64,000 bases of DNA, from assembly GCA_903923395.1 (NCBI GenBank), contig CAIXXM010000102.1:1-64000 (forward strand), in the 5' to 3' direction. The DNA comes from an uncultured Acidobacteriia bacterium (GTDB lineage: Bacteria; Acidobacteriota; Terriglobia; Bryobacterales; Bryobacteraceae). The notes under the pieces were generated by a model, which saw only the letters and a program-made list of their open reading frames with translations, was not told where the DNA came from and ran no database searches. Made by a program: the position numbers and the translations under genes. Shown here piece by piece: positions 1 to 64,000 of this stretch (positions within the stretch are counted from its first letter, which is position 1; each line of letters starts with the position of its first letter).

Positions 1-308
1 GCCTTTCAGGCGGGCGTTCCCAAACCCCAAGCAAAGCCTCTTGAAACCGCAGCCTCTCGTTCGACGCACAAGTTCGCCCGCCTTTCAGGCGGGCGTTCCC
101 AAACCCCGAGCAAAGCCTCTTGAAACCGACACCTCTCGTTCGACGCCCCTCGTTCGCCCGCCTTTCAGGCGGGCGTTCCCAAACCCCGAGCAAAGCCCCT
201 TGAAACCGACACCTCTCGTTCGACGCCCTCGTTCGCCCGCCTTCCAGGCGGGCGTCCCCAAACCCCAAGCAAAGCCTCTTGAAACCGCAGCCTCTCGTTC
301 GCCCAAAC
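1..308. repeat. Tandem repeat, ~79-80 bp unit, about 4 copies, possibly continuing beyond the left edge; each unit carries a perfect hairpin CGCCCGCCT-TTC-AGGCGGGCG
   Basis: Unit starts (gcctttcaggcgggcg) at about 1, 80, 160 and 239; shared text 'gttcccaaaccccRagcaaagcctcttgaaaccg'. Confidence 0.93.
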
Positions 309-328
309 CCTGAGCTACTAACCCCCAA

Positions 329-1651
329 ATGAAAACCACCACCATCCTAACCACCCTCATCCTGACCGCTACGCTCCTCCAAGCCGCCGACCCCATCCAG
401 GTCCGCTTCCAGGAAACGCCGGACCTTTTCCCCAACCCCGGCCAGGGCTGGCTCTGCGGCCCTGGCAACCAACCCACACGCTTCCCCTGCTCCGTCGTCT
501 ACTTCCGGTTTGACTGGGTCGATGTCGAACCAGAAGAAGGCCACTTCAACTGGAACTTCATAGACTCCCGCATCGCCGCCGCCAAGGCCAAAGGCCAGAC
601 GGTCGCCTTCCGCGTCATGACGGCCAACGCCCACAGCAAAGGCTTCTACACCTCCCCCAAATGGCTCTTTGACGCGGGCTGCAAGGGCTACGAAACCTCG
701 GCCGGCGGCGATGGCTACACCGGCGGCAAACCCATGCCCCGCATCGAACCCGATTACGCCGACCCCGTCTATCTCACCAAACACGCCAACTTCCTCCGCG
801 AGTTAGGCAAACGCTACGATGGCAACCCGGACGTCGAGTTCCTCGATATCGGCTCTTACGGTATCTGGGGCGAATGGCACACCCCGCATCCGGTAAGTTG
901 GGACGTCCGCCGCCAAATCCTGGACATGTACTTCAGCGCCTTCCACAAGACCCCTCTCGCGACCATGTCCGATGACGCCGAAGCGATGGCTTACACGCTA
1001 CCCCGCGGAGCCGGTTACCGCCGGGATGGCGTTGGTTCCCCCTGGCATGAACAGAACTGGATCGGATCCCCCAAATACAAGCAGGTACCCGGTTTCGCCG
1101 ACGCCTGGAAGACTCGCCCGGTGATCTTCGAATGGTACGGCGATTACGCCTATATGGAGCAGAAGGGCTGGTCTTTCGACAAAGCCATCGACTTCCTGCT
1201 CAACAACCACGTGACCCTGCTGAATGACAACATCGGCAAGGTCCCGGAGTCCGCCATGCCCAAGCTCCAGGAACTCGCCCGCCGCGCCGGATACCGCTTC
1301 GTTCTCCGTGATGTTACCCACCAACCCACCGTCCACCCGGGCGCGAAGTTGAAGGTGGAGATGAACTGGACAAACACCGGAGTCAACCGCCTGCTCCGCC
1401 CGTACCCTTTGGAACTCTATCTCCTCGACGTCAAAGGAGCCACCGTCAGAGTAAGTGACCTCCCCACAACCTGGCTCCCCGGCAACAAGACCGTAACTGC
1501 AGAGCTCCCCATCCCCCCTGGTACGAAACCCGGCACTTACACCCTGGCTCTGGCAATCGTGGACGCCGACGGCAAACCCGCCATCCAACTCGCTATCGAC
1601 GCCCCCCAAACCAACCGCCTCTACCGCATCAGCAAGGTCACTGTGGACTAG
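329..1651 (+). CDS. Secreted DUF4832-like / glycoside-hydrolase-like (TIM-barrel) protein
   Basis: 440 aa ORF with signal peptide; NPGQGW start, IGSYGIWGEWH motif, C-terminal 'GYRFVLRDVTHQPTVHPGAKLKVEMNWTNTG' typical of DUF4832. Confidence 0.75.
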   Translation: MKTTTILTTLILTATLLQAADPIQVRFQETPDLFPNPGQGWLCGPGNQPTRFPCSVVYFRFDWVDVEPEEGHFNWNFIDSRIAAAKAKGQTVAFRVMTANAHSKGFYTSPKWLFDAGCKGYETSAGGDGYTGGKPMPRIEPDYADPVYLTKHANFLRELGKRYDGNPDVEFLDIGSYGIWGEWHTPHPVSWDVRRQILDMYFSAFHKTPLATMSDDAEAMAYTLPRGAGYRRDGVGSPWHEQNWIGSPKYKQVPGFADAWKTRPVIFEWYGDYAYMEQKGWSFDKAIDFLLNNHVTLLNDNIGKVPESAMPKLQELARRAGYRFVLRDVTHQPTVHPGAKLKVEMNWTNTGVNRLLRPYPLELYLLDVKGATVRVSDLPTTWLPGNKTVTAELPIPPGTKPGTYTLALAIVDADGKPAIQLAIDAPQTNRLYRISKVTVD

Positions 1652-2661
1652 CGAAACGGCACCCGGAAACTTAAGCCGGTCGTCGGAACCCCTCGTTGAA
1701 CAGTGATAGCCGTCGCGAACTTCATGTCCCCTGGATAATAGAAGACAATCTGCTGCGAGTAACGGTTCACAGGAACCTCGATCTTAGCCCGAAGGTAATA
1801 ACGTCCGGACCGTACATTCTTAATTTCGAAGCTACCATCCTCCTTTGTACAGGAGTGTGAGCCACTATCAGGATCACTCTTCAGGCGAATCAGTTGCATG
1901 CAAAAGCCCTGAAGCGGGGTCCCGTTCATATTGGTTACTTTGCCAGCGACAATGGTGTCCTCAGATAGAAAGAAGTTAACGCTGGCCGAGCCCTTCGCGG
2001 GAAGCTGGATCGTAGCGCGATCTTTACCTCCCTTTCCAATTCCATAAGTGCTGACATAGTCGGCTGCGAAGCCGGGAGGCATCTTCATCTGGACCGTATA
2101 GTCCCCGGGAGGGAGACCAACGATCTGATAGGCGCCGCTTCGATTGGTAAGGGTGCGGTGGACAATCTGATTCCGTCCTGAGGCCTCGACCGTAACTCCC
2201 GGCAATCCCGTCTCCGTTGCTCCATCCATTAAGCCGACCGTTCCTGAAATGACTGTTGCGGCTGCACTGCCAGGCAGACCATGTAAGAACAGTAAAGCTT
2301 CTCCCGATGGTTCCGCGCTGTCTATGGTTCTGGTGCAGAGTTGCAGATAGTATTGCCCTGGCTTTCCAATCTCGAGATAAAAGACATGACGCTCCGCGGC
2401 TTTCAGCCCGAGTGAGCAGTCGTTGCCACCGTCCGCAAGATCCATCAACTGCCCCTTAGTGACCCCCTTGAACGCCTCATCCACGCGCACACGGACCTGT
2501 ACGCCATGGATACTGTCATCTGGCCGCACCGACACGACTGTTCCCACAAACACCGCAGGGGCTTCCTGCCAAGCCGACTTCACCGTTGGCCAAGGTCCAC
2601 CGCAACTACACCCCAACAAAGGCGCGGCGGTGACCAGCCAAACCACAAGCCCTTTGATCAC
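1648..2661 (-). CDS. Secreted protein with NTR/TIMP-like N-terminal Cys domain and carboxypeptidase-regulatory-like domain(s)
   Basis: 337 aa; 'LLGCSCGGPWPTVKSAWQEAPAVFVGTV', 'GVTVEASGRNQIVHRTLTNRSGAYQIVGLPPGDYTVQ'. Confidence 0.7.
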   Translation of the reverse strand: MIKGLVVWLVTAAPLLGCSCGGPWPTVKSAWQEAPAVFVGTVVSVRPDDSIHGVQVRVRVDEAFKGVTKGQLMDLADGGNDCSLGLKAAERHVFYLEIGKPGQYYLQLCTRTIDSAEPSGEALLFLHGLPGSAAATVISGTVGLMDGATETGLPGVTVEASGRNQIVHRTLTNRSGAYQIVGLPPGDYTVQMKMPPGFAADYVSTYGIGKGGKDRATIQLPAKGSASVNFFLSEDTIVAGKVTNMNGTPLQGFCMQLIRLKSDPDSGSHSCTKEDGSFEIKNVRSGRYYLRAKIEVPVNRYSQQIVFYYPGDMKFATAITVQRGVPTTGLSFRVPFR

Positions 2662-4037
2662 TGCCGGCCCACCCGTACCTTATCGCAAGAGGGAATCGTC
2701 AGTTTTAGCTCCAATCCCTGATACGACTGATCCGTCTTCAACTCGACCGGTACAGTCTCAAACTGCCGGAACGCGCCCGTCATCCGGGGCAAGGGCTGAA
2801 ATTGGGGGCACGCTTTCACGTCCCGGTCAAACAGAAGTATCGATCCCTTCAGTACCCCCGTCACGGAGGGCTCTGCCGAAATGACAAAGCTGCCATCGGC
2901 CTTCAACTCTCCGCTGTCTTCATAACCCATCTCCGCAACAGAGAACCGGACTGACCCCTCGGCGACTGGCTTCCCGTCGGCATACAGCACCCTTCCGGAC
3001 AATACACGTCTCTCCTTGCCATCCGGAATATGAATCGTCAAATCCGCCCCCGCCATGCCCCGGTCAATGGAAACCGGAATCGCCTTCCTGATATCCCGCA
3101 CTCCGGGGTAATACACAGTAGACTTGGACGTTTGCCCATTTACTCTGACCTTGTCATCCGCCTTGAGTAGATATGTGCCGGCGGGTGCGGCTTCGATCTG
3201 GAAACGTCCTCCAGCCTTCGTACAGCCGAACTGTCTACCCACGCGCTCTGTTTGCCCAACCCGTTGGAGGTCTACGCAGAGATCCTCGACAGGAGTGCCC
3301 CGCAGATCCATGACATGCCCGGACACCAGGGTGTCCTCCTTCAGTAGATAGTCCATGCCCGTCGATCCCTTCTCAGAAAGGTTGATGTAGCCCGGCTCCG
3401 GCCCGAACCAATGAGGAAGCGCTAAGTTGAGCTTATAACCCACTGGCATTTTGAGCCGGATCTGATAGCGCCCCGGAGCGAGGCCATAGATTTCGTAAAC
3501 CCCGCTCCCATTCGTCTTGACCGTTTGGACTTGCCGGCCTTTGTCTTCGATCTCGACTTCAGCGCCCGCTAATCCCTTCCATCCCGCCGTTTCTGCCGGA
3601 TAGGTAACCTCTCCAGAGACCCGGGTCAAATTCGCCGAGGCTGGCAACGCACGCAGGAATAGCAGTGCGTCACCTTCGGGGTCCGCACTGTCTATAGATC
3701 GGTTGCAGGGCTCGATCCCCAAGTCACCGTCGGGAACGGGCCGGAGGTAGTAAACGTTGCGCTTCCCTGTGCTGGTCTTGAAGGCGCAACTATCTCCTCC
3801 TTCCTTCAGCACAATCACCTGATCTTTCGTGACTCCCTTGAACGCCTCGTCCACACGGATGTGGATGACCTGCCGCTCGAACATCGCAGCGTTATCCGGT
3901 TCAGCCGCGACGACTGTACCCAGAAAAACAGCCGGGGCCTGCTGCCATGCAGCCTTCACATCCGGCCCCATGCCACCGCAACCGCAGGCCCACAAAGGAG
4001 TCGAAATCACCATGCAAAGCAGGAACCGCACAATCAT
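2658..4037 (-). CDS. Paralogue of the preceding protein, with NTR/TIMP-like N-terminus and carboxypeptidase-regulatory-like domains
   Basis: 459 aa; 'WACGCGGMGPDVKAAWQQAPAVFLGTVV'; 4-nt ATGA overlap with the 1648..2661 gene. Confidence 0.7.
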   Translation of the reverse strand: MIVRFLLCMVISTPLWACGCGGMGPDVKAAWQQAPAVFLGTVVAAEPDNAAMFERQVIHIRVDEAFKGVTKDQVIVLKEGGDSCAFKTSTGKRNVYYLRPVPDGDLGIEPCNRSIDSADPEGDALLFLRALPASANLTRVSGEVTYPAETAGWKGLAGAEVEIEDKGRQVQTVKTNGSGVYEIYGLAPGRYQIRLKMPVGYKLNLALPHWFGPEPGYINLSEKGSTGMDYLLKEDTLVSGHVMDLRGTPVEDLCVDLQRVGQTERVGRQFGCTKAGGRFQIEAAPAGTYLLKADDKVRVNGQTSKSTVYYPGVRDIRKAIPVSIDRGMAGADLTIHIPDGKERRVLSGRVLYADGKPVAEGSVRFSVAEMGYEDSGELKADGSFVISAEPSVTGVLKGSILLFDRDVKACPQFQPLPRMTGAFRQFETVPVELKTDQSYQGLELKLTIPSCDKVRVGRQ

Positions 4038-4058
4038 TCCTGCAAGATTACCGCAATT

Positions 4059-5657
4059 TTACTTCACCGTCGGATACTTGATCCCTAACTGCTCCAGATA
4101 CGTATCGTATTTGGACGGGTCATAATACATCTTCTTCATCTCCGGCCGGTACTGATCCATGATCTTCTTGTTCAGGAACAGTGCCGGCGTATCCTGCGGA
4201 CGGATCAGCGGAATGTACTTCGTATCCTTGGTCTGCACGTTCTTGAAGTAATCCCACGCCTGCGTGACCACTTCCGGATGCAGCAGGATATCGAGCATCG
4301 TCATGGCCTGCACCTTCGCCCCAGCCACAACACCCTTGTGTGCAATCGGAGTGGCCATGGCAATCGCGTTCGCCCAATTATGTCCCGGCGTTCCGGAGAT
4401 ATTCGCCGGATACCGCAGCACCACGGTCGGTACATTCCAGGAGATATCGCCGATATCATCGGAACCGCCGCCTGTCGGGCCAACACCATACTCGCCTTCT
4501 GTCTCCACGCGCGGCGCGCGCAGCGGGTCAATGGTTGTCGCCAAACCCTTCTCCGGCTGCCCCAGTTCCTTCTGCAAAGCCTTCGCCAGCTTCTGGTCAT
4601 CCGCCGACCAAGTTGGCAGCCCCACGGTCTTGATATTTGCGTAAGTCAGTTCGGCAATGGTCTTGTTAAAGTGCCCCGGCCACGCGGAGCCAAGTAAGCG
4701 GCTCTCCACCGTGGTATCCGTCATCAGCGTGGCACCTTTCGCCATGTTATCCCCGGTCTTCCAGAGTTCCATGATGTGCGGATAGTCAGCCTCGCGGAAG
4801 TAATACCAGACGGAAGCGCTTTGCGGCACCACGTTGGGCTGATCGCCGCCATCGGTAATCACATAGTGCGAACGCTGCGCCAGCCGCAGATGTTCGCGCT
4901 TGAAGTTCCAGCCCACATCCATCAGCTCCACGGCGTCAAGCGCGCTCTTGCCGCGCCAGGGTGCACCGGCAGCGTGGGCACTTTCGCCTTTGAAGTGGTA
5001 CTCAATCGAAACCAGTCCGTTGCCGGGTGCCGGTCCACAGGAGATACCGAAGTTATTGGCCACGTGCGTGAACAAGACCACGTCCACATCCTTGAACAAT
5101 CCCGCCCGCACGTAGTAAGCCTTCGTGCCGACTTCTTCTTCTGCCACACCCGGCCAGATCTTGATGGTGCCCTTGATGTGCTCGCGTTCCATCAGCTGCT
5201 TCACCGCCAGCGCCGCCGTGATGTTCAGCGGCACACCGGAGTTATGGCCTTCCCCATGTCCCGGTGCACCCGTAATCAGGGGGTCGTGATAGGCCACACC
5301 CGGCTTCTGCGATGCCTGCGGAATGCAGTCAATATCGGAACCCAGCGCGATAACCGGTTTACCGCTGCCCCATGTCGCCATCCAGGCCGTGGGGATGCCG
5401 GCAACGCCGCGCTCGATGGTGAATCCGTTCTTCTCCAGAATCGCCGTCAGATACTTGGAGGTCTCATACTCCTGAAAGCCGAGTTCGCCGAAGCTGAAGA
5501 CGGAATCCACCATCACCTGCGTCTGCTTCGCCATGCCCTGCACGGCACCGGCGAGGTCAGACTTCATCGCCGCCTCTTTGGCGGATGGCGTCTGGGCAAA
5601 CGCCGCAACGCCTGAGAAAATCAATACAGCCAACAGCTTCTGTCGCATCTCGTTCAA
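4059..5657 (-). CDS. M20-family amidohydrolase/peptidase (AbgB-like), exported
   Basis: 532 aa; signal peptide; 'ALGSDIDCIPQ...GHGEGHNSGVPLN', 'AEEEVGTKAYYVRAGLF', 'GGSDDIGDISWNVPTV'. Confidence 0.85.
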   Translation of the reverse strand: MNEMRQKLLAVLIFSGVAAFAQTPSAKEAAMKSDLAGAVQGMAKQTQVMVDSVFSFGELGFQEYETSKYLTAILEKNGFTIERGVAGIPTAWMATWGSGKPVIALGSDIDCIPQASQKPGVAYHDPLITGAPGHGEGHNSGVPLNITAALAVKQLMEREHIKGTIKIWPGVAEEEVGTKAYYVRAGLFKDVDVVLFTHVANNFGISCGPAPGNGLVSIEYHFKGESAHAAGAPWRGKSALDAVELMDVGWNFKREHLRLAQRSHYVITDGGDQPNVVPQSASVWYYFREADYPHIMELWKTGDNMAKGATLMTDTTVESRLLGSAWPGHFNKTIAELTYANIKTVGLPTWSADDQKLAKALQKELGQPEKGLATTIDPLRAPRVETEGEYGVGPTGGGSDDIGDISWNVPTVVLRYPANISGTPGHNWANAIAMATPIAHKGVVAGAKVQAMTMLDILLHPEVVTQAWDYFKNVQTKDTKYIPLIRPQDTPALFLNKKIMDQYRPEMKKMYYDPSKYDTYLEQLGIKYPTVK

Positions 5658-5756
5658 TGGACCTCTTGGAATGGATTTTGGCTCTCAGACGTTGAGAAGA
5701 ACCGGCAAGGGTGGAAAGGCAGATTATATAGTAGTTGCTTCCCCAGGGTCACAAAT

Positions 5757-7382
5757 ATGAACCGCAGAGACTTTGTCAAAATCACAGCCACCGGCCTCGC
5801 TGCCGGAGCCGGCGCGGCAGCACCGGCGAAGAACCGCCCGAACATCATCGTCATCCTTGCTGATGACATGGGCTTCAGTGATCTCGGTTGCTATGGCGGT
5901 GAGATCGCCACTCCGAATATCGACCGCTTGGCCAGTTCCGGGGTGCGCTTCACGCACTTCCGCAACACCGCGCGGTGTTGCCCCAGTCGCACGAGTCTGC
6001 TCACCGGCCTCTATGCGCACCAAGCTGGCGTGGGCCACATGGTGAATCCGAGGCCCAACCTGCCGGGCTATGCGGGGGACCTCAACAACAAGTGCGTCAC
6101 CGTGGCACAGGTGTTGCAGAAGGCTGGCTACCAGACCATGATGGCGGGCAAGTGGCATGTGACTCCGCCGAACAAAGGCAAGGATAACTGGCCTCTGCAG
6201 CGCGGGTTCGACAAGTATTACGGCATCATTGGCGGCGCGGCCAGTTACTACCAGCCCATGACGCTGACGCGGGACAACACACCCATCGAAGCCGAGGGCA
6301 AAGACTACTACCTGACGGACGCCATCGGCAAGAACTCCTGCCAGTACATTGAAGCGGCTGCCAAGAGCGACAAGCCCTTCTTCCTCTACACCGCATTCAC
6401 TGCACCACACTGGCCGCTGCATGCTTTTGAGAGCGACATTGCCAAGTACAAGGGCAAGTACGCGGGGGGCTGGGATCAGTTGCGCGAAGAGCGCCACAAG
6501 CGCCAGATCAAGATGGGCATCGTGGATGCGAAGTGGGGCATTACGCCGCGTGATGAAGATATCCCTGCATGGAAGGACGCGCAGGATAAAGAGTGGTACC
6601 AGCGGCGCATGGAAGTCTACGCAGCACAGATTGACCGTATGGATCAGAACATCGGCCGCATGCTTGAGACTCTCAAGAAGTCGGGCAAGGAAGAGAACAC
6701 CCTCATCATGATTCTGGCCGACAATGGCGGCTGCGCGGAAGAGCAGACTATCGGCAAGAGGTATGCCAACGCACCGGCAAAGACGGTGGACGGGCGCGAT
6801 GTGAAGTTCGGCAACATGCATGATGTGATGCCCGGGCCGGATGATACTTTTGCCAGTTATGGCATCGCGTGGGCCAATGCGTCCAATACGCCGTTCCGCC
6901 GTTACAAGCATTGGGTCCATGAAGGTGGCATTGCCTCGCCACTGATTGCCCACTGGCCCAAAGGCATCCAGAAACCAGGCACCATCACACATGAGAACGG
7001 CCACGTCATCGATATCATGGCAACCTGCGTGGACCTTGCCGGAGCCACTTATCCCGGTACACCCATTCTGCCCTTTGAAGGGAAGAGCCTGGTGCCTGCC
7101 TTCAACGGCAAGAAGATCCAGCGCACCGATGCGATTTACTGGGAGCACGAAGGCAACCGCGCGGTGATCGATGGCAAGTACAAGGTGGTCTCACGCTACC
7201 CGGATAAGTGGGAAATGTATGATCTGGAGGCTGACCGTTGCGAGATGCATGATATCTCGGCCTCTGACCCGAAGCGCTTTGCCAGCATGACGGCGCGTTA
7301 TGATGCCTGGGCCAAGCGCTGCACCGTGGAGCCCTGGGAGAAGATCAGCAAGATCAAGGCTGCCGAGACTACAGCAGACTAA
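5757..7382 (+). CDS. Type I (formylglycine-dependent) sulfatase, Tat-type signal
   Basis: 541 aa; RRDFVK Tat motif; 'NIIVILADDMGFSDLGCYGGEI'; C-x-P-S-R motif 'ARCCPSRTSLLTG'. Confidence 0.93.
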   Translation: MNRRDFVKITATGLAAGAGAAAPAKNRPNIIVILADDMGFSDLGCYGGEIATPNIDRLASSGVRFTHFRNTARCCPSRTSLLTGLYAHQAGVGHMVNPRPNLPGYAGDLNNKCVTVAQVLQKAGYQTMMAGKWHVTPPNKGKDNWPLQRGFDKYYGIIGGAASYYQPMTLTRDNTPIEAEGKDYYLTDAIGKNSCQYIEAAAKSDKPFFLYTAFTAPHWPLHAFESDIAKYKGKYAGGWDQLREERHKRQIKMGIVDAKWGITPRDEDIPAWKDAQDKEWYQRRMEVYAAQIDRMDQNIGRMLETLKKSGKEENTLIMILADNGGCAEEQTIGKRYANAPAKTVDGRDVKFGNMHDVMPGPDDTFASYGIAWANASNTPFRRYKHWVHEGGIASPLIAHWPKGIQKPGTITHENGHVIDIMATCVDLAGATYPGTPILPFEGKSLVPAFNGKKIQRTDAIYWEHEGNRAVIDGKYKVVSRYPDKWEMYDLEADRCEMHDISASDPKRFASMTARYDAWAKRCTVEPWEKISKIKAAETTAD

Positions 7383-8380
7383 CTTCCCGACCAGTAACCG
7401 GAGCGCGTCCGCACCCGCAGGCCGCTCCGGCCCTTGACTTCGATCCGCAGGGTGTGGAAGCCCGGAGTGTCCACGCCTTTCGGCTGAAAGGTTACAAAGT
7501 ACTTCCGGTGCATGTCCGCCGCTGCTTCCTGTAACATCGCTTCAAGTTTCGCTTTGGTAGCGAACGTGAACTTGCGCCCTCCGGTGGCTGATGTCAAGGG
7601 CCCCGCGACGTCCCGCTCCGCCAGTTTCATCAATCCACCGATGAGGCTGCCGCCATCGGAATCCGGTGGCGTGATATCGAGTTCATGGCCGGAGGGGAAC
7701 TTATGATCTGCCTTCTCTTCATCGCTCATACGGTCCCAAACTGTTTTCCGCTTGGTGGTGAAGGGTGCAAGGAAGGCTGAAAAATCAAGCCAGTAGATTT
7801 CAACGTTGGCCGCTTGCGCAAGGTGCTTTACTTCTTCCACGCTCTTGCCGCTGACCATCTCTTTCCCCTGGGACAACATGACGATGACGCGGCGGCTCTT
7901 GCCCTCCTCGGCGGACAGCATTCTGACGGCTTCCCCGGCGGTTTCCACGGGTGCGAAACCATGTTCTTCCAGGTGCAGGTGATGCAGCGCATAGGTCAGT
8001 TTTGAGGAGTCATCGGTGAAGCCTTGCAGCAGTTTCGCATGGGCGGCAAAACCAAGAAGTGCCACTTTACCGCCTTCACCTGCCACGGCATCTGAGAGGA
8101 TTGTTCCGATATCCCGCACCTTATCCAGCATGGGTTGAGAAACAAGGTTCTCCTGTATCGCAACCACTACGGAGAGCGGCTCGCCGAGAGTGGTGAGTTC
8201 GAAAGCCTGCGGAATACCGTTGTCGAGAACGCGGAGGTAGTCCGCCGTAAGCCCATCCACCGGACGGCCTTGTGCATCTGTCACTGTGAGGGGCGCAACA
8301 ACCAGTGGCACACTGGTTTTGAACTGGGCATCCGCCGTCAGAGCGATCAGCAGGATGGCCGCGAGGCGCTGTTGAACCAT
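7379..8380 (-). CDS. VWFA-related acidobacterial domain protein
   Basis: 333 aa; 'PLTVTDAQGRPVDGLTADYLRVLDNGIPQAF', 'KYFVTFQPKGVDTPGFHTLRIEVKGRSGLRVRTRSGYW'. Confidence 0.75.
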   Translation of the reverse strand: MVQQRLAAILLIALTADAQFKTSVPLVVAPLTVTDAQGRPVDGLTADYLRVLDNGIPQAFELTTLGEPLSVVVAIQENLVSQPMLDKVRDIGTILSDAVAGEGGKVALLGFAAHAKLLQGFTDDSSKLTYALHHLHLEEHGFAPVETAGEAVRMLSAEEGKSRRVIVMLSQGKEMVSGKSVEEVKHLAQAANVEIYWLDFSAFLAPFTTKRKTVWDRMSDEEKADHKFPSGHELDITPPDSDGGSLIGGLMKLAERDVAGPLTSATGGRKFTFATKAKLEAMLQEAAADMHRKYFVTFQPKGVDTPGFHTLRIEVKGRSGLRVRTRSGYWSGS

Positions 8381-8483
8381 AGGGCTATGGGAGCACGTGC
8401 GTGACCAGGGCGCAAGTTGCAGGGAATATTGGGCAGTTGCTGTGCGCTGCTGTCACGGGTGTGCGGGAGAGTAAGCTGGACTC

Positions 8484-8915
8484 ATGAAGCTTCCTGTTCT
8501 TCTTGCACTTGTCACCGCGCTCTTTGCTGCGGATGTTGTGATTCCGCCCGCCGCGCAGATGCAGCCCGCGGAGTTGGCGAAGGATCTGAAAACGCCGCTG
8601 GTTCTGCACGTGGGATTTCCGGTACTGTATAAGTCCGTACATATACAAGGCACTGCTTACGCCGGGCCGGGCAGCAAAACAGAGGGGCTGGAGGAACTGA
8701 AGAAAGCGGTTGCTGGCCAGCCGCTGGACCGTGCCATCGTGATTTACTGCGGCTGCTGCCCGTGGGATAAGTGTCCAAATGTGAAACCGGCCTTTGCTGC
8801 CTTGAAAGCGATGGGCTTCAAGAATGTGAAGGCAGTGGTGATTCCAGAGAACCTGAAGACAGACTGGATCGACAAGGGCTATCCCACGGACCGCCGTGCT
8901 CCTACAGCGCAGTAG
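8484..8915 (+). CDS. Small exported rhodanese-like protein
   Basis: 143 aa; signal peptide; 'AIVIYCGCCPWDKCPNVKPAFAALKAMGFKNVKAVVIP'. Confidence 0.7.
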   Translation: MKLPVLLALVTALFAADVVIPPAAQMQPAELAKDLKTPLVLHVGFPVLYKSVHIQGTAYAGPGSKTEGLEELKKAVAGQPLDRAIVIYCGCCPWDKCPNVKPAFAALKAMGFKNVKAVVIPENLKTDWIDKGYPTDRRAPTAQ

Positions 8916-8955
8916 GACCTTGATAAACTGAGCGGCTTGCAGTAGAGGAGGTCCC

Positions 8956-11900
8956 ATGCCGCGCCTGTTGGCTTTGTTTTTCACCGCTCTTGGTCTGCTG
9001 TCCGCACAGATCACGTCTTGTTCGCTCTCCGGCACCCTGCAGGATTCGGCCGGTGCGAGTGTGCCCGGCGTCACGGTGATATTAACCAGTGAAGGGAATG
9101 GTTTCGTGCGCACCGCAGTGACCACGAATGAGGGCTTCTTCTCGTTTCCTGACCTGACTCCTGCCACATTTACGCTCTCCATTGCGGCCAAGGGCTTCAA
9201 GACTTACCGCGAGACCGGCATCTCCGTCGATACAGGGCAGGAGCGGTCTCTCGGGCTGGTGAAATTGCAGTTGGGTGCGGTAAGTGAAACCATCACGGTC
9301 AAGGCCGACGTGATTGCCGTGGATCTGACCACAGGGGAACGTTCCGGCACACTGAATGGCAGCCAGATGGATGCCCTGGCGCTGCGCGGGCGTGACATCT
9401 TCGATGCCGTCAGCCTGCTGCCGGGTGTGGTGGATACCAGCGACGGACGTGATGCGCCGAGTCCCAACAGTCTGACCAGTATTTATGTCGCCGGTGGAAG
9501 GTCAGACCAGAAGAGCGTCACTGTGGATGGCGTGATGAATATTGATACGGGGGCCAGCAACACATTGCTGGTAACGCCTTCCATGGATTCCGTGGCCGAG
9601 GTGAAAGTTCTGATGTCCGCTTATTCGGCGGAATACGGCAGGAACCCAGCCTCGATCAGTATCATTACCAAAGGCGGCGGGACGGCCTATCACGGGCAGG
9701 CCTCCTATTACTTCCGCAATGAAGCGCTGAACGCGAATAACTTCTTTTCAAATGAGGCGGGCAGACCACGGCAGAAGTACCGCTATAACATCGGCAGTTA
9801 CTCGGTTGGCGGACCTGCGATATTGCCGAAGATCATGCCGCGCCGCCGCAAGGTGTTCTTCTTCTTCAATCAAGAGTTTCAGAACCAGGTGGTGGCGTAT
9901 GGCGTCCAGGAGGATACGGTGCCAATTGCGCTTGAGCGGCAGGGTGATTTTTCCAAGTCTTACAATACCAACGGCAGCGCGATCACGGTAAATGATCCGT
10001 TAAATGGAAAGAAGGCCTTCCCCGGGAACGTGATTCCGCCTTCCAGGTTAACGGCAGTGGGCAAGGCGATCCTGAACATCTTCCCCTCACCCAACTTTGT
10101 GGACCCCAATATTCTTACCCGCTACAACTGGAACTACTATGTGGCGGACTCCGAACCTTATAACCGGAGAATCGAGACGGCGCGTATTGACTGGTCCCCG
10201 AAGGATAACTGGCAGATCTTCTTCAGCGGCACCAATAATGCAGATCACCAGAATGTGCCCTACATAGGCGGGAATACAGGTTTTGTCGCTGGTTCCTTGA
10301 ACTTTGTGCTGACGCCGATCTCCTACTCCCAACCGGGCCGCCTGGCTGCCTTGCATTCGACGAATACCCTTTCGCCTACGCTGTTCAATGAGGCTTCCGT
10401 CTCAGAGAGTCAAAACCGCAGTCTCTTCACACCGTCTAATCCAGCGCTGGTGGACCGCACGGCGCTTGGCATCAATATCCCGCAGCGCAACCCGGCGCTG
10501 AACCCTTTGAATTTGATTCCAGCGATGACCTTCAGCAGCATTCAGCATTATGCAAACCCCTCGCTGCGGGCGGCAACGCCGGGCTTTTGGAATAACACGG
10601 TTTACACGTTCGTGGATAACCTGAGCAAAATACAAGGTACGCATACCATCAAGGCTGGCCTTTACTTCGAACATACCCTGAAGGTGCAGAATGCGAATGT
10701 TTCGACGTCCGGCTCACTGAGCTTTAATACGGACTCGAACAATCCGCTGGATGCCAACAATTCCTACGCGAATGCACTGCTGGGGAACTATGATTCGTAC
10801 ACAGAGGCGACGGCTGGCCCGGTCGGGAACTATGTTTTCACGAACACGGAGTTCTATTTGCAGGATGACTGGAAGGCAAAGAGCAACCTTTCGCTGAGCT
10901 TTGGTATCCGCTTCTATCATGACCCCGCGCAGTTGAATACGACTGGCCAGAGTTCCTGGTTCTCAGCCGCTGCGTGGGACCCGGCTACGGCACCGGTGTT
11001 AATCCGCCCTGCGAGTGTGGGTGGACAAAATGTGGGGATGGATCCACGCACCGGGACGACTTATCCGTATGGTTTGGTGGGTGATTTCGTGCCAGGCGTG
11101 GGGAATCCCGCCGATGGGCAACTGCTGGCGGGGAAGAACGGGCAGCCGAGGTCGCCGTATCAACTGGCTCCCGTGGCGGCGGCACCGCGCTTTGGTTTTG
11201 CATGGGATCCTTTCAAGACAGGTAAGTCGTCGATCCGAGGCGGGGCCGGCATCTATTTCGACCGGATTGCCGGCAATACCACCATGGCGTTGACTTCAAA
11301 TCCGCCAAGTGTTTTCACGCCGACCCAGTACTTCGGCAGCGTCTCTGACCTTGCGGCCTCGGCATCTTCGGCATATCTGGCTCCGAGCGGGACGACTTAT
11401 TCGCTCGCCAGCACGCCGCACCAGCAACAGGTTTATAACTATAACCTGCAGATTGACCGCAGGCTGGGGTCCAATATGATCTCCGTGGGCTATTCCGGCT
11501 CTCTCAGCCGCCATCTGCTGTGGGAGCGGAATATCAATGCCGTGCCCGCTGGATCACTGTTCCTGAATCTAAATCCACAGAATAAGAGCCCCATCAGCAC
11601 GAGTGCACTTTCGACGAACTTCCTCAGGCCATATTCGGCCTATGGGGATATCTATCTCTATGAGTTCGCGGGTACATCGAATTACAATTCCCTGATCGCG
11701 TCATTCCAGCACAGGGTTTCGCATGGACTCACCGTCACGTTGAATTACACGTTCAGCAAGGCTTTGGACAGTGCGGACGGTCCAAGCAGTGCGGTGGATC
11801 CGTTTCTGGCAACGCGGTCAAGGAACTATGGACCGGCGGGCTTCAACCGCGCACATGTGTTCACGGGCAGCTATTATTATTCGATTCCCAAGTTGAGCAG

Positions 11901-12441
11901 TGCTACGCATATTCGTGCTCTGGGCTGGATTGGCGATAACTGGGAGCTCTCCGGTGTAGTCCGCTTATTGACAGGGGCACCGCTGACTCCGGGATACAGC
12001 CTGGTAACTGGAATCACCGCTCCGAGCGGGACGCCTTCCGAGACAGCGCGCTTACAGGTTGTCAATCCGGATGCACCGCTGGCGCAGCGGTTTGGACCTC
12101 CGCCTGAACCCGCGGGGCAAGCTTCCGTGGCGAATGCCGGACCCTGGCTTTCGACTAGCACCGCGCCGCAATTTGGCAATCTTGGGCAGAATACCGTCAC
12201 CGGACCCGGCACGAACAATTGGGACTTATCGCTCTACCGCGTGATCCCTTTCAAAGAAGGCCGCGTGAAGGGGATGCTGCGGTTTGAGACTTACAACACG
12301 CTGAACCACACGCAGTTTAATGCGATTAACTCGACGGCACAATTCAATACCCAGGCGCAGCAGGTGAATACGGCGTTCCTGTTGCCCACAGGGGCGCGCC
12401 CGCCACGGTATATCCAGCTGGCACTTCGAGTTATGTTCTGA
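8956..12441 (+). CDS. TonB-dependent receptor, Oar-like, with N-terminal carboxypeptidase-regulatory domain
   Basis: 1161 aa; 'GTLQDSAGASVPGVTVILTSEGNGFVRTAVTTNEGFFSFPDL', plug 'YVAGGRSDQKSVTVDGV', C-term 'RFETYNTLNHTQFNAINS...LALRVMF'; RBS gaggaggt. Confidence 0.92.
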   Translation: MPRLLALFFTALGLLSAQITSCSLSGTLQDSAGASVPGVTVILTSEGNGFVRTAVTTNEGFFSFPDLTPATFTLSIAAKGFKTYRETGISVDTGQERSLGLVKLQLGAVSETITVKADVIAVDLTTGERSGTLNGSQMDALALRGRDIFDAVSLLPGVVDTSDGRDAPSPNSLTSIYVAGGRSDQKSVTVDGVMNIDTGASNTLLVTPSMDSVAEVKVLMSAYSAEYGRNPASISIITKGGGTAYHGQASYYFRNEALNANNFFSNEAGRPRQKYRYNIGSYSVGGPAILPKIMPRRRKVFFFFNQEFQNQVVAYGVQEDTVPIALERQGDFSKSYNTNGSAITVNDPLNGKKAFPGNVIPPSRLTAVGKAILNIFPSPNFVDPNILTRYNWNYYVADSEPYNRRIETARIDWSPKDNWQIFFSGTNNADHQNVPYIGGNTGFVAGSLNFVLTPISYSQPGRLAALHSTNTLSPTLFNEASVSESQNRSLFTPSNPALVDRTALGINIPQRNPALNPLNLIPAMTFSSIQHYANPSLRAATPGFWNNTVYTFVDNLSKIQGTHTIKAGLYFEHTLKVQNANVSTSGSLSFNTDSNNPLDANNSYANALLGNYDSYTEATAGPVGNYVFTNTEFYLQDDWKAKSNLSLSFGIRFYHDPAQLNTTGQSSWFSAAAWDPATAPVLIRPASVGGQNVGMDPRTGTTYPYGLVGDFVPGVGNPADGQLLAGKNGQPRSPYQLAPVAAAPRFGFAWDPFKTGKSSIRGGAGIYFDRIAGNTTMALTSNPPSVFTPTQYFGSVSDLAASASSAYLAPSGTTYSLASTPHQQQVYNYNLQIDRRLGSNMISVGYSGSLSRHLLWERNINAVPAGSLFLNLNPQNKSPISTSALSTNFLRPYSAYGDIYLYEFAGTSNYNSLIASFQHRVSHGLTVTLNYTFSKALDSADGPSSAVDPFLATRSRNYGPAGFNRAHVFTGSYYYSIPKLSSATHIRALGWIGDNWELSGVVRLLTGAPLTPGYSLVTGITAPSGTPSETARLQVVNPDAPLAQRFGPPPEPAGQASVANAGPWLSTSTAPQFGNLGQNTVTGPGTNNWDLSLYRVIPFKEGRVKGMLRFETYNTLNHTQFNAINSTAQFNTQAQQVNTAFLLPTGARPPRYIQLALRVMF

Positions 12442-12447
12442 TGGCGG

Positions 12448-13140
12448 CTATTTCTGGCCGTAATAGGCGTTGGGACCGTGCTTGCGAAGGAAGTGCTTGT
12501 CCCGCAGTTCCTGGGTGATCCCCTTGGCAGCCGGGGCGATGCTGACGGTCATCATGGCCAGGTGGGCCACTTCTTCGAGAATATAGGCGTAGTGGCAGGC
12601 TTCCGTCGAGGACTTACCCCAGGTGAATGGGGCGTGTCCTGCCACGAGAACGGCCTTGACTGACATGGGATTTAGACCTTCGAAGCGCCGCGCAATCACC
12701 AGGCCCGTATTCCATTCGTAGGCGGATTGAATCTCTTCCGTGGTCATTACATCGGTGACTGGAATGGGTCCATGGAAGTAATCCGCATGTGTGGTGCCGA
12801 AACAGGGGATTTCACGGTGTGCCTGCGCCCAAGCCGTCGCATGGCGTGAGTGTGTATGTGCCACACCTCCGATCGCGGGAAAGGTTTGGTAGAGCGCGAG
12901 GTGCGTGGGCAGGTCCGAAGAAGGACGGAGATTGCCTTCCAGGATGTTACCGGTGAGATCCGTGACCACCAGATCTTCGACCCTCATCTTGTCATACGGT
13001 ACGCCGCTGGGTTTGATCACCACCATGCCGTTTGGGCGGTCAATGCCGCTGGCGTTGCCGAAGGTTTCAATTACCAGGCCCTTGCGGACCAGAGACAGGT
13101 TCGCTTCCAGGACTTCTGTTCGTAAGTGTCTAGCTAGCAT
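12448..13140 (-). CDS. araD: L-ribulose-5-phosphate 4-epimerase / class II aldolase
   Basis: Start MLARHLRTEVLEANLSLV chosen inside the 302-aa ORF; 'GNASGID', 'VIKPSGVPYD', 'HTHSRHATAWAQAHREIPCFGTTHADYF'. Confidence 0.88.
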   Translation of the reverse strand: MLARHLRTEVLEANLSLVRKGLVIETFGNASGIDRPNGMVVIKPSGVPYDKMRVEDLVVTDLTGNILEGNLRPSSDLPTHLALYQTFPAIGGVAHTHSRHATAWAQAHREIPCFGTTHADYFHGPIPVTDVMTTEEIQSAYEWNTGLVIARRFEGLNPMSVKAVLVAGHAPFTWGKSSTEACHYAYILEEVAHLAMMTVSIAPAAKGITQELRDKHFLRKHGPNAYYGQK

Positions 13141-14689
13141 TTCTGGCTTCCATCGCCACGTGGCGGAGAGTCCGCAGCGCCTGTCCGCGGCCGAGCGAGA
13201 AGTAAAGTTCGCGGAAGACCGGGTATAACTGGTCATAGGCGGCGCGCGTGCCGGGTTGCGGTGCAAAGGTGCGGTATTCGGGGCAGAGTACTTTTTGCGC
13301 TTCAGGAATGGAGCCAAAAGTTCCGGCCGCGAGGAACGCGAAGATGGCAGAGCCAAGGCTGGTTACGTCGGAAGCAGGCACCAGCACCGGCTTATTCAGG
13401 ATGTTGGCGTAGATCTGATTGAGAACGTGATTCTTCTGCGGGATGCCGCCACCATTGATGACGCGCTGTATGGGAACGTGATGCTCTTCCATGCGCTCAA
13501 AGATGACGCGTGTGTGGAAGCCGGCACCTTCGATGGCCGAGAATAACTCATCTTGCGCGGTGTGGGTGAGCCGCCAGCCGAGTGTCATGCCACTCACTTC
13601 GGGGTCCACCAGAATCGTGCGGTCACCGTTATCCCAGGGGAAGCGCAACATGCCTGTGGAACCCGCGGGATAACTCTCCAAGCCCTTCGACAAAGCAGCT
13701 ACGGACGTACCGGCGCGGCGGGCGATGGCCTCAAAGACATCACCTGTGGCGGACATGCCGGCTTCGATACCTGTGTATTGCGGATCAACCGAGCCGGGAA
13801 CTACGCCGCAAAGACCGGGGACCAGTTCCGCGGTGGTGTTCATGGCGATGATACAGGTGGAGGTGCCGCAGATATTGACGACGTCACCAAGAGCAGCTCC
13901 GGCACCGAGTGCATCCCAGTGGGCATCAAAGGCACCCACTGGAATGGGAATGCCGCTGCGGAGGCTCATATGCTGCGCCCATTCCGGAGAGAGCGTTCCG
14001 GCGAGTTTATCTGACGTCGCGTAAGTGCCGGATAACTTATCGCGGAAGCCGGAGAGCAGGGGATCAACAGAGGTGAGAAAGTCTTCCGGCGGGAGTCCGC
14101 CGAGGGAGTCATTCCACATCCATTTATGCCCGGCAGCACAGATACTGCGCTTCACTTGCGCGGGGTCAGTGATACCGCAGAGGGTTGCGGCCACCATGTC
14201 GCAATGTTCCAAGGCGCTGGCAGTTTTCGATTGGAGCCCGGGGTTATGGCGCAGGAAGTGGAGTAACTTACTCCAACCCCATTCGCTCGAGTAAGTGCCC
14301 CCGCACCATGCAATGGCGGGTAAGTTCGTCTCGCGGGCCAGGGTGGTGATTTCCGAGGCTTCCTTCCAGGCGCGATGGTCACACCAAAGATAGTAAGGCG
14401 CCAGCGGCTGCATCTGAGAATCGACCGGGACAACGCTGGAGCCGGTGGTATCGATGGCGATGGCATCCACCTGGCTGCCTTCAATCCCTGCAGCGCTGAT
14501 GGCACTGCGCATAGCGGAGGCGAGCGCCGCCATATGATCTTCATGCTTCTGGGTGGCATGGTCGGGGTCACTGGCGCGCCGCTCCAGTGGATATTCCCCA
14601 ACCCCAAAACCCAGGCGTCCCCGTGCGCTGTCGAAGAGCGACACACGCACGGAGAGCGTCCCGAAATCGACGCCTGCAACGATACTCAT
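13130..14689 (-). CDS. araB: Ribulokinase (FGGY family)
   Basis: 519 aa; 'VAGVDFGTLSVRVSLFD', 'AIAIDTTGSSVVPVD', 'GAFDAHWDALGAG', 'VINGGGIPQKNHVLNQIYANILNKPVLVP'; 11-nt overlap with araD. Confidence 0.9.
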   Translation of the reverse strand: MSIVAGVDFGTLSVRVSLFDSARGRLGFGVGEYPLERRASDPDHATQKHEDHMAALASAMRSAISAAGIEGSQVDAIAIDTTGSSVVPVDSQMQPLAPYYLWCDHRAWKEASEITTLARETNLPAIAWCGGTYSSEWGWSKLLHFLRHNPGLQSKTASALEHCDMVAATLCGITDPAQVKRSICAAGHKWMWNDSLGGLPPEDFLTSVDPLLSGFRDKLSGTYATSDKLAGTLSPEWAQHMSLRSGIPIPVGAFDAHWDALGAGAALGDVVNICGTSTCIIAMNTTAELVPGLCGVVPGSVDPQYTGIEAGMSATGDVFEAIARRAGTSVAALSKGLESYPAGSTGMLRFPWDNGDRTILVDPEVSGMTLGWRLTHTAQDELFSAIEGAGFHTRVIFERMEEHHVPIQRVINGGGIPQKNHVLNQIYANILNKPVLVPASDVTSLGSAIFAFLAAGTFGSIPEAQKVLCPEYRTFAPQPGTRAAYDQLYPVFRELYFSLGRGQALRTLRHVAMEARNAS

Positions 14690-14692
14690 GAC

Positions 14693-16108
14693 TTAGTCTT
14701 TGCCGTGGTAATGGACTTCCCAGTTCAGATACTTGGTGGCCGCTTCATAGACCACGTCCGCGGTGCCGGAGAAGTTCGCGGCGACGTGATGCTCATAGCC
14801 GTTGGCGCAGATGAAGTGGAGCAGGTCCTGCATATCTTCAATGTGGACAACGCCTGCGCCGCCGAAGGTTTCGAGGGGGTCATCTGTAAACTCGCCCTGG
14901 CCGACATAGCCGGTAATTGCGCCAAGGTGATCTGAAGTGGAGAAGCGGGCGAAGCTCATGGGACCTGACTTCACGCGGCCGACACAGGTGCCGAAGGTGT
15001 TATCGCGACCCACGGTGCCTGCGATGATCTGCTGGAAATCCATCTTGACTTCGCGGAAGAAGTGCTTGGGTAAGTTACTGCAGTGGAAGCAGACGGCCTT
15101 ATCCGGATCTTCACCGTAGTTATTATTCCAATCGAGCAAGGCGCTGGGAGTCTGGGAAGCCAGGGCCAGAGCGTGCATGCCGATCACACCGGCGATATCG
15201 ACTTCGCAGGCGCTGGAAAAGAGATTCTCGCTCATCATGCTCATCACTGTGCAGGGCACCACGCCGAAGTATTCTTCAAGTGAAGTCCAGCACTGGACGG
15301 CACTGATGGTGCAATCGGTCTGGCACATCCACTCGTCAATGACCGCGCCGAGTTTGGCCATCTTCATCAACGCTGCAGCGGGCGTGGTGTTGGTGTCCAC
15401 ATAGCGCTGGATTGCCGCGAGTTTACCCTGTGCGAGCGGATGATCATCTTTCATGCGGTCAATGCGGCCGAGGATTTCCGATAAGTCAATCGGCTCGACG
15501 GAGATACCGCTGGCTTCGAGTAACTTCTCCGAGTAACGGACCGTGTTGAAGGCTGAGGGGCGGGCGCCGATGGCACCGATGCGAAGGCGGCGGAGTCCAC
15601 GGACCACGCGACAGACAGCCTTGAAATCTTCCAGATCTTTTGCGAAGGCGGCGGAGTGGGGGGCTACGGTGTGGAGCCGGGTCAGCGAGTACGGAATGCC
15701 GTACTGCATCAGGTTATTGCAGGCGGACATTTTGCCGCAGAAGCTGTCGCGGCGGTCCGCGATGAGCATCTTGGTGGCGCTGTCCGGAGTGGCCTGGACG
15801 AGTACAGGCACGTTGAGGTTGGACATGCGGATGGTATCCGCGATGGCGCGTTCATCGCCGAAGTTTGGCAGTGAAACGATGATGCCGGCGATGTCTTTGC
15901 GGTGCTGGTCAAAGAGGTCCGCGCATCGGCGGGCTTCCTGACGGGTTTCGATGGCACCGAACTTGGTTTCCTGCTGGGTGACGGCGATGACGTTGACGCC
16001 TGCCGCTTCCAGCACTGCTTTCATTTCGCGGTAACCGGAATCCGCGAGGTGATCCGGGAAGAAACCCCGGTTGCCGATAATTAGTCCGAGAGTAAGTTGT
16101 TCCTGCAT
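14693..16108 (-). CDS. L-fucose/L-arabinose isomerase-like protein (FucI-related, probable functional AraA)
   Basis: 471 aa; 'NRGFFPDHLADSGYREM', 'ANGYEHHVAANFSGTADVVYEAATKYLNWEVHYHG'; operon context with araBD. Confidence 0.8.
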   Translation of the reverse strand: MQEQLTLGLIIGNRGFFPDHLADSGYREMKAVLEAAGVNVIAVTQQETKFGAIETRQEARRCADLFDQHRKDIAGIIVSLPNFGDERAIADTIRMSNLNVPVLVQATPDSATKMLIADRRDSFCGKMSACNNLMQYGIPYSLTRLHTVAPHSAAFAKDLEDFKAVCRVVRGLRRLRIGAIGARPSAFNTVRYSEKLLEASGISVEPIDLSEILGRIDRMKDDHPLAQGKLAAIQRYVDTNTTPAAALMKMAKLGAVIDEWMCQTDCTISAVQCWTSLEEYFGVVPCTVMSMMSENLFSSACEVDIAGVIGMHALALASQTPSALLDWNNNYGEDPDKAVCFHCSNLPKHFFREVKMDFQQIIAGTVGRDNTFGTCVGRVKSGPMSFARFSTSDHLGAITGYVGQGEFTDDPLETFGGAGVVHIEDMQDLLHFICANGYEHHVAANFSGTADVVYEAATKYLNWEVHYHGKD

Positions 16109-16109
16109 A

Positions 16110-16328
16110 TTATTCTTTGGTGGGCTTGAACTTCAAGGTATACCAGCCGCCGAGTGCCAGCAACAGAATGCCCCACCAGATACCGGCGTGGAGTTCTGAA
16201 AGGACAACCGGATGTGCGGCGGGGTTCATGTAATCGAAGATGCCTGCGCCGAGGATCAGCACGCCGTAGGCGAGCAGCAGGATGCCAATGAAGAACCAGA
16301 TGGGGATCATTCCCTTGCGATGTGACAT
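16110..16328 (-). CDS. 72-aa protein with two predicted TM helices, encoded between transporter and isomerase
   Basis: MSHRKGMIPIWFFIGILLLAYGVLILGAGIFDYMNP...GIWWGILLLALGGWYTLKFKPTKE; gaps of 1 and 12 nt to neighbours. Confidence 0.75.
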   Translation of the reverse strand: MSHRKGMIPIWFFIGILLLAYGVLILGAGIFDYMNPAAHPVVLSELHAGIWWGILLLALGGWYTLKFKPTKE

Positions 16329-16340
16329 ATATGTTCGCTC

Positions 16341-18038
16341 CTACCAGACCAGGATGTTGAGAATGACGAGAATAACCGCGATGACGATGGCCCAGAACAT
16401 GGGCCGCTTGTAAGTGGGAACCCAGTCTTCCTTGGGTAACACGGTGCAGCCGTAGACGAGGCCGTTCAGTTCGGATTCGGGCTGGGCCTTGGTCATGTAA
16501 CTCAGGATGACGGTAACGAAGACGCAGATGAGCCAACTCCAAAGGGCGCGGTACATGTTCTCTGCCATGTCTTTGGCATGCGGGGAAACGGCGATGTATT
16601 TGAGTACTCCGGGATCGGCTTTGACCGCGGCCCACATGGCGATAGAAGCCAGAGTGCCTGTTAGCAAGCCCCAGAATCCGCCAGCCGGGGTGGCGCGCTT
16701 CCAGAGCATGCCGAGGATGACTGTGCCGAAGAGCGGAGCGATGAAGAAGCTGAAGAGTGCCTGCACGTAATCCATGATGCTGGCGAACTGCATGACCAGA
16801 TAAGCCGTGCCGATGCTGACCAATACGCCGAGGATGGTGCACCAGCGGCCCATGCTGACATAGTGATCATCCGTGCCATCCCTCTTGATGAGGGCGCGGT
16901 AGATATCGTAAGTCCAAACGGTGGCGAAGGCGCTGACGTTGCCTGCCATGCCGGACATGAAGCCTGCGATGAGTGCGGTGATGCCGAGTCCGAGGAGACC
17001 GGGTCCGCAGTAGCGGGCGAGCATGAGGGGCAGCACTTCATTGAAGCTGTGGCCGCCGGTGGCGAGGGCTTCGGCTTCGCCGGTCAGCTTGGTAGGCAGG
17101 ACGGCAAGTGCAAGCAGGCCGGGGACGATGACGATGAAGGGGACGCACATTTTGAAGCCTGCGCCGATGATGGGGGCGAGGCGTGCGGAGCGGAGGTCCT
17201 TGGCGGAGAGAACGCGTTGGACGACGAGGAAGTCGGTGGTCCAGTAACCGAAGGAGATCACCCAGCCGAGGCCGAGGACAATGCCGGTCCAGTGGATGCC
17301 CATGGGGTTGTCCGTGAAAGTGCCGAGGGTGCTCCAGAGGTGTGTGTAATCGCCACCGGGGAAGTTCGTGTGGATGCGCTGGACCATACCCTCCCAGCCG
17401 CCGGTTTCAATGAGTCCGATGATGGAAATGAGAATCGCGCCGAGCCAGATGAGCACGAATTGCAGCACTTCATTGAAGATCGCGGAGAGCAGACCGCCGA
17501 GGACGACGTAGGCGGCGACAGTAAGTGAAGATACCCAGATGGAGAAGTTAATATCCCAGCCCAGGATAACTTTCATGACGAGCGCCATGGAATACATATT
17601 GATGCCGGACATGAAGACCGTCATCAGGGCGAAGCTTACTGCAGAGAGGGCGCGGGAGGGTTCGCCGAAGCGGAGTTTGAGATAGCCGGGGACGGAGTGC
17701 GTCTTCGAGATGTAATAGAACGGCATCATCACGATACCGAGGAAGAGCATTGCGGGGATGGCACCGATCCAATACCAGTGTGTGGCGAGGATGCCGTATT
17801 GGTAGGCGGCGGCGGCCCAGCCCATGAGTTCGAGGGAGCCGAGGTTGGCGGCGACGAAGCTGAGTCCGGCGATCCAGGCGGACATTTCGCGTCCGGCGAG
17901 GAAGAAGTCGTCACCGGTCTGGGTGAATTTCTTGAGGTAAAGGCCGATACCGATGACCATCACGAAGTAGATCGCGATGACGAGGACGTCGATGGTGCTC
18001 AGGGTCAGCAGACGGGTCTGTTCGATGAGGATGGCCAT
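16341..18038 (-). CDS. Sodium:solute symporter (SSS family), probable sugar transporter
   Basis: Start MAILIEQTRLLTLSTIDVLVIAIYFVMVIGIGLYLKK at 18038; 'GREMSAWIAGLSFVAANLGSLELMGWAA', many TM helices. Confidence 0.9.
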   Translation of the reverse strand: MAILIEQTRLLTLSTIDVLVIAIYFVMVIGIGLYLKKFTQTGDDFFLAGREMSAWIAGLSFVAANLGSLELMGWAAAAYQYGILATHWYWIGAIPAMLFLGIVMMPFYYISKTHSVPGYLKLRFGEPSRALSAVSFALMTVFMSGINMYSMALVMKVILGWDINFSIWVSSLTVAAYVVLGGLLSAIFNEVLQFVLIWLGAILISIIGLIETGGWEGMVQRIHTNFPGGDYTHLWSTLGTFTDNPMGIHWTGIVLGLGWVISFGYWTTDFLVVQRVLSAKDLRSARLAPIIGAGFKMCVPFIVIVPGLLALAVLPTKLTGEAEALATGGHSFNEVLPLMLARYCGPGLLGLGITALIAGFMSGMAGNVSAFATVWTYDIYRALIKRDGTDDHYVSMGRWCTILGVLVSIGTAYLVMQFASIMDYVQALFSFFIAPLFGTVILGMLWKRATPAGGFWGLLTGTLASIAMWAAVKADPGVLKYIAVSPHAKDMAENMYRALWSWLICVFVTVILSYMTKAQPESELNGLVYGCTVLPKEDWVPTYKRPMFWAIVIAVILVILNILVW

Positions 18039-18130
18039 GGGAGTTGGGTCGGTCTTGTGGAGTCTATCGTATAGCAGGCCGTTATGCAAGGGCTTGCAGA
18101 ATAGGGCTTGTTGAACGTGGTTTCGTCCGG

Positions 18131-19873
18131 TTACCGCCCTTCGCCCACCTGCTGACGCCACATTGCGTAATACAAGCCTTTGCCATCCACCAATTCTTCA
18201 TGCCGCCCTCCTTCCACAATTTTGCCGCGTTCGAGCACGAAGATGCGGTCGGCATGCATGACGGTGGAAAGGCGGTGTGCAATCAGGATGGTGATGGCGT
18301 TCCGCTTCGCGGCAACTTCGCGGATGGTGGAGCCGATCTCCTCTTCGGTGAGGGAATCGAGCGCGGAGGTGGCTTCGTCGAAGACCAGCAATTGCGGCTT
18401 GCGGAGCAGGGCTCGGGCGATGGAGAGGCGCTGTTTCTCACCGCCGGAGACTTTCACGCCGCCTTCGCCAATGAGCGTATCGAGGCCCTTGTCGGCGCGG
18501 GCCAGCAGTGATTCCACGGAGGCTTGCCGGAGAACGTCGAGGCACTCGGCATCCGTGGCGCCTGGTTTCACGAAGAGGAGGTTTTCGCGGATGGTGCCGC
18601 TGAACAGTTGCGTATCCTGCGTTACGAAGCCAATGCGTTCGCGCAGGTCTCCGACCGTGATCTGATCTTCCGGCGTGCCGTTGTAATAAATATGACCGTT
18701 ACGGGGACGGTAAAGGCCCACGAGAAGTTTGACCAGTGTCGTCTTGCCCGCACCAGAGGGGCCGACGAAGGCAATGGTTTCGCCGGTCTTGACCTCAAAG
18801 GTGATGCCGCAGACCGCAGGCCGGTTGGCCGAGTTGTGTTGGAAGGAGACGTCGTGGAAGCGGAGCGTTTCGAGTTGGTTCAGCGGCACGGGATGTTCCG
18901 GGCGGGGCTCCGGCTTCATGGCGAGAAGCTTCTCAAAGCGGCCCAGGGACACTTCAGTCTCGCGGTAAGTGTTCACCACATTGCCCAGTTCCTGCAGCGG
19001 CCCGAAAATGAAGAACGAGTAGAAGAGCATGGTGAAGAACTGTCCCACGGTGATCTTCTGCGAAAAGATGAGGTAGAGCATCAGGAAGAGAACCGTTGTC
19101 CGCAGCAGGTTCACGAAGGTGCCCTGGATGAAGCTGAGGCTGCGCAGGTATTTCACCTTTTTGAGCTCAAGCTTCAGGATCTTCTGCGTAGTGGTGTTGA
19201 GGCGGCTGATTTCCTGCTGCGCGAGGCCGAGGCTCTTCACCAGTTCGATGTTGCGGAGGGATTCTGTAGTGGAGCCAGCCAGTGCCGTGGTCTCTTTGAC
19301 GATGGCCTGTTGCACGGTCTTGATCTTCTTGCTGAGCAGCGAACTCAGCCCGCCAAGCAGAGGAATGGTGGCAAGATAGGCCGGGCCGATAGACCAGTGC
19401 ACCTGCGCCGCATAAATCATGACGAACACGACGCCGACCAGGGTGGTGAAAAGCAGGTTGACGAAGCTGCCGATGAGCTTTTCGGTATCGCTGCGGACTT
19501 TCTGCAGGATGCCAAGGGTTTCGCCGCTGCGCTGGTCTTCGAATTGTTCGTAGGGCAATTCCAGAGAGTGCCGGATGCCATCGGCATAGATGCGGGCGCC
19601 CACTTGCTGGGTCACCAGATTGACATAGTAATCCTGAAAGTTCTTGGCCACACGGGAAACAAAGGCCACGAAGACGGCGGCACCCAGCAGGCCGGCAACG
19701 CCCTTCAGAAACTCACTGCTGGAGTATTGGTGAAACTTGGTGGCGTAACTGTCAATAATGTGGCGGAAGATCAGCGGATCAAGCAGAGAGAAGACCTGGT
19801 TGATCGCCGCCAGGAGCAGGGCGAGCAGAACCTGCGGCCAGTAGTCACGCAGGTAGCGGTAGAGAGTTGCCAT
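18131..19873 (-). CDS. ABC exporter, fused permease/ATPase (MsbA-like)
   Basis: 580 aa; Walker A GPSGAGKTT, signature VSGGEKQR, Walker B LLVFDEATSALD, TM N-terminus. Confidence 0.93.
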   Translation of the reverse strand: MATLYRYLRDYWPQVLLALLLAAINQVFSLLDPLIFRHIIDSYATKFHQYSSSEFLKGVAGLLGAAVFVAFVSRVAKNFQDYYVNLVTQQVGARIYADGIRHSLELPYEQFEDQRSGETLGILQKVRSDTEKLIGSFVNLLFTTLVGVVFVMIYAAQVHWSIGPAYLATIPLLGGLSSLLSKKIKTVQQAIVKETTALAGSTTESLRNIELVKSLGLAQQEISRLNTTTQKILKLELKKVKYLRSLSFIQGTFVNLLRTTVLFLMLYLIFSQKITVGQFFTMLFYSFFIFGPLQELGNVVNTYRETEVSLGRFEKLLAMKPEPRPEHPVPLNQLETLRFHDVSFQHNSANRPAVCGITFEVKTGETIAFVGPSGAGKTTLVKLLVGLYRPRNGHIYYNGTPEDQITVGDLRERIGFVTQDTQLFSGTIRENLLFVKPGATDAECLDVLRQASVESLLARADKGLDTLIGEGGVKVSGGEKQRLSIARALLRKPQLLVFDEATSALDSLTEEEIGSTIREVAAKRNAITILIAHRLSTVMHADRIFVLERGKIVEGGRHEELVDGKGLYYAMWRQQVGEGR

Positions 19874-22444
19874 CTACTTCAAGTTAGCGGGTGGACTTGT
19901 ACGGCTCTGGGAGCGCCAGAAAGAGAAGATCGCAATGCCACTTACCAGCGATAAATTCAAGGCCGTGATCCAGTGGAACCAGGCGGACCATTCGTTGCCG
20001 AGAGCGAGGTCGGCGGACGTGTTCAGGGTGAAGATGGCCGTGACTGCGACCAATAGCCCGATGCGCAGAGTGAGGAAGCTGATGAGGGAGTAGAGGCCGA
20101 AATACAGGGGAATATCAATCCAGGGTTGCGTGGTGTTGACCACGTTGCTCTCCGCGAAAAGCATCAGGCTTGCGGCGAAAGCAGCGGCCAGCCAATCTTT
20201 CTTGACGATCAGGCGAAGTCCGCAGAGCAGGAAGAAGACGCAGATACCCCAGAAGATGCAAGAGAATAAACGGTCCGCAACGTGGGCCAGATAGAAGTTG
20301 AAGCCGCTGAGCATCAGGATGGGGGGGCCGGAAGGGGTGCCGCCGTGGTCCATCTGCCAGCGCGCACGCAGTAGAAATACCCCTCCCCCGACGACTCCCA
20401 CTGCGGACCCGAGCAGCAAGTGTGACCCTACGCGGGCATCCAAAAACTGACCCGAAAGTAGGCGGCTCCAGGTGATCAAAGAATGGGGCCAGCGTGCGCG
20501 AACCGGTGGTTCGAGGGCGAGATAGACGACCCAGAGCGTCGCTCCCCACAGCAAAGAAGTGCCCAGATTTTCCCACGCGAAGCCAGCCAGGGCAAGGTCT
20601 GGAACCACGTGCACGGTGGCGAAATACTCCAGGAATCCAAACAGGAAAACGCAGGTGGCCACACGCAGCGCGCCTTTGCGGTCGGTTCGTTCTTCCCGCA
20701 CATTCTTAATCGCGTAGAAGATCCCGCAAAACATGCCCACCAGCGTCATGATGAAAAACACTGACCGGGAGAGGGATTTACCCACGGAGTTTGGGGCTGG
20801 TGCTTTATTCGTGGCTTCCCAGGGCCAATAAATCCGAAACGCGGTGGTCTGTCCGTGCCAGGAAGAAGCCTCCACAACCACGTTTGTACCCGGCATTCCC
20901 GGCCAGGTTCCTGTCCAGGCGTGGCGCGCATCGGCCGGTACTGGTTCCGGGTGTTGCGGGGTCACTTCGTGAAATGACGACAGATCCAGCCCCGCGGTAC
21001 GGAACAGCGCCGCCGGGTCAAACGAGACTGGCGGTTTTGCGTCCTCATTTGGAATGGCCTGAAAGGTGCGCAGGTGGCCCGCGCTGTCCAGCCGGACCGT
21101 GACCATCCCCGGTGTCACGAAGGGCGGATTTTCCAGCGTGATCCTGCCATCGGGATTCGCCAGCAGCAAGTCGCTGCTCTGCCGGTACCAATACTCCACC
21201 GGAGACATGGAGCCATAAACGTCGCTCCAACTCCGGGCACCGCGCTTCGCTGCTGCATAATCCGCAAGGGGGTCAGAGTACTGGAAGCGCCCGAAGAAAT
21301 CGGCCGGGCGTTTTGTGTAACCGAGGGCTGCTGTCAGATCCCGGGCCTTCTGTTGCATGACCTGCGGAGCGAACTCCATTGGTGCCAGGGCCAGCATGGA
21401 AAACGGCAGATGGATCAGGGGATGTGTGAAAACTGAGGCCAGTGCAATCACCAGACAGACCAGTGACCACTTCAGCGGGAAGCCTTCGGTCTTGCCGGAT
21501 GCCGCCACCAGTTCCGGGCTGGGCGTTTGTCCGGCAGCCAATGCTGCTGCCAGTGGATCGCCCCCCGGCAGCGCGGCGGCGACAGCGAGCGCCGATGCGG
21601 GACGGAGCGCGGGGTCCGGCTGAAGGCACATCGCGATGGCGGCTTCCACGGCGGGGTCCACGTCAGAAACGGTGGTGGTGATGCTGGCTGGCTTCCCTGA
21701 TTCGACCAATTGCAATTGATCGGCGAGGCTCTTGCCTTCATAGGCCCGCTTGCCGGTGAAAAGTTCGTAGGCAATCAGGCCGAGGGCGAAGATGTCACTG
21801 CGGTTTGTCGCGGAATCGCCCCGGAGCTGTTCGGGTGCCATGTAGGCGGGGGTACCATTGCGGCTTTCCGGCCCTCTGATCTGGTCGGCGACGGCGGCCA
21901 GGCCGAAATCCATGATGACGGCTTCCCCACGCTTGTTCAGCATGATGTTGTGGGGCTTCAGGTCACGGTGGATGATGCCGCGCTCATGGGCGGCGGCGAG
22001 ACCGGCGCAAAGCTTGCGGGTGATTTCGAGGGCTTTCTGTGCAGGCAGGCGGCCGATGCGGAGGAGCAGGGAGCCGAGGTCTTCGCCATCCACATATTCC
22101 ATGGAAATGAAGGGGACGCCGTCTGCCTCGCCGATGTCATAAACGCGGCAGACGTTGGGGTGAGAAACCTGACGCGCCACCCGGACTTCGTTGTGGAAGC
22201 GTTCGAGAAAGTGCTCATTGCGGGCGGCGTCTTCGGGCAGAAACTTGAGTGCGACGGATTGGCCGAGAGTCAGGTCAGTAGCGCGGTAGACTTCGCCCAT
22301 GCCGCCGCGGCCGAGCAGGGCGATGACCCTGTAGCGGCCGGCGACGAGTGTGCCGGGGACGAAGCGGCCTTCTTCCGGGGTCGCGGTGAGCGGTTTTCGC
22401 GGGGTGGTGGCCACTCCTGTGCGGTCGTCGTCCTGCGAAGTCAT
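19874..22444 (-). CDS. Serine/threonine protein kinase with multi-TM C-terminal half
   Basis: 856 aa; 'VIALLGRGGMGEVYRATD', 'HRDLKPHNIMLNKRGEAVIMDFGLA', 'APEQLRGD'; C-terminal TM segments. Confidence 0.92.
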   Translation of the reverse strand: MTSQDDDRTGVATTPRKPLTATPEEGRFVPGTLVAGRYRVIALLGRGGMGEVYRATDLTLGQSVALKFLPEDAARNEHFLERFHNEVRVARQVSHPNVCRVYDIGEADGVPFISMEYVDGEDLGSLLLRIGRLPAQKALEITRKLCAGLAAAHERGIIHRDLKPHNIMLNKRGEAVIMDFGLAAVADQIRGPESRNGTPAYMAPEQLRGDSATNRSDIFALGLIAYELFTGKRAYEGKSLADQLQLVESGKPASITTTVSDVDPAVEAAIAMCLQPDPALRPASALAVAAALPGGDPLAAALAAGQTPSPELVAASGKTEGFPLKWSLVCLVIALASVFTHPLIHLPFSMLALAPMEFAPQVMQQKARDLTAALGYTKRPADFFGRFQYSDPLADYAAAKRGARSWSDVYGSMSPVEYWYRQSSDLLLANPDGRITLENPPFVTPGMVTVRLDSAGHLRTFQAIPNEDAKPPVSFDPAALFRTAGLDLSSFHEVTPQHPEPVPADARHAWTGTWPGMPGTNVVVEASSWHGQTTAFRIYWPWEATNKAPAPNSVGKSLSRSVFFIMTLVGMFCGIFYAIKNVREERTDRKGALRVATCVFLFGFLEYFATVHVVPDLALAGFAWENLGTSLLWGATLWVVYLALEPPVRARWPHSLITWSRLLSGQFLDARVGSHLLLGSAVGVVGGGVFLLRARWQMDHGGTPSGPPILMLSGFNFYLAHVADRLFSCIFWGICVFFLLCGLRLIVKKDWLAAAFAASLMLFAESNVVNTTQPWIDIPLYFGLYSLISFLTLRIGLLVAVTAIFTLNTSADLALGNEWSAWFHWITALNLSLVSGIAIFSFWRSQSRTSPPANLK

Positions 22445-22540
22445 TTCTCGATTGTAGTGGTTTGAGGTTTGGCTTGTGGGGTTAGGGCTGGGGGTAGAGG
22501 AGGAGGGTCATTCAGGAGGAAGTGCCGGGGCAGGGCAGTT

Positions 22541-23245
22541 TCACTGACCCGCCGACATTCCGAGAAATCCATAGGCTTCCGCGGTCGCCCGTTCGGCGCT
22601 GTCCACCAGGAAGGGTTCGTAAAAACTCGTGGCATTCTTGCCGAATGCGGTTTGGATGCGCGCCGGGTCTTTGCTCTTCAGCGCATCGATCAACGGCTGG
22701 TGTTCCGCCACGACGGCGGCCAGCTTCTGTAGACCCTGACTGCGCATCATGCTGACGAAGGCGAACAGGGGAACGGTGACCAGATCGAGAAGCCGGAATA
22801 GCGTTTCATTGCCGGAGCACTGCCACACATAACGGTGAAATTCCAGGTCGGCCTGGGCTGCTTCATAGTAGCCGTCGCGCTGAATGGCATCACCCAAGCT
22901 GGTGAGACGGGCTTCCAGCACCGCAAAATCCGCCTCGCTCATGCGCAGCGCCGCCTGTTGCGCGGCCATCACTTCCAGGGTGGCCCGCAACGAAACCCGT
23001 TCGCGGACGTCCTTCGGGCTCAGTCGCGTCACCGTTGTACCGAGATTGCTCTTGCGCGTCACCAGTCCGGCATGTTCCAGGCGCTGCAAAGCATCGCGGA
23101 CCGTGGCCTGGCTCACACCCAGTTCCTTTGCCACCACCAGTTCCCGAATGGCTTCGCCCGGCTGCAGACGGTTCTCGAAAATGGCTTCGCGGAGACGTGC
23201 CACGACCTCGGAAACCCGGGAGCCGGAGGGTGCTGCCTTGACCAT
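22541..23245 (-). CDS. GntR-family regulator, FCD (FadR C-terminal) subfamily
   Basis: Start MVKAAPSGSRVSEVVARLREAIFENRLQPGEAIRE; wHTH 'LGVSQATVRDALQRLEHAGLV'; FCD 'DLEFHRYVWQCSGNETLFRLLD'. Confidence 0.9.
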   Translation of the reverse strand: MVKAAPSGSRVSEVVARLREAIFENRLQPGEAIRELVVAKELGVSQATVRDALQRLEHAGLVTRKSNLGTTVTRLSPKDVRERVSLRATLEVMAAQQAALRMSEADFAVLEARLTSLGDAIQRDGYYEAAQADLEFHRYVWQCSGNETLFRLLDLVTVPLFAFVSMMRSQGLQKLAAVVAEHQPLIDALKSKDPARIQTAFGKNATSFYEPFLVDSAERATAEAYGFLGMSAGQ

Positions 23246-23294
23246 GGCCTGAGGGTAACATGCAAAATCACTTGACTCCAAGCGGAAGCAAGCG

Positions 23295-23324
23295 CATTAT
23301 CGATAATGTAATCGATAATTGATT
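23295..23324. promoter_or_regulatory. Candidate GntR operator: 14-bp perfect palindrome CATTATCGATAATG followed by a second ATCGATAAT 12 bp on
   Basis: cattatcgataatg (23295-23308) and atcgataat (23311-23319), between the divergent regulator and TonB-receptor genes. Confidence 0.65.
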
Positions 23325-23343
23325 CTCCCCCGTAAGGAGCCAC

Positions 23344-26343
23344 ATGTTCAAAGCCATTTCCCTGCTGCTGTTTTTGCCCGCAGCCTTTCTCTATGCGCAG
23401 ATCAGCGGCGGGTCCATCGTCGGCAATGTGGCCGACCCGAAGGGCCTGGCTGTTGCCAAGGCAACCGTTCGCGCTCTGAACCAGGAAACGAATGAGGTGC
23501 GTGAGACCGCGACCAATGCCGCGGGCTATTACGAATTTCCGCTGTTGCCGCCGGGCAAGTATCGTTTGGAGGCAGTGGCGGAGGGCTTTGAAAGATCGCG
23601 GGGAGAGGTGTTCGAATTATTTTCGGGCACGCGTCCACGCATTGATTTGGGCTTGAAGATCGGCTCGGTTACGGAGACGGTCAATGTGGATGCCACTGCG
23701 CCGTTGTTGAACACCACCACCACGGAACTTGGCGTGGTGATGGCGAGGAACCAGATTGATGAATTGCCTCTCAATGGGCGTAATTTTCAGGATCTGGTGG
23801 GCTTGCAGGCGGGTATGGTGAATGGGCCATCCAGCGGGGCGGGCGGACGCGGGGGAATTTCATTTCACGGTTCCACAGCGCTGGGGACGAATTTACTCTT
23901 AGACGGCGTGGATATGAGTTTCGGCGAGGTCAACGGCGCGTCGGGGTTTGCGTCGGCGGGTGGGGGCAGCACGCTGGTGAACGGGGTCAGCGTGGAGGCG
24001 ATTGAGGAGTTCAAATCCTCCGCGAATGCCACGTCGGCGGAATTCGGGCGCGCGGGTGGGGGCGTTTTGAGTATCATTACCCGGTCGGGGACCAACAAGT
24101 TCCACGGCACGCTCTTCGAGTTCTTCAGGAATGACAAGTTGAATGCCAATGATTTCTTTTCGAACAAGAACTCGCTGCCGAAGTCGCCGCTGCGCTGGAA
24201 TCAGTTTGGCGGCAATGTTGGCGGTCCCGTAAAGCGCGACAAGGTGTTCTTCTTCTTCAACTATGAAGGCGGCCAGGTGAAAAAGCAGGCGCAGATTACC
24301 GGCACGGTGCCGACACCCTATTTTCTCTCCCTGCTGCCCGCGCCGGTGAGCAAGGTGTTGAGCTTCATGATGCCCACAACGTTCACGCCGTCTTCCACTG
24401 TCTATGCGGGGACGCATTTGCGGAATGACCAGCAGCGGAACGCGGAAAACACCTATCTGGCGAAAGTGGACGCGATCTTTTCCAGGCAAAGGCTTTCCGG
24501 GCGGTACAGCTACAACAATCAAACGTATACCTCTCCGAATCTGGAGCCTTCCATGCCGACCACTTATCCTCTGCGGTCGCACAATACGGTGGTGGAAGAT
24601 ACTTATACGTTCGGGCCAGCCGCGTTCAATGATTTCCGGATTGGCTTCAACCGTGTGGATCTGAACCGGAATCCTGCGGGATATGAGAATATCCCGGCCT
24701 ATCTGTCCATACAGGGGATCAGTGCGTCGCTGCCCAATTTCATTCACTTTCTACCCACCACTTACTCGATTGCGGATAACTTCACTCTCATCCGTGGCAG
24801 CCATTCTCTGAAGATGGGGCTGGACCTGCGGGAGGTTCGCAGCGTCCGCGTGCAGGGCGGACCGCCCGTCTACACTTACACCACTTATGCGGACGCGATC
24901 AACTCGAATCCCGCGAGTGTGGGGCTCTCGTTCACCACTAGCAAAGGACAGCGCACAGTGAATGAAGGGTACTATTTTCAAGACGACTGGCATCTGAGCA
25001 AGAGCTTCCAGCTGAACCTTGGCCTCCGCTACGAATATTCGCCTCCATTCGTCGGCGGCTTCAATATCGCGACGTCTGATCCGTTCGGGCCCTTCATCCC
25101 TGCCAACAAACAGCCCATGTTCGCGGCGGACCGTAATGACTTTGGTCCGCGGGTTGGACTGGTTTGGAATCCGGCCTGGAGTCCAAAGACTGTGATCCGC
25201 GCAGGCTATGCACTTAGTTATGTTATGCCGCAGGCAATTCACTACTATGATATGGCGTATATCAGCCCCGGACTCTCCGGCGTATCCACGGTGACCGCAG
25301 CCGACGTACCCAAGCAGTATCTGGTCTATCCTGCGATCCAAACCTTCCAGACGATGATTCAGAATAACCCGTCCTTGCTGCCTTCGGATATTCACCTTTC
25401 GGAAAGCGTGGCTGATTTTCATCGACGGGACACCTATGTCAATATGTGGAACTTTACCATCCAGCGGATGTTGACCTCTACTCTGGCGCTCCAGGCTTCC
25501 TATGTGGGTCAGCGTACGGATAAGTTGATCTCCGTGCGTCCTTTGAACCTGGTGAATCCTGCTATCGGCCAGCGTCCCGTGCCGTCTCTTGGGCAGATCA
25601 ATGTGGCGGAGAATGCAGCGCGGATCAATTTCAATTCTCTGGAAGTGTCCCTGACACAGCGGCTGTGGAAGGGGTTGAATTACGATCTCTACTACACGCA
25701 GTCCAGTGCGAAGGGCTATTACACGCCGGATGACACGATTACCTTTACCGGCAACGGTCTGCAGGACCCGATGAACATTGCAGGCTCCACGGGGCCTGTG
25801 GAAGGTCTGCCCAAGCATAACTTCCGGAGCATCATCAGCTATGCCATTCCGGGTGGGCAATTCAAAAATCGATTGTTGCGTGGAGCACTCGGGGGCTGGA
25901 CGCTCCGCTCTCTCGCGGGTTGGCGTGGAGGGAATCCGCTGAACGTGGTTTCCGGCGGTGACTATGCAGGCAATGGACGCAGCGCGGGCCAGCGTCCGGA
26001 CGTTGTTGCGGGTATGAACCCCTATGTTGAAGATCACAACACGCAGATCTGGCTCACCCCGGCGGCCTTCAGCATCAGCGGACTGCAGGCACAAAAGCGC
26101 TTTGGAAATCTGGGCTTCGATGCGCTGACGGGGCCCTCGGCTTTCAATATGGACACAGGGTTGCACAAGGCATTTGCCATCCGTGAAGGGCAGAAGATTA
26201 CACTGCGTATTGAATCATTCAACACCCTGAACCATACACAGTTTTCCAATCCGACTTTGACCTTGAACAGTGTAAACTTCGGGAAGATTACCGGGGCGGC
26301 GTCGCCGCGGCTCTACCAGGCGGCCCTTAAATATGTCTTCTAA
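23344..26343 (+). CDS. TonB-dependent receptor, Oar-like; first gene of the sialic-acid operon
   Basis: 999 aa; 'GGSIVGNVADPKGLAVAKATVRALNQETNEVRETATNAAGYYEFPLLPPG', C-term 'RIESFNTLNHTQFSNPTLT...LYQAALKYVF'. Confidence 0.92.
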   Translation: MFKAISLLLFLPAAFLYAQISGGSIVGNVADPKGLAVAKATVRALNQETNEVRETATNAAGYYEFPLLPPGKYRLEAVAEGFERSRGEVFELFSGTRPRIDLGLKIGSVTETVNVDATAPLLNTTTTELGVVMARNQIDELPLNGRNFQDLVGLQAGMVNGPSSGAGGRGGISFHGSTALGTNLLLDGVDMSFGEVNGASGFASAGGGSTLVNGVSVEAIEEFKSSANATSAEFGRAGGGVLSIITRSGTNKFHGTLFEFFRNDKLNANDFFSNKNSLPKSPLRWNQFGGNVGGPVKRDKVFFFFNYEGGQVKKQAQITGTVPTPYFLSLLPAPVSKVLSFMMPTTFTPSSTVYAGTHLRNDQQRNAENTYLAKVDAIFSRQRLSGRYSYNNQTYTSPNLEPSMPTTYPLRSHNTVVEDTYTFGPAAFNDFRIGFNRVDLNRNPAGYENIPAYLSIQGISASLPNFIHFLPTTYSIADNFTLIRGSHSLKMGLDLREVRSVRVQGGPPVYTYTTYADAINSNPASVGLSFTTSKGQRTVNEGYYFQDDWHLSKSFQLNLGLRYEYSPPFVGGFNIATSDPFGPFIPANKQPMFAADRNDFGPRVGLVWNPAWSPKTVIRAGYALSYVMPQAIHYYDMAYISPGLSGVSTVTAADVPKQYLVYPAIQTFQTMIQNNPSLLPSDIHLSESVADFHRRDTYVNMWNFTIQRMLTSTLALQASYVGQRTDKLISVRPLNLVNPAIGQRPVPSLGQINVAENAARINFNSLEVSLTQRLWKGLNYDLYYTQSSAKGYYTPDDTITFTGNGLQDPMNIAGSTGPVEGLPKHNFRSIISYAIPGGQFKNRLLRGALGGWTLRSLAGWRGGNPLNVVSGGDYAGNGRSAGQRPDVVAGMNPYVEDHNTQIWLTPAAFSISGLQAQKRFGNLGFDALTGPSAFNMDTGLHKAFAIREGQKITLRIESFNTLNHTQFSNPTLTLNSVNFGKITGAASPRLYQAALKYVF

Positions 26344-27562
26344 ATACGCTTCTCTCTTAGTGCTGTTTGCCATGCCACTGCTGGCGGTAATCGAACCCGG
26401 CATCGAAAAGATAGAACTCTTCGCCGGTGGCGAGAAGGATCACAAGCTGTACCGGATTCCGGGTATTGTGGTCACCAGCCGCGGGTCGGTGCTGGTCTAC
26501 TGCGAAGGCCGCCGCAGGACAGGCGGGGACTGGGACACGATCGATATCATGCTGCGCCGCAGTACGGACGGGGGGAAGACGTTCAGTCCGCAGGAAGTCA
26601 TCGGTCATGTCGATACGTCACTGCAGCGGAGTCCGGTGGCCATTGAGAAGAAACAGGGCCGGCCCGATGATGTTACTTATAACAATCCAGTGGCCATTGC
26701 GGACAAGAACGGCACCATTCACTTCGTCTTCTGCATTGACTATATGCGGGTGTTCTACATGGCAAGCCGCGATGACGGGAAGACGTTTTCGAAACCAGTA
26801 GAGATTACGCAGGCCTTTGCATCCCTGCGTCCCGGTTATGCGTGGCGTGTTGTGGCGACCGGACCGGGCCATGGAATACAACTGACGAATGGCAGATTGC
26901 TGGTTCCAGCGTGGGTCTCTTTGGGAAAAAATGGCAATGGTCATGGACCCTCGGCAAATACGACGCTTTATAGCGATGATCATGGCAAGACCTGGCATGT
27001 GCAGGGCCTGGCCATTCCAGATTCAACCGAGTTTCCGAGTTCCAATGAGACCGAAGCGGTGCAGTTGACAGATGGCAGTGTGATGCTCAGTGTGCGGACA
27101 CCTTCGGCGGAGAATCGCCGTGTGATTACAACGGGCAAGGACGGGGCAGGGAATTGGGCTGTGCCACATTATCAGGCTGACCTTCCTGATCCGCATTGCA
27201 TGGCCGGGTTGGTCCGGCTTTCCACCGTGAAAAAAGGTGGCAGGAACCGTATCCTGTTCTCGAATCCGGACAACCTCACGCGGGCGGACGGGCGTGATGT
27301 TCCAGGCAAGGACCGCAAGAATGTCACCGTGCGAATCAGTTATGACGAAGGCGCTTCCTGGACCGTGAAACGCACAGTTGAAGCCGGGCCTTCCGGTTAC
27401 TCTGACCTGGCTGTGCTGCCGGATGGCACGATCCTCTGTTTCTACGAAGCGTCACGGAATGGCAGCACGGGGAATGCAGCGGAGCGTCTGCTGCTGGCCC
27501 GCTTCAGCCTGGACTGGCTTACCGAAGGCAAGGATACATTGACGAAAAAAGGCAGGAAATGA
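26333..27562 (+). CDS. nanH: GH33 exo-sialidase, exported
   Basis: 409 aa; YRIPGIV motif; Asp-boxes STDGGKTF, SRDDGKTF, SDDHGKTW, SYDEGASW; 'SSNETEAVQLTDGSVMLSVR'; 'GPSGYSDLAVL'. Confidence 0.9.
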   Translation: MSSKYASLLVLFAMPLLAVIEPGIEKIELFAGGEKDHKLYRIPGIVVTSRGSVLVYCEGRRRTGGDWDTIDIMLRRSTDGGKTFSPQEVIGHVDTSLQRSPVAIEKKQGRPDDVTYNNPVAIADKNGTIHFVFCIDYMRVFYMASRDDGKTFSKPVEITQAFASLRPGYAWRVVATGPGHGIQLTNGRLLVPAWVSLGKNGNGHGPSANTTLYSDDHGKTWHVQGLAIPDSTEFPSSNETEAVQLTDGSVMLSVRTPSAENRRVITTGKDGAGNWAVPHYQADLPDPHCMAGLVRLSTVKKGGRNRILFSNPDNLTRADGRDVPGKDRKNVTVRISYDEGASWTVKRTVEAGPSGYSDLAVLPDGTILCFYEASRNGSTGNAAERLLLARFSLDWLTEGKDTLTKKGRK

Positions 27563-28434
27563 CGAATCATCTGGAAGGTATTTTCCCCGCTCTGGTAACT
27601 CCGTTGAAAGCAGATGAAACGGTGGATACGGTTGCGCTTGAACAATTGCTGGAGCGTGTCTATTCTGCGGGGGTTCACGGCGTTTATATTTGTGGCAGCA
27701 CCGGTGAAGGGCAATCTTTGCCGGAGGCATCACGCCGCACGGTGATGGAGGTGGTGTCCAGGAATACGCCGAAGGACAGGAAGATGATTGCCCATGTTGG
27801 TGCGGCCTCCTTTGGTGAAGCGGCTTCCCTGGCGCGACATGCGGCGGTACATGGTGCGGTTGCGTTCAGCAGTCTGCGGCCCGCGGGCGCTTCTTTCCCT
27901 GAGTTGAAGGCCTATTACAGAGACCTGGCGGCGTCCACGGACTTGCCGTTCCTGGCCTATTACTTCCCGAACGCTGCGGATCAATTGAGTTACTCCCAGC
28001 TTCTGGAAATCTGTGAACTGCCCGGCATTGCGGGCCTGAAGTTCACGGACTATGACTTATTCACGCTGTCTTCGCTGGTCCGAGCCGGGAACACGATGTT
28101 CAATGGCCGGGATGAAGTTCTTTCTGCCGGTCTGCTGATGGGTGCGCATGGCGGAATCGGCAGTATCTATAATTTGGTGCCTGGAATGTTTGTGGAGTTG
28201 TATCATCATGCGCGCGCAGGCCGCTGGCAGGAAGCTGTGGCATTGCAGGACAGGATCAATCTTCTGATCCGTGTACTGATACGTTTTCCATTTATTGCCG
28301 CCTTGAAGCAGTATCTCCGCTGGGACGGGCTGGAATGCGGTATTGTCACGCGGCCGCGGCTGGAACTTACGGCTGCGGAGACTGTGGCGCTGCGGGAAGC
28401 CCTTACACCATTGGGACTTCTCCCGCCGGCCTGA
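27559..28434 (+). CDS. nanA: DHDPS/NAL-family aldolase, probable N-acetylneuraminate lyase
   Basis: 291 aa; GSTGEG, IAHVG, YYFPN Tyr, 'GLKFTDYD' Schiff-base Lys, 'NGRDEVLSAGLLMGAHGGIGSIYN' resembling NanA. Confidence 0.85.
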   Translation: MTNHLEGIFPALVTPLKADETVDTVALEQLLERVYSAGVHGVYICGSTGEGQSLPEASRRTVMEVVSRNTPKDRKMIAHVGAASFGEAASLARHAAVHGAVAFSSLRPAGASFPELKAYYRDLAASTDLPFLAYYFPNAADQLSYSQLLEICELPGIAGLKFTDYDLFTLSSLVRAGNTMFNGRDEVLSAGLLMGAHGGIGSIYNLVPGMFVELYHHARAGRWQEAVALQDRINLLIRVLIRFPFIAALKQYLRWDGLECGIVTRPRLELTAAETVALREALTPLGLLPPA

Positions 28435-28440
28435 GAGCTT

Positions 28441-29622
28441 ATGCAGAAATGGCTCGCAGTGGCGTTGTTATGGGGCGTCGCATTGCTCAACTATCTGGAC
28501 CGCCAGGTAGTGTTTTCGCTATTCCCCCTGCTGCAACGCGACTTGCATGCGACGTCCTTTGAGCTGGGCCTGATCAGTTCGGTCTTCTTATGGGCCTATG
28601 CGGCGATGAGTCCATTTGGCGGCTACTTCGCGGACAGGCTCGGGAAGGTTCCGGTCATCGTGGCAAGTCTCGTGGTGTGGAGTGCTGCCACGTGGTTGAC
28701 AGCTCACGTTACTACGATGTCTGGCATGCTGTGGTCCAGAGGCTTGATGGGCGTTAGTGAGGCGTTCTATCTTCCGGCGGCGTTGGCGCTGATTGCTGGA
28801 CAACATACGCCTCGTACTCGCTCGCTTGCTACGGGGATTCATCAGAGCGGGCTCTATACCGGACTCATCGCAGGCGGGGCCTGGGGCGGGTGGATGGGGG
28901 ACCATGAGGGCTGGCGTCCGGTCTTTCAAATCCTGGGTGTGGTTGGTGCTATCTATGCGGTTTGTCTTGCGGCGATCTTGCTGCGGAAAGAGAAGAAGGC
29001 CATTCCGGGCGGTGGGTTTGTTGGATCGATGCGACGGCTCTTTCAAACCAGAGGATTTCTGCTGCTGACGGCTGCCTTCACTGCCATGGCTCTGGTCAAC
29101 TGGATTGTTTACACCTGGCTTCCCGTATTTCTGTATGAACGTTTTCATCTGTCCCTCACGGATGCCGGGTTCTCGGCGACATTCTATATACAGATTGCCA
29201 GTTACACAGGGGCGCTGGCGGGGGGCTTGCTGACGGACCGTTGGGCAGCGGCCAACCCGCGTGCACGGCTTTGGTCACAGGGCTTGGGCATGATGGTTGC
29301 CGCGCCTTTCCTGATCTTATTGAGTCTTGCGGGCTCCAAGTTGGTATTGATTGCTGCCTTGATTACGTTTGGACTGGGGCGCGGCCTCTTCGATTGCAAT
29401 GCGATGCCGAATCTGCGTAACTTGGTGCCGGCGGAACTTACCGCCACCGGGTATGGGATCTTCAATCTTTCGGCATGTCTTGTCGGCGGTGTGGGAGCTG
29501 CGGTGGCGGGTTCGATGAAAGAGCACCTGGGCCTCGCTGCTGCATTTCAAGTCGCTGCGGTGGTTCTTCTGTTGGGTGCGCTTCTCCTGTGGCGGATGCC
29601 CAAGGCTGAGGTCTCCCGTTGA
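28441..29622 (+). CDS. MFS transporter, probable sialic acid permease
   Basis: 393 aa; 12-TM pattern, 'NYLDRQVVFSLFPLLQRDL', 'GGYFADRLGKVPVI'; embedded in the operon. Confidence 0.8.
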   Translation: MQKWLAVALLWGVALLNYLDRQVVFSLFPLLQRDLHATSFELGLISSVFLWAYAAMSPFGGYFADRLGKVPVIVASLVVWSAATWLTAHVTTMSGMLWSRGLMGVSEAFYLPAALALIAGQHTPRTRSLATGIHQSGLYTGLIAGGAWGGWMGDHEGWRPVFQILGVVGAIYAVCLAAILLRKEKKAIPGGGFVGSMRRLFQTRGFLLLTAAFTAMALVNWIVYTWLPVFLYERFHLSLTDAGFSATFYIQIASYTGALAGGLLTDRWAAANPRARLWSQGLGMMVAAPFLILLSLAGSKLVLIAALITFGLGRGLFDCNAMPNLRNLVPAELTATGYGIFNLSACLVGGVGAAVAGSMKEHLGLAAAFQVAAVVLLLGALLLWRMPKAEVSR

Positions 29623-30560
29623 TGCTCCGGTTGCTGGGCGTGCTATTCGCCGCCGCAACAATCACAGATCTGCCGGAATTGCCCCAACCCATTGCGGGGC
29701 AATTTGTAGGAATGCTGGGTAACCTTCTCGTCGTGGCAGGTGGTTCGTGGTGGACTGCTCCGCCTGGGGAAGGCGGCGAAAAGATCTGGGTGGACGACAT
29801 ACAGGTTTTGGAGCCGGGTGCGCGTGCGTGGCGTCATGCGGGGAAGTTACCTGAACCGATTGCTTATGGGGCTGCCGTAAGCTTTCCCCGGAGGATGGTA
29901 TTTCTGGGTGGACAGAACGGAGACAAGATTTCCTCTACTGTCAAGGCAATCAGCGACGGATTCCTCCGGTTATCGCTGCCGAACTTACCGGAACCGCTGA
30001 CGAATCTCTCCGCAGCGCGGATCGGAGAAACTATCTATGCGGTCGGCGGTCAGAACACTGCGGCCAGCAACCACTTGTGGCGGCTCGATTCCTCTGAGAA
30101 ACAATGGACGGCCGGTCCGGACTTGCCCGGGGAAGGCCGCATCCTGGCCAGTGTAGTTGCTTGTGGCGGACAACTCTATGTTCTGGGCGGTGCGGCGCTC
30201 ACTCCCGCAAGGAAGTATCTGAAGGAAGCCTGGACTTATCATCCCAAGCACGGCTGGCAGCGCCTTCCTGATCTGCCCTATCCTGCGGCCGCCGCTCCCG
30301 TGGTGTGCGGTTCTAAGCAGGAGCCTGTTCTGATTGGTGGCGATGATGGCGCACTCGCGGGACAGACCGTGGCCAATCATCCGGGATTTCGACGAACCGT
30401 TCTCCAGCTTTCCAATGGCGTGTGGAGTACCAAGGCAACTGTTCCGATTGGCTTAGTAACTACCGGGGCTGTCCCCTGGAATGACTCCATCGTGATTCCA
30501 GGGGGAGAAGATAGGCCCGGACACCGCTCGTCGCAGGTATTGCGTCTTAATTGGAAATAG
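29619..30560 (+). CDS. nanM: Kelch-repeat protein, NanM-like (N-acetylneuraminate mutarotase candidate)
   Basis: 313 aa; repeated kelch motifs 'IGETIYAVGGQN', 'CGGQLYVLGGAAL', 'EPVLIGGDDG'; ATGA overlap with the MFS gene. Confidence 0.7.
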   Translation: MMLRLLGVLFAAATITDLPELPQPIAGQFVGMLGNLLVVAGGSWWTAPPGEGGEKIWVDDIQVLEPGARAWRHAGKLPEPIAYGAAVSFPRRMVFLGGQNGDKISSTVKAISDGFLRLSLPNLPEPLTNLSAARIGETIYAVGGQNTAASNHLWRLDSSEKQWTAGPDLPGEGRILASVVACGGQLYVLGGAALTPARKYLKEAWTYHPKHGWQRLPDLPYPAAAAPVVCGSKQEPVLIGGDDGALAGQTVANHPGFRRTVLQLSNGVWSTKATVPIGLVTTGAVPWNDSIVIPGGEDRPGHRSSQVLRLNWK

Positions 30561-32868
30561 CGATCAGGGTGCCAGATTGCGTGGCAGCGCTGTTATAGAG
30601 GGCTGAGATGCTCTGATCACCATTCGCAAGACCCTGCGGAACAGTGATATTGAATTGGAACAGGCCGTCAGAAACCAAGCCAGCGAAGCTCACGGATGCG
30701 GGTTGACCTCCAACCTGTACGGTGGGAAGTGTTGTCAGCTTTCCTGATTGCGTCGCGGCGCCGGGAATCACGGGAGTCGAAACGGGCCCGAAGCCATTGG
30801 CCCAGAGAACGATCTGTTCTCCTGGCTTTGCGGGTGTGCTAAGTCCGGGGAAGAGAGAGGTGGGTCCGACCGGGCTGTAGTCAGCATGCGTCGCTACAAC
30901 ATACGTTCCCCACTGGAAGAATGCGGGGTCGGTGTTCTGTGCGTTGACAGGGAAGGGTGTGCTCGCACGGCCGTTGACGGTGACCTGGATCTGTGCTGCG
31001 CCACTAAGAGCGGCGGGTGGAGTTAGAAAGTTGATTTGCGAGGGGCTGATGAAATAAACATACGCGCGCTGTCCGTTGACGGTCACCACGACGCCATCGA
31101 GGCTTGTGGGCAGGTTGCCATTTATAAAGTCATTGGCCGTCCAGGTGCGGGAGGACGAGGTCGGCGCGAGGTTGGTTCCGTTGATCGCCGTCCATGTATT
31201 GGACGTGATCACCGCATTGCCGCTGGCTGCATTTGTAACAGAAGATATGGACGGGCCTGCTGGAGTGCCCACTACTGGCGGAGCAACAACCCAAGTGTCA
31301 GCCACCATCGCATTCTTCGTGGTGCCTTTTTCTTCAGTGGGAAGCCAGGTTTGAATGAACTGTGTGGTTACGCCCGCGGAAGGATCCACCGTGACACGCA
31401 CATAACCACGCCCATTCACATTCGTGCCGTGAGTGTAGCCATCGGCAGTTCCGATAGACGCCTCATTCGTGCCGTTGTTGGCGCTTGGCTGGGGAACTTC
31501 CTGGTATTGGATTCCATCGAGTTCCTGGTGTCCATAGAAATGGTCATGACCGTGAAAAAAAGCTGTGACGTTATATTTCAGTAACAGCTGGTGGATGGGC
31601 ATCGCCATAGCTGGACGATATGTGTTGAAACCATAGGTACCGTCCAGATTGTAGCCGCCCCACTCGGAATACTTGGCGGCCTCAATACCGCCGCGCATCG
31701 CCCCTTGTCCGTTGTAGTTCCAGCCCCCGACGAGATTGTGAGCAAAGACGAACTTATATTTGGAATTGCTGGCGGAAAGATTCGATTGTAACCATGCGTA
31801 CTGCACATCACCGAGAGTTAGTGACCAATCGGTTTGGATGCTGGGTGAGGTTGACGTTTGGGCTGCGCCTTTCTGGCAGCAATCCTTGCCATTTCCCAGC
31901 TGTGACGTTGTGGTGTCCGGCGTCTGATTCCAAAAAGGATCCAGCACGATGAAGAGTGCGTCGCCCCAGGTCCAGGAATAGTAACTGCGGCGCATCCCCA
32001 GTCCGCAGGTGATGGATTGTCCCGGGACGCAGAGCGCACCGTTGACGTCATACTGTTGCGAATCTCCAGAAAAGAAGCTGTCCGGTGCGGGGGCGGGGAA
32101 GTACATATTGCGGTATTGTGTGTCCCAGATCGCGTAGTTCTGCGGTGTGCCGGTCAAATTCGCACCCCACTCGCCCTCATGATTGCCCAGAGTCAGGAAG
32201 AGTGGAACGGAGCCGGTGATTAAGTCATAGAAAGATCTGTGCAACTGTGCACGGGCAAGAACTCCCGGGGCAGTGGGACCACCGTTACATGTTGGTCCGG
32301 ATTGGCCGATAGGTTCCCCCGAGGTATTCAACTTATCTGTCAACATGGTATCTCCCAGATCGATGAGGAAGTCCGGATTGTCCTTGAGTTCGTTCTGCAA
32401 GGTAAGTTGATACACGGCCGGGTTGGAGTTGTTATCGAGATGTGGATCGGCTTGGATGACAAAGGTGAATGGCGTACCGGCAGGACGCGCGGTTATGAAG
32501 GTATGCTCCGCACGGGCTGTGAAGGGTGCTGCTCCTGCTGGAGCATACTGAAGCCGGTAATAGTAACGTGTGTTGGGCGTCAGACCGGAAAGCGGGATAT
32601 TCAACGGTACGTTGGCAGCGGCTGTTTGCGGTGGCGTGCTGGAAGTGTAGACGCCGGTCGCTGTGCCGTACTGGACATAGACCTGCATATCCTGACTGAA
32701 GGCGACATTGACGTTCACGGATTTTGCCGCAACCTGTCCCAGCATCTCCTGTCCCAGCCAGGGAGCCGTGTTGATGGAAGGGAAGGTCTCAGCGTTGCAA
32801 GGGCCCGTCTGCGCTTCCGCGAAACGGCAGAGTAAGAGGAGATTGAATATTACAATGGCGTATTTCAT
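30547..32868 (-). CDS. Secreted FN3-like/metallophosphoesterase with Solibacter-type C-terminal domain (TIGR03437-like)
   Basis: 773 aa; 'IQADPHLD', 'DLGDTML', 'LGNHEGEWG', 'FHGHDHFYGHQ'; C-term 'SVTNAASGN...AINGTNLAP...VYFISPSQINF...IVLWANGFGP'. Confidence 0.85.
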   Translation of the reverse strand: MKYAIVIFNLLLLCRFAEAQTGPCNAETFPSINTAPWLGQEMLGQVAAKSVNVNVAFSQDMQVYVQYGTATGVYTSSTPPQTAAANVPLNIPLSGLTPNTRYYYRLQYAPAGAAPFTARAEHTFITARPAGTPFTFVIQADPHLDNNSNPAVYQLTLQNELKDNPDFLIDLGDTMLTDKLNTSGEPIGQSGPTCNGGPTAPGVLARAQLHRSFYDLITGSVPLFLTLGNHEGEWGANLTGTPQNYAIWDTQYRNMYFPAPAPDSFFSGDSQQYDVNGALCVPGQSITCGLGMRRSYYSWTWGDALFIVLDPFWNQTPDTTTSQLGNGKDCCQKGAAQTSTSPSIQTDWSLTLGDVQYAWLQSNLSASNSKYKFVFAHNLVGGWNYNGQGAMRGGIEAAKYSEWGGYNLDGTYGFNTYRPAMAMPIHQLLLKYNVTAFFHGHDHFYGHQELDGIQYQEVPQPSANNGTNEASIGTADGYTHGTNVNGRGYVRVTVDPSAGVTTQFIQTWLPTEEKGTTKNAMVADTWVVAPPVVGTPAGPSISSVTNAASGNAVITSNTWTAINGTNLAPTSSSRTWTANDFINGNLPTSLDGVVVTVNGQRAYVYFISPSQINFLTPPAALSGAAQIQVTVNGRASTPFPVNAQNTDPAFFQWGTYVVATHADYSPVGPTSLFPGLSTPAKPGEQIVLWANGFGPVSTPVIPGAATQSGKLTTLPTVQVGGQPASVSFAGLVSDGLFQFNITVPQGLANGDQSISALYNSAATQSGTLIAISN

Positions 32869-32875
32869 GGGAATC

Positions 32876-35701
32876 CTATTGCAGGGAAATGACGGTTCCA
32901 GCTTGTGTTTGTACGCCAGCGGCGATTGCTGCCAGCGGGATATCGCCCGTGCCCAGCCCAGCAGGTATTTTCAGATTGATCTGGTAAAGTCCGGCACTGG
33001 TGATGCCAGCGTATGCCGGGGTGAGACTTACGCTGTTGAGTAACAGCGTCACTGGTGTCACGGTTGGTGCAGAGCCGGTGAAGGGCTGCCCGGCTGGGAC
33101 AGCAGGGTTAGTGGGTCCAAGCCCTACTGCGAAGAGTTCCACAGTGTCTCCCGCTTTGGCTGCAACGGTCGGATAGCCAAGTGAGTTGCCGGTGGGGCCA
33201 AGGATGTCATATGTTCCGCCGCCGTAGGCACCCGATCCATCGGTCCGCAGGATGATCCCCGCCACATGTTTCCCGTCCAGCAGGCTGAACGATGGTGCCG
33301 CAGCGGCCAGCGTGACCGTGGATGTGGATGTGCCGAAGGGTGTGGTGACTACGACTGGTACGGGGCCAGTGGCTGAATCCGCCGGAGCTTGCAGGTTGAT
33401 CTGGTTCGGGCTGACATACCATAGATATGCCGACTTACCGTTGATGGTCACGCTCGTATTGCCAAGAGACGTGGGAAAGTTATTGTTCCAGGTCACAGGG
33501 GCGGGGGCGAGATTCGTTCCGTAAATCGATACCCAGGAGCCCGGTTGAATGGTTGGGGAACTGCTGTAAACCGGCACAACTCCGGAGGCGGCAATCGCCG
33601 GGGAGAGCGCACTGGGTGCCAGCGTTCCGATGGTGTAAGAGTCCTGGATGCTGCCGCTCGTGACGCCAAGCCGCGTGGCATCGGATGGCAGCCATTCCCG
33701 GATGTATTGGACATTGACACCCGTCGGCTGGACGGTAACTTTCAGAAACCCTGCATTGGGATATAGAGTCTGCGTCGGCTGGACATAGGCGTCGGCATTG
33801 AAGGCGTAATAAGTGTTATCTGCCGGGTTGGGCACCGACTGGTAGGTCAGGCCATTGTAAGTCTGGTGCACGTAAAGATGGTCATGTGCCTGGAAAAAGA
33901 CCGTGACCTTGGTTTCTTCGAAGAGCTGTTCCAGCGTTTCAGGCCAGGAAAAGGATGTGCTGGTGGGCGCATCACAGACTGTGCAAGGCTGGCGGTTGGC
34001 GGCAAAGCCCGGCTGTCCGTTGCCATTCAGTCCGCCCCACTCATAGTAAGGCACAAGTTCGACGCCGCCGCGGTTGGTGCCAAGGACATGGTGTGCAAAG
34101 ATGAATTTCCATTTGGCCGTACTGCCCTTCAGGGTCTGAACCATCCATTGATACTGGGCATTACCCTGTGTAATGAGCCAGTCATTCGAGGTCTTCGCAG
34201 TCTGGTCGTTCAAACCGGAATCGACTTGTGCCGGTGAGCCCCAGTAGGGGTCAATCACCATGAAAAGCGCATCGCCCCACGTCCAGGCATAGTAATCGCG
34301 AAGGGGTCCGTTAATCTTAGGCAACTGTGTCGGGTTGCCCGTGTAAAAGGAGCCAGTGACGGGGTCGTTCGGTCCGGGCATGGGGAAGTAAAGGTTCCTT
34401 GCATTCTGTGCCCAGATGGGGACCTGATTGTCATTATTCACGTTATCCGGCAGCAGGTAGTTATAGAGCGACGTTTGCTCATGGTTGCCTGTACCAAGGA
34501 AGAGCGCGCCTGTGGTGATTTGGTCGAAGTAAGGTAATTGGACCGGATAGCGTGCCACAACAGCGCTCTGTGTGTAGGGATTCGTTACATTCTGCACGCT
34601 GAAGTCATCGCCGTTGGTGATGTGAAAGTCCGGGTTGGCCGCCGCGACTCCGCGCATGGTTTGGTTGTAAAGATCAGAGTGGAACATTTTGCCGACGCGT
34701 TCGGGATGCGAATCGCCCTGCACGGTGAAGACAAAGCTGCTGCCGGGCTTGCGCTGGGTATGGAAGGATCTTTCCGCACCGGCCGTATAAGTGCCCTTGG
34801 AACCAGCGGCACGGTACTGAATCTGGTAATAATACTGCGTGTCGATCGTAAGGCCGCTCATGACTGTTTGGGCGACCCAGGAGTTAGGCGTGTAAGGATC
34901 TGCGGTAGTAGTTACGGGTGTGGTTTGGCCTGTATATTTGCCCGGGGCAGTGCCGTACTGGTAGTAAAGATCGATGGAGACATTTGCCTGGACGTTGACG
35001 GTCGCGCCAGTATCTGTGGGTTGTCCAAGGATTTGTGTGAAGGTGACAGCCCCGGGAGTTTGATAGACGAACAGACTGTTCGCAGCGCTTGTGCCGGTTG
35101 CGTTTGTGACTGCAACACTGGCTGGTCCTGCTGCGCCGGGCCCTGTAACTGCGGAGATCGATGTATCTCCCTTGACGCTGAAACTCGCAGCAGGGACACC
35201 GCCGATGCTGACACTCTTCGCGCCTGTAAAGCCCGAGCCGGAAATCGTGATATTCGTGCCGCCGGCCGTGGAACCGTTGCCGGGCGACACGCCCGCGATT
35301 CCCGGCGGTGCCGCCAGGTATGTGTATAGCTTGTTCGCCGCGCTGGTTCCGCCGGAGGTGGTCACCTGGACGCTTGCTGTTCCCACCGTACCCGGAGGGG
35401 CCTGTGTCGTGATGGTGGTGTCGTTGATGACAAGCCAATCGCCGGTGCCCAGGGAGTTACCGCCGATGGTAATCGCGGAGGTGCCAGTAAAGCCCGTCCC
35501 TGTGATGGTGACCGGGTTGAAGATGTTGGCTGGCCCTGCGTTGGGCGTCACTGCGGTGACAACGGGTGGTGTTCCGCCACCATTGCCGCCACCGCCACCG
35601 CCACCTCCGCCCTTTTGTGCGGACAATGGCACTGTCCACAAGGCTAGCAACGTGAGAGTGAGAAAGCGGAGGTACGGGAACATACGCTGACAACGATACA
35701 T
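32876..35701 (-). CDS. Paralogous secreted metallophosphoesterase with N-terminal IPT/TIG repeats and Solibacter-type C-terminal domain; start may be MFPYLRFL slightly downstream
   Basis: 941 aa; poly-Gly after signal; 'VTAVTPNAGPANIFNPVTITGTGFTG...' repeats; 'GDSHPERVGK', 'NGDDF', 'GTGNHEQ', 'FQAHDHLYVHQ'. Confidence 0.85.
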   Translation of the reverse strand: MYRCQRMFPYLRFLTLTLLALWTVPLSAQKGGGGGGGGGNGGGTPPVVTAVTPNAGPANIFNPVTITGTGFTGTSAITIGGNSLGTGDWLVINDTTITTQAPPGTVGTASVQVTTSGGTSAANKLYTYLAAPPGIAGVSPGNGSTAGGTNITISGSGFTGAKSVSIGGVPAASFSVKGDTSISAVTGPGAAGPASVAVTNATGTSAANSLFVYQTPGAVTFTQILGQPTDTGATVNVQANVSIDLYYQYGTAPGKYTGQTTPVTTTADPYTPNSWVAQTVMSGLTIDTQYYYQIQYRAAGSKGTYTAGAERSFHTQRKPGSSFVFTVQGDSHPERVGKMFHSDLYNQTMRGVAAANPDFHITNGDDFSVQNVTNPYTQSAVVARYPVQLPYFDQITTGALFLGTGNHEQTSLYNYLLPDNVNNDNQVPIWAQNARNLYFPMPGPNDPVTGSFYTGNPTQLPKINGPLRDYYAWTWGDALFMVIDPYWGSPAQVDSGLNDQTAKTSNDWLITQGNAQYQWMVQTLKGSTAKWKFIFAHHVLGTNRGGVELVPYYEWGGLNGNGQPGFAANRQPCTVCDAPTSTSFSWPETLEQLFEETKVTVFFQAHDHLYVHQTYNGLTYQSVPNPADNTYYAFNADAYVQPTQTLYPNAGFLKVTVQPTGVNVQYIREWLPSDATRLGVTSGSIQDSYTIGTLAPSALSPAIAASGVVPVYSSSPTIQPGSWVSIYGTNLAPAPVTWNNNFPTSLGNTSVTINGKSAYLWYVSPNQINLQAPADSATGPVPVVVTTPFGTSTSTVTLAAAAPSFSLLDGKHVAGIILRTDGSGAYGGGTYDILGPTGNSLGYPTVAAKAGDTVELFAVGLGPTNPAVPAGQPFTGSAPTVTPVTLLLNSVSLTPAYAGITSAGLYQINLKIPAGLGTGDIPLAAIAAGVQTQAGTVISLQ

Positions 35702-36032
35702 CCCGAATATGAGGTGAGTATTAGCGCTCTACCGGTAGGTGAAACTGAGGCTGGCGCAGCAAGGGATCCTTATCCCCGCGAGAAATCGCATCAATTGATG
35801 GTCACCTTGCTGCTGTCCACTCTTACAAAGGGCCCGGTGTGATATGGTGCCGAAGGGTCTTAGAAACCATGTTGGTCAAGGTTGTCGCGGGATGCTCCCC
35901 GCTGGTAATTCATTCCTGGCAGCACGGTAGGCACCGCCGTTGACCTGAACACTTTCGATGTTACAGGAGAATCTGGCGGCAGCCGCGCTTGAACTTCCGC
36001 CGGACGTCATGTTCTCCGTGTAAACGGGCTCC

Positions 36033-38129
36033 CTATAAATCTGCACGGGAAATGCCGAGTTTTCGCATCACCGCGTTCAAAGTAGTCCGGTGCAGTCCCA
36101 GCCTGGTGGCCGCTGTGGTGACCACCCCGCCGCTGTCACGAAGCACCCGCAGAATGTGTTCCCGCTCCACATGCTCCAAAGTAATTGTTCCTTCTAGAGC
36201 GAGCGCGTCCTTTCTGATCTCGGAAAGCGGTGCGCGCAACGCGGGGCCGCGCGAGAGAATCACTGACCGCTCGATGAAGTTCTCCAGTTCCCGTATATTG
36301 CCAGGCCAATGCCAGGAGGTCAGTGCGCGCATGGTTTCGAGTGGAATTTGATCGATCTTCCGGCCCATTTTCTGTGCATACTTCTTAGTGAAGAAGCGCG
36401 CCAGAAGGGGAATGTCGTCCGGTCTATCGCGCAACGGCGGTGTGGTGACGGGAAATACTTTCAGGCGGTAATAGAGATCACTGCGGAATAGCTTGTCCCC
36501 CATCATCTGGGTGAGGTTGCGGTTGGTGGCGGCGACCAGCCGGACATCAATGGGAATAGTCTTTGTGCCCCCGAGCCGTTCAAAGGATTTCTCCTGCAGC
36601 GCGCGCAGCAGTTTTGGCTGCAAATCCAGAGGGATGTCGCCCACCTCATCCAGGAAGAGCGTCCCGCGGTGGGCCATTTCAAAGCGTCCGATCTTTTGTG
36701 TCAGCGCTCCGGTGAATGCCCCGCGTTCATAACCGAATAGTTCACTTTCCAGCAGTCCGGTGGGGATCGCCGCGCAGTTGAGTGTAATGAAAGGCATCTG
36801 CCGGCGCGGGCTCATCCGGTGCACCGCGCGGGCCACCAGTTCCTTCCCTGTGCCCGTTTCGCCCATGATTAATACGGTGGCGTCCGTGGGGGCCACCATC
36901 TCCACGAGTTCCTGCACCCGGTGGATCGGCGCGCTGGTGCCCACAATCTCTTCGAAACCCTTGCGGTGCAGGGCTTCCGGCTCATCCACTGCATTGTCGC
37001 GGCGTTCTCCCAAATCCTCTATAAATGAAATCCAGCGAAAAGGCGAGAGCTTCAAGACAGCGGTGGCCACCAGCACCGGCACGCGTGTGCCGTCTTTACG
37101 GATCAACTCTTTTTCATACGGAGCGCAGGCACCGAAACAGAGGCCCTCCTCGTGTGCCAGTTCATCGAGCGCACCATATTCGGGGGGCGTCAATGCAGCC
37201 CACTGGACCAAGCCCATCCGTAGATCGTCCCGACCGTATCCTGTCAACGTCAGAAAGGCATCATTCACTTCGGGAATGCGGTCAAATTCACCACTAACCA
37301 CCGCCACTATGGATGGACGCACCGGGATAGGGAGCAGCCGGGAGCTTTCGCGCCGCAGCTTCTCGTCATTTTCATGACGGCCGGTGAAATCCCGGACCAC
37401 CCGTGCGTAGCCCTGCAGGCCGCCGTCCTCCGTCCGAAGGGCCATGGTGATATTGTTTGCCCAGAACCGCGAGCCGTCCTTTTTCACCTGCCAGCCTTCT
37501 GCCCCGAAGTGCCCGGCCGTAGCCGCGCGGCGCAGTTCGTCCTGCAGGTTAGCGGCAAGAGCAGTGGTGTCCGAATAGAGGAAGGACGAAGGTTGCCCGA
37601 TTGCTTCTTCTGCCGTGAAGCCGTAAATTCGCTCGGCACCCCCGTACCAGGCTGCGATGCAGCCTTCACTGTCCAGCAGGAACAGCGCGTAATCCTGGAC
37701 CCAGGCTGGAATCGATTCCCGTGCCGTGTCAGTCTTGGTGTGCAGGACCACTACATGGCGCACCGGCAGGATGTTTTTCTTGGCTTTGTAGATAACCGGC
37801 AGCGGCTCGCCGTTCGTGCGGGTGAGCATCAGTTCGCCCTCATGTTCCCCTTCTTGCAGAAAAGCATTCCAAAGCTGAGGGATGGCAGGCTTGATTTCCG
37901 GTGCCGCCAGATCATCCAGCTTCAGTCCGATAATCTTTTCCCTTGAAAGGCCGAGAAGCTTGCCAACACCCATGCTGACTTCCACGGAAGTCCTTTCGTC
38001 ATCAGTGATGAGAACAGGTGTTGCGGGATGAAAAACAATCGCGCGGAAGAGGTGTTCCAGTTCCTTGGGGCCATTCTCCAAAAGCCACTGTTCAGAGGCG
38101 GAACTAAAGCCAAGAGACGCCAAAACCAC
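36033..38129 (-). CDS. PAS-domain sigma-54-dependent activator (AAA+, Fis-type HTH)
   Basis: 698 aa; '[15 protein letters not shown]', '[22 protein letters not shown]', C-term '[23 protein letters not shown]'; PAS motifs '[14 protein letters not shown]'. Confidence 0.93.
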
Positions 38130-38486
38130 ACCGCACTTTCCGCCGCTGCCAGGGCACGCTCATCACATCGAGGGTTGTCACCGACACCCAACTCTAGCAT
38201 CTTCCCTCCTTGAAACGAACCATCGACCTCATTTGGTCATGGTTATCTGGCACTACTTTCCGGACGCAAAGCGGCGTTGTGTTAATCCATACCGTTCAGC
38301 GGGTCAGGGTATTCCCGGTTTGCGGTGACCGGATATCGCCGCGCTGACTGCCCCCGGTCAGATGAGAGCGCACTTATTGCTGGAAAATGCACTGTACAAG
38401 AGTTCCCGGGGTATGGCCATCTGCATGCTCCAGAATTCCCGTCAACGTTGGTGCAACTCCCGCGGGTGACAGGAAAGATACAAAAA

Positions 38487-39215
38487 ATGATGAAGTTATT
38501 CAAAACAGCTGCTGTGGTGCTCTTTATCGGTCTTGCCGGCATCGCGTCAGTCACGCCGGCACGTGCGGATGAGTGGAACAAAAAGACGGTGATGACATTC
38601 AGCGGCCCGGTTGAAATCCCCGGTGTGCACCTGGCCGGCTTTGCTGTGCTGCCCGCAGGAACTTACGTCTTCAAGCTTCTGGATTCCTCTTCAGACCGTC
38701 ACATCGTGCAGATCTTCAGCGAAGACGAAAAGACTGTTTATGCCACAATTCTCGCGATCCCCAATTACCGTTTGAAGTCTACAGACAAGACGGTCATCAC
38801 CTTCCGTGAACGTCCCGCCGGTGAACCGGAGGCTTTGCGTGCCTGGTTCTATCCTGGCGCCAACTGGGGAGAGGAATTTGTCTACGGTAAAGCCAAGGCG
38901 GTGGAACTTGCCAAGACCTCTGCTGTTCCAGTTCTCTTCATGCCCGCGGAAGCAGCCGCGGAGGTGACCTCCCACCCCGCCACTCCGGACATGCCAGTAG
39001 TTGTGGAACTGAAGCGCCAGCCCGTCATGGCCATTCAGCCGACTGGCGAAGAAGTGGAACTTGCCGCTGTAGTCGCTCCGGTTCCCGCGGCGCTCGTTGC
39101 TGACACGGCGGCAACTCTCCCTGCGACTGCCAGCAACACTCCCCTGCTTGCACTGGGTGGCCTGCTCGCACTTGCGGCAGCCTTCTCCCTCCGTGCATAC
39201 GCCAAGTCTGTCTAG
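38487..39215 (+). CDS. Exported protein with C-terminal LPxTA-type sortase sorting signal
   Basis: Start MMKLFKTAAVVLFIGLAGIASVTPARA; C-term LPATASNTPLLALGGLLALAAAFSLRAYAKSV (motif, hydrophobic helix, basic tail). Confidence 0.8.
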   Translation: MMKLFKTAAVVLFIGLAGIASVTPARADEWNKKTVMTFSGPVEIPGVHLAGFAVLPAGTYVFKLLDSSSDRHIVQIFSEDEKTVYATILAIPNYRLKSTDKTVITFRERPAGEPEALRAWFYPGANWGEEFVYGKAKAVELAKTSAVPVLFMPAEAAAEVTSHPATPDMPVVVELKRQPVMAIQPTGEEVELAAVVAPVPAALVADTAATLPATASNTPLLALGGLLALAAAFSLRAYAKSV

Positions 39216-39231
39216 TCCAGGCAGTTTCTCC

Positions 39232-39260
39232 GCCCGCTGCTGATTATTCTGTCAGCGGGC
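39232..39260 (+). terminator. Intercistronic hairpin GCCCGCTG...CAGCGGGC (8-bp stem) between the LPxTA gene and the malic enzyme gene
   Basis: Inverted repeat 39232-39239 / 39253-39260; no T-run, so attenuation or mRNA stabilisation rather than a classic terminator. Confidence 0.4.
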
Positions 39261-39284
39261 TTGCAAGGCAAAGAAAAGAATGGC

Positions 39285-41018
39285 ATGCGACCCCTGGTCA
39301 TCCCCGAACTGGCGCCTGCCTTGAACTGCGGCAAGCCGGACAGCACTGTAATTCATACAAAGGCCCGCGGTCTCGATGTCCTCAACTCGCCTTTCCTCAA
39401 CAAGGGGACTGCGTTCACTGCCCGGGAGCGTCACGACCTTGGCCTTACCGGCTTGCTTCCGTCCGATATTGGCACTCTGGAGATGCAGGTCCGCCGTGCT
39501 TACATCCAGTACGAACGGCTCCCGGATGCTCTCAGCCGCAACGTTTATCTGTCGGCGCTCCATGACCGCAACGACGTTTTGTTTTACCGCCTCCTGTCGG
39601 AACATCTCCGGGAGATGATTCCGGTCGTCAATGATGTCACGGTGGGGCTCGCGATGGAGCAGTACCACCATGAATCCCGCCGTCCGCGCGGCGTTTACCT
39701 CTCGATCGATCACATGGATTCCATGGAGGAATCCTTTCGGAACCTTGCCGTTGGCCCTGGTGCAGCGGACCTCATCCTCGCCACGGACGCCGAACAGATT
39801 CCTGGCCTCGGCGACTGGGGCGTTGGCGGCATTGAAGTTTCCATCGGCAAACTGGCGATCTACACCGCCGCGGGCGGAATTGATCCCGCCCGTGCCATTC
39901 CAGTAATGCTCGATTGCGGTACCAACCGGGACAGCCTGCTCAAAGACCCGATGTACGTTGGCAACCGTCACCCGCGCGTCAGAGGTGCCCGTTACGACGA
40001 ATTCATTTCACGGTACGTCGCAATCGCGACCCGGCTCTTTCCCGGGGTCATGCTTCTCTGGCAGGATCTGGAGGCGGCCAATGCCCGCCGGATTCTCACG
40101 AAATACGGAAGAAGCCTCTGCACTTTCAATGATGAGATACAGGGAACCGGGGCTATCACTCTGGCGGCCATTATTTCCGCAAGCAGAGTTTCAGGTACGC
40201 CCATGCGCAACCACCGTGTCGTTATCTTTGGCGCGGGAACCGCAGGGCTGGGCATCGCGGATCAGATTTGTGCCGCAATGGTTATGGAAGGTCGGACACA
40301 GGCGCAGGCCATCGGTCATTTCTGGTGTGTGGACCAGCATGGTCTTCTGGTCCAGGGGCAGGCGTCGAAGTTGAGCGGTGAGCAATTGATGTATGCCCGC
40401 CCCGATTCGGAAACCAAGGGTTGGAAGCAGGATGCCCCCGGCATCTCACTGGCGGAGACCGTGCGGCGGGTCCGGCCTTCCATTCTGGTTGGTGCCTCCG
40501 GCGTCCCGGGCAGTTTCACGGAAGCCATCATTCGCGAGATGTCGGCGCATGTGGAAAGGCCGCTCATCATACCGCTCTCCAACCCGGCACCCCGTTCGGA
40601 AGCAAATCCCGTTGACCTTCTGGCCTGGAGCGGAGGCCGCGCGCTTATCGCCACGGGCAGCACATTCGCTCCCGTGACTTACAAGGGAGTTACCTATGTG
40701 ATCGGGCAGGTCGATAACGCAATGCTATTTCCTGGGCTCTGTCTGGGAACGATTGTTTCCAAGGCGAAGGTTGTGAGTGAAGGCATGTTCATGGCGGCGG
40801 CGAATGCCGTTTCCAGCCTGGTCGCCGTCCTGCAGCCCGGGGCTTCTCTCTTGCCCCACATTGACGATCTCCGCAGCGTTTCGCTGACCGTCGCTTCCGC
40901 TGTGGTGGAGACAGTGGAAGCCGAAGGTCTCTCTGATGTCCGTCTCCACGATATTGTGCAGGAAGTCCGCGATGCCATGTGGCAGCCCGCATACCGCGAG
41001 ATCGTCGCGTCTGAATGA
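39285..41018 (+). CDS. NAD(P)-dependent malic enzyme
   Basis: 'NKGTAFTARERHDLGLTGLLP', 'GWGVGGIEVSIGKLAIYTAAGGIDP'-like, 'FNDEIQGTGAITLA', 'VIFGAGTAGLGIAD'; ORF extends upstream to 39261. Confidence 0.92.
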   Translation: MRPLVIPELAPALNCGKPDSTVIHTKARGLDVLNSPFLNKGTAFTARERHDLGLTGLLPSDIGTLEMQVRRAYIQYERLPDALSRNVYLSALHDRNDVLFYRLLSEHLREMIPVVNDVTVGLAMEQYHHESRRPRGVYLSIDHMDSMEESFRNLAVGPGAADLILATDAEQIPGLGDWGVGGIEVSIGKLAIYTAAGGIDPARAIPVMLDCGTNRDSLLKDPMYVGNRHPRVRGARYDEFISRYVAIATRLFPGVMLLWQDLEAANARRILTKYGRSLCTFNDEIQGTGAITLAAIISASRVSGTPMRNHRVVIFGAGTAGLGIADQICAAMVMEGRTQAQAIGHFWCVDQHGLLVQGQASKLSGEQLMYARPDSETKGWKQDAPGISLAETVRRVRPSILVGASGVPGSFTEAIIREMSAHVERPLIIPLSNPAPRSEANPVDLLAWSGGRALIATGSTFAPVTYKGVTYVIGQVDNAMLFPGLCLGTIVSKAKVVSEGMFMAAANAVSSLVAVLQPGASLLPHIDDLRSVSLTVASAVVETVEAEGLSDVRLHDIVQEVRDAMWQPAYREIVASE

Positions 41019-41875
41019 ATACTGTACTGCTGTTCATCCCTTTGCTGCTTTCCAGCCAGGAAACTGACTTCCATATCGCGGTCAACGTCGACCTTGTGGT
41101 GTTGACCGCCACGGTGCATGACAGAAAAGGACAACTGGCGCCGCAACTCGGAGTCCAGGATTTTCAAGTTTTTGAAGATGGTACCCGCCAAACCATTCGA
41201 GTCTTCCGCCATGAAGATGTTCCCGTCACCGTTGGCCTGGTGGTCGATCACAGCGGCAGCATGCGGAATAAACTCCCGGGTGTAATTGCCGCCGGCCGTG
41301 CTTTCGCCAGTTCCAGCAACCCAGACGACCACATGTTCGTGGTGAACTTCAACGAGCAAGTGACCGTTGGCGCTGACCGCTTTACTGACGGACCGAACGA
41401 ACTTGCCGCGGCGATTATGAACCGCCCCGCCGCAGGTCAGACCGCGCTCTATGATGCGATTTTCGCCGCTCTGGAACGGTTGCCAAAAGCCGGGCCGGAG
41501 AAGAAAGCGTTGCTGGTTGTCAGCGACGGTTCTGACAACGCCAGCAAACACTCGCTTGCGGAGGTCCTTGACAAGCTCTCCAAGTCCAATGCAATCGTGT
41601 ATTCCATCGGCATTTTTGATCTGAACGACGCCGACAGCAACCGCGGTGTATTACGCCAATTGGCCCGTGTTACCGGCGGTGAGGCATTCTTCCCGCAACA
41701 CTATAGTGACGTTACCGGTGTCTGTCAGCAAATCGCACGGGAGATACGTACGCAGTACACGCTTGGCTATGTCTCCACGAACGCTTCGCGCACCGGTTCC
41801 AGAAATGTCATGGTGACCGCCGGCCGCAATCTCACAGTCCGGACCCGCACCTCATACACCGCTGGCGGCAAATGA
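41015..41875 (+). CDS. Exported VWA-domain protein (VWFA-related acidobacterial type, intact MIDAS DHSGS)
   Basis: 286 aa; 'VGLVVDHSGSMRNKL', 'LLVVSDGSDNAS'; ATGA overlaps on both sides. Confidence 0.85.
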   Translation: MNTVLLFIPLLLSSQETDFHIAVNVDLVVLTATVHDRKGQLAPQLGVQDFQVFEDGTRQTIRVFRHEDVPVTVGLVVDHSGSMRNKLPGVIAAGRAFASSSNPDDHMFVVNFNEQVTVGADRFTDGPNELAAAIMNRPAAGQTALYDAIFAALERLPKAGPEKKALLVVSDGSDNASKHSLAEVLDKLSKSNAIVYSIGIFDLNDADSNRGVLRQLARVTGGEAFFPQHYSDVTGVCQQIAREIRTQYTLGYVSTNASRTGSRNVMVTAGRNLTVRTRTSYTAGGK

Positions 41876-42414
41876 AGTGCACTCTCACCTGGTTCCGTTG
41901 GTCTCTCTTTGCTGTCGCCGTGACCTTGCTCACCTATTCAACCGGCGTGTACCTCGAAACGTACTTGTTTCAGCAGCAGAAGTTGCCTGTCTTTCTCCAT
42001 CAGGGAAGTGACGTGCCGCCGGTTGCGGGGCTGATCGGACGGTTGGAAGTTACCCGCCTGGGATTATCTGCGATCGTCATGGAAGGCACCGGCACCGCCG
42101 TTTTGCGCCATGCCGCCGGACACATCGCTGGCACCCCGCTTCCGGGTCAGCCCGGAAACACCGGCATCTCCGCGCACCGGGATACCTTGTTCCGCCCGCT
42201 CCGCAATATCCGCATGCGCGATGTGATCACCCTGACGACCCCACAGGGAACGTATAAGTACAGTGTCCGGTCCACCCAGATTGTAGAGCCGGAAAATATA
42301 ACTGTCCTTGCATCAGGCCCTGGCGAGACACTTACATTGGTAACTTGCTATCCGTTCTACTTCATCGGTCCTGCCCCCAAACGCTTCATCGTGACGGCAA
42401 AGAGGATCCTGTAA
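41872..42414 (+). CDS. Sortase, class D-like
   Basis: 180 aa; N-terminal TM; 'IGRLEVTRLGLSAIVMEG', catalytic His 'TGISAHRDTLFRPLRNI', TLxTC 'LTLVTCYPFYFIGPAPKRFIV' (Cys and Arg). Confidence 0.9.
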   Translation: MKCTLTWFRWSLFAVAVTLLTYSTGVYLETYLFQQQKLPVFLHQGSDVPPVAGLIGRLEVTRLGLSAIVMEGTGTAVLRHAAGHIAGTPLPGQPGNTGISAHRDTLFRPLRNIRMRDVITLTTPQGTYKYSVRSTQIVEPENITVLASGPGETLTLVTCYPFYFIGPAPKRFIVTAKRIL

Positions 42415-42446
42415 GTACACTTCCGGAGCCGTATCACAAAAGCGGT

Positions 42447-42493
42447 AGGCCTGATTGGCGTGGAATAACTGTCCACCGCGCCTGATCAGGCCT
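42447..42493. terminator. Probable bidirectional terminator hairpin between convergent sortase and PEP-CTERM genes
   Basis: AGGCCTGAT (42447-42455) / ATCAGGCCT (42485-42493), inner GTGGA/TCCAC pairing. Confidence 0.6.
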
Positions 42494-42522
42494 TCGTTAA
42501 AGCAGTAAATGCTCTTGGTGGG

Positions 42523-43293
42523 CTAAGAGTTTGAGAAGCGTTTCAGTCGCAACAGAGCGATGCATGCAAACGCACCGCCGAAGAGAAGGATGGTGCCCGG
42601 TTCAGGCGTGCTGCTAACTGGGCCGGGGTTGGATGAAAAGGTTCCCGTTCCCGACGCATTGAACTGCGGACCCGGATAGGCTTGGTTCGAGGTTACTGTC
42701 CCGGTGGTGAAATTGGGCAGCAAAGAAGAGAGACTCCAGGAAGCGTTTTCCTGAGTCTGTCCGGTGAAGTCCAGATAGGAAGAGGTGAGAATGAGCTGGT
42801 TCAGGTTACCCGAGTTAGAACTGGCATTGAAGCTGCCACCCGTGGAGTTGATGTTGGAACTGAAGCTGGCACCCGTTGTGGCAGGGCTGCCCGTGACAGA
42901 AAACACGCCTGACAGAAGGTTCGCGCCGGGGTTGCTCTCATTATCGATGAAGGAAAAAGTTCCGGAGTAGCCAGTTTGGTCCAGCCCATCACCCGCGCCG
43001 CAAGTTGAGGCACAGTTTCCAATCTGTGTTGAAGTTGCGCTCAAGGTAAAGGTCGCGTTCTCAGGACTGGAGGTGAAAGGCAGACCAGCGCCGGAAAACT
43101 GAAATGAAACCGAACCGGAAGCAGATACCGTCGTCGTATTGCCTGACGTCGTGATGCTCCACTGTTGTTCGGAACCCGTGGACTGCAGATATTGCGCAAA
43201 GGTGACGGAAGTTGCCATGGCGGAGGGAATTCCCGCTATCGTGATCGCGGCAGCCAGGATCATGCCCCGAACGCTGTATCGTTTATGAAACAT
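42523..43293 (-). CDS. PEP-CTERM protein (exosortase-type sorting signal)
   Basis: 256 aa; signal peptide; C-term SSTPEPGTILLFGGAFACIALLRLKRFSNS. Confidence 0.9.
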   Translation of the reverse strand: MFHKRYSVRGMILAAAITIAGIPSAMATSVTFAQYLQSTGSEQQWSITTSGNTTTVSASGSVSFQFSGAGLPFTSSPENATFTLSATSTQIGNCASTCGAGDGLDQTGYSGTFSFIDNESNPGANLLSGVFSVTGSPATTGASFSSNINSTGGSFNASSNSGNLNQLILTSSYLDFTGQTQENASWSLSSLLPNFTTGTVTSNQAYPGPQFNASGTGTFSSNPGPVSSTPEPGTILLFGGAFACIALLRLKRFSNS

Positions 43294-43364
43294 GTGAAAG
43301 ATTGGTTCTCCTTATTCTCGGTTCCGCTTCCTCCGAAAGACTGCGGAACGCATTGGCGATAAGC

Positions 43365-43379
43365 GCAGTTCAGGAGCCA
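43365..43379 (-). promoter_or_regulatory. Candidate sigma-54 -24/-12 promoter for the PEP-CTERM gene
   Basis: Minus strand TGGCTCCTGAACTGC matches TGGCAC-N5-TTGC with correct GG-N10-GC spacing; -12 element about 70 nt from the ATG. Confidence 0.5.
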
Positions 43380-43459
43380 AAGTTTCAACTGACACAAACC
43401 AAAGAGCCAAGGTGCCGCGTGCTAACCCGGTACAGCGTCCTCTGGACGATCATTTACGG

Positions 43460-44473
43460 TCACAGTGACTGTATGATGTCGCGGATCTGTTCCGTCGTGA
43501 GATTCCCGCCGCATGCCGGTATTGCTGCGCGGAGGCCCCGGCATAATTCCGGATATCCCAGCAGTGCCGCCACTGCGGCGGCACCGGCAGGTTCTATCAA
43601 GAGCCGTTCCCGCAGTAATAGGTGCTGCATCGCCATTTGCAGACTTTCCTCACTTACCAGGACGACATCATCCACAAGCCCCTGCATATCCTCTACGGCC
43701 TCAGGTATGGGTATCCGCACTGCGATTCCGTCGGCAATCGTCCTGGCATCCGCCGCAGTCACAATGCGCCCGGACTTCCACGAATCATGCATCGCGCGGG
43801 CGTGTAAGCTGCTGACACCGATAATCCGGGTACCTGGGGAGTGAGCCTTGACCCACCTGGCCACGCCAGTGAGCAGCGCACCATTGCCTAATGGAAGCAC
43901 GACAACATCATAAGTGGTTCCGGCGGCCAATAACTCAACGCCAAGCGATCCGGCTCCCTCCGCGATCTCCTTTTGCAAGCCATCCACCACCAGATAAGCA
44001 TCGTGCTCCTGTGCCCACTTTGCCGCGGCCAGCTTTGCTTCGTCAAAGTCTTCTCCCTCCAGCAGCACCTCGGCCCCGAATTCCCGCATTTTCGCGACCT
44101 TTAGCGGATTTGCGTTCACCGCGGCAAAAACGGTGAGTGGAATCCCCTTCGCCCGGCAGCAATAGGCCAAGGCCTGCCCGAAGTTACCCGCACTCGCGCA
44201 GACCAGGCGCGCCGCTGTCTCCAGTTTCTGTGTGAAGTAAGAGGCACCACGTCCCTTGAAGCTGCCGGCCGGGTTGAGTGTTTCTATCTTGAGCGTCAAC
44301 GTGCAGTCGAACAGAGCGGACAAACCCTCGCTGACATACTGCGGCGTATGCAAAAAGACAGGGTCAATTCTCCGCGATGCTTCGGCGATGTTCTCAAGCG
44401 AGAGACGGTGGTGGAGATGCACTATAGAACCCCGCGTACCCGCGCGAATCCATGCACCCTTGCCAGTGCGCAC
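43460..44473 (-). CDS. PLP-dependent threonine dehydratase/serine dehydratase-like enzyme (true start probably downstream of 44473)
   Basis: 337 aa; 'NPAGSFKGRGASYF', 'VCASAGNFGQALAY', 'LPLGNGALLTGVARWVK'. Confidence 0.85.
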   Translation of the reverse strand: MRTGKGAWIRAGTRGSIVHLHHRLSLENIAEASRRIDPVFLHTPQYVSEGLSALFDCTLTLKIETLNPAGSFKGRGASYFTQKLETAARLVCASAGNFGQALAYCCRAKGIPLTVFAAVNANPLKVAKMREFGAEVLLEGEDFDEAKLAAAKWAQEHDAYLVVDGLQKEIAEGAGSLGVELLAAGTTYDVVVLPLGNGALLTGVARWVKAHSPGTRIIGVSSLHARAMHDSWKSGRIVTAADARTIADGIAVRIPIPEAVEDMQGLVDDVVLVSEESLQMAMQHLLLRERLLIEPAGAAAVAALLGYPELCRGLRAAIPACGGNLTTEQIRDIIQSL

Positions 44474-45402
44474 GCGACCAATTGCCCTTCCGGGTCACTG
44501 ACGGGATTCACGGGCACGAACAGTGCGGTTTCCTCCCGCCGCGCAAATACATTGCTGGCCACCAGCGCCCGCATCATCCAAATCGCGGCTTTCACGCTGG
44601 GGCAGGTGAAGCCGATCCAGCCGGGGCAGGGAACTTCGCAAGGTTCCAGTCCAGTTTCCGCCCGAACCTTTTCTGCGAGTTTCCTGCGCGTCACAGCATC
44701 TGAAAGTGAATCAAAGCCGAATCCAACCACGGCAGGCTGGAGCAGGGGCGTTTCGGCGGACATGGCGTCAAACAGATCGCCCACCGCTTTCTGCCGTCCG
44801 CTCACGACATGTTCGAGCCAGTAATGACCCGTCTTCGCGATGGCGGTGATGACGTTCTTGATCTCTTTTTCCACGCGGTAGTGCGGACCCGCCGGTAACT
44901 CCAGCCAGACTCCTTCACAGCGCGCGGAAACATTCTCCATCACGATTGCGCGCGCCAGCCAGCCTGCGGTGACAGCACTGTCGCACTCCACGCGCACCCA
45001 TCCGGGCTCGGGCGAGGGCATCACCGCCAGTGTGGACACCATCCGGATGCCCCTGCAAATCTCATTCACCACCTGGCGGTAGCGCGCGGGTTCCGCCGCA
45101 ACTTCGTTTTCGGATGCCGCCAGCAGCAGTTTCCCTTTGTGCGGTGGTCCGCCAGCCATGGCCAGTTCACAGAAACTTCCCCAAACGTCATCCCAGGCGA
45201 CCTTGCCATCGGGGGTGTACTTCAGTGCCGCGGTTCCCATCGAAATGGGCTGCACGTCTTCGTAGCGGTCCTGATACTCATCGGGCAGAATCGCGCGGAT
45301 CCGCAGCTCCAGGGCCTCGAACGCACGCCGGTCGTCCGGGTTCATCCGGATCATCTTTCCGGCGACCCGCGCCGTGTTCCATAACTCCGCAGGGGATAGC
45401 AT
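44422..45402 (-). CDS. Protein of unknown function, 326 aa
   Basis: Long ORF in a co-directional tight array; no recognisable family motif. Confidence 0.7.
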   Translation of the reverse strand: MLSPAELWNTARVAGKMIRMNPDDRRAFEALELRIRAILPDEYQDRYEDVQPISMGTAALKYTPDGKVAWDDVWGSFCELAMAGGPPHKGKLLLAASENEVAAEPARYRQVVNEICRGIRMVSTLAVMPSPEPGWVRVECDSAVTAGWLARAIVMENVSARCEGVWLELPAGPHYRVEKEIKNVITAIAKTGHYWLEHVVSGRQKAVGDLFDAMSAETPLLQPAVVGFGFDSLSDAVTRRKLAEKVRAETGLEPCEVPCPGWIGFTCPSVKAAIWMMRALVASNVFARREETALFVPVNPVSDPEGQLVACALARVHGFARVRGVL

Positions 45403-45417
45403 CGCTTTCTTCTACTA

Positions 45418-46371
45418 TTACGCCATGCGGGATGGACTGGATGGCTCCCCCTGCGGCCGGGGATGGAATGGAGAGTATTCGGCGCGTCCGAGAGTTATTC
45501 CCGCTGGCAGTGTGGTCTGTCTCCATCCGGCGATAGCAAAGAGCAGGAAGCGGCCCGTGCCGCCTGTTACCCCACGCGGATCATCGGTGTTGAAAACAAC
45601 CTGCGCACTTCCGGTCAACTGTAGAATCTGCCCGCTTGTTGGGTCCGGTACAACGAGCCCGGCGGAAGGGTCCAGCATCAGGTTGCCGAAGGTCTGGAAC
45701 ATGCCGTTGCCGGAGTAATCCGGGAAGCGCAAGTGGTTTTCATCCAACACTTCGACGAAACCTGGATAACCGCCCCGGTGCGAAACGTCTGCGCCTCGTG
45801 CCGGGTGCGCACTCGCAATGAATAGTGTGTCCGCCCGCTGCAGAAGCAAGGCCTGTGCGGTGCCTAAGGCTTGGCCCGCCAAGGGATCGCTTTCCTGCCG
45901 CGCGGACGGCTGAGACTGCGTGATTTCTCTGCGGTTGATGTACTTCGGGCAGTTCGGAAAGGCTTCTCTTACGTTGAACTGGAGGGTGGCTTCTGATGGT
46001 CTGGCGATCTCTCCATTGATCCGGAGGCGTCTTCGCGTGGCTAACTCAATGGCAAGTCCGCCCACGGAGGGATTGTCGCCGATGTTCCGCCAGAATGGAT
46101 CACCCGGGTCCACGATGGCTGTGGTTAGATCGAAATCGACCTGGGTGCCGTCGGCCGAGGTCATGAAGCCGCGCTTGCCAAACAGGATGGAAGCCCAGAT
46201 CTGTCCTGCGGCATCCCTGCTTCCGAACACAGCCATGGTTTGCTCTGCCAGAAAGGGCAGGGCGCCACCCATGATGCGGCGCGAAATGATGTTCCCGTTG
46301 CGCTCGGCGATGGCTTCCTGGCCGGTCAGCCGCTGTACTTCGCGTTCGCCTTCATGAAATGGATTCTGCAT
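45418..46371 (-). CDS. Pyridoxamine 5'-phosphate oxidase-family (FMN-binding split barrel) protein
   Basis: 317 aa; 'FHEGEREVQRLTG', 'FLAEQTMAVFGSRDAAGQIWASILFGKRGFM', 'LATRRRLRINGEI'. Confidence 0.7.
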   Translation of the reverse strand: MQNPFHEGEREVQRLTGQEAIAERNGNIISRRIMGGALPFLAEQTMAVFGSRDAAGQIWASILFGKRGFMTSADGTQVDFDLTTAIVDPGDPFWRNIGDNPSVGGLAIELATRRRLRINGEIARPSEATLQFNVREAFPNCPKYINRREITQSQPSARQESDPLAGQALGTAQALLLQRADTLFIASAHPARGADVSHRGGYPGFVEVLDENHLRFPDYSGNGMFQTFGNLMLDPSAGLVVPDPTSGQILQLTGSAQVVFNTDDPRGVTGGTGRFLLFAIAGWRQTTLPAGITLGRAEYSPFHPRPQGEPSSPSRMA

Positions 46372-46406
46372 GGTGTCTTCGAACTTGGAGAGAGAGGGAC
46401 AAAGCG

Positions 46407-46976
46407 TTAGACTGCTGTCACCCGAAACACGCCCTTAATGCACTGCGGATTTCGAACTGCAATCTGGATGTGTGTTTTCTCCCGAAAGCCGGAACCCTCG
46501 TAAAGCGGTGCGCCTTCTGTAAATACACCCTTCACGGTGTCGACAGGGGGCAAACCTTGTGCCTTCCGGATCGAATGAAAACGAAGGATCACGGCGCAAT
46601 TTAGGTTCCGGCGCAACTGGTCTCTGCTGTTCACTGGCAGTGGTAGATCTGCCGCTTTGGAAACCTCAACGAGACTGCGATGCGCTGTCAGAACCCATTC
46701 CAAGCCGGGAGCAGTTGTTAAATCCAGGCATAAACCGAGATCAATCACGGCACCAATCACGTAAGGCCTCTTGATTCCTGATCCCCGGCGTGCCGAAGTT
46801 TCCTTCGCGAATTCCAATCCCCGCTGTGGATTGGCCTCCCAGAAGTAAACGCCGGGACCCAGCCAGTCATAATCGTTATTGCTGGGCTGGAACGGAGCGC
46901 CACTCAATAGTTTCTCGCCCACACGCTCATCACACCCGTGGTACCCGAGAATGAATGCGGAGGATAAGCGGTGCAC
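46407..46976 (-). CDS. Putative ADP-ribosyltransferase-like protein (toxin candidate), GTG start
   Basis: 189 aa; 'ILGYHGCDERVGEKLLSGAPF...YDWLGPGVYFWEANPQRGLEFAKE' resembles the YHG...GxGxYF...A..fA pattern of DUF3990-type ART folds. Confidence 0.6.
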   Translation of the reverse strand: MHRLSSAFILGYHGCDERVGEKLLSGAPFQPSNNDYDWLGPGVYFWEANPQRGLEFAKETSARRGSGIKRPYVIGAVIDLGLCLDLTTAPGLEWVLTAHRSLVEVSKAADLPLPVNSRDQLRRNLNCAVILRFHSIRKAQGLPPVDTVKGVFTEGAPLYEGSGFREKTHIQIAVRNPQCIKGVFRVTAV

Positions 46977-46981
46977 GTGAC

Positions 46982-47170
46982 CTATCTGTAGTGCTTGGAG
47001 AGTTTTCCCGACTTCGTGTAGATGCCTTCGTCAATCAGCACTTGGCGTGCGCTTGCCCGCGACTTCACGGCACGTTTTGTGAATGCCACAGCGGCTTTGC
47101 GGAACTCCTCTACTGCCTGCGGAGTGTGCAAATCCCATTTTAGGATCGACGGTGTGCCTTCTGCCTTCAC
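46982..47170 (-). CDS. 62-aa small protein, candidate antitoxin partner, GTG start
   Basis: MKAEGTPSILKWDLHTPQAVEEFRKAAVAFTKRAVKSRASARQVLIDEGIYTKSGKLSKHYR; 5-nt gap to the 46407..46976 gene. Confidence 0.6.
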   Translation of the reverse strand: MKAEGTPSILKWDLHTPQAVEEFRKAAVAFTKRAVKSRASARQVLIDEGIYTKSGKLSKHYR

Positions 47171-47395
47171 AACCTAAATCTACCATGAATTCGGTAACAC
47201 CTCCGCCATCTGACCTAACTCCAACCCATCCCGCCGCCCTGCGAACTGACCACACGGCCACAGGTCAACGAATCCCTGATTTCCACCGCCACCCCAACAT
47301 CTTGTGGATCTCCTGAGGAAAAGCCCGCCAGTAGTAGCTCGTGTACTTTACTTTCACAGAAAACACCTGTACTCTGAAAAAGCTCTCCCCCGAGC

Positions 47396-50300
47396 TTGTG
47401 TTCCCTGAGGTGTGCGTTGCTGAAGCTGAAAAAGGTCGAAGTACAGGGTTTTAAGTCGTTCTGCGACCGGACGGAATTGCGGTTCAATGGGGGCGGTATC
47501 GCGGCGATTGTCGGGCCAAACGGCTGCGGCAAGTCCAATTTGAGCGATGCTATCAGCTGGGTGCTCGGCGAACAATCCGCCAAGAGCCTCCGCGGCGCAC
47601 GCATGGAAGACGTCATCTTCGCGGGCACCAAATCCCGCAAGCCCGTCGGCATGGCCTCGGTCACCATGGTGCTCGTGGACCCCGGCACTCCGGAAACCCC
47701 GAAAGCCGAAGCCACCCAGCCGGAGCCGTCAGCAGCCGATCCAAACGCCCCCGAAGGCGAGGCTGCTGCCGCTTCCATTTCCGAAACTTCCGCGGAACCC
47801 TCCCCTGAGCCTTCCAAGGTCAAGGAAATCACCCCGCACTCCAAGCCCGGCGAAGTGACCATCACCCGCCGCCTCTTCCGTTCCGGCGAAAGCGAGTACC
47901 TCATTGATGGCCGCCAAGCCCGCCTGCGCGATATCCAGGATATCTTCATGGGCTCCGGACTCGGTCCGGAAAGCTACGCCATTATTGAACAGGGCCGCAT
48001 CGGCCAGATTCTCTCCTCCAAGCCGCAGGACCGCCGCGCCGTTATCGAAGAAGCTGCCGGCATCACCAAGTACAAAGCCCGCCGCCGTCTGGCCGAAGCC
48101 CGTCTCGAAGGTGCAAAGCAGAACCTCTCCCGCGTCTTTGACATCCTTGAAGAGGTCACCCGCCAGGTCAACTCCCTCAAGCGCCAGGCCGCGAAGGCCA
48201 AGCGCTACCAGGAACTGAAGTCCGACCTCGAAACACAGCTCCGCACCGTCCTCGCCGGGCGCCACGTCACGTTGAAAGACGAAGCCGACAAGGCCGCCGT
48301 CGCGCTCGAAGCCGCCACGGTCGAGTTGAAAGAAGCCACCGCGCTCGCACAGGAAAAGGACACAAACCGCCAGCAGACCCAGGAAGTTTTTTACGCGCTC
48401 GAAGCGAAGCTCACCGCTGCCCGCAAAGCCCTCTCTGAATTGAAGGTGGATGCCGAACGCACCAAGGGCCGGCTCGAATCGCAAGTCCGTGAAGCCGCTT
48501 CCATCGAACAGCGGATGACCCGCGCGGAGCACGAAGCCAATGACCTTGGCACGCGGCTCGAACAGAATGAGACCGAGCGCAAGACCCTGGCCGAATCCAT
48601 CGCGGAACTCGAACAGGAAATGCAGCAGGTGCGGGCGGCGCTGCTCGAAAAGAATCGCGTCCGTGACGCCCTCCAGAACCGTGTTCGGGATGCCGAGCGC
48701 ACCATGGAATCTTCGCGCTCGCATATCCTCCGTCTGATGGGTGAAGCCTCCACCATCCGCAACCAGATGGCACAGGCGGAAGCTTACCTCGCCAGCGTGG
48801 AGCGTGAACGCGCCCGCGTTGCCAAAGACGAAGAGTTAGGGGCCGCCGAAGTTGCCCGGCTCGCCGCCGTCAAGCAGGAGCTTTCTGACTCCATCCAGAA
48901 GCGTCAACTCGAAATTCAGACCGTCACCAAAGACCGCCGGGAGATGGAACAGGGCCTCGCGGAAAAGCGCCGCATGATGGCGGACCTGCGTGTCCAGGTC
49001 GATCAACTGCGTGCCGAATGCTCGCGTCTTCGTGCCAAGCGCGAATCGCTCGAAAACATGCTGTCTCACCACAGCTACACGGGCGAATCGACCAAGAAGC
49101 TCCTCGCAGCGCTCGAAAATGGCCGCGCCGGAGCTTTCAAGCCCGCCGGTGTTCTCGCCGATTTTGCCGACGTGGACCCCGCCTGGGAGCGCGGTGCTGA
49201 AGAATTCCTGCAGGAAGAACTCGAATACATCGTTGTCAAGAGCTGGGATCAAGCCGAACAGAGTATGAACCTGCTGCGCGCTGAACTCGAAGGCCGCGCG
49301 ACGTTCCTGGTGGAAAATGCGGTCGGGCAGAACACCCCCAACGCTGACCTTGGTCTGCCGCGCCTGGTCGATCACGTCACCTTCACCAACGGTCTCTCCG
49401 GACACGCGCGCACCTTGCTGCCCAAGATCAGCAACTGCTACCTGGCCACCGATGCCGAGCAGGCCCGCATCCTCGCCGAAGCCCACCCCGAACTCTACTT
49501 CCTGCTGCCCGATGGCCAGTGCTATCACGGCCGGATGCTCACCGGTGGACGGAAGAAGGCCAGCGGACCCCTCGTGCTGAAGCGCGAAATGCGGGAATTC
49601 GCCACCCAGCTGCAGAAGCAGGAGCAGAACCTGGCCGATAAGCTCGCCCAGCAGGAAGCGATTCAGCACGAAAGCCAGACTTTTGAGCAGGAACTCGAAC
49701 GCCTCCGCATGCTGCAGCAGGCCCGCGAGAAGGACGCCGTCGCTCTCGATTCCGACCTTCGCCGCGCCAGTGACGAAATCAACCGCGCCAACTCCCGCAT
49801 CTCCGTTTCGCGCCTGGAACTTGAGCGTCTGAAGCGCGAAGAGGAACGCACCCTGGACCGCCGAGCCCAGAATCTTGCCCTGGTGGAACAAAAAGAAGCC
49901 GAGCGTGCGGACCGCGAACAAGCCGTGGAAGCTCTGCGCGAACAGCTCGAAGCGGCTCAGGAAGAAGCCCGCACCAGCGGAGAAGACCACTCCGTACTGC
50001 GCGCCAAACTCGCTGCCGTGGAAGAGCGCCACCGCGGGGAACGCGCTGCCTTCGCGCGACTGGAAAACCAGTTCCGGGAAATGGCGCAGCGCCGCCAGAC
50101 CATCACCTCTGAAATCCAGCGCTGGGGTGAGAACCGCTCCCGCATCTTCACGGAAAATGTGGAGCTCGATCAGAAGGTCACCACCCTGCTCGGGCAGATC
50201 GAAGAGACGGATCGCGCCGTGATCGAACTCGCGCAGCAGGAGGCCGTCTACAAGGAGCAACTCGCTGCGTCCGATGTTGAACTGCGCGGCATCCGCACCC

Positions 50301-51127
50301 GCATCGAAACGGCACACGCCCGCCGCAGTGAGATTGAAGTGGACCTCACGCGCCGCCAGTCGGAACTTCAGTTCCTCGATGAAACCAGCCGCAAGGAACT
50401 GAATATTCCTGTGGCTGAACTGCCCGTGCCCGAAGACTTCTCGCCGGAAGTCCTGGCCGCTGCGGAATCCGGCTATCACGATACCCGGACCAAGATCGAG
50501 CACCTCGGCGCTGTGAACCCCACGGCATACGAAGAGTTCGAAGAAGCCTCGCAGCGCCAGGAATTCCTCACCGCGCAACGGCAAGATTTGATCGATTCCA
50601 TCCGCGACACAGAGAAGGCGATCCAGGAAATCGACGAGATCTCGAAGGTGAAGTTCTCGGATGCCTTCCACGCCATCAATGAATACTTCAAGGTCGGTTT
50701 CCAGACCCTGTTTGGCGGCGGGCACGGCGAGATGCGCCTCACCGACGAGACGAACATCAATGACAGCGGGATCGACATCATCGCCTCGCCGCCGGGCAAG
50801 CGTCTGCAGAATGTTCTGCTGCTTTCGGGCGGTGAGAAGGCACTTGCGGCGCTGTCGCTTCTGATGGCGGTCTTCAAATACCAGCCCAGCCCGTTCTGCG
50901 TGCTGGACGAAGTGGATGCACCGCTCGACGAAGCCAACATCGGCCGCCTCACAAAGCTCCTGCAGGAGATGTCGGTCGACACCCAGTTCATCGTGATCAC
51001 GCACTCCAAGAAGACCATGGAGTCGGCGCAGGCGATGTATGGCGTGACGATGCAGGAACAGGGCGTCTCAAAGCTGGTGAGCGTCCGCTTCCAGCACTCC
51101 GGCCAAAGTGCTGGTGCCGCCGCCTAG
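47396..51127 (+). CDS. smc: Chromosome segregation protein SMC (start probably TTG at about 47417)
   Basis: 'LKLKKVEVQGFKSFCDRTELRF', Walker A 'VGPNGCGKSNLSDAISWVLGEQS', coiled coil, 'LLLSGGEKALAALSLLMAVF', 'FCVLDEVDAPLDEANI'. Confidence 0.95.
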   Translation: MCSLRCALLKLKKVEVQGFKSFCDRTELRFNGGGIAAIVGPNGCGKSNLSDAISWVLGEQSAKSLRGARMEDVIFAGTKSRKPVGMASVTMVLVDPGTPETPKAEATQPEPSAADPNAPEGEAAAASISETSAEPSPEPSKVKEITPHSKPGEVTITRRLFRSGESEYLIDGRQARLRDIQDIFMGSGLGPESYAIIEQGRIGQILSSKPQDRRAVIEEAAGITKYKARRRLAEARLEGAKQNLSRVFDILEEVTRQVNSLKRQAAKAKRYQELKSDLETQLRTVLAGRHVTLKDEADKAAVALEAATVELKEATALAQEKDTNRQQTQEVFYALEAKLTAARKALSELKVDAERTKGRLESQVREAASIEQRMTRAEHEANDLGTRLEQNETERKTLAESIAELEQEMQQVRAALLEKNRVRDALQNRVRDAERTMESSRSHILRLMGEASTIRNQMAQAEAYLASVERERARVAKDEELGAAEVARLAAVKQELSDSIQKRQLEIQTVTKDRREMEQGLAEKRRMMADLRVQVDQLRAECSRLRAKRESLENMLSHHSYTGESTKKLLAALENGRAGAFKPAGVLADFADVDPAWERGAEEFLQEELEYIVVKSWDQAEQSMNLLRAELEGRATFLVENAVGQNTPNADLGLPRLVDHVTFTNGLSGHARTLLPKISNCYLATDAEQARILAEAHPELYFLLPDGQCYHGRMLTGGRKKASGPLVLKREMREFATQLQKQEQNLADKLAQQEAIQHESQTFEQELERLRMLQQAREKDAVALDSDLRRASDEINRANSRISVSRLELERLKREEERTLDRRAQNLALVEQKEAERADREQAVEALREQLEAAQEEARTSGEDHSVLRAKLAAVEERHRGERAAFARLENQFREMAQRRQTITSEIQRWGENRSRIFTENVELDQKVTTLLGQIEETDRAVIELAQQEAVYKEQLAASDVELRGIRTRIETAHARRSEIEVDLTRRQSELQFLDETSRKELNIPVAELPVPEDFSPEVLAAAESGYHDTRTKIEHLGAVNPTAYEEFEEASQRQEFLTAQRQDLIDSIRDTEKAIQEIDEISKVKFSDAFHAINEYFKVGFQTLFGGGHGEMRLTDETNINDSGIDIIASPPGKRLQNVLLLSGGEKALAALSLLMAVFKYQPSPFCVLDEVDAPLDEANIGRLTKLLQEMSVDTQFIVITHSKKTMESAQAMYGVTMQEQGVSKLVSVRFQHSGQSAGAAA

Positions 51128-51225
51128 CGCTACTGCCTGAATATGGCGGGAACTACCCCCTGATTCGACCGGCCTATCTCTTTGGAAATATTGACCAAAG
51201 TCGAGAAAAACCGTAGTCTCGGGGG

Positions 51226-53733
51226 GTGAGTACTTGGCAACGCTATACGTCCTACCTTCGCGTATGGCTGGCCGCAACTTGTTTGAGTGAACGGCGCGCT
51301 ATTGTCACGTTGTTGGCTGGGTGCATGCTGACTCTGCTGGCCGCGGGGTCGGGCCGGTATTGGCTTCGGCGCCAGGCTGGAGAGCAGTTTCGCATGGAAG
51401 CGGAAAGCCGTATCGGTGCTGCGCAACGCGAAATTGAAGCTAACTTTGGGGTGCTGCGTCTGTTGCGGGGCTTTGCGGAGAGCAACCCCGTCATCACCAG
51501 AGATTCCTTCGAGCACTTTGCCGAACGCGCCATGGAAACCTATCCGACGGTGCGCGCTCTCGAATGGGTTCCCCGTATCTCCACGGTGCAGCGGGAAGCT
51601 TTTGAGCAAGCACTCACCAGTCACTACGGCAAAGCTAAGCAGATCATGCAGGGAAGGCCGGGCCAGAGTCTCCGCCGCGCAGAGGTACAGCCGGAGCATT
51701 ACGCGGTCGAGTTTGTTCATCCCCTTTTGTCCGAAAATGATCCAGCGATCGGTTTTGACATGTTGCAGAACCGTGCCACCCGCACCGCCTCTCTGCGGGC
51801 GGTGGAAAGCGGGGCCATTGCGGCGACTGGCCGGTTGCGGTTGCTGGAAACTACGGTGGATCGTTATGGCATCACCGCCTTTCTACCCGTCTATGACGAG
51901 GACGACACAGGACAGCCGGAGGAGTGGCGCAGCCGCCACTGCCGCGGACTGGTGATGTGTATCTTCCAACTCGGTGATGTTCTTCGCCGCGGTCTGGAGC
52001 ACAACGGCAGAGCCCCGATTCAATTCGCATTCTTCGATCTCTCGGCTCCGCCGGGGAGCCAGTTCCTATACATGGGAAAAAGTAGTGTTTCGGGGTCCAG
52101 TACGGAGCCTCCTTCGCCGACAGCTTTGCCTGTCGCACAATTCAGACAAACCACGGCAATGAGTGTCGGTGGACGGAAATGGCTCGTGGTCTCTGTGCCT
52201 GAGTCGGGGCATCCAGCCAGAGACGGCACTATATTTGGTTTTGTCGTGCTGGTTCTGGGCTTCGCATTTTCCTCGGCTGCAGCTTTTTATGTGGCAGCAC
52301 AACTCCGCCATGCGCGACAACTGGCCGTCGCCAATTTGGGTTTGCGCAAAGAGATTCAGAGCAGGCAAAAGGTGGAGTCCGAGCTGGCCCAGATGGCTTA
52401 TCACGATGCGCTGACCGGCCTGGCGAACCGGCGCAGGTTTGCCGATGTCATGGACGAAGCCATTGCGGCTTCCGCTGGACGGATTATCGCTCTGGTTTAT
52501 CTGGATTTGGATGGCTTCAAGTTGATCAATGACACTCTGGGCCACGGTGTTGGCGATTCCGTGCTCTGCGAAGTATCCCGGCGTCTTGCGGGCCTGCTTG
52601 GTCCAGGAGATCTGATTGCCCGGACTGGTGGCGATGAATTCAACATCCTGCTGCGCAATCCAAAGACAGTGGATGCCGCCGAAGAAACCGCCGCGCGGCT
52701 GCTGAAAGCCGTGGAACAGCCGTTACATCTGCTGGGGCACAAGCTGACCGTTTCCGGGAGTTTGGGCATCAGCTTGTATCCCGAAGACGGCTGCAATTAT
52801 GAGGAACTGAGTACCGCCGCTGACGATGCGATGTACCGCTCGAAGAGTCTTGGCAAGAACCGCGTCCAGCGTTACAACCGGCTTCACTCCGAAGGAACGT
52901 GCCAGAACCGCAGTCTGGCTCTGGATCTGCACACCGCCATTGAGCGGCATGAACTGTGCCTGTTCTATCAGCCGCTGGTCAACCCTTCAGACCCGGTGAA
53001 CATCCGCTTCGAAGCCCTGATCCGCTGGCAGCACCCTGAGCATGGGCTGTTGTCCCCCGGACAGTTTTTAGGCCTGGCGGAGGAAGCTGGCCTGACCTCG
53101 GTGCTCGGCGACTGGGTCCTGCGGGAGGCAACCACGCACGCGCAGGGCTGGCAGTCCTTGACGCACGGCTTCGGGGCTGGCATCTCTGTGAATGTTTCGC
53201 CCATGCATTTCTCGCGGCCAAACTTTGTCGAGTCCATCCGGGACACACTGCAGGCATCCGGTCTCGATGCGCACCTGCTGGAGATCGAAGTGACGGAATC
53301 GAGTTTGTTGAGCAGTTTCGATGATGCAAGAAGCAAGTTTGAGCGCTTGCGGTACTTCGGCGTCACGGTTTCGCTCGATGACTTTGGCACAGGTTATTCC
53401 GCGCTGAGTTATCTCCCGAACCTGCCGGTTGACACGCTGAAAATTGACCGCAGCTTTGTCACTGGCCTGGAGCGTCACGCCGGTGCGGTCTCCCTGCTGG
53501 AGTCGCTAATTGGTCTGGCAAAAAAACAGAAACTGCGGGTTGTGGTGGAGGGCATTGAAACTGTCCGGCAGATGGCGATTGTCCGGGGCATGCATGCGGA
53601 TGAACTGCAGGGCTATTTGCTGGGGCGGCCCATGCCCGAACCGGCGGTCCGGCGTTTTCTGGAGACATGGCACCGCAACCGGCAGACTGGTGCAAAGATG
53701 GAAGACCGGCTGGCCGTGTATCCCGCGGCCTAG
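51226..53733 (+). CDS. CHASE-GGDEF-EAL c-di-GMP turnover protein
   Basis: 835 aa; CHASE-like periplasmic domain 'YPTVRALEWVPRIS', GGDEF 'RTGGDEFNILLRN', EAL 'FEALIRWQHPEHGLLSPGQFLGLAEE'. Confidence 0.93.
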   Translation: MSTWQRYTSYLRVWLAATCLSERRAIVTLLAGCMLTLLAAGSGRYWLRRQAGEQFRMEAESRIGAAQREIEANFGVLRLLRGFAESNPVITRDSFEHFAERAMETYPTVRALEWVPRISTVQREAFEQALTSHYGKAKQIMQGRPGQSLRRAEVQPEHYAVEFVHPLLSENDPAIGFDMLQNRATRTASLRAVESGAIAATGRLRLLETTVDRYGITAFLPVYDEDDTGQPEEWRSRHCRGLVMCIFQLGDVLRRGLEHNGRAPIQFAFFDLSAPPGSQFLYMGKSSVSGSSTEPPSPTALPVAQFRQTTAMSVGGRKWLVVSVPESGHPARDGTIFGFVVLVLGFAFSSAAAFYVAAQLRHARQLAVANLGLRKEIQSRQKVESELAQMAYHDALTGLANRRRFADVMDEAIAASAGRIIALVYLDLDGFKLINDTLGHGVGDSVLCEVSRRLAGLLGPGDLIARTGGDEFNILLRNPKTVDAAEETAARLLKAVEQPLHLLGHKLTVSGSLGISLYPEDGCNYEELSTAADDAMYRSKSLGKNRVQRYNRLHSEGTCQNRSLALDLHTAIERHELCLFYQPLVNPSDPVNIRFEALIRWQHPEHGLLSPGQFLGLAEEAGLTSVLGDWVLREATTHAQGWQSLTHGFGAGISVNVSPMHFSRPNFVESIRDTLQASGLDAHLLEIEVTESSLLSSFDDARSKFERLRYFGVTVSLDDFGTGYSALSYLPNLPVDTLKIDRSFVTGLERHAGAVSLLESLIGLAKKQKLRVVVEGIETVRQMAIVRGMHADELQGYLLGRPMPEPAVRRFLETWHRNRQTGAKMEDRLAVYPAA

Positions 53734-55640
53734 GAGACGCTGATCCGGTTGCGTCCCAGATTCTTGGCCGTGTAAAGCGCGGCGTCGGCGTTTTCCAGTA
53801 ACTCCTGGCTCGTGCCATCGCGCGCCGTTTCTGCGACTCCGAACGTTGCCGTCACGGTGAAGGGCGAACCAGCACCCAAGCCGAATGCCAGCGTTGTGAG
53901 GCGGGTTCGTACACGGTCCGCAACCGCTGCTGCTTCGCTTCGGTCGGCACCCACCAGGATCATGCAGAACTCATCACCGCCCAAGCGGCCCGCAATATCG
54001 CCGGCGCGCATCTCACTGCGGATGATATTGCCCACGGTTTGCAGCACTTCATCGCCCGCCCCGTGGCCATGCCTATCGTTGATGGACTTGAAGTGGTCCA
54101 CGTCCATGATGCAGGCCGAAAGCGTGGAGTGCTCAATGCTGACCCGCCGCAGGGCGGAATTCAACTTGGTGAAGAAGTGGTGGCGGTTTGCGAGTCCGGT
54201 CAGCGCGTCGTAATTCGCCTGATACTCCAACTGTTCCTGGACGGATTTCCGCTGGGTCACATCCTGCGCAATTCCGACGATCTGTTTGACGTAACCATCC
54301 GCGCCGCGTTCGAAAGGAGTGTCCCGCGATGCCAGCCACAACCAGCGCCCGTCGGCATGGCGCGCCCGGAATTCCACCCGGTAGACCTCACCGTCGCTCG
54401 CCCGTTTGAGGGAAGCATGGTGGTGCGCCATCACCTCAATGTCATCGGGGTGAATAATCACCTCCATGAGGTTGGCCAGATTCAGCAGATCTTCTTCCCG
54501 ATAACCCAGCACCGCGTACATTTCGCGGTTCACAAACACATTCAGCTTCTGCTCCATGTCATAGACATAGAGAATGCCGGGGGTGGTTGCCGCGATGCGC
54601 TCCACGAAGGCCCGGGACCTTTCCAGTTCCTGCTCCGCGCGCTTGCGTTCCGTGATATCGCGGGCGATCGACTGGAAGCCCGTGATCTTGCCGCCATCGA
54701 AAATGAGCTGCACGTTTTGCCCGAGCCACCGTTCCCGGCCGTGACCATCGACGATGGGGAACTCATAGTAAGTGTGCTTCTTTCGACGAACGAACTGCCG
54801 CAGGTAGAAGCGCTCGGCGTCGCGGCGTTTGTCGTGGCGGATCAGTTTGAGATAGGAGCGTCCCAGGATCTCTGTTTCCGAAAGATGGAGCGTCGACAGA
54901 GCGGTCCGGTTGCAGAAGATGAAGCGGCCAACTTCGTCAGTTTGGTAGATAATATCGCCGGCGTCATCCACCACCTGCCGGTATTGCTGATCCCGGAGCA
55001 TCAGGGCCCGTTCTGCTGCACTGCGCTGCTGGCTGTCCGCGGCGGAGCGCCAGAAGGCAAACACGATGACCAGGCAGGAGGCGAAGGAGACTCCAGCAAA
55101 GAGGTAACGGGTCCTTTTGGCAGCCAGCGTCTGATCGTCCGAGCGGACTTGCAGCAGCCGGAACTGTTCGCTGCGGATGGCCCGTGCGGCAGTATCAATA
55201 TCCGCGACCATGGCCGAGCGCTCGTAGGTGTCAATTGCGGCACGAACGGAAGCCGGAGTGGCAGCAGTCGCATTCTGCGAGAAAACTTCGTACTCGCGGT
55301 CGATGAGGCGCCGCAGTTCGGTGACGCGGAATTGTTCCTGGGGGGAATCGGCGAGTTGCTGGCTGAGACGGTCGGCGCGGACTCTGGCACCGTCCAGTTC
55401 TTCCCAGGTGCGGGCGATGTGCCTTTGATCCCCGTCCACCAGGAAGAGGCGCGACTGTTCCACCGCATCGCGGGCATGCAGTGACAGTGCATCGAGCGTC
55501 CCGATGATCTCGTGACTTTTTGAGATCCAGGAGACGCTCTGTTCCCAGACTATTGTCTGGAAGATAGCGGCAATGCTGACGCCGAGCAGGGTGAAGAAGC
55601 CGATTGCAAACCCTGCCCGGACCTTTGTGAGAAAGGTCAC
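53730..55640 (-). CDS. Diguanylate cyclase with PAS domains and N-terminal sensor
   Basis: 636 aa; 'GRLGGDEFCMILVG', PAS 'VDDAGDIIYQTDEVGRFIFCNRTAL', PAC 'FQSIARDITERKRAEQEL'. Confidence 0.93.
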   Translation of the reverse strand: MTFLTKVRAGFAIGFFTLLGVSIAAIFQTIVWEQSVSWISKSHEIIGTLDALSLHARDAVEQSRLFLVDGDQRHIARTWEELDGARVRADRLSQQLADSPQEQFRVTELRRLIDREYEVFSQNATAATPASVRAAIDTYERSAMVADIDTAARAIRSEQFRLLQVRSDDQTLAAKRTRYLFAGVSFASCLVIVFAFWRSAADSQQRSAAERALMLRDQQYRQVVDDAGDIIYQTDEVGRFIFCNRTALSTLHLSETEILGRSYLKLIRHDKRRDAERFYLRQFVRRKKHTYYEFPIVDGHGRERWLGQNVQLIFDGGKITGFQSIARDITERKRAEQELERSRAFVERIAATTPGILYVYDMEQKLNVFVNREMYAVLGYREEDLLNLANLMEVIIHPDDIEVMAHHHASLKRASDGEVYRVEFRARHADGRWLWLASRDTPFERGADGYVKQIVGIAQDVTQRKSVQEQLEYQANYDALTGLANRHHFFTKLNSALRRVSIEHSTLSACIMDVDHFKSINDRHGHGAGDEVLQTVGNIIRSEMRAGDIAGRLGGDEFCMILVGADRSEAAAVADRVRTRLTTLAFGLGAGSPFTVTATFGVAETARDGTSQELLENADAALYTAKNLGRNRISVS

Positions 55641-55697
55641 TTGCCCTTATTGTGTACCCGAAAGTACCAAAAGAACAAGTAACCGTTTAAATGTTCG

Positions 55698-57869
55698 CTA
55701 TTCCGCTGCTCCGGCTGCCGCTTTCGGGGCCGGAAGGATCATGATTTCCGTGCGCGGGAAGGCGAATTTCCTGCCGTTTTCATCAATGATGTTGATCTGG
55801 CAGGTGTACTTTCCGGGGGCAACACCGGCGAGCGGTGCCTGGAACTTGAGCGGCAGAGTGGCACCGCGCTTGGTCAGATAGTCATTGATGCGGACCGGTG
55901 CGGATTCGAAGCTCTTGGTGCGACCGCGGAAGAGGCTGAGGGTTGCGGAAACGCTGGGCTTCTTGTCGGTGCCGTCGAGAGCCGGGTCATAGACCTCAAC
56001 ATAGACGTAGAGGTTCTGGTCGCGGCGGAAGACTTTGGTGATGCTGGGGACGAGCTTCTGGCCATCCTGCACCAGAGGATCGGCTTCGATCACCTTCTTC
56101 TTATTGTCGGCGGAAGCGATGGCGGAGTTGACGGGCGAGCGCTGGGAACTCCAAATCACGGAGCTGATCTTCAGTCCGGCCTGGGCAGGCCCAACGAGAT
56201 CCGGCACCTCGAACTTGGATTCAAAGGTTCCCATCTTGCCGGACTGGTTTTCGCGGGAGAGGAACTTCAGCGTGTACTTGCCGGGGGGCAGAACGAAGCC
56301 GGCGTTGTACTGCAAAGAGCGGCTGGCCAACTGGGCGGCGGTTTCTTCCTTCAGCTTGACGGGGATGCCATCACGCAGCGCACCGGCGAGTTTCCCCTTT
56401 GCGTCGCGGATCTGGCCGATGAATTCGAACTCAGTGGATTCGGCTCCCTTCTTCTTTGCGAGGGCGATTTCCGAACCGGGGATCTTCACAGAAACCGGAA
56501 CGTAGTATTGGTCTTTGCTGAGGCGGAAGTAGTCGGTTTCGACGGCGAGAGGCAGGTCGGTGACGGGGTCGCCGAGCATGAGGGCTTCCTGCAACTGGCT
56601 TTCCTTGTCAGCAGCGGTGAACTTGGAGAAGCTCTTCTGGGCGTAGTAGCCGCTGCGGTATTCCAACTTGGCCTGCAGACTCTTGTTGGCGAGGGCCACT
56701 TGCACACGGCGGAATTTGCCATCGTTCGCGCCATTGGTGCTGTAGTAGCCGACGATGTAGTAGCTGTCGACGTCGTCACGGGCTTTGGAAAGACCGAGCG
56801 AGAGATCGTTGTCATCGAGGAACACCTTGCCGCCGGTGTCCGCCGCGAGGGTGACGAGTGTATCCTGCTGGTTTTCAATGCCGGCGCGGAGGCTGGTCTG
56901 GCGGCCGCCGGTGAGCATGCTGCCGGCGCGGGAGGAGGCTTGGTTGGCGTTGCCGCCAGGTGCGGTGGCGATCAAACCGCGGGCATCAATGGGATAAAAG
57001 GCGACATTGGCGCGGACTGCGGCAGCGGTGGTGCTGCGCAACTGGGCCTGATTTTCCATGCCCTGCTTGGAGATGCCGCTGGAGAAATAGACGAGAGCCT
57101 TCTTTTCGGGCAGGGAACCGAGCATTTTGACGGCGGATTCGAGAGCAGCCAGTTTGCGGTCCGTATTGAAGATGTTGAATTCGGTTTCGTCGGCGTTGAA
57201 GGCGGTGCCGTTGTCTTCGCCGTTGGTATCGTCACCGTCGCTGCCATCCACCGCGAGTGCGGCACCTTCGCCGATCTTGAAGCTCTTGACGACTTCTTCC
57301 AGGCGGTCTTTGTCGTCGGTGAAGTCCTGTTCAACTTTGAGGACGGAGGCGAAGCTGAAGATGGAGACCAGGTCGGCGGGCTTCAACTGCTCATGGATGA
57401 ACTTGGTGGCGGAGTCAATCACGCGCGCCTGTTCGGGAATGTCCATGGAGGTCATGTCAAAGAGCATGACGACGAGGCGGCGGTCCTGATAGCGGATGGC
57501 ACCGGTGGCTGCGGGTTTCGCGGCGGGCTTGGCTTCGGCTGGTGAGGCGGCCTTTTTGTCCGCCACGACGGCGGTCTTGTCGGCAGCTACGCGGGGGGGC
57601 GGAGGCGCGTCATCGCCCAGTTTCTGGAATTCGAAGACGCCCACGGTCTGGGGCTTCCCGTCTTCCAGAATGACGAAGTCTTCCTTCTTGAGTCCGGTGA
57701 TGACCTTGCCAGCTTTGTCCTTGACGGAGATGTCGAGGATGACGAGGTTCGATTCGGATTTGAACTGGGCGTCCATCTTCGGCGTGGGGATTCCGCTGAA
57801 GAGCATGGCCGCGCAGAGACCCGCGCGCAGAGTTTTGTTGACGGCTGGAATCGAAAAGAATCGGCGCAT
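55698..57869 (-). CDS. VWFA-related acidobacterial domain protein (TIGR03436-like)
   Basis: 723 aa; 'LVILDISVKDKAGKVITGLKKEDFVILEDGKPQTVGVFEFQKL', 'RLVVMLFDMTSMDIPEQARV', 'YYIVGYYSTNGANDGKFRRVQV'. Confidence 0.85.
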   Translation of the reverse strand: MRRFFSIPAVNKTLRAGLCAAMLFSGIPTPKMDAQFKSESNLVILDISVKDKAGKVITGLKKEDFVILEDGKPQTVGVFEFQKLGDDAPPPPRVAADKTAVVADKKAASPAEAKPAAKPAATGAIRYQDRRLVVMLFDMTSMDIPEQARVIDSATKFIHEQLKPADLVSIFSFASVLKVEQDFTDDKDRLEEVVKSFKIGEGAALAVDGSDGDDTNGEDNGTAFNADETEFNIFNTDRKLAALESAVKMLGSLPEKKALVYFSSGISKQGMENQAQLRSTTAAAVRANVAFYPIDARGLIATAPGGNANQASSRAGSMLTGGRQTSLRAGIENQQDTLVTLAADTGGKVFLDDNDLSLGLSKARDDVDSYYIVGYYSTNGANDGKFRRVQVALANKSLQAKLEYRSGYYAQKSFSKFTAADKESQLQEALMLGDPVTDLPLAVETDYFRLSKDQYYVPVSVKIPGSEIALAKKKGAESTEFEFIGQIRDAKGKLAGALRDGIPVKLKEETAAQLASRSLQYNAGFVLPPGKYTLKFLSRENQSGKMGTFESKFEVPDLVGPAQAGLKISSVIWSSQRSPVNSAIASADNKKKVIEADPLVQDGQKLVPSITKVFRRDQNLYVYVEVYDPALDGTDKKPSVSATLSLFRGRTKSFESAPVRINDYLTKRGATLPLKFQAPLAGVAPGKYTCQINIIDENGRKFAFPRTEIMILPAPKAAAGAAE

Positions 57870-57870
57870 A

Positions 57871-60800
57871 TTAGTAACGAAGCCTCAAGGATGCAGTAAC
57901 GGTGCGCATGCCGCCGGCGGCGGTGGCGTAGCCATAGTTAATCGAGTTGACCACGGTCTGAATGCCCGTGATGTTGACGTGGTTGAGCGTGTTGTTGGAA
58001 TCGACGCGGAATTCAATCTGGCGGCGGTCATCCAGGCGGAAGGAGCGGCCGAAGGAGAGGTTGAGGTTCCAGCGGGCGAGTCCGGGAATGGTGTTGGGGG
58101 ATGCGTTGCCGAAGGTGCCGGCCGCGGGGATGGTGAAGGCTGCGGTGTTGAAGTAGCCGGTGCCGCTGGTGACAGAGAGGCCGGTGGCGCTGGCGCGGGA
58201 GTTGCCCGCGGCGCCGGTACCGGCGGAGTCAGCGGCGTTGCCCGAGACGCGTGCGGTGTAGGGAGTGCCGGAGTTGGCGCTGATGCCGCCATTCAGCGTC
58301 CAGTCTTTCAGCAGGCGTGCCTGCAGACCTTCGCGGTCCCGGTTGATTGGGGACGTGAGCACGAAGTTGGAACTGTACACATGGCGCTGGTCAGAGTTCG
58401 AAAGGCCGCGTTCGGCGCGCAGGTTGTGAATGTCCTGGGCTGTGTTGCCGCCGCTGCCATTCAAGGAAGATGCATTGTCGATGGACTTGCCGAAGGTGTA
58501 GCTGTTGTTCATCGAAACACCCTTCGTGAAGCGGCGGGTGAGGCGCATCTGCAGCGAGTTGTAGCTGGAGTTGGCCTGCGCGGTATCCATTGTGAAGCCG
58601 GTGGCGTTGGCGATGGGACGGCGCTGCTGCGCGGTGAGTGTGGACCCCGGAGGTGCCTGATTCGGCAGGACGAGCAGATCGAGATCCGTGCCCTTGGTGC
58701 CAAGGTAGGTGGTTTCCATGGTCCAGTTGCGGGGCAGTGAGAACTGCACGGCAAAGTTCCAGGTCTGGGCATAGCCGACGCGGTAGTTGGGATCCACGGC
58801 GAACGTGTTGCTGATCGACGAAGACGGGCTGGAGGGGAAGCCGTTTTCCAGGGTCAGGATATTCGTGGTGCTGGTCTGCAGGGTTGCGGTCTTGGCGTAA
58901 GGCGGCTGAGCGGCCAGACGGGAAGCGAACGTCGTCACCTGGCTGCCGTTGTAGTAAATGCCGTAGCCAGTGCGGATCAACGTGGACTTCTTCTTCCAGG
59001 GCTTCCAGGCGATGCCGAGACGGGGCGAGAGCAGGTTGTGTTGCGGGTTGACGATGCCATCGGCGATGCGGTCTCCCGTGTAAGGGTTGGCCTGGCCGGG
59101 GGTGACCACGGTGGCTGCCGTGTAAGAGGGGTTAATGACGATATCGGCGAGGCGGCCGTACTTTTCGCTGGTGGGCGTGAAGTATTCATAGCGCAGGCCG
59201 AAGTTGAAGGTCAGGTTGGACTTGTACTTGAAGTCATCGGTGACGTAGCCGTTCATGACGGTGGTCCGGAAGTAATTCGCGGTGGCACCGAAGCGGACGG
59301 AACTGGTCTGGGGCAGGCTGAGGAGGAAGTCGGCGAAGTCATAACCGGTGCCGGTGACGGGCAATCCGGCGGAAGTGAAGCCGGAGGTGGAAACGCCGGT
59401 GAAAGAGAAGCTGCCGCGGCCATTGGAGTCAGTGAAAGGATTGCTCTGCTGGCGCCGGACTTCGCCGCCGAAGGTCAGAGTGTGTTTGCCCTGGATGTGA
59501 ATCCAGGAATCCGTGACGCCGGAGGTCTGGGAGCGGTTGATGGAGGAAGTGCCGTCCGTCAGGGAGCCAAAGTTCGTGAAGCCGATGGTGGGCGGGCCGT
59601 AATCGATCGCCGAGTGCGACGTGCCCTGGATGCCGAGTTGGGCGGCGATGTCCACACCGAGGGTCTGGAAATAGGGGATCGCGTGGCTGATATTGCGGCT
59701 GAAGTTCCAGCCGAGACGGTTGATGTTGGAACGGTTGAAGGTGTGGCTCCAACTGGTGGAGGAACTGAGGCCATACCCGTTGCTTTGGTCAAAGAAGCCA
59801 TAGATTTGGGCGGATTGCGCGCTCCGGTTCTGGTAGTTGATGTTGAAGCTGAGGTTGTCCTTCTTGCCAACGGTCTGGGTGACGCGAACGTTGATGTTCT
59901 GGTTGTTGTTGGGGTTGGAGGCAACGAACTGGTAGTTCTGCGCGATGCTGGTCTGGTTCGGCAGCGGGATGTACTTGAGCAGTCCGGTGGAGATGTTGTC
60001 GATGCGTGCTGAGGGGATTTTGTTGCCGGGGAACGGAGCATTCGTGGTGGGGTCATAAACGATGCTGCTGATGCCGGAGAAATCGCCGCCGCGTTCGGCT
60101 GCCGTGGGCACGGTGGTCACACCGTTATAGGGCTGCTTGGAGCGCACGCCGGTGTAGTTGATAAAGAGGAAAGTGTTGTAGCTGTGGACGACTTTGGGGA
60201 TCACGAAGGGTCCGCCGCCGGAGAAACCGAAGCGGTTGGAGGCGTATTCGGCCTTGGGGACCACGTTGCCGGTCAAAGAGAAGGGCTTGGCGTCGAAGGC
60301 TGAGTTCTGGATGGTGTAGAAGGCATTGCCTCGCCACTGGTTGCGGCCACGGTTGATGCGGTTGCCGAACTGGGAGTTGCGGTTGGCGCGCTGGCCGCCC
60401 TGATCGCCGCCACGTCCACCACCGCCGCCACGTCCGCCGCCGCCCGCGAAGCCGCCACCGCCACCGGGGCCGCCGAAGCCGCCACCGCCGCCGGGACCAC
60501 CGGGTCCGCCGCCACGTCCGCCACCGCCGGGTCCGCCGCCTGGTCCACCGCCGAAGCCACCGGGTGCACCACCGAAGCCACCGCCGCCTGCCATCATGGC
60601 TTCACGCATGCCGGGGTCCATGCCGCCGAAATCCGGCTGGGCTTGCTGGATGCCCTGGCTGAGGGAGCCGTTGACCAGGAAAGAATCACCGCCTGCTGCC
60701 GCGCCATCGGGCGGAGCCATGCCGGGGGCCATCGTGTCACCGGAGGTGTCGCCGTTGCCCATGAGGTTGATGGCCTGGAAGCCGCCATTTTGCTGTTGAT

Positions 60801-61299
60801 TCTGTTGACCGCCGCGTGCACCTTGCTGCTGCGTGCCTCTCTGGCCGCCGGTTCGTCCGCCGGGGGCGGGCTGTGCGGAGGCTGTCGTGGTTGCGGCGGG
60901 TTTGGGCGTGTCTGCCGTCGCGGGCGCACCTGCTGCCGGTTTGGCGTCGCTCACTACCTTGTTTTGTGCTGCTTGCGCGGCCTGTTCCCGTTTCATCGCT
61001 TCGGCGCGGCTTTCCACGGCGAGATCGAAGTCGAGAGCTTTGTCGGAAGCTCCCGCGTCCTTCGAAACCGGCGCGAAACCGTGCATGTCCACGGTGAACT
61101 TGCAGGGCTTGGTGGTGACGCCGCCCAGCATGTAGGCACCGTTTTCGTCTGTGACGGTGAGGAGTTTATCGTCGCCGCACTGCGCGGAAACGGTGGCGCC
61201 GGGAATGGGCTGGCCGCCGGAGCGGACGGTACCGGATTGCGTATCCGCAAAGGCCAGTCCGGCGATTAGAATCAGGGAACACGTGGAGCGGAGCATCAT
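57871..61299 (-). CDS. TonB-dependent receptor, Oar-like, with Gly/Arg-rich insertion
   Basis: 1142 aa; N-term carboxypeptidase-regulatory domain; Gly-rich block; barrel 'NRGRNQWRGNAFYTIQNSAFDAKPF'; C-term 'RVDSNNTLNHVNITGIQT...VTASLRLRY'. Confidence 0.9.
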   Translation of the reverse strand: MMLRSTCSLILIAGLAFADTQSGTVRSGGQPIPGATVSAQCGDDKLLTVTDENGAYMLGGVTTKPCKFTVDMHGFAPVSKDAGASDKALDFDLAVESRAEAMKREQAAQAAQNKVVSDAKPAAGAPATADTPKPAATTTASAQPAPGGRTGGQRGTQQQGARGGQQNQQQNGGFQAINLMGNGDTSGDTMAPGMAPPDGAAAGGDSFLVNGSLSQGIQQAQPDFGGMDPGMREAMMAGGGGFGGAPGGFGGGPGGGPGGGGRGGGPGGPGGGGGFGGPGGGGGFAGGGGRGGGGGRGGDQGGQRANRNSQFGNRINRGRNQWRGNAFYTIQNSAFDAKPFSLTGNVVPKAEYASNRFGFSGGGPFVIPKVVHSYNTFLFINYTGVRSKQPYNGVTTVPTAAERGGDFSGISSIVYDPTTNAPFPGNKIPSARIDNISTGLLKYIPLPNQTSIAQNYQFVASNPNNNQNINVRVTQTVGKKDNLSFNINYQNRSAQSAQIYGFFDQSNGYGLSSSTSWSHTFNRSNINRLGWNFSRNISHAIPYFQTLGVDIAAQLGIQGTSHSAIDYGPPTIGFTNFGSLTDGTSSINRSQTSGVTDSWIHIQGKHTLTFGGEVRRQQSNPFTDSNGRGSFSFTGVSTSGFTSAGLPVTGTGYDFADFLLSLPQTSSVRFGATANYFRTTVMNGYVTDDFKYKSNLTFNFGLRYEYFTPTSEKYGRLADIVINPSYTAATVVTPGQANPYTGDRIADGIVNPQHNLLSPRLGIAWKPWKKKSTLIRTGYGIYYNGSQVTTFASRLAAQPPYAKTATLQTSTTNILTLENGFPSSPSSSISNTFAVDPNYRVGYAQTWNFAVQFSLPRNWTMETTYLGTKGTDLDLLVLPNQAPPGSTLTAQQRRPIANATGFTMDTAQANSSYNSLQMRLTRRFTKGVSMNNSYTFGKSIDNASSLNGSGGNTAQDIHNLRAERGLSNSDQRHVYSSNFVLTSPINRDREGLQARLLKDWTLNGGISANSGTPYTARVSGNAADSAGTGAAGNSRASATGLSVTSGTGYFNTAAFTIPAAGTFGNASPNTIPGLARWNLNLSFGRSFRLDDRRQIEFRVDSNNTLNHVNITGIQTVVNSINYGYATAAGGMRTVTASLRLRY

Positions 61300-61353
61300 T
61301 TTGGAGCTTTGACCTTTTGGGGTATCTCACGAAAAAGCACTGCTGGAAACAGA

Positions 61354-61380
61354 CCGTCCTCCGGGTTCAGCGGAGGACGG
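61354..61380 (-). terminator. Hairpin CCGTCCTCCG-GGTTCAG-CGGAGGACGG (10-bp perfect stem)
   Basis: Lies between the stop of the 61430..61789 gene and the start of the TonB receptor gene. Confidence 0.55.
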
Positions 61381-61410
61381 CTTGTACTGACTACTCAGGG
61401 TAAACGTTTT

Positions 61411-61426
61411 TGGCGCAATTGCGCCA
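61411..61426. repeat. 16-bp perfect palindrome TGGCGCAATTGCGCCA
   Basis: Direct reading; 3 nt downstream of the 61430 stop codon. Confidence 0.85.
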
Positions 61427-61429
61427 GAG

Positions 61430-61789
61430 TTACTGCTTGGTTGCGGTGAATTCGGTCTTGCGTTCGCCCATGCCGCGGGTGAACTTGATGGTGTTGCCTT
61501 CAATCTTGCCGGTGTAGACGATATCCATGGAGTTGCCGTTCATTTCCATGTGCTGGGAGAACGTGATGGTGTCGCCGTCGACCTTGCCGCCAGTGATGGG
61601 CTGTTCGCCACGGGGCGTAACGATGGCGCCGGTGACGGTGGCTCCGTCCTGCTTGAGATCCATGGTGATCTTCTGGGTTGCGCCCTGGCGGCCGGGCATT
61701 TCAGCTGCCCATTTACCAGTAACGTCCGCAGCCATGGCCGCAGCGGAGAGGCACAGAGAGGCCACGAGGGCCAGGATGATTTTCTTCAT
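61430..61789 (-). CDS. Small exported protein, ~119 aa
   Basis: Signal peptide; 'DVTGKWAAEMPGRQGATQKITMDLKQDGATVTGAIVTPRGEQPITGGKVDGDTITF'. Confidence 0.8.
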   Translation of the reverse strand: MKKIILALVASLCLSAAAMAADVTGKWAAEMPGRQGATQKITMDLKQDGATVTGAIVTPRGEQPITGGKVDGDTITFSQHMEMNGNSMDIVYTGKIEGNTIKFTRGMGERKTEFTATKQ

Positions 61790-61929
61790 GACAGGAAGAT
61801 GCTGTGCGACGGAGGTAAAGTTACCGTTTTACAAACCTTTACCACCACCGGGTAGTGAAAGTTTCATAACTTATTGATTGTAAAAGAAATGTGATGTCTT
61901 GCGTCGCTGCTCGGAAGAGTGACTCCAGC

Positions 61930-62268
61930 TCATTGCTTTGTCACTGTGAAGTGATTCGGGTTGATGAACTTCAGCGTCTTGCCCTCAACGTGACCGTCGT
62001 AATCGACGTACTTTTTCAGGCCATCAGAACCCTGCACCAAGAGGACTAGACTGAGCGCGTTGCCCTGAATTTTGCCTGAAGCGATTGTGGCCTGTCCAAC
62101 TTTGCTGGGGAGGAGTACGTTACCTGTAACGGCAGAACCGCGTTGCCGGAGTGTCATCTCGATTCTTCGACCCTCGGATAAGCCGACCCAACTTCCGGAA
62201 ACGTCCAGTGGGGTGTCCGCAGCGAAGAGGCACAGGGAGACCACGAGGGCCAGAATGATTTTCCTCAT
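61930..62268 (-). CDS. Small exported protein, paralogue of 61430..61789
   Basis: 112 aa; 'MRKIILALVVSLCLFAADTPLDVSGSWVGLSEGRRIEMTLRQRGSAVTGNVLLP...GKIQGNALSL'. Confidence 0.8.
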   Translation of the reverse strand: MRKIILALVVSLCLFAADTPLDVSGSWVGLSEGRRIEMTLRQRGSAVTGNVLLPSKVGQATIASGKIQGNALSLVLLVQGSDGLKKYVDYDGHVEGKTLKFINPNHFTVTKQ

Positions 62269-62480
62269 GATTGGAAGATGACACGCGAAGTACGTAAAGT
62301 TACCGCTTGATCAGCTATTACCACCGCCGGGCAATGAGAGCAACCTAACGTATTGATTCCAAATGAAATGCAGTATTGGGCTTCTCCGCAAGAGGACCGC
62401 CCCGGTCGGTTGTCAGACAGCGAGATTGACCCGCAGCGCAATATTTTCGGGATAGCATGAAGTTCGGGGGATATGTCGGT

Positions 62481-64000
62481 ATGCGGATATCATTCAGTCG
62501 CTGTTTGCTAGTAGCGCTTTACGTCGCTCCAGCGTTTCTGGCAGCACAGATCAACGTGCTGACGTACCAATATGATCAGACGCGAGCGGGTGCCAATCGA
62601 GCGGAGACGCTACTCACCCCTGCGAACGTCAACCTAAACCAGTTCGGCAAGGTCTTCTCACAACCGGTGGATGGCGTGATTTACGGCCAGCCGCTGCTGC
62701 TGACGAACGTTTCGATTCCGGGCAAGGGTGTCCATAACGTGGTGTACGTGGCGACGGAGCACGATTCGGTCTACGCCTTTGATGCCGATAACAACACAGG
62801 GGCGAACAACGCGCCGCTTTGGAAAGTGAGTTTTCTGGGGCCGGGTGTGACCACCATGCCGAATAGCGACGTGGGTTGTGACCAGATTACGCCGGAGATC
62901 GGGATTACCAGCACGCCGGTAATTGATGCGGCGGCAGGGACCATCTACGTGGTGGCGATGACGAAGGAGACGAGCGGCAGCACGGTGAACTACTTGCACC
63001 GTTTGCATGCGCTGGATGTCACGACGGGGGCGGAGCGGCCGAACAGTCCGGTGGTGATTCAGGCGTCGGTGCCCGGGACAGCGGATGGCGGGCAGAGTGT
63101 CACGTTCGTGTCCAAGAATTACAAGCAGCGGACGGGCCTGGTGCTGCTGAACGGGAATGTCTATACCGCTTGGGCGAGCCACTGTGATCTGGGGAAGTAT
63201 CACGGGTGGGTAATGGCTTATGACTCGGTCAGTTTGAAGCAGACAGCGGTTTATAACAACACGCCGAATGGCAACATGGCGTCGTTCTGGGCGGGCGGCG
63301 CGGCTCCAGCGGTCGACGCCTCGGGGAATATGTATCTGGTGGGCGGGAACGGGACCTTTGATTCGGCTGGTAACGGGCTGGATGATGGGGAGAGTTACCT
63401 GAAGCTTTCCACGGCGGGCGGGTTGAAGTTAGCCGATTACTTCACACCGTTCAATTATGTGGATTTGAATAACCGGGACCTGGATGTGGGTTCGACCGGT
63501 GTGGCGTTACTGGGGGATGAAGCGGGCTCCGTGGATCATCCCCATCTGATGACCGGGGCGGGCAAAGAAGGCCGCATGTATCTGATTGACCGGGACAACA
63601 TGGGTAAGTTCAACAACGGTTCTGACAGTCAGATTGTGCAATCGATTCCGCAGGGGGCGATCAATTCAATTTACGGGAATCCGGCTTACTTCAATAACAC
63701 GATCTATTACTGCGGTGTGCATGATGCGTTGAAGGCGTTTTCGGTGGTCAATGCGAAGGTTTCGACCTTCCGTACGTCAGAGGGTCCGACGCTGTTCGGC
63801 TTCCCGGGCTGTGTGCCAACGGTCTCCGCGAATGGGACGTCGAACGGCATTGTATGGGCGCTGGACCCCGGCGGGCAGTTGCGGGCCTATGATGCGACGA
63901 ATCTGGCGAAGGAGTTATATAACTCAGACCAGAACAAGAACCGGGATGCGATTGGCGGGACGGTGAAGTTTTCCGTGCCAACGGTGGCGAACGGCAAGGT
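62481..64000 (+). CDS. Exported PQQ-like beta-propeller protein, truncated by the window edge (alternative in-frame ATG at 62457)
   Basis: Open frame to 64000: MRISFSRCLLVALYVAPAFLAAQINVLTYQYDQTRAGANRAETLLTPANVNLNQFGKVFSQPVDGVIYGQPLLL...VVYVATEHDSVYAFDADN. Confidence 0.85.
   Translation, partial: MRISFSRCLLVALYVAPAFLAAQINVLTYQYDQTRAGANRAETLLTPANVNLNQFGKVFSQPVDGVIYGQPLLLTNVSIPGKGVHNVVYVATEHDSVYAFDADNNTGANNAPLWKVSFLGPGVTTMPNSDVGCDQITPEIGITSTPVIDAAAGTIYVVAMTKETSGSTVNYLHRLHALDVTTGAERPNSPVVIQASVPGTADGGQSVTFVSKNYKQRTGLVLLNGNVYTAWASHCDLGKYHGWVMAYDSVSLKQTAVYNNTPNGNMASFWAGGAAPAVDASGNMYLVGGNGTFDSAGNGLDDGESYLKLSTAGGLKLADYFTPFNYVDLNNRDLDVGSTGVALLGDEAGSVDHPHLMTGAGKEGRMYLIDRDNMGKFNNGSDSQIVQSIPQGAINSIYGNPAYFNNTIYYCGVHDALKAFSVVNAKVSTFRTSEGPTLFGFPGCVPTVSANGTSNGIVWALDPGGQLRAYDATNLAKELYNSDQNKNRDAIGGTVKFSVPTVANGK

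Follow-up and report, generated by a model that had tools for sequence, protein, structure and literature searches.

Sortases have been noted in diderm bacteria for years; a search of the available literature found no paper on acidobacterial sortases, nor on what diderm sortases attach proteins to. The closest described systems are the class D (subfamily 4) LPxTA systems, represented by B. anthracis SrtC with BasI and BasH, the LPXTA system of B. cellulosilyticus, and the curated models NF058671 and NF058670. LPXTA is the published motif of these sortases (PMC3617157); the motifs used by class D enzymes are LPNTA or LPQTGS (PMC3208642, PMC4498605). SrtC of B. anthracis cleaves the Thr–Ala bond of LPNTA, with m-Dpm as the acceptor (PMC3297441). 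A further point of comparison is the class GN (“marine”) type, TIGR03784/TIGR03788, a Gram-negative cassette formed from a sortase and a lone LPxTG-type target (PMC3237569).

The locus described here lies in a window of 64,000 nucleotides, the whole stretch of DNA that was analysed, from a genome of 6.15 Mb (169 contigs, 98% complete). A genome search located LptD, and for this reason the sequence supports a diderm host, a Bryobacteraceae-type soil acidobacterium, as the initial annotation had presumed in calling it diderm; the DAP epimerase DapF is also encoded. Four genes follow one another on the forward strand: a sortase substrate (38487–39215), a malic enzyme (39261–41018), a VWA protein (41015–41875) and a sortase (41872–42414), with ATGA overlaps, evident from the coordinates, at the malic enzyme/VWA (41015) and VWA/sortase (41872) junctions. 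With class D systems the locus shares an LPxTA(S/T) motif, an N-terminally anchored enzyme, and a substrate gene of the kind often found beside the sortase. It differs in its diderm host, in a sortase score slightly below the curated cut-offs, in an unrelated substrate domain, and in tails that may carry either Ala or Gly after the Thr.

The 41872–42414 protein, predicted to comprise an N-terminal membrane anchor and a periplasmic catalytic domain, matches the Pfam Sortase family PF04203 at 97 bits (cut-off 26.6) and TIGR01076 at 74 bits (cut-off 39.35). The residues expected for catalysis, His102 (in SAHRD, 42175–42177), Cys159 (in TLVTC, 42346–42348) and Arg171 (42382–42384), are intact, and are invariant in an alignment of 40 relatives. 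Its AlphaFold2 model (pLDDT 93.5) retrieved sortases in all 50 of the PDB matches listed, with a best E-value of 1e-13 and C. perfringens sortase D (4d70) as the top match. Domain score, catalytic residues and modelled fold all place the protein, the only sortase in the host genome, in the sortase superfamily (C60), with a predicted transpeptidase activity.

Its class is a matter of degree. Class D models outscore those of GN, E, C and F, and the substrate motif of the class, LPxTA or LPxTGS, is found as LPATAS here and as LPxT[AG][SG] in relatives, but the scores against NF058671 (129.7 bits, cut-off 140) and NF033746 (121.6, cut-off 165) both fall short. The label “class D-like” given by the initial annotation is therefore correct, with class D as the best match in both sequence and fold, whereas the NCBIfam cut-offs leave the enzyme outside formal class D; among its relatives, those at loci L007, L016 and L095 exceed the NF058671 cut-off. 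Scores for the other classes were lower (GN 89 bits, E 77, and C 70 against a cut-off of 160). Membership of class GN was rejected, as 89 bits compares with a TIGR03784 cut-off of 158.25, and the adjacent VWA protein belongs to TIGR03436 rather than to the TIGR03788 VIT/VWA targets; a VWA protein lies nearby in both systems, but that of the window has neither a sorting tail nor a VIT domain. As LPxTA has been published as the class D, or subfamily 4, motif, what the initial annotation called a variant is the expected motif for a class D-like enzyme, and not an exotic one.

The 38487–39215 gene encodes a protein of 242 residues, probably secreted, with a Sec-like N-terminus (...TPARA|DEW; putative signal peptide MMKLFK...TPARA, 38487–38567, read by eye from the sequence), a conserved beta-rich domain of ~115 residues, followed by a Pro/Ala-rich linker and by the C-terminus LPATASNTPLLALGGLLALAAAFSLRAYAKSV. 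This C-terminus combines the LPATAS sorting motif (residues 211–216, 39117–39134) with a hydrophobic helix and short basic end (...SLRAYAKSV, 39141–39212). A profile built from 34 tails taken from sortase neighbourhoods matches it at 39117–39209 with E=2e-12, the sole significant match in the host genome; rebuilt without the window sequence, the profile still finds the tail, with a genome-scaled E of 2.4e-10, hence the match is not due to chance. The survey of the proteome for such tails that had been proposed with the initial annotation has thus returned a single one. Across the 34 tails the pattern LPxT[AG][SG]..PL..L.GLL.LG is conserved, and the motif's Pro and Thr never vary, which speaks for a sorting signal, because a plain membrane anchor would not need them. 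The tail has no match to the LPxTATN sorting-signal model NF058670 at E<=1. The domain, of which the host genome holds a single family member, matched no Pfam family above cut-off and no PDB fold at E<=0.001, all listed TM-scores being at most 0.25.

Pairing of enzyme and tail was followed at two scales. A close survey of 41 genomes (the host and 40 relatives) found 16 with both substrate and sortase and 22 with neither, leaving three exceptions: G016, where the substrate lies near a contig end and no sortase was found; G023, which has sortase without a close substrate homologue and an LPKTGS-tailed protein adjoining one sortase; and G024, also without a close substrate homologue, where the neighbour's tail is masked. 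Across 297 Acidobacteriota genomes, sortase was detected in 59 and the tail (threshold E<=5e-4) in 45, every one of which has a sortase, while none of the 238 sortase-free genomes has a tail at that threshold (Fisher p=2.8e-41, a value that ignores the kinship of the genomes). At E<=0.01 four sortase-free genomes match, but from profile positions 6–9, without the LPxT part. A same-strand sortase lies within 5 kb of 48 of the 61 tails, a proportion biased towards adjacent tails by the retrieval of the profile's loci via the sortase, a bias that cannot yield the result of 0 in 238. Fourteen genomes seemed to have sortase only; on inspection, eight have an adjacent LPxT[AG] or MPxT[AG] tail, and in the other six both sortases tested (G045, G204) are of class GN. 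The strict pairing of sortase and tail in genomes is well supported.

The substrate domain, searched alone, occurs in 37 of the 297 genomes. Four of these lack sortase (G143, G148, G180, G253), and their proteins are short and tail-less; tail-less paralogues also stand beside tailed forms in sortase-bearing genomes. Because the domain occurs without the tail in both settings, the tail behaves as a separable and removable sorting suffix, a property already described for the LPXTG and PEP-CTERM types of signal (PMC3237569).

The favoured reading, which is probably correct, is a sortase system of one enzyme dedicated to one substrate in a diderm, with cleavage between Thr and Ala and transfer to an amine, likeliest that of meso-DAP. 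The Sec pathway would export the substrate, whose C-terminal helix would keep it in the inner membrane, where the membrane-anchored class D-like sortase would cut LPAT|AS at the periplasmic face, through a thioester on Cys159, before transfer to a primary amine. The acceptor would most likely be meso-DAP, through its side-chain amine, in lipid II or in peptidoglycan; the mature beta-rich domain would then become covalently fixed to the periplasmic sacculus on its flexible Pro/Ala linker. We infer the cleavage site, acceptor and location, the peptidoglycan amine being drawn by analogy from a Gram-positive relative; attachment to meso-DAP is the simplest reading since SrtC uses m-Dpm and the host, a diderm by its LptD, has a DAP epimerase. 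The observation made in the initial annotation thus holds, and its interpretation was partly right: the chemistry is of a known kind, the host is a diderm and the substrate is a dedicated one. With one enzyme and one substrate paired in a genome, the question of the diderm acceptor becomes addressable at the level of single genes. Other acidobacterial genera, some of them represented by near-complete genomes, carry the same pair; what can be put to the test in this system is the acceptor.

That the C-terminal tail does no more than anchor the protein in the membrane, with the neighbouring sortase acting on something else, is very improbable: a plain anchor would also look like a helix with a basic end, and the match to Pfam Gram_pos_anchor (E=0.0012, 19.2 bits) is slightly below the cut-off of 20, but the co-occurrence over 297 genomes, the invariant Pro and Thr, the absence of the whole tail from sortase-free genomes bearing the domain, and the lack of any other candidate tail in the host genome all argue otherwise. 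Even harder to credit is a single functional operon of four genes in which the malic enzyme (oxaloacetate-decarboxylating; NF010052, 723 bits) contributes to anchoring. The ATGA overlaps would suit it, as would the substrate–malic–VWA–sortase order, which recurs in about a dozen related loci, but the malic enzyme belongs to cytoplasmic metabolism and is missing between substrate and sortase at about ten loci (L003, L004 (= L090), L007, L009, L010, L012, L013 (= L097), L089, L093, L096), three of which (L003, L004, L089) branch among malic-bearing loci. A functional role for the malic enzyme was rejected on this patchy presence. The VWA protein, which is secreted, scores 190 bits with TIGR03436 acidobact_VWFA (cut-off 81). 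It is frequent in the host's own family, lies upstream in divergent orientation in L007, and does not accompany the pair in L009, L010 and L093. Where the sortase occurs in Gammaproteobacteria, Bacillota or further acidobacterial families, it mostly adjoins a small tailed protein with no detectable Pfam domain. The core is substrate plus sortase, with the malic enzyme an optional passenger and the VWA protein frequent but optional; the four genes do stand in one run in the window, as first annotated, but as a unit they are incomplete at a number of similar loci.

Other readings accept the sorting signal and differ on the fate of the cleaved protein. Pilin-type sortases use lysine acceptors, and the sortase might join its substrate to a protein amine, whether the lysine of another substrate copy (giving a pilus-like polymer), the VWA partner, whose gene overlaps that of the sortase in the window, or an outer-membrane protein; this is rather unlikely. 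A YPK-like lysine context (EFVYPK) that loosely resembles the Gram-positive pilin motif occurs in 88% of the domains with a tail and in 35% of those without, but the T70, A131 and T7 columns differ equally between the two, the copy in the window has VYGK in place of VYPK, the sortase scores far below the class C cut-off, and the VWA gene is missing from some substrate–sortase pairs. As other columns too are more conserved in tailed forms, the VYPK lysine was dropped as pilin-like evidence. The broader proposition that the diderm sortase fixes its substrate to some non-peptidoglycan target, such as the lysine of a substrate copy, the VWA protein or an outer-membrane component, is given a slightly lower probability; if true, the envelope would contain a covalent structure for which monoderms offer no known counterpart. 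Marginally less probable again is that the sortase is mainly a processing protease, cutting the tail so that water takes the thioester and the protein is released to the periplasm or outside. Sortases do hydrolyse when an amine is absent, this sequence analysis revealed no acceptor, and a sacculus beneath the outer membrane would not by itself give surface display; on the other side, the class D relative of known chemistry transfers to m-Dpm (PMC3297441), and tail-less paralogues already supply a soluble form without sortase, which would make a release-only enzyme redundant.

Elsewhere in the phylum, class GN pairs of a separate kind occur in G112 and G275, so that Acidobacteriota have two sortase kinds. 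Class GN sortases with VIT/VWA targets (TIGR03788) were seen in L205 and L215, and further class GN sortases in L202 and L210. At L095 (4186–5769, genome G019), a second sortase scoring above the NF058671 cut-off (150 bits) lies beside a protein ending MPATSAG...RRKR. An MPVTAG-tailed protein with the peptidoglycan-binding domain PF01471 adjoins a sortase at L208 (2697–4829), a hint that this substrate meets peptidoglycan. The sortase of L016, from a record titled Betaproteobacteria, branches among those of Acidobacteriota, and is perhaps from a mislabelled bin or the product of transfer.

Upstream of the substrate, on the reverse strand, lies a divergent PAS/sigma-54-type activator (36033–38129; Pfam Sigma54_activat, 235 bits), of which strong homologues lie close to the substrate in L094, L098, L100, L103, L006 and L011. 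A search upstream of the substrate gene gave no match to a sigma-54 promoter, and for this reason the activator as a possible regulator of the cluster is only a guess. The same strand carries a secreted TIG/metallophosphatase-like protein with the Solibacter C-terminal domain TIGR03437 (32876–35701) and, directly downstream of the sortase, a PEP-CTERM protein (42523–43293). The exosortase/PEP-CTERM system resembles the sortase pair in having a C-terminal motif–helix–basic signal and a dedicated processing enzyme, but is not homologous to it, with a PEP motif and a multi-pass enzyme. An exosortase is encoded in the host genome (237 bits), giving two unrelated C-terminal sorting systems within one cell.
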